Source: Candidatus Bathyarchaeota archaeon (GTDB lineage Archaea > Thermoproteota > Bathyarchaeia > RBG-16-48-13 > GCA-020355125). Taken from it: DNA of 8,822 nucleotides. Positions 1 to 8,822 of the stretch are shown piece after piece. Position 1 is the stretch's first letter. Each line of letters starts with the position of its first letter. The stretch spans positions 1-8,822 of the forward strand of contig JAOZHK010000270.1 in the NCBI GenBank assembly GCA_026014905.1, given 5' to 3'. The position numbers were made by a program, and so were the translations under genes. The notes below the pieces were generated by a model. The model worked only from the letters and a program-made list of their open reading frames with translations, made no database searches and was not told the DNA's origin.

Positions 1-1
1 T

Positions 2-1489
2 GGCTGGATCGAGAGCTACCTCTGGGACTTTGGAGACGGCGCATCCGGGACTGGAGTTCGCCCCGAACACACCTATACCCAAGAAGGCACCTACACCATC
101 ACATTGACCGTGACGGACAACGACGGATTAACCGACACCGACACCACACAGATCAACGTGGAGGATAGCGAGCCCACTGCCGGGTTTTCAGCAGATCCGG
201 GTTGGGGGGAAGCTCCGCTCAAGGTTCAATTCACGGATACTTCGTTAACCTATGATGGGATCACGCAGTGGCGTTGGGACTTTGGGGATGGAAAACAGAG
301 TACGGAAGCGGATGTGACCTATACATATTCGGTCCCTGGCACCTACTCGGTCACGTTGACCGTGGAAGAAGCAGATGGTGATAAAGACAGCGTGACGTAT
401 AGTGATTTCATTAGGGTGACTTTTGGTGATCGTGGTCAACCCCTCATTGCGGTGACACCGAATCCCGCTATAGGCTACCAGAACACGGCGAAAACATTTC
501 ACATCGATATCGAAAATACGGATGCCCCCGCTTACGAGCCCTCACTCTTCGTGTTCTCAGTGGACGCCCCATCTGACTGGACAGCACAGTTCTCGAAAAA
601 CGAGGTTCGTTTAGCTCCAGGCACCCATGACGCATCTGTAACGCTGACCTTGGGCGTCTCCGAAACAGCGCTTGCCCAGAACTATACGTTTGAAGTAACT
701 GTCATCAATAAAGACGCCCCTGCTTATCGGAATAAAGTCACGGTGACACTCAGCGTGCTTGAAGGTCGACAGACTCCGCTTATCGAGGTTGATCCTCTGT
801 TACAGGAAGAGTTGAACGGCTCAACTGTGGAGTATACCATAACGATTCACAACATCGATTCTCCAACCTTTCCATCCACTACATATCGCCTCGACTATAC
901 ACTACCGGAAGGGTGGACAGGTATGATCAGCCAATCTGCGGTGACTCTAACGGCTAATACCAATACCACAGTCACACTCACAATAACTTCTCCAGGTCGT
1001 GCTCTCCCAGGCGAATATTCCTTCACTGTATCCGCGACGAATACTATAGATCCTCGCTATATCGGGACCAGTACCGGTTTCTACACCGTCCTACAATGGG
1101 AGGATGTGGATTTCACGCCACCAACCATCGATGTCACTGTCACGCCAGGTACTCCAACACCCGATTACGCCACATTTAACGTCACAAGTATGGATAATAT
1201 GAATGGCAGTGGAATCTATGAACTACGACTTTACTGTGATAATGTACTAATGATGACTTGGACGCATGCCGGTAATTACACGTATACAGCTGGCCCCCTC
1301 GACGCGGGCACGCATACATTTTATGTGGAAGCTTTGGATTATGCGGGAAACCTAGGACGGAATCCCCCACGGGACTATCAACGCTTCAATATCACTCCCG
1401 CGATCCCCTGGCATTTCCTCCTCCTCGCTATCCTCTTTGCGTTATCGCTGGCATTTGTCATTTATCATGGCCTCCGCCACGTGGGATAA
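2..1489 (+). CDS. C-terminal part of a membrane-anchored cell-surface protein with PKD, NEW3-like and Ig-like domains (5' partial)
   Basis: The frame is open to the left edge, so the true start lies outside; the ATG at 104 is inside a domain and is not the start. Reading from base 2, a PKD domain (LWDFGDG near 23-43) is followed by a second PKD (about 173-421, with WDFGDG), two tandem NEW3-like beta domains (about 440-763 and 773-1096), an Ig-like domain (about 1115-1396) and one hydrophobic helix (about 1403-1471), then a short tail (YHGLRHVG) ending in TAA. The NEW3-like domains carry recurring N-x-D-[AS]-P-x-[YF] motifs. Counting from the ATG at 104 there are seven N-x-S/T sequons, which suits an exported glycoprotein. 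PKD and NEW3 domains are common in archaeal surface proteins and serve as adhesion or spacer modules; the role here is inferred. Any catalytic or binding domain would lie upstream. The topology expected is an outward ectodomain with a C-terminal membrane anchor. Confidence 0.9.
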   Translation, partial: GWIESYLWDFGDGASGTGVRPEHTYTQEGTYTITLTVTDNDGLTDTDTTQINVEDSEPTAGFSADPGWGEAPLKVQFTDTSLTYDGITQWRWDFGDGKQSTEADVTYTYSVPGTYSVTLTVEEADGDKDSVTYSDFIRVTFGDRGQPLIAVTPNPAIGYQNTAKTFHIDIENTDAPAYEPSLFVFSVDAPSDWTAQFSKNEVRLAPGTHDASVTLTLGVSETALAQNYTFEVTVINKDAPAYRNKVTVTLSVLEGRQTPLIEVDPLLQEELNGSTVEYTITIHNIDSPTFPSTTYRLDYTLPEGWTGMISQSAVTLTANTNTTVTLTITSPGRALPGEYSFTVSATNTIDPRYIGTSTGFYTVLQWEDVDFTPPTIDVTVTPGTPTPDYATFNVTSMDNMNGSGIYELRLYCDNVLMMTWTHAGNYTYTAGPLDAGTHTFYVEALDYAGNLGRNPPRDYQRFNITPAIPWHFLLLAILFALSLAFVIYHGLRHVG

Positions 1490-1543
1490 GCGAAAACTCG
1501 TGCATTGATTCGCGCCAATTGGATGATTGCTGGGCACTATGAA

Positions 1544-1551
1544 TTTATATA
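1544..1551 (+). promoter_or_regulatory. Archaeal TATA box for the SDR gene
   Basis: TTTATATA matches the archaeal TATA consensus exactly. Its centre is about 40 bases ahead of the ATG at 1587, which predicts a transcription start near 1573 and a leader of roughly 10-15 bases that still includes the ribosome binding site at 1577-1583. Confidence 0.65.
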
Positions 1552-1576
1552 TTCAAGCGTGTTAGCATCAGAAATA

Positions 1577-1583
1577 GGGGATC
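1577..1583 (+). promoter_or_regulatory. Shine-Dalgarno for the SDR gene
   Basis: GGGGATC is close to the archaeal anti-16S sequence GGTGATC and lies 3 bases before the ATG at 1587. The spacing is short, but this supports the chosen start, which also gives the expected SDR N-terminus (a few residues before beta-1). Confidence 0.5.
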
Positions 1584-1586
1584 ATA

Positions 1587-2417
1587 ATGGGGACACTTGA
1601 GGGGAAAGTTGCGATGATTACGGGAGCTGGGCGGGGGCATGCGGAAGCCGTCGCTGAAGTGTTTGCTCAGGAAGGTGCCGCTGTGTCCATATGTGATATC
1701 ATATCTTTAGACGCTCTGGAGTACGGCATTGGCGCGAGAATTGGTAAGGAGAGTCATGTGCTGTGCTCTCAGACCGATGTAGCGAACGAGTCTCAGGTAA
1801 AACTTTGGTTTGATAAAACTATCGCGGAATTTGGGACAATTGATATTCTCGTTAATTCAGTTGGCATCGCTGGTCCTACCAAGGATGTCTGGGATGTTAC
1901 GCTTGATGAGTGGCGAAATACACTTGCCGTGAATCTTGACTCGATGTTTCTTTGCACCAAAGCCGTGCTACCTGAAATGATAAGAAAACAGTGGGGACGC
2001 ATCATCAATTTCAGTTCCAGCACTGGAAAAACCCCTTTAGCTCATCGCACACCGTACGCAACTACAAAAATGGGTGTTATCGGTTTCACCCGCACCCTAG
2101 CCGTTGACGTGGGCCGATTCAATATCACAGCTAACGCAATCTGCCCTGGCTATAGCGGCGAGCGAAACGTAGAATTAGCACGAGACCATGCTCGCTATCG
2201 AGGCATACCCTTTGATCCCGATGAGTACCGTCAACGCTACATTGAACAGCGATCGGAAAGCGTTCTTGCTGGACGCTGGTTATCCCGGGAAGGATATAGA
2301 CATAAGGGTAGCGTCCCTTCGGATGTTGCACGACTTGCATTATTTCTTGCCTCTGATGACGCAGCCATGATCACTGGTCAAGACATTAACGTGACCGGTG
2401 GAGCGATTATGTGGTAG
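1587..2417 (+). CDS. Short-chain dehydrogenase/reductase (classical SDR, FabG-like), substrate unknown
   Basis: A 276-aa cytosolic NAD(P)-dependent oxidoreductase of the classical SDR family. Visible motifs are the cofactor loop TGAGRGHA (residues 12-19, where the last Gly of TGxxxGxG is Ala), acidic D37 at the end of beta-2 (which favours NAD over NADP), D64, a variant NNAG motif (N90-S-V-G93), N116, catalytic S144, Y157 and K161 (YATTK), and a typical C-terminus (GQDINVTGG). It is longer than the usual 245-255 aa; the extra length is in the substrate loop, roughly residues 189-243, which is rich in Arg and Tyr. The gene has its own TATA box and a 97-base gap from the upstream surface-protein gene, so it is probably monocistronic. 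The family is certain; the substrate (sugar, alcohol or acyl chain) cannot be told. Confidence 0.92.
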   Translation: MGTLEGKVAMITGAGRGHAEAVAEVFAQEGAAVSICDIISLDALEYGIGARIGKESHVLCSQTDVANESQVKLWFDKTIAEFGTIDILVNSVGIAGPTKDVWDVTLDEWRNTLAVNLDSMFLCTKAVLPEMIRKQWGRIINFSSSTGKTPLAHRTPYATTKMGVIGFTRTLAVDVGRFNITANAICPGYSGERNVELARDHARYRGIPFDPDEYRQRYIEQRSESVLAGRWLSREGYRHKGSVPSDVARLALFLASDDAAMITGQDINVTGGAIMW

Positions 2418-2442
2418 ACCACGGTGGCTAGCACCCACACCA

Positions 2443-2450
2443 TTTATAAT
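2443..2450 (+). promoter_or_regulatory. TATA box for the 89-aa small gene
   Basis: TTTATAAT is centred about 35 bases ahead of the ATG at 2482. A start about 25 bases downstream would leave a leader of around 10 bases, short for a Shine-Dalgarno; no clear one is seen. Confidence 0.5.
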
Positions 2451-2481
2451 CCGCAATGTCATTCATTAACAATGAAGACCA

Positions 2482-2751
2482 ATGACGCAAGCAAGCAATT
2501 TTACCAGCAAGGAGCTAATTGAATATCTCACGCGCCTTGGAAAACATATCAATACTATTTATGAGCGCTTAGATGCGATGAATATACAGATTTCATCTCA
2601 AGCCAATACCATAACTGAACTCCAACAATCCTTCGATGCAATCAAACGTGAAACCGTTTTACTCCTTATTGATAGCTTAAAACAATTACCTATTGTCAAA
2701 GTTGAAGAACTCCCAATCCTTCCAACCATATCTCTAGACCCAAAATATTAG
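2482..2751 (+). CDS. Small helical (coiled-coil-like) protein of unknown function
   Basis: I do not recognise this 89-aa protein. Residues about 8-70 look almost wholly helical with heptad-like spacing of Leu/Ile (ELIEYLTRLGKHI, ITELQQSFDAI), followed by a Pro-rich end (residues 74-89, EELPILPTISLDPKY). It has no Cys, no signal peptide and no membrane segment, so it is likely a cytosolic oligomerising or adaptor protein. It has its own TATA box, shares no operon with the SDR gene, and is followed by more than 200 bases without an apparent gene. Composition and codon use look like a real gene rather than a shadow frame. Confidence 0.65.
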   Translation: MTQASNFTSKELIEYLTRLGKHINTIYERLDAMNIQISSQANTITELQQSFDAIKRETVLLLIDSLKQLPIVKVEELPILPTISLDPKY

Positions 2752-2961
2752 CAGATGCGGTAGTCACCGTTATTTGAAAAGTCACTTCGTCTATATTATC
2801 CGCTTCATGAGTTCCAGCGGAATTGTGTAATGTCTGAATAAAGGATAGAGATTCTCACATGAGTTTCTAGAAAGAATTATCATAACACATTATACTCCGA
2901 CAAGATATACTGCATCCGAATCTCTTTGTCTAATAAAATTTTAAAGTTACAGCCTCAATCC
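2752..2961. other. Intergenic stretch, no gene seen
   Basis: AT-rich spacer. I see no protein-like frame on either strand, only short frames such as an 8-codon one near 2808. It contains a perfect 10-base palindrome TTTCTAGAAA (2864-2873) and an AT-rich block at 2930-2946 that may be the promoter of the following small gene. Confidence 0.5.
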
Positions 2962-3093
2962 ATGAAGATTCCTTGTAACGGTTCCTCGGTGAAACATACC
3001 TTCACGGACGTGGGTATCCACATCGTTCAAGGTCATTTAGTTCAATATGAACGATGCCAAAGATGTGGACTATTACGGCGGAAAAACCGTTAA
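2962..3093 (+). CDS. Small zinc-finger protein, 43 aa
   Basis: ATG at 2962 to TAA at 3091-3093. The peptide begins MKIPCNGSSVKH and ends YERCQRCGLLRRKNR. The likely metal ligands are C5, H12, C32 and C35 (C-x6-H-x19-C-x2-C), with H20 and H25 as alternatives. The CxxCG knuckle followed by a basic tail is typical of tiny archaeal zinc ribbons that bind nucleic acid or protein, but I cannot assign a specific role. An AT-rich element (TAATAAAA, about 27 bases ahead of the ATG) would place transcription start at or near the ATG, so the mRNA may be leaderless; no Shine-Dalgarno is visible. It stands alone in a gene-poor stretch. Confidence 0.7.
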   Translation: MKIPCNGSSVKHTFTDVGIHIVQGHLVQYERCQRCGLLRRKNR

Positions 3094-3160
3094 GTTAATT
3101 CTTTCACACTAGTTGTCGAGTGCGCGTGAATCTATCAAATGTCCTGCAGCTAGCGAGCGT

Positions 3161-3292
3161 ATGATGATATACACACATGGGATAGATGCATCTCCTCATA
3201 GTAAAGAGAGACTCAATTCATTTGGGATATCTATTGAGTTTTTAGCTAACTTTCGATTAAAATTTGAAGAAAACAGTCAAATAAAATCGTAA
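3161..3292 (+). CDS. Doubtful small ORF, 43 aa
   Basis: ATG-ATG at 3161 opens a frame ending with TAA at 3290. The frame stays open upstream to a TTG at 3113, which would give 59 aa. The sequence (for example HSKERLNSFGISIEFL) has a plausible composition, but I see no ribosome binding site, TATA box or recognisable motif. It may be a chance frame in the gene-poor stretch 3094-3358, or the remains of a gene. Otherwise I see nothing in that stretch. Confidence 0.2.
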   Translation: MMIYTHGIDASPHSKERLNSFGISIEFLANFRLKFEENSQIKS

Positions 3293-3344
3293 TCTCAAGA
3301 TTATTTCCTACTATTTTTGGATAAGGATTATGTACTTTGAGCGC

Positions 3345-3352
3345 GGGAGGAG
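3345..3352 (+). promoter_or_regulatory. Strong Shine-Dalgarno (GGGAGGAG) ahead of the leader peptide
   Basis: GGGAGGAG lies 6 bases before a GTG at 3359. It is one of the strongest ribosome sites in the window, yet it does not serve the frame of the following membrane protein; it opens a short frame that ends at that protein's start. Confidence 0.5.
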
Positions 3353-3358
3353 TACAGC

Positions 3359-3448
3359 GTGAAGAATATTTGTAAACGTTATCATTACTCTTGGGGTTAC
3401 TCACTTCACCTCCTCATTATACCTGTGTGTCAGGTGGATTGGGTGTGA
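3359..3448 (+). CDS. Candidate 29-aa leader peptide translationally coupled to the next gene
   Basis: GTG at 3359, 6 bases after GGGAGGAG, opens a 29-codon frame beginning MKNICKRYHYSWGYS, then a short hydrophobic run (LHLLIIPVC), and ending with TGA at 3446-3448. The TGA overlaps the GTG (3445-3447) that is the best start for the next gene, giving a GTGTGA stop-start junction. Such overlaps usually mean translational coupling. Alternatives are that the peptide is only a ribosome-loading leader, or that the membrane protein once had a longer N-terminus and a frameshift separates the two. No function is assigned. Confidence 0.4.
   Translation: MKNICKRYHYSWGYSLHLLIIPVCQVDWV
3432..3438 (+). promoter_or_regulatory. 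Shine-Dalgarno deciding the GTG start at 3445
   Basis: AGGTGGA lies 6 bases before the GTG at 3445, close to the archaeal AGGTGAT consensus. A more upstream TTG (3391) in the same frame has no such site, so 3445 is preferred. Confidence 0.45.
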
Positions 3449-3780
3449 TATTGGATACAACTAATCTGTTGCTAACATTTTCAGGGTTAACTGGTGCTCT
3501 TACATGTTTAACGATCTGGAAAATCTCGCATGAGGAAACGAAAAAAGGAAGAAAACTTGCGTGGAATCTATCCTTTCGAAAGCAACGGAAACGAGTAAAA
3601 AGCCCGAAGCGTGCACGCTCCCGTGTTCATGCGAATCAAAATCGGAAGCGGAAATACGTGAAGCCTATCACCCCCCAGAAAGACGTGGATATTTTATCTC
3701 CTCAATATAATCTACCTCAGAATGAGAAACGTGACGAGGAAAGCCCTTATCTTGAAGGGGAATGGAAAGTGATTGAATGA
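3445..3780 (+). CDS. Small membrane protein with a highly basic cytosolic tail
   Basis: With GTG 3445 as start the protein is 111 aa. Residues about 7-26 form one moderately hydrophobic segment (LLLTFSGLTGALTCLTIW), followed at residues 33-74 by a tail in which 19 of 42 residues are Lys or Arg (for example FRKQRKRVKSPKRARSR), then an acidic, Pro/Asn-containing end (QNEKRDEESPYLEGE). The positive-inside rule puts the tail in the cytosol, where it could bind nucleic acid or acidic lipids. I know no named family. The frame is open back to a TTG at 3391 (130 aa), but that start lacks a ribosome site. Its stop codon overlaps the ATG of the next gene (ATGA), so the two are almost certainly co-translated. 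Confidence 0.65.
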   Translation: MILDTTNLLLTFSGLTGALTCLTIWKISHEETKKGRKLAWNLSFRKQRKRVKSPKRARSRVHANQNRKRKYVKPITPQKDVDILSPQYNLPQNEKRDEESPYLEGEWKVIE

Positions 3781-4232
3781 AACGTATTTTCTCAAAAGAT
3801 GCTCCTTATCAACGAACGACCGTTCGATTCGATAAGACGCTTAAAGATATAACTGATCTCTTACATCGATATGGTGCTGCAGATATTCGCTGGAATGATC
3901 AGCGAGATCGTGGTATTGTTGAAGTCGGTTTTCGCGTGAGGGTGCGTGAAGCAGGAGGTAAAAGCTATCAACCACCCGTTTGGATATCCATGCCACTTAT
4001 TTGGAAAAAGACCACTGATGGTTCGGAAATCATTAACTGGGATCAAAGTGGGCGCGTTTTATACTGGTATCTCAAGTCGCAACTCGAGATGACTTTGATG
4101 GGTCGGTCATTTGGAGAAGTCTTCCTTGCTTTTGTCCGAGACCATCTGCCCACGAACCTTGTTAAGCAGCTGGAAGAAACCGCTCATCGCCGGTTGACCG
4201 ATACTAACATCCTCGCACTGAATGAAGATTAA
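3777..4232 (+). CDS. 151-aa protein resembling a bacterial phage-associated family; function unknown
   Basis: The start ATG at 3777 overlaps the TGA of the previous gene, with GTGAT at 3769-3773 as a close Shine-Dalgarno. The layout is an N-terminal TTV strand (residues 14-16), a helix ending in RYGA (31-34), beta strands (IVEVGFRVRV, 47-56), a middle segment of strands with WISMPLIW (69-76), then a helix (VLYWYLKSQLEMTLMG, 94-109) and FGEVFLAFV (112-120). From memory, small bacterial and phage-encoded proteins have the same order: TTVP, helix, RYGA, beta strands, a W-to-LK-x-LE helix with an A/G turn, and an E-x-FL-A-hydrophobic end. This is a resemblance recalled, not a search result. No catalytic motif is evident. 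The gene is the last of its unit and ends in front of a hairpin. Confidence 0.75.
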   Translation: MKRIFSKDAPYQRTTVRFDKTLKDITDLLHRYGAADIRWNDQRDRGIVEVGFRVRVREAGGKSYQPPVWISMPLIWKKTTDGSEIINWDQSGRVLYWYLKSQLEMTLMGRSFGEVFLAFVRDHLPTNLVKQLEETAHRRLTDTNILALNED

Positions 4233-4242
4233 CACTTATAAT

Positions 4243-4265
4243 GGCTATGGCGCATTCCGCTAGCC
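4243..4265. terminator. Hairpin between convergent genes
   Basis: Arms GGCTA (4243-4247) and TAGCC (4261-4265) pair perfectly. After a 2-base bulge an inner stem GCG/CGC (4250-4252, 4258-4260) encloses the loop CATTC. It lies 11 bases after the stop of the 151-aa gene and may mark the 3' end of that transcript. No long T-run follows on the plus strand. Confidence 0.35.
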
Positions 4266-4306
4266 AGCACCACTAAACATGCCCTGCATCATTAGGTAGC
4301 GTATAA

Positions 4307-4325
4307 GAAAATAAAGGGGAAAAAG
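4307..4325 (-). terminator. T-rich terminator of the LDH2 gene
   Basis: Read on the minus strand just after the TGA at 4341-4339, the DNA runs CTTTTTCCCCTTTATTTTC. T-tracts of this kind are sufficient intrinsic terminators in many archaea. Confidence 0.45.
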
Positions 4326-4338
4326 TAGCTCATTGTTG

Positions 4339-5364
4339 TCATTCGACGGGAATATCGATACTCAGAGCTTGCGCGGTCTGAGTTAGCGCAGTCCAGTCGG
4401 GCGTATCTATAGGAATCCCCTCTTTCAATCGCTGTTGCATCGTTCGATACTCGATTTCGCCAGGAACAAAGACTTCTTGGACGCCCGGCTGGGTTGGTGA
4501 CGCTTTAAGATATTCGATGAGTCGATCAACCCGTTCTTTGTATTTCTGGAGTGGCGTGAAGCCTGTGGGATCTATCGCGAGAAATAGGTGACCATATCGT
4601 GGGTTATCAAAGCCGCAGCCCGATCCGAGTGCACCTGTAAGGGCATCAATCATCACAGCTAGTCCATAGCCTTTATAGGTTCCAAAGGGCAGCAGCATTC
4701 CGTTGTTAAAGAAGTCGCGAGGGTTGGTGGTTGGTTGTCCATCTTTGTCGAGGATCCAGCCTTCTGGAATGGGTTCGCCACGCATCGCCATGACACTGAG
4801 ATGCCCTACGGCTACTTGGCTGGTCGCAATGTCCCATACAATAGGGGGATGAGTCGCCGCAGGAATGGCCATTGCGATAGGGTTGACGCCAATCACCTTC
4901 GATTTACCGCCCCAAGCTGCCATTCCAGGCGCACAGGTGCAAGTTACTAGGCCAATCTTGTCATGGAGTGCAGCGAGCTCCGCGTAGTAGTAGAGTGCGC
5001 CAATGTGATCGTCACCAAGGCTGGGGTTACAGGTTCCCACAGCACCTATACGGTATCCGTCAGCTTTCTGCATCGCGGTCTCCATGGCTTTTCGTCCCGC
5101 GACGAAACCAAAGCCACGATTTACATCCCACATTGCGGTGGTAGGCGTATCTTTTAGCACTTTAATTGGAGCAGTCGGGATAATACGACCTTCCTGTATT
5201 GCCTTGACGTATCGCGGTATCGCACGTACACCATGGGAGTCAACGCCGCGAAGACTGGTGCGGACGAGGTTCTCGACGACAATTTCTGCTTCTTCACGGG
5301 GTGCCCCCGCAGCCATAAAAATGTCGATACAAAATGCTCGTAAAATTTCTGCTTTTACATTCAT
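4339..5364 (-). CDS. LDH2-family NAD(P)-dependent malate/L-lactate-type dehydrogenase
   Basis: A 341-aa cytosolic 2-hydroxyacid/2-ketoacid oxidoreductase of the Ldh_2 family (the archaeal malate dehydrogenase/ureidoglycolate dehydrogenase group). It shows the catalytic-site signature SLRGVDSHGV with H44, the second active-site segment around DDH120IG..YYY, a nicotinamide-loop motif GVNPIAMAIP (159-168), WDIATSQVAVG (177-187), RGEPIPEGW (195-203) and GTYKGYGLA (228-236). The length is normal (330-360 aa). The residues around 109-121 read GTCNPSLGDDHIG, longer than the short NSNHFG-type segment I associate with most members, so substrate preference may differ from malate or lactate. The ATG start at 5364 fits a TATA box about 35 bases upstream. 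A T-rich stretch follows the stop, so it is probably a single-gene transcript. Confidence 0.92.
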   Translation of the reverse strand: MNVKAEILRAFCIDIFMAAGAPREEAEIVVENLVRTSLRGVDSHGVRAIPRYVKAIQEGRIIPTAPIKVLKDTPTTAMWDVNRGFGFVAGRKAMETAMQKADGYRIGAVGTCNPSLGDDHIGALYYYAELAALHDKIGLVTCTCAPGMAAWGGKSKVIGVNPIAMAIPAATHPPIVWDIATSQVAVGHLSVMAMRGEPIPEGWILDKDGQPTTNPRDFFNNGMLLPFGTYKGYGLAVMIDALTGALGSGCGFDNPRYGHLFLAIDPTGFTPLQKYKERVDRLIEYLKASPTQPGVQEVFVPGEIEYRTMQQRLKEGIPIDTPDWTALTQTAQALSIDIPVE

Positions 5365-5394
5365 GATTAATCAACTATTTGGTGGTGGCATAGT

Positions 5395-5403
5395 GTATTT
5401 AAG
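5395..5403 (-). promoter_or_regulatory. TATA box for the LDH2 gene
   Basis: On the minus strand CTTAAATAC is centred about 35 bases ahead of the ATG at 5364, with CAAAG before it as a possible BRE. It predicts a start near 5374 and a leader of around 10 bases; no clear Shine-Dalgarno is seen. Confidence 0.5.
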
Positions 5404-5527
5404 CTTTGAATTTCACGAATTCTTGTCTGCTTGTGCAAATCGTATCCAAAAAAGGCGATGTACTGGAGTAAAACTGGAAAGTAAGGCAGTGTTGTATACG
5501 CGCGCGCTAGCTAGTGTATTCGGGGGT

Positions 5528-6184
5528 TTAGAGACCTCTTCGCCAGGTCACTTTAAAGCCACTACTTTTTTTGGCACGTACACGCTTACGGGATTCAGAT
5601 CGCTTGAGCACCTTTCTCCGGATGACAGGTGGTTCTTTCTTTACTACAATGTTCTCTCGTCGTTCGGTAATTAGTTGTTCTAGCTCATTGAAACGCGCAT
5701 CATTCTTTTGTGGAATTTTTGCCAGAAGTACACGAGCATTGTCTTCTTGGCGTTCCATAAAGGCTGTCACTTCTTTATGATACATTTGGAATTGCATTGT
5801 TAGATTGTCAAGACGGTCCGCATTCGTTTCTTCACTCGATTGGATCTGGTCAAGCACGTTCATCTGGACGGTTTGGAGAGCTTCGATTTCAGGATAATCA
5901 GGAAGAATATTGTTAAGCTTAGATGTGGAATTTGATATACGTTCAACCATCATCGTTGGAGGAAAGGCGAAAAAAGCGGTGAGTCCAAGTAGACCTACGG
6001 TCATTATTGCTGTTCCAAAAAAATATTCAGATGCATTTACACTTCCAATGATTTGTCCAAATAGGAATGGCTGGTAGATTCCAGTACCACGAGTTGCGTG
6101 AATAAGAGCATACATTACATTTAGTGCACTTAGAAATGTGAGGCTTCCGAGTCCCCAACCCATTAGGAGACGCCATTTATTCAC
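5528..6184 (-). CDS. Two-TM, coiled-coil membrane protein with very basic C-terminal tail (paralogue of the neighbouring HhH protein)
   Basis: I chose the GTG at 6184 (218 aa), because GGTG at 6195-6192 lies 7 bases upstream; the frame also opens at a GTG at 6193. Two membrane helices (about residues 7-29, containing LGSLTF and NVMYAL, and 43-74, with IIGSV and a conserved E and G) form a hairpin with both ends probably cytosolic. Residues about 82-177 are helical and coiled-coil-like. The final 37 residues contain 16 Lys/Arg (for example IRRKVLKRSESRKRVRAKK), suited to binding nucleic acid or acidic lipid. The N-terminal module aligns with that of the HhH gene upstream (LGSLTF, NVxYxL, IGSV at the same positions), so the two are divergent tandem duplicates. 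No enzymatic motif is visible and the function is unknown. Confidence 0.8.
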   Translation of the reverse strand: MNKWRLLMGWGLGSLTFLSALNVMYALIHATRGTGIYQPFLFGQIIGSVNASEYFFGTAIMTVGLLGLTAFFAFPPTMMVERISNSTSKLNNILPDYPEIEALQTVQMNVLDQIQSSEETNADRLDNLTMQFQMYHKEVTAFMERQEDNARVLLAKIPQKNDARFNELEQLITERRENIVVKKEPPVIRRKVLKRSESRKRVRAKKSSGFKVTWRRGL

Positions 6185-6191
6185 AAGATAC

Positions 6192-6195
6192 ACCT
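6192..6195 (-). promoter_or_regulatory. Shine-Dalgarno deciding the GTG start at 6184
   Basis: AAAAGGTGTATC on the minus strand has its GGTG 7 bases ahead of the GTG at 6184-6182. It overlaps the alternative GTG at 6193, which therefore has no usable site of its own. Confidence 0.45.
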
Positions 6196-6214
6196 TTTGA
6201 GATATGCTATGTTT

Positions 6215-6307
6215 TCACATTTCTGTAATAGATGATGAGCGCGCGCGGAAGCTCGTTAACTCTGCATCTGTCCATTCCTGACCGCTGCAAACTTGTTTCT
6301 CTTTCAT
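6215..6307 (-). CDS. Candidate 30-aa ORF between the two paralogues
   Basis: ATG at 6307 follows AGGAG (6318-6314) with 6 bases spacing, an excellent ribosome site. The frame ends in TGA at 6217-6215 and encodes 30 aa starting MKEKQVCSGQEWTDAEL. It fits neatly between the HhH gene (29 bases before it) and the basic-tail gene (30 bases after it), as expected for an operon member. The EWTDAEL segment faintly recalls the first helix of Myb/SANT-like domains, but the peptide is far too short for that fold, so it may be a relic or a true micro-protein. No function is assigned. Confidence 0.4.
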   Translation of the reverse strand: MKEKQVCSGQEWTDAELTSFRARSSSITEM

Positions 6308-6336
6308 TGAGTTCTCCTGGATTAATCGAAATCCTC

Positions 6337-7236
6337 TTATCTTTTTGCAACGCGAACCCATAGTAAGATTTCCTCTAACGTGGGTATCTCTTCTTTCGAC
6401 AGTTGTTCCGCTTCAAGATAATTTTGCGCCACATTTGATAACATCAGATTTAACTCAAGGGGATCTTGGGTTGCGAGGTCACGACGGGTTGAAACGCCAA
6501 CTTCTTCAAGAAGTGCCAGGTCAGCGTAACTGAGGTTTGGAATCATAAGTAATTGAATTGAATTCCTGAGTTGCTCAATCTGTTCATGGGTCAACCGGGT
6601 ATGCTTGCTGACATCCAAGGGATTTGCGACGAGAAGATCAGTAACAGTCATGATATTCAAGTCCTCCAGTGCAGCAGCTGTCTTCGGTCCAATTCCCTTC
6701 AGCTCTTTAGGACTGCTTTGACCAGTTAATACTGGTTCCGGTAACTGCAACGAGGTTTGAAGTTCGAGGATCGCTTGTTCGACGTTCCGACTCAATTGAC
6801 CGATTCGCTTCTCAATTTGTTGCTGACGATCTAAAGTATTAGCTAACTCAATTTGCATATCTTGGAAGGATGTAATTACCTGTTGCTGTCCGACCATACT
6901 TTCCTGTAAGGCTTTGGTAGTAGCCCCAGCATTTACATTGTTCACGTGAAGAACCTCTTTGTTGACAGCAATCAGATTTTCCATTACCGGTAAAATCTTG
7001 CCACTCATCGATATTGATGCAAATGACATAAGCGTGGCTGAAAGAAAAATCATGGTAACTGCAATCGAAACCCCAAGATAGAGTTCATAGGCAACACTAC
7101 CAATTAGCGCACTTAGTAGATATGGAGAAAAGGGATTCGAGTAGCGAGATAGTACATAGAAAACATTGGCTACAGCCATAAAAGTTAGGGAGCCTAATAG
7201 ACATAAAACGTAGAGGGGTCTTCGAGATGACATCAT
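6337..7236 (-). CDS. Two-TM, coiled-coil protein with C-terminal DUF4332-like double helix-hairpin-helix domain
   Basis: The start is placed at the ATG-ATG pair 7236/7233 (299 aa), because it precedes the first TM directly and homology with the neighbouring paralogue begins there; an open extension to a TTG at 7326 looks non-coding. Two membrane helices (about residues 7-29 and 47-74) are followed by a coiled coil (about 85-163, Gln-rich), a short Pro-rich linker, and two HhH units: LKGIGPKTAAALEDL (179-193) and IPNLSYADLALLEEVGVST (232-250). The C-terminus, IPTLEEILLWVRVAKR, matches the usual end of DUF4332 domains (xPTxxxVxxWIxxAK). HhH units bind DNA or protein; in DUF4332 the first hairpin keeps GIGPK, while the second has NLSYA. 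The domain would face the cytosol. The role is unknown; membrane tethering of DNA or a scaffold is an inference. Confidence 0.85.
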   Translation of the reverse strand: MMSSRRPLYVLCLLGSLTFMAVANVFYVLSRYSNPFSPYLLSALIGSVAYELYLGVSIAVTMIFLSATLMSFASISMSGKILPVMENLIAVNKEVLHVNNVNAGATTKALQESMVGQQQVITSFQDMQIELANTLDRQQQIEKRIGQLSRNVEQAILELQTSLQLPEPVLTGQSSPKELKGIGPKTAAALEDLNIMTVTDLLVANPLDVSKHTRLTHEQIEQLRNSIQLLMIPNLSYADLALLEEVGVSTRRDLATQDPLELNLMLSNVAQNYLEAEQLSKEEIPTLEEILLWVRVAKR

Positions 7237-7283
7237 ATTACTCACTGCTACGCTAATGAATGAATCAACTATCGAATAACAGT

Positions 7284-7292
7284 CAATATAGT
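7284..7292 (-). promoter_or_regulatory. Possible TATA box for the HhH gene
   Basis: ACTATATTG on the minus strand is centred about 50 bases ahead of the ATG at 7236. It would give a leader of about 25 bases and a promoter separate from the zinc-ribbon gene. It also argues against the upstream TTG start at 7326. Confidence 0.3.
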
Positions 7293-7349
7293 TGTTATGA
7301 ACACGCTGTATAGATTTGAAATTCAATCATACACGCACGGCAGAAGGTC

Positions 7350-7535
7350 CTATGATTCGTTTTCACACCAAGGACACTGTGTGCTGGGTGATGAATTATT
7401 TGGGGAAGAAGAGGGATTCCAAATGTATCCACAGCGCGGGCATCGTTCGGTCTTCAAGAAGTGGAAAACACGACTTTTGAGAATTACTATTATGAGACCA
7501 AGAACGATAGCTCCAGCGATTAGGTATAATATCAC
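7350..7535 (-). CDS. Membrane-anchored zinc-ribbon protein, 61 aa
   Basis: The GTG start at 7535 follows AGGAGG (7548-7543) with 7 bases spacing, the strongest Shine-Dalgarno on this strand. An N-terminal membrane helix (residues 2-20, ILYLIAGAIVLGLIIVILK) is followed by a short basic linker and a zinc ribbon with two CxxC knuckles, C32-P-R-C35 and C54-P-W-C57, separated by a Ser/Pro/Asn-rich loop. The positive-inside rule puts the ribbon in the cytosol. Small archaeal ribbons of this sort are usually binding modules, not enzymes. The gene precedes the two-TM paralogues and, like them, tethers a small cytosolic module to the membrane, so it may belong to the same assembly. Confidence 0.82.
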   Translation of the reverse strand: MILYLIAGAIVLGLIIVILKSRVFHFLKTERCPRCGYIWNPSSSPNNSSPSTQCPWCENES

Positions 7536-7542
7536 AAATAAT

Positions 7543-7548
7543 CCTCCT
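7543..7548 (-). promoter_or_regulatory. Shine-Dalgarno AGGAGG for the zinc-ribbon gene
   Basis: AAGGAGGAT on the minus strand places AGGAGG 7 bases before the GTG at 7535 and fixes that start. Confidence 0.7.
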
Positions 7549-7632
7549 TACGCAATGGTAGAACGATGAAGATGTCTTGTTAAAAATCTTACGTTAACTC
7601 CTCATTTGATTAATACGAAGGAGGCGGATGGG

Positions 7633-7646
7633 TTACACGGGTGTAA
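7633..7646. repeat. 14-base perfect palindrome just past the oxidoreductase stop
   Basis: TTACAC-GG-GTGTAA: arms 7633-7638 and 7641-7646 are exact reverse complements. It lies 5 bases beyond the TGA of the FAD oxidoreductase and about 100 bases ahead of the zinc-ribbon start. It may form a short 3'-end hairpin or be a dimeric regulator site; an ATTTTTAA tract near 7588-7581 (minus) could be the matching terminator or a TATA-like element for the next gene. Confidence 0.35.
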
Positions 7647-7651
7647 TAAAT

Positions 7652-8821
7652 TCAGTTCAGGAGATTGTGGATCGTTGTAGATGTCACGGTTTTATTCATT
7701 GAAGTTCGAATTGGCGTTATTTTCTTGTTCTCTCCCAAAATAATTGCTCCGATGAGAATTCCCTGTTTGAGTACCAGTTTCTTGTAGATACCATGTTTAC
7801 TATCGGTTTTTGTAAATACATCGTAAGTCGAGTCTTCCGGGTTGACTACTCCAAGAGATGTTAAGGAAAGCCCTGCGATTTGTAGCGTGTGGGTTAATGT
7901 AGTCCCATTATATCTGTTGCGTTCAGTCTTGATCAGACTGTGTGCGGTATGAGTTGCTTGTTCAATGGCAGCTGGAATGGTTTCATATACCTGACCTTGG
8001 AACTCAGCTACATTTCCACAGGCATAGATGTGGTCGTTAGAGGTCTGAAGCAGTGAATTCACGATTATGCCTTTGCGAGTCTTGATACCTGCGTTCTGAG
8101 TTATGGTGAGATTAGGTCGTATTCCAGCTGAAATTATTGCCAGCGAGCTGGGCAGGTAATGTCCAGTATCAAGTAGGAGTCCCGACACCGCGGTTTGACC
8201 TTGGATGTGATGAACCTGTGTTCCAAGAGTGACATGAATGCCGAAGGATTCAATGTACTGCTTAAGAATCATCGCGGCAGTTGTATCTAATTGTCGTGGG
8301 AGTAGTCGAGGTAACAATTCGATAACATGAACCTGTAGTCTGAGTTTGGCGAGTGCCACTGCTACCTCAAGGCCTAAAAGGCCGCCACCAATGACCGTTA
8401 CATGACCTCCGGTTTGTATATACCTCTTGATCTGTAAGGCATCATGCAGCGTACGCAGAGTGAAAACTCCTGGTTTATTCACGCCTGAAATTGGCGGTAC
8501 AAAGGGATGGGCCCCCATCGCGAGGACCAGACGATCATATGAAACAGGAGTTCCGTTATCAAGGTGAATGAGTTGCTGACTCGGTTCAATCGCGACCACC
8601 TTTGTGCTCAGCTGAATATCGATGCCATGTTGATGATACCAGTCAGTGGTGAAGGAAAGCACAGATTCTGGAGAGGCGCGCGCCGATAAGACAGTATAAA
8701 GACGTGGTCTTGGATAGTAGAGATAAGGTTCATCGGTATACATTGTGATCTTGATATCAGATCGATGATGCCGCAGAGTCCGTGCTGCAGTGAGGCCTGA
8801 GATACCATTACCTACAATAAC
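7652..8821 (-). CDS. FAD/NAD(P)-dependent oxidoreductase (NirB/rubredoxin-reductase-like fold), 5' end outside the window
   Basis: The frame stays open to the right edge, and the ATG at 8743 is internal, because the 26 codons before it encode an FAD-binding Rossmann start (VIVGNGISGLTAARTL, GxGxxG). Numbering from that ATG, the protein has YLYYPRPRLY (8-16), LAMGAHPFVPP (74-84), a second, NAD-binding Rossmann motif VIGGGLLGLE (117-126) with E142 at the end of its beta-2, SAGIRPN (205-211), ACGNVAEFQG (241-250) where the usual GD of the flavin ribose motif is G-N, and a C-terminal domain with GIYKKLVLKQGILIGAIILG (318-337). No CxxxxC redox pair is seen, so this is not a disulfide reductase. 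It probably passes electrons from NAD(P)H to a small redox protein or O2; the partner is unknown. Family placement is strong; the exact substrate is not visible. Confidence 0.9.
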   Translation of the reverse strand, partial: VIVGNGISGLTAARTLRHHRSDIKITMYTDEPYLYYPRPRLYTVLSARASPESVLSFTTDWYHQHGIDIQLSTKVVAIEPSQQLIHLDNGTPVSYDRLVLAMGAHPFVPPISGVNKPGVFTLRTLHDALQIKRYIQTGGHVTVIGGGLLGLEVAVALAKLRLQVHVIELLPRLLPRQLDTTAAMILKQYIESFGIHVTLGTQVHHIQGQTAVSGLLLDTGHYLPSSLAIISAGIRPNLTITQNAGIKTRKGIIVNSLLQTSNDHIYACGNVAEFQGQVYETIPAAIEQATHTAHSLIKTERNRYNGTTLTHTLQIAGLSLTSLGVVNPEDSTYDVFTKTDSKHGIYKKLVLKQGILIGAIILGENKKITPIRTSMNKTVTSTTIHNLLN

Positions 8822-8822
8822 C

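Follow-up and report, generated by a model that had tools for sequence, protein, structure and literature searches.

Neighbouring archaeal membrane proteins with a common two-helix anchor and different ends: a possible recruitment scaffold

Introduction

What is the role of two neighbouring genes whose products appear to share a membrane anchor and yet end in quite different modules? The question is raised by a contig of a Candidatus Bathyarchaeota archaeon (JAOZHK010000270.1, assembly GCA_026014905.1), of which the 8,822 nucleotides from position 1 on, referred to here as the window, were analysed. According to the original prediction, the genes arose by duplication followed by replacement of the C-terminal module, and both end modules are of the nucleic-acid-binding type. 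One of these modules is a DUF4332 domain, which is widespread yet has next to no open literature: one paper names it, where the legend of a figure describes a rhodopsin operon, and no mention of its entries PF14229 and IPR025567 was found in the open literature. Nor was a description of the combination found there (the search covered openly available papers and a minority of those under subscription, bioRxiv excepted), or anything fitting on membrane-bound HhH or nucleoid proteins in archaea. A natural pair in which one kind of anchor bears a DUF4332 head in one protein and a conserved basic tail in the other offers a handle on the role of DUF4332. It also bears on the question whether nucleic acid or its machinery is served by dedicated membrane adaptors in archaea. 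The parts themselves, namely an HhH/DUF4332 domain, a basic tail and a two-helix anchor, are of known kinds, and the pair is a real but modest find.

Layout of the locus and transcription signals

The two genes, here named A and B, lie on the same strand as predicted. The order of transcription on the minus strand is the gene of a 61-aa protein, B, a 30-aa ORF and A, all of them between an oxidoreductase and an Ldh_2 gene:

7652-8821: pyridine nucleotide-disulphide oxidoreductase, the flank upstream of the 61-aa gene, cut by the window edge
7350..7535, minus strand: 61-aa protein encoded upstream of B, with a single membrane helix, CPRC and CPWC, zinc-ribbon-like, GGAGG upstream
6337..7236, minus strand: gene B (299 aa), with two membrane helices, a long helical arm and a DUF4332 head
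6215..6307, minus strand: 30-aa ORF between B and A, GGAG upstream, putatively coding
5528..6184, minus strand: gene A (218 aa from a GTG start), with two membrane helices, a helical arm and a basic tail
4339-5364: malate/lactate dehydrogenase (Ldh_2), the flank downstream of A

For gene A, the GTG at 6184 is the more likely start in comparison with 6193, because it is preceded by AGGTG and because relatives have a matching first residue. Two of the nine relatives are cut N-terminally (P0001, P0009), and five of the other seven begin at the residue that matches 6184; P0002 and P0004 carry three extra N-terminal residues. The 61-aa protein, which has no family over its cut-off, is a third membrane-anchored protein encoded directly upstream of B in the same direction, and the 30-aa ORF could encode a small protein, act as a leader or have arisen by chance.

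TATA-like boxes were searched for as YTTAWAWA with at most one mismatch in the 110 bases upstream of each gene (background 0.0022 per position). Perfect matches (8/8) lie 43 bases upstream of an SDR gene and 39 bases upstream of Ldh_2, the next gene downstream of A, and 7/8 matches are located 39 bases upstream of an 89-aa gene, 22 bases upstream of a 129-aa ORF and 49 bases upstream of the 61-aa gene. The 110 bases ahead of A contain no such box, and neither do those ahead of the 30-aa ORF, B and a 151-aa ORF. As indirect evidence, this pattern fits an archaeal source and a transcript that runs through A and ends before Ldh_2, and co-transcription and co-expression of A and B are plausible. 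Between 5300 and 7700, six bacterial promoter-like sites were counted (5.0 expected) and no terminators; the window holds no RNA families or tRNAs, and PADLOC assigns no defence family to A or B.

The plus strand of the window holds further frames. The frame at 2-1489, cut by the window edge, is probably that of a surface protein: it encodes PKD and NEW3-type domains and has a hydrophobic C-terminus. The 89-aa protein (2482-2751) has weak matches to helical families, none of them over the cut-off. The 129- and 151-aa ORFs adjoin each other (3391-4232) and are without a family over the cut-off; in the former, a hydrophobic stretch is followed by a K/R-rich part, which recalls the layout of A.

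A common anchor followed by different arms

The anchors and arms of A and B are the following:

7006..7218, minus strand: B residues 7-77, two-membrane-helix module homologous to A, from hydropathy and homology
5960..6166, minus strand: A residues 10-78 (221-aa reading), two-membrane-helix module, from homology, a low-confidence model and hydropathy
6751..6930, minus strand: B residues 103-162, long helix with a heptad pattern, from a heptad test; the model has a pLDDT under 50 here
5642..5893, minus strand: A residues 101-184 (221-aa reading), conserved helical arm, from an alignment and a model

By sequence comparison, the anchors of A and B are homologous over about 75 residues, with pairwise BLASTP E-values of 3e-9 (BLOSUM45) and 3e-8 (BLOSUM62) and an identity of 43% over 49 residues in the BLOSUM45 alignment. 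The predicted N-terminal alignment, with LGSLTF, NVxYxL, IGSV and matching E and G, is borne out by a local score of 86 against a shuffle mean of 27 (sd 5), which is reached by none of 5000 plain and none of 5000 hydrophobicity-class-preserving shuffles. In a control on real sequence, the same score is reached by none of 108 hydrophobic 80-aa windows (maxima 45 and 44). The pairwise profile comparison of the two families is significant as well (E 7.6e-7, probability 91.7). Two membrane helices had been assigned to both proteins; this holds for B, whereas helix 1 of A does not stand out by hydropathy (mean below 1.6) and is placed by comparison with B and by the structure model of A (pLDDT 55.8 on average). 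In A and in B alike, the net charge of the first 20 residues is +2, and these positive N-termini suggest that both ends of each protein are cytosolic.

A coiled coil had also been proposed for both proteins. The arm of B fits this, since only 13 to 19 of 1000 shuffles have as good a heptad pattern (four measures), and the arm of A as a whole does not (763 of 1000 shuffles for residues 101-184, 55 of 1000 for its best 35-residue stretch and 426 of 1000 for residues 125-159). A coiled coil inside the homologous module is likewise not supported: the score of the arms alone is reached by 1776 of 5000 shuffles and is thus at shuffle level, although the profile alignment of A and B extended to column 151 and a weak relation may exist. 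As the arms are not detectably homologous, the anchor alone is clearly common to A and B. Within the A family, the arm is well kept, with 41 of 82 columns at residues 101-182 invariant in eight sequences. Of the proposed history, a common anchor with differing ends is shown by the homology statistics, and duplication followed by replacement is the simplest reading of it.

The basic tail of A

The arm of A leads into a tail with two features:

5531..5641, minus strand: basic tail, last 37 residues, 16 K/R and 2 D/E, model pLDDT under 50 from residue 181 on
5531..5578, minus strand: terminal motif RxKKSSGxKVxWRRG(L/I), 12 of 16 columns invariant in eight sequences

A count agrees with the 16 Lys/Arg reported earlier. 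Conservation was assessed in eight sequences, the partial P0001 and P0009 having been dropped from ten rows. The mean identity is 0.88 for the last 16 residues, 0.77 for both the tail and the arm, 0.69 for the membrane module and 0.65 for the linker, which makes the last 16 residues the most conserved among the stretches compared. A tail that is kept letter for letter is likelier to have a specific ligand than to act by mere charge. The predicted cytosolic parts have a pI of 9.86 in A and 4.84 in B, and the tail of A is, as judged from its sequence, a better candidate polyanion binder than the head of B.

No Pfam family matches A over its cut-off, and PHROGs yields none. Hits of two of ten family members to PF24141 (best E 0.00091) and of one member to PF05491 (0.096) were taken as coincidental, and the best solved structure found by sequence (E 0.9) as chance.

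The DUF4332 head of B

The C-terminal part of B contains the following elements, the hairpins being placed by comparison with DUF4332 members:

6343..6696, minus strand: B residues 181-298, acidic DUF4332 (PF14229) head, profile match E 1.1e-13
6688..6696, minus strand: B residues 181-183, canonical first hairpin G-I-G (ELKGIGPKTA)
6529..6537, minus strand: B residues 234-236 (NLS), second hairpin, G-h-G lost

The match to PF14229 scores 51.9 bits, against a gathering score of 23.2, and covers profile positions 2-120 of 122; the model of B has a pLDDT of 70-87 by blocks at residues 221-299 and a lower one before. The proposed DUF4332-like double HhH is therefore upheld as a domain and fails at its second hairpin, where NLS replaces G-h-G and all five B sequences (that of the window and P0010-P0013, some partial) have N or D followed by L-S. 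The first hairpin is canonical and has three invariant lysines nearby, K177, K180 and K185. The net charge of the domain is -7. One relative, P0012, is without 36 residues inside the domain, which is probably an artefact of assembly or gene calling.

DUF4332 occurs in 85 of 301 genomes of one bacterial phylum and in control genomes (5 of 14 in one search, 4 of 14 in another). Two sets of members from this phylum were compared with B: set 1 comprises 25 of the best-scoring 30 loci, those matched by the domain of B, and set 2 comprises 20 lower-scoring, near-full-length members of about 43 to 60 bits, nearer to the 51.9 bits of B. In set 1, G-h-G is kept in 22 of 25 members at each hairpin, and the stretch before the last helix has a net charge of +1 to +4 in all 25, compared with -3 in B. 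When the domain is taken with three residues more at either end, B is more acidic than all 25 (-5 to +15), and over the aligned columns one of the 25 is more acidic than B. The open frames of 23 of the 25 are under 180 aa and so have no room for the layout of B.

Judged by set 1 alone, B seemed peculiar in having lost hairpin 2 and the basic patch, a view that set 2 overturned. There, G-h-G is kept at none of 20 first hairpins, a count that rests on fewer full rows because six of the 20 stretches start inside or after hairpin 1, and at four of 20 second hairpins. The stretch before the last helix ranges from -2 to +2 and the domain net charge from -11 to +5, six of the 20 being as acidic as B or more so. 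On these alignments, it is common for diverged DUF4332 domains to have lost the second hairpin, and B is not unique in this; the oddity of B for its score class is that the first hairpin is kept. Because lower-scoring members mostly are without G-h-G in both hairpins, belonging to DUF4332 is in itself no predictor of DNA binding. The members of set 2 (L032-L051) have two looks, GIS...LAGAP and GFG...WWEQA, and PF14229 may hold functionally different groups.

None of 164 Foldseek matches of the B model reaches an E-value of 0.001 or better. The best solved structure found by sequence, farnesyl diphosphate synthase (E 0.095), was taken as chance, and PHROGs gives two weak families: a DNA polymerase, which matches the HhH part at E 3.4e-4, and a transposase at E 0.0055.

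Relatives and pairing

Relatives of A fall into nine protein clusters with 67-98% identity, and those of B into four clusters and one further fragment (P0014) with 85-98%. The longest contigs are 19,887 (P0002), 24,428 (P0003) and 23,003 (P0004) bases for the A clusters and 11,615, 5,717, 4,130, 2,011 and 1,268 bases for the B clusters; none of the latter matches P0002-P0004, with the caveat that contig fields may be incomplete. By estimate, a relative of B would still have enough words in common for detection at an identity of 60%. Since these long-contig A clusters have no matching B cluster, A may occur without a close B, a weak hint that the pairing is not universal. A profile of 11 A and B sequences, run on the 7997 candidates with the most words in common, finds no third paralogue among them; the 14 proteins matched are all known A or B clusters except for P0014.

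In genome contigs, none of 65 pattern matches of the A family was confirmed, and a joined query of B and Ldh_2 gave 40, of which the one confirmed is an Ldh_2 relative (34%) in a Chloroflexi bin. Viral contigs gave seven pattern matches for B and 51 for A, none confirmed, and a tblastn search of plasmids and phages, done with B only, gave no match. As pattern scans require near-exact peptides, absence means that the sets scanned contain no close relative.

Proposed function and alternative explanations

The preferred reading, to which a probability of about 0.35 is assigned, is that A and B form a co-transcribed membrane recruitment scaffold, in which the head of B mainly docks protein and the tail of A grips a polyanion or acidic partner. 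A and B would be diverged paralogues, made from one transcript, with a common two-helix anchor and both ends in the cytosol. The anchor would probably bring them together in the membrane in a mixed assembly that holds out two different cytosolic arms. One arm, that of B, would present the acidic DUF4332 HhH head, mainly as an adaptor for protein partners. The other, that of A, would end in a disordered, strongly basic tail, which would use its invariant terminal motif to grip a polyanionic or acidic partner, the candidates being nucleic acid, the ribosome or the head of B itself.

It is possible, if doubtful, that each of the two ends binds nucleic acid and that the pair tethers the chromosome or RNA to the membrane. 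This is a strong rival because the first hairpin of B is canonical and kept: B has GIGPKTA with the three lysines nearby, and none of the 20 lower-scoring members keeps G-h-G there. The K/R content of the A tail (16/37) points the same way, as do weak matches of B among curated models to segments of RecG, DNA polymerase IV and RadA, all of them far below the cut-off. The claim that both ends are of the nucleic-acid-binding type is half supported: the tail of A and the first hairpin of B fit it, but the head of B is acidic and its second hairpin is lost. Moreover, the tail of A is conserved as a sequence, beyond its charge, which non-specific DNA binding does not need.

That the paralogues work apart, each as a homo-oligomer with a job of its own, and that their adjacency is a relic of duplication, appears rather unlikely. 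It would suit the modest identity of the anchors, just 43% over 49 residues, the unlike arms and the range of A, which is wider than that of B (nine clusters at 67-98% vs five at 85-98%), but the intergenic signals fit one transcript.

The basic tail of A might also dock directly on the acidic head of B, as a latch or an assembly contact between the paralogues. The cytosolic ends have opposite charges, and among HhH domains the RAD51 N-terminal lobe may touch a basic peptide, the H4 tail. Charge alone is weak evidence, however, and the A clusters on contigs of 19.9-24.4 kb have no matching B cluster, so that A may exist without a close B. This contact is unlikely. The boldest reading builds on the same tail-to-head contact: in an undescribed archaeal membrane scaffold, the conserved tail of A would be received by the acidic DUF4332 head of B with its one lost hairpin, and the unit would recruit chromatin or transcription machinery to the membrane, which is quite improbable.

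Oxa1-class insertases have a ribosome- or membrane-binding tail, and a similar function of the A tail with no DNA role would agree with a basic, low-confidence, probably disordered end after a helical arm, but A has no Pfam match over the cut-off and this analogy is highly improbable.

Comparison with known systems

The proposed recruitment scaffold has partial counterparts. Like many lower-scoring DUF4332 proteins, B is without the second G-h-G; unlike the 20 compared here, it keeps the first hairpin, and it differs from DUF4332 proteins in adding two membrane helices and a long arm. The HhH domains of NusA (AR2) and of the RAD51 N-terminal lobe, whose Z-scores to the head of B are in the common range with no sequence homology established, belong to proteins that, unlike B, are not membrane-bound.

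ComEA, the competence DNA receptor, is membrane-anchored and of the HhH type, and to our knowledge it has no two-helix anchor, DUF4332 domain or basic-tailed paralogue. It resembles the pair in having a DNA-binding domain and an oligomerisation domain and differs in that it serves DNA uptake outside the cytosol. The nucleoid protein Rv3852 likewise binds DNA and is tethered to the membrane, in this case through a single C-terminal membrane helix. Prokaryotic histones with membrane helices have a fold of the DNA-binding type, have seemingly lost the DNA-binding residues and have gained membrane helices, a course comparable to that proposed for the head of B, with a histone fold in place of HhH.
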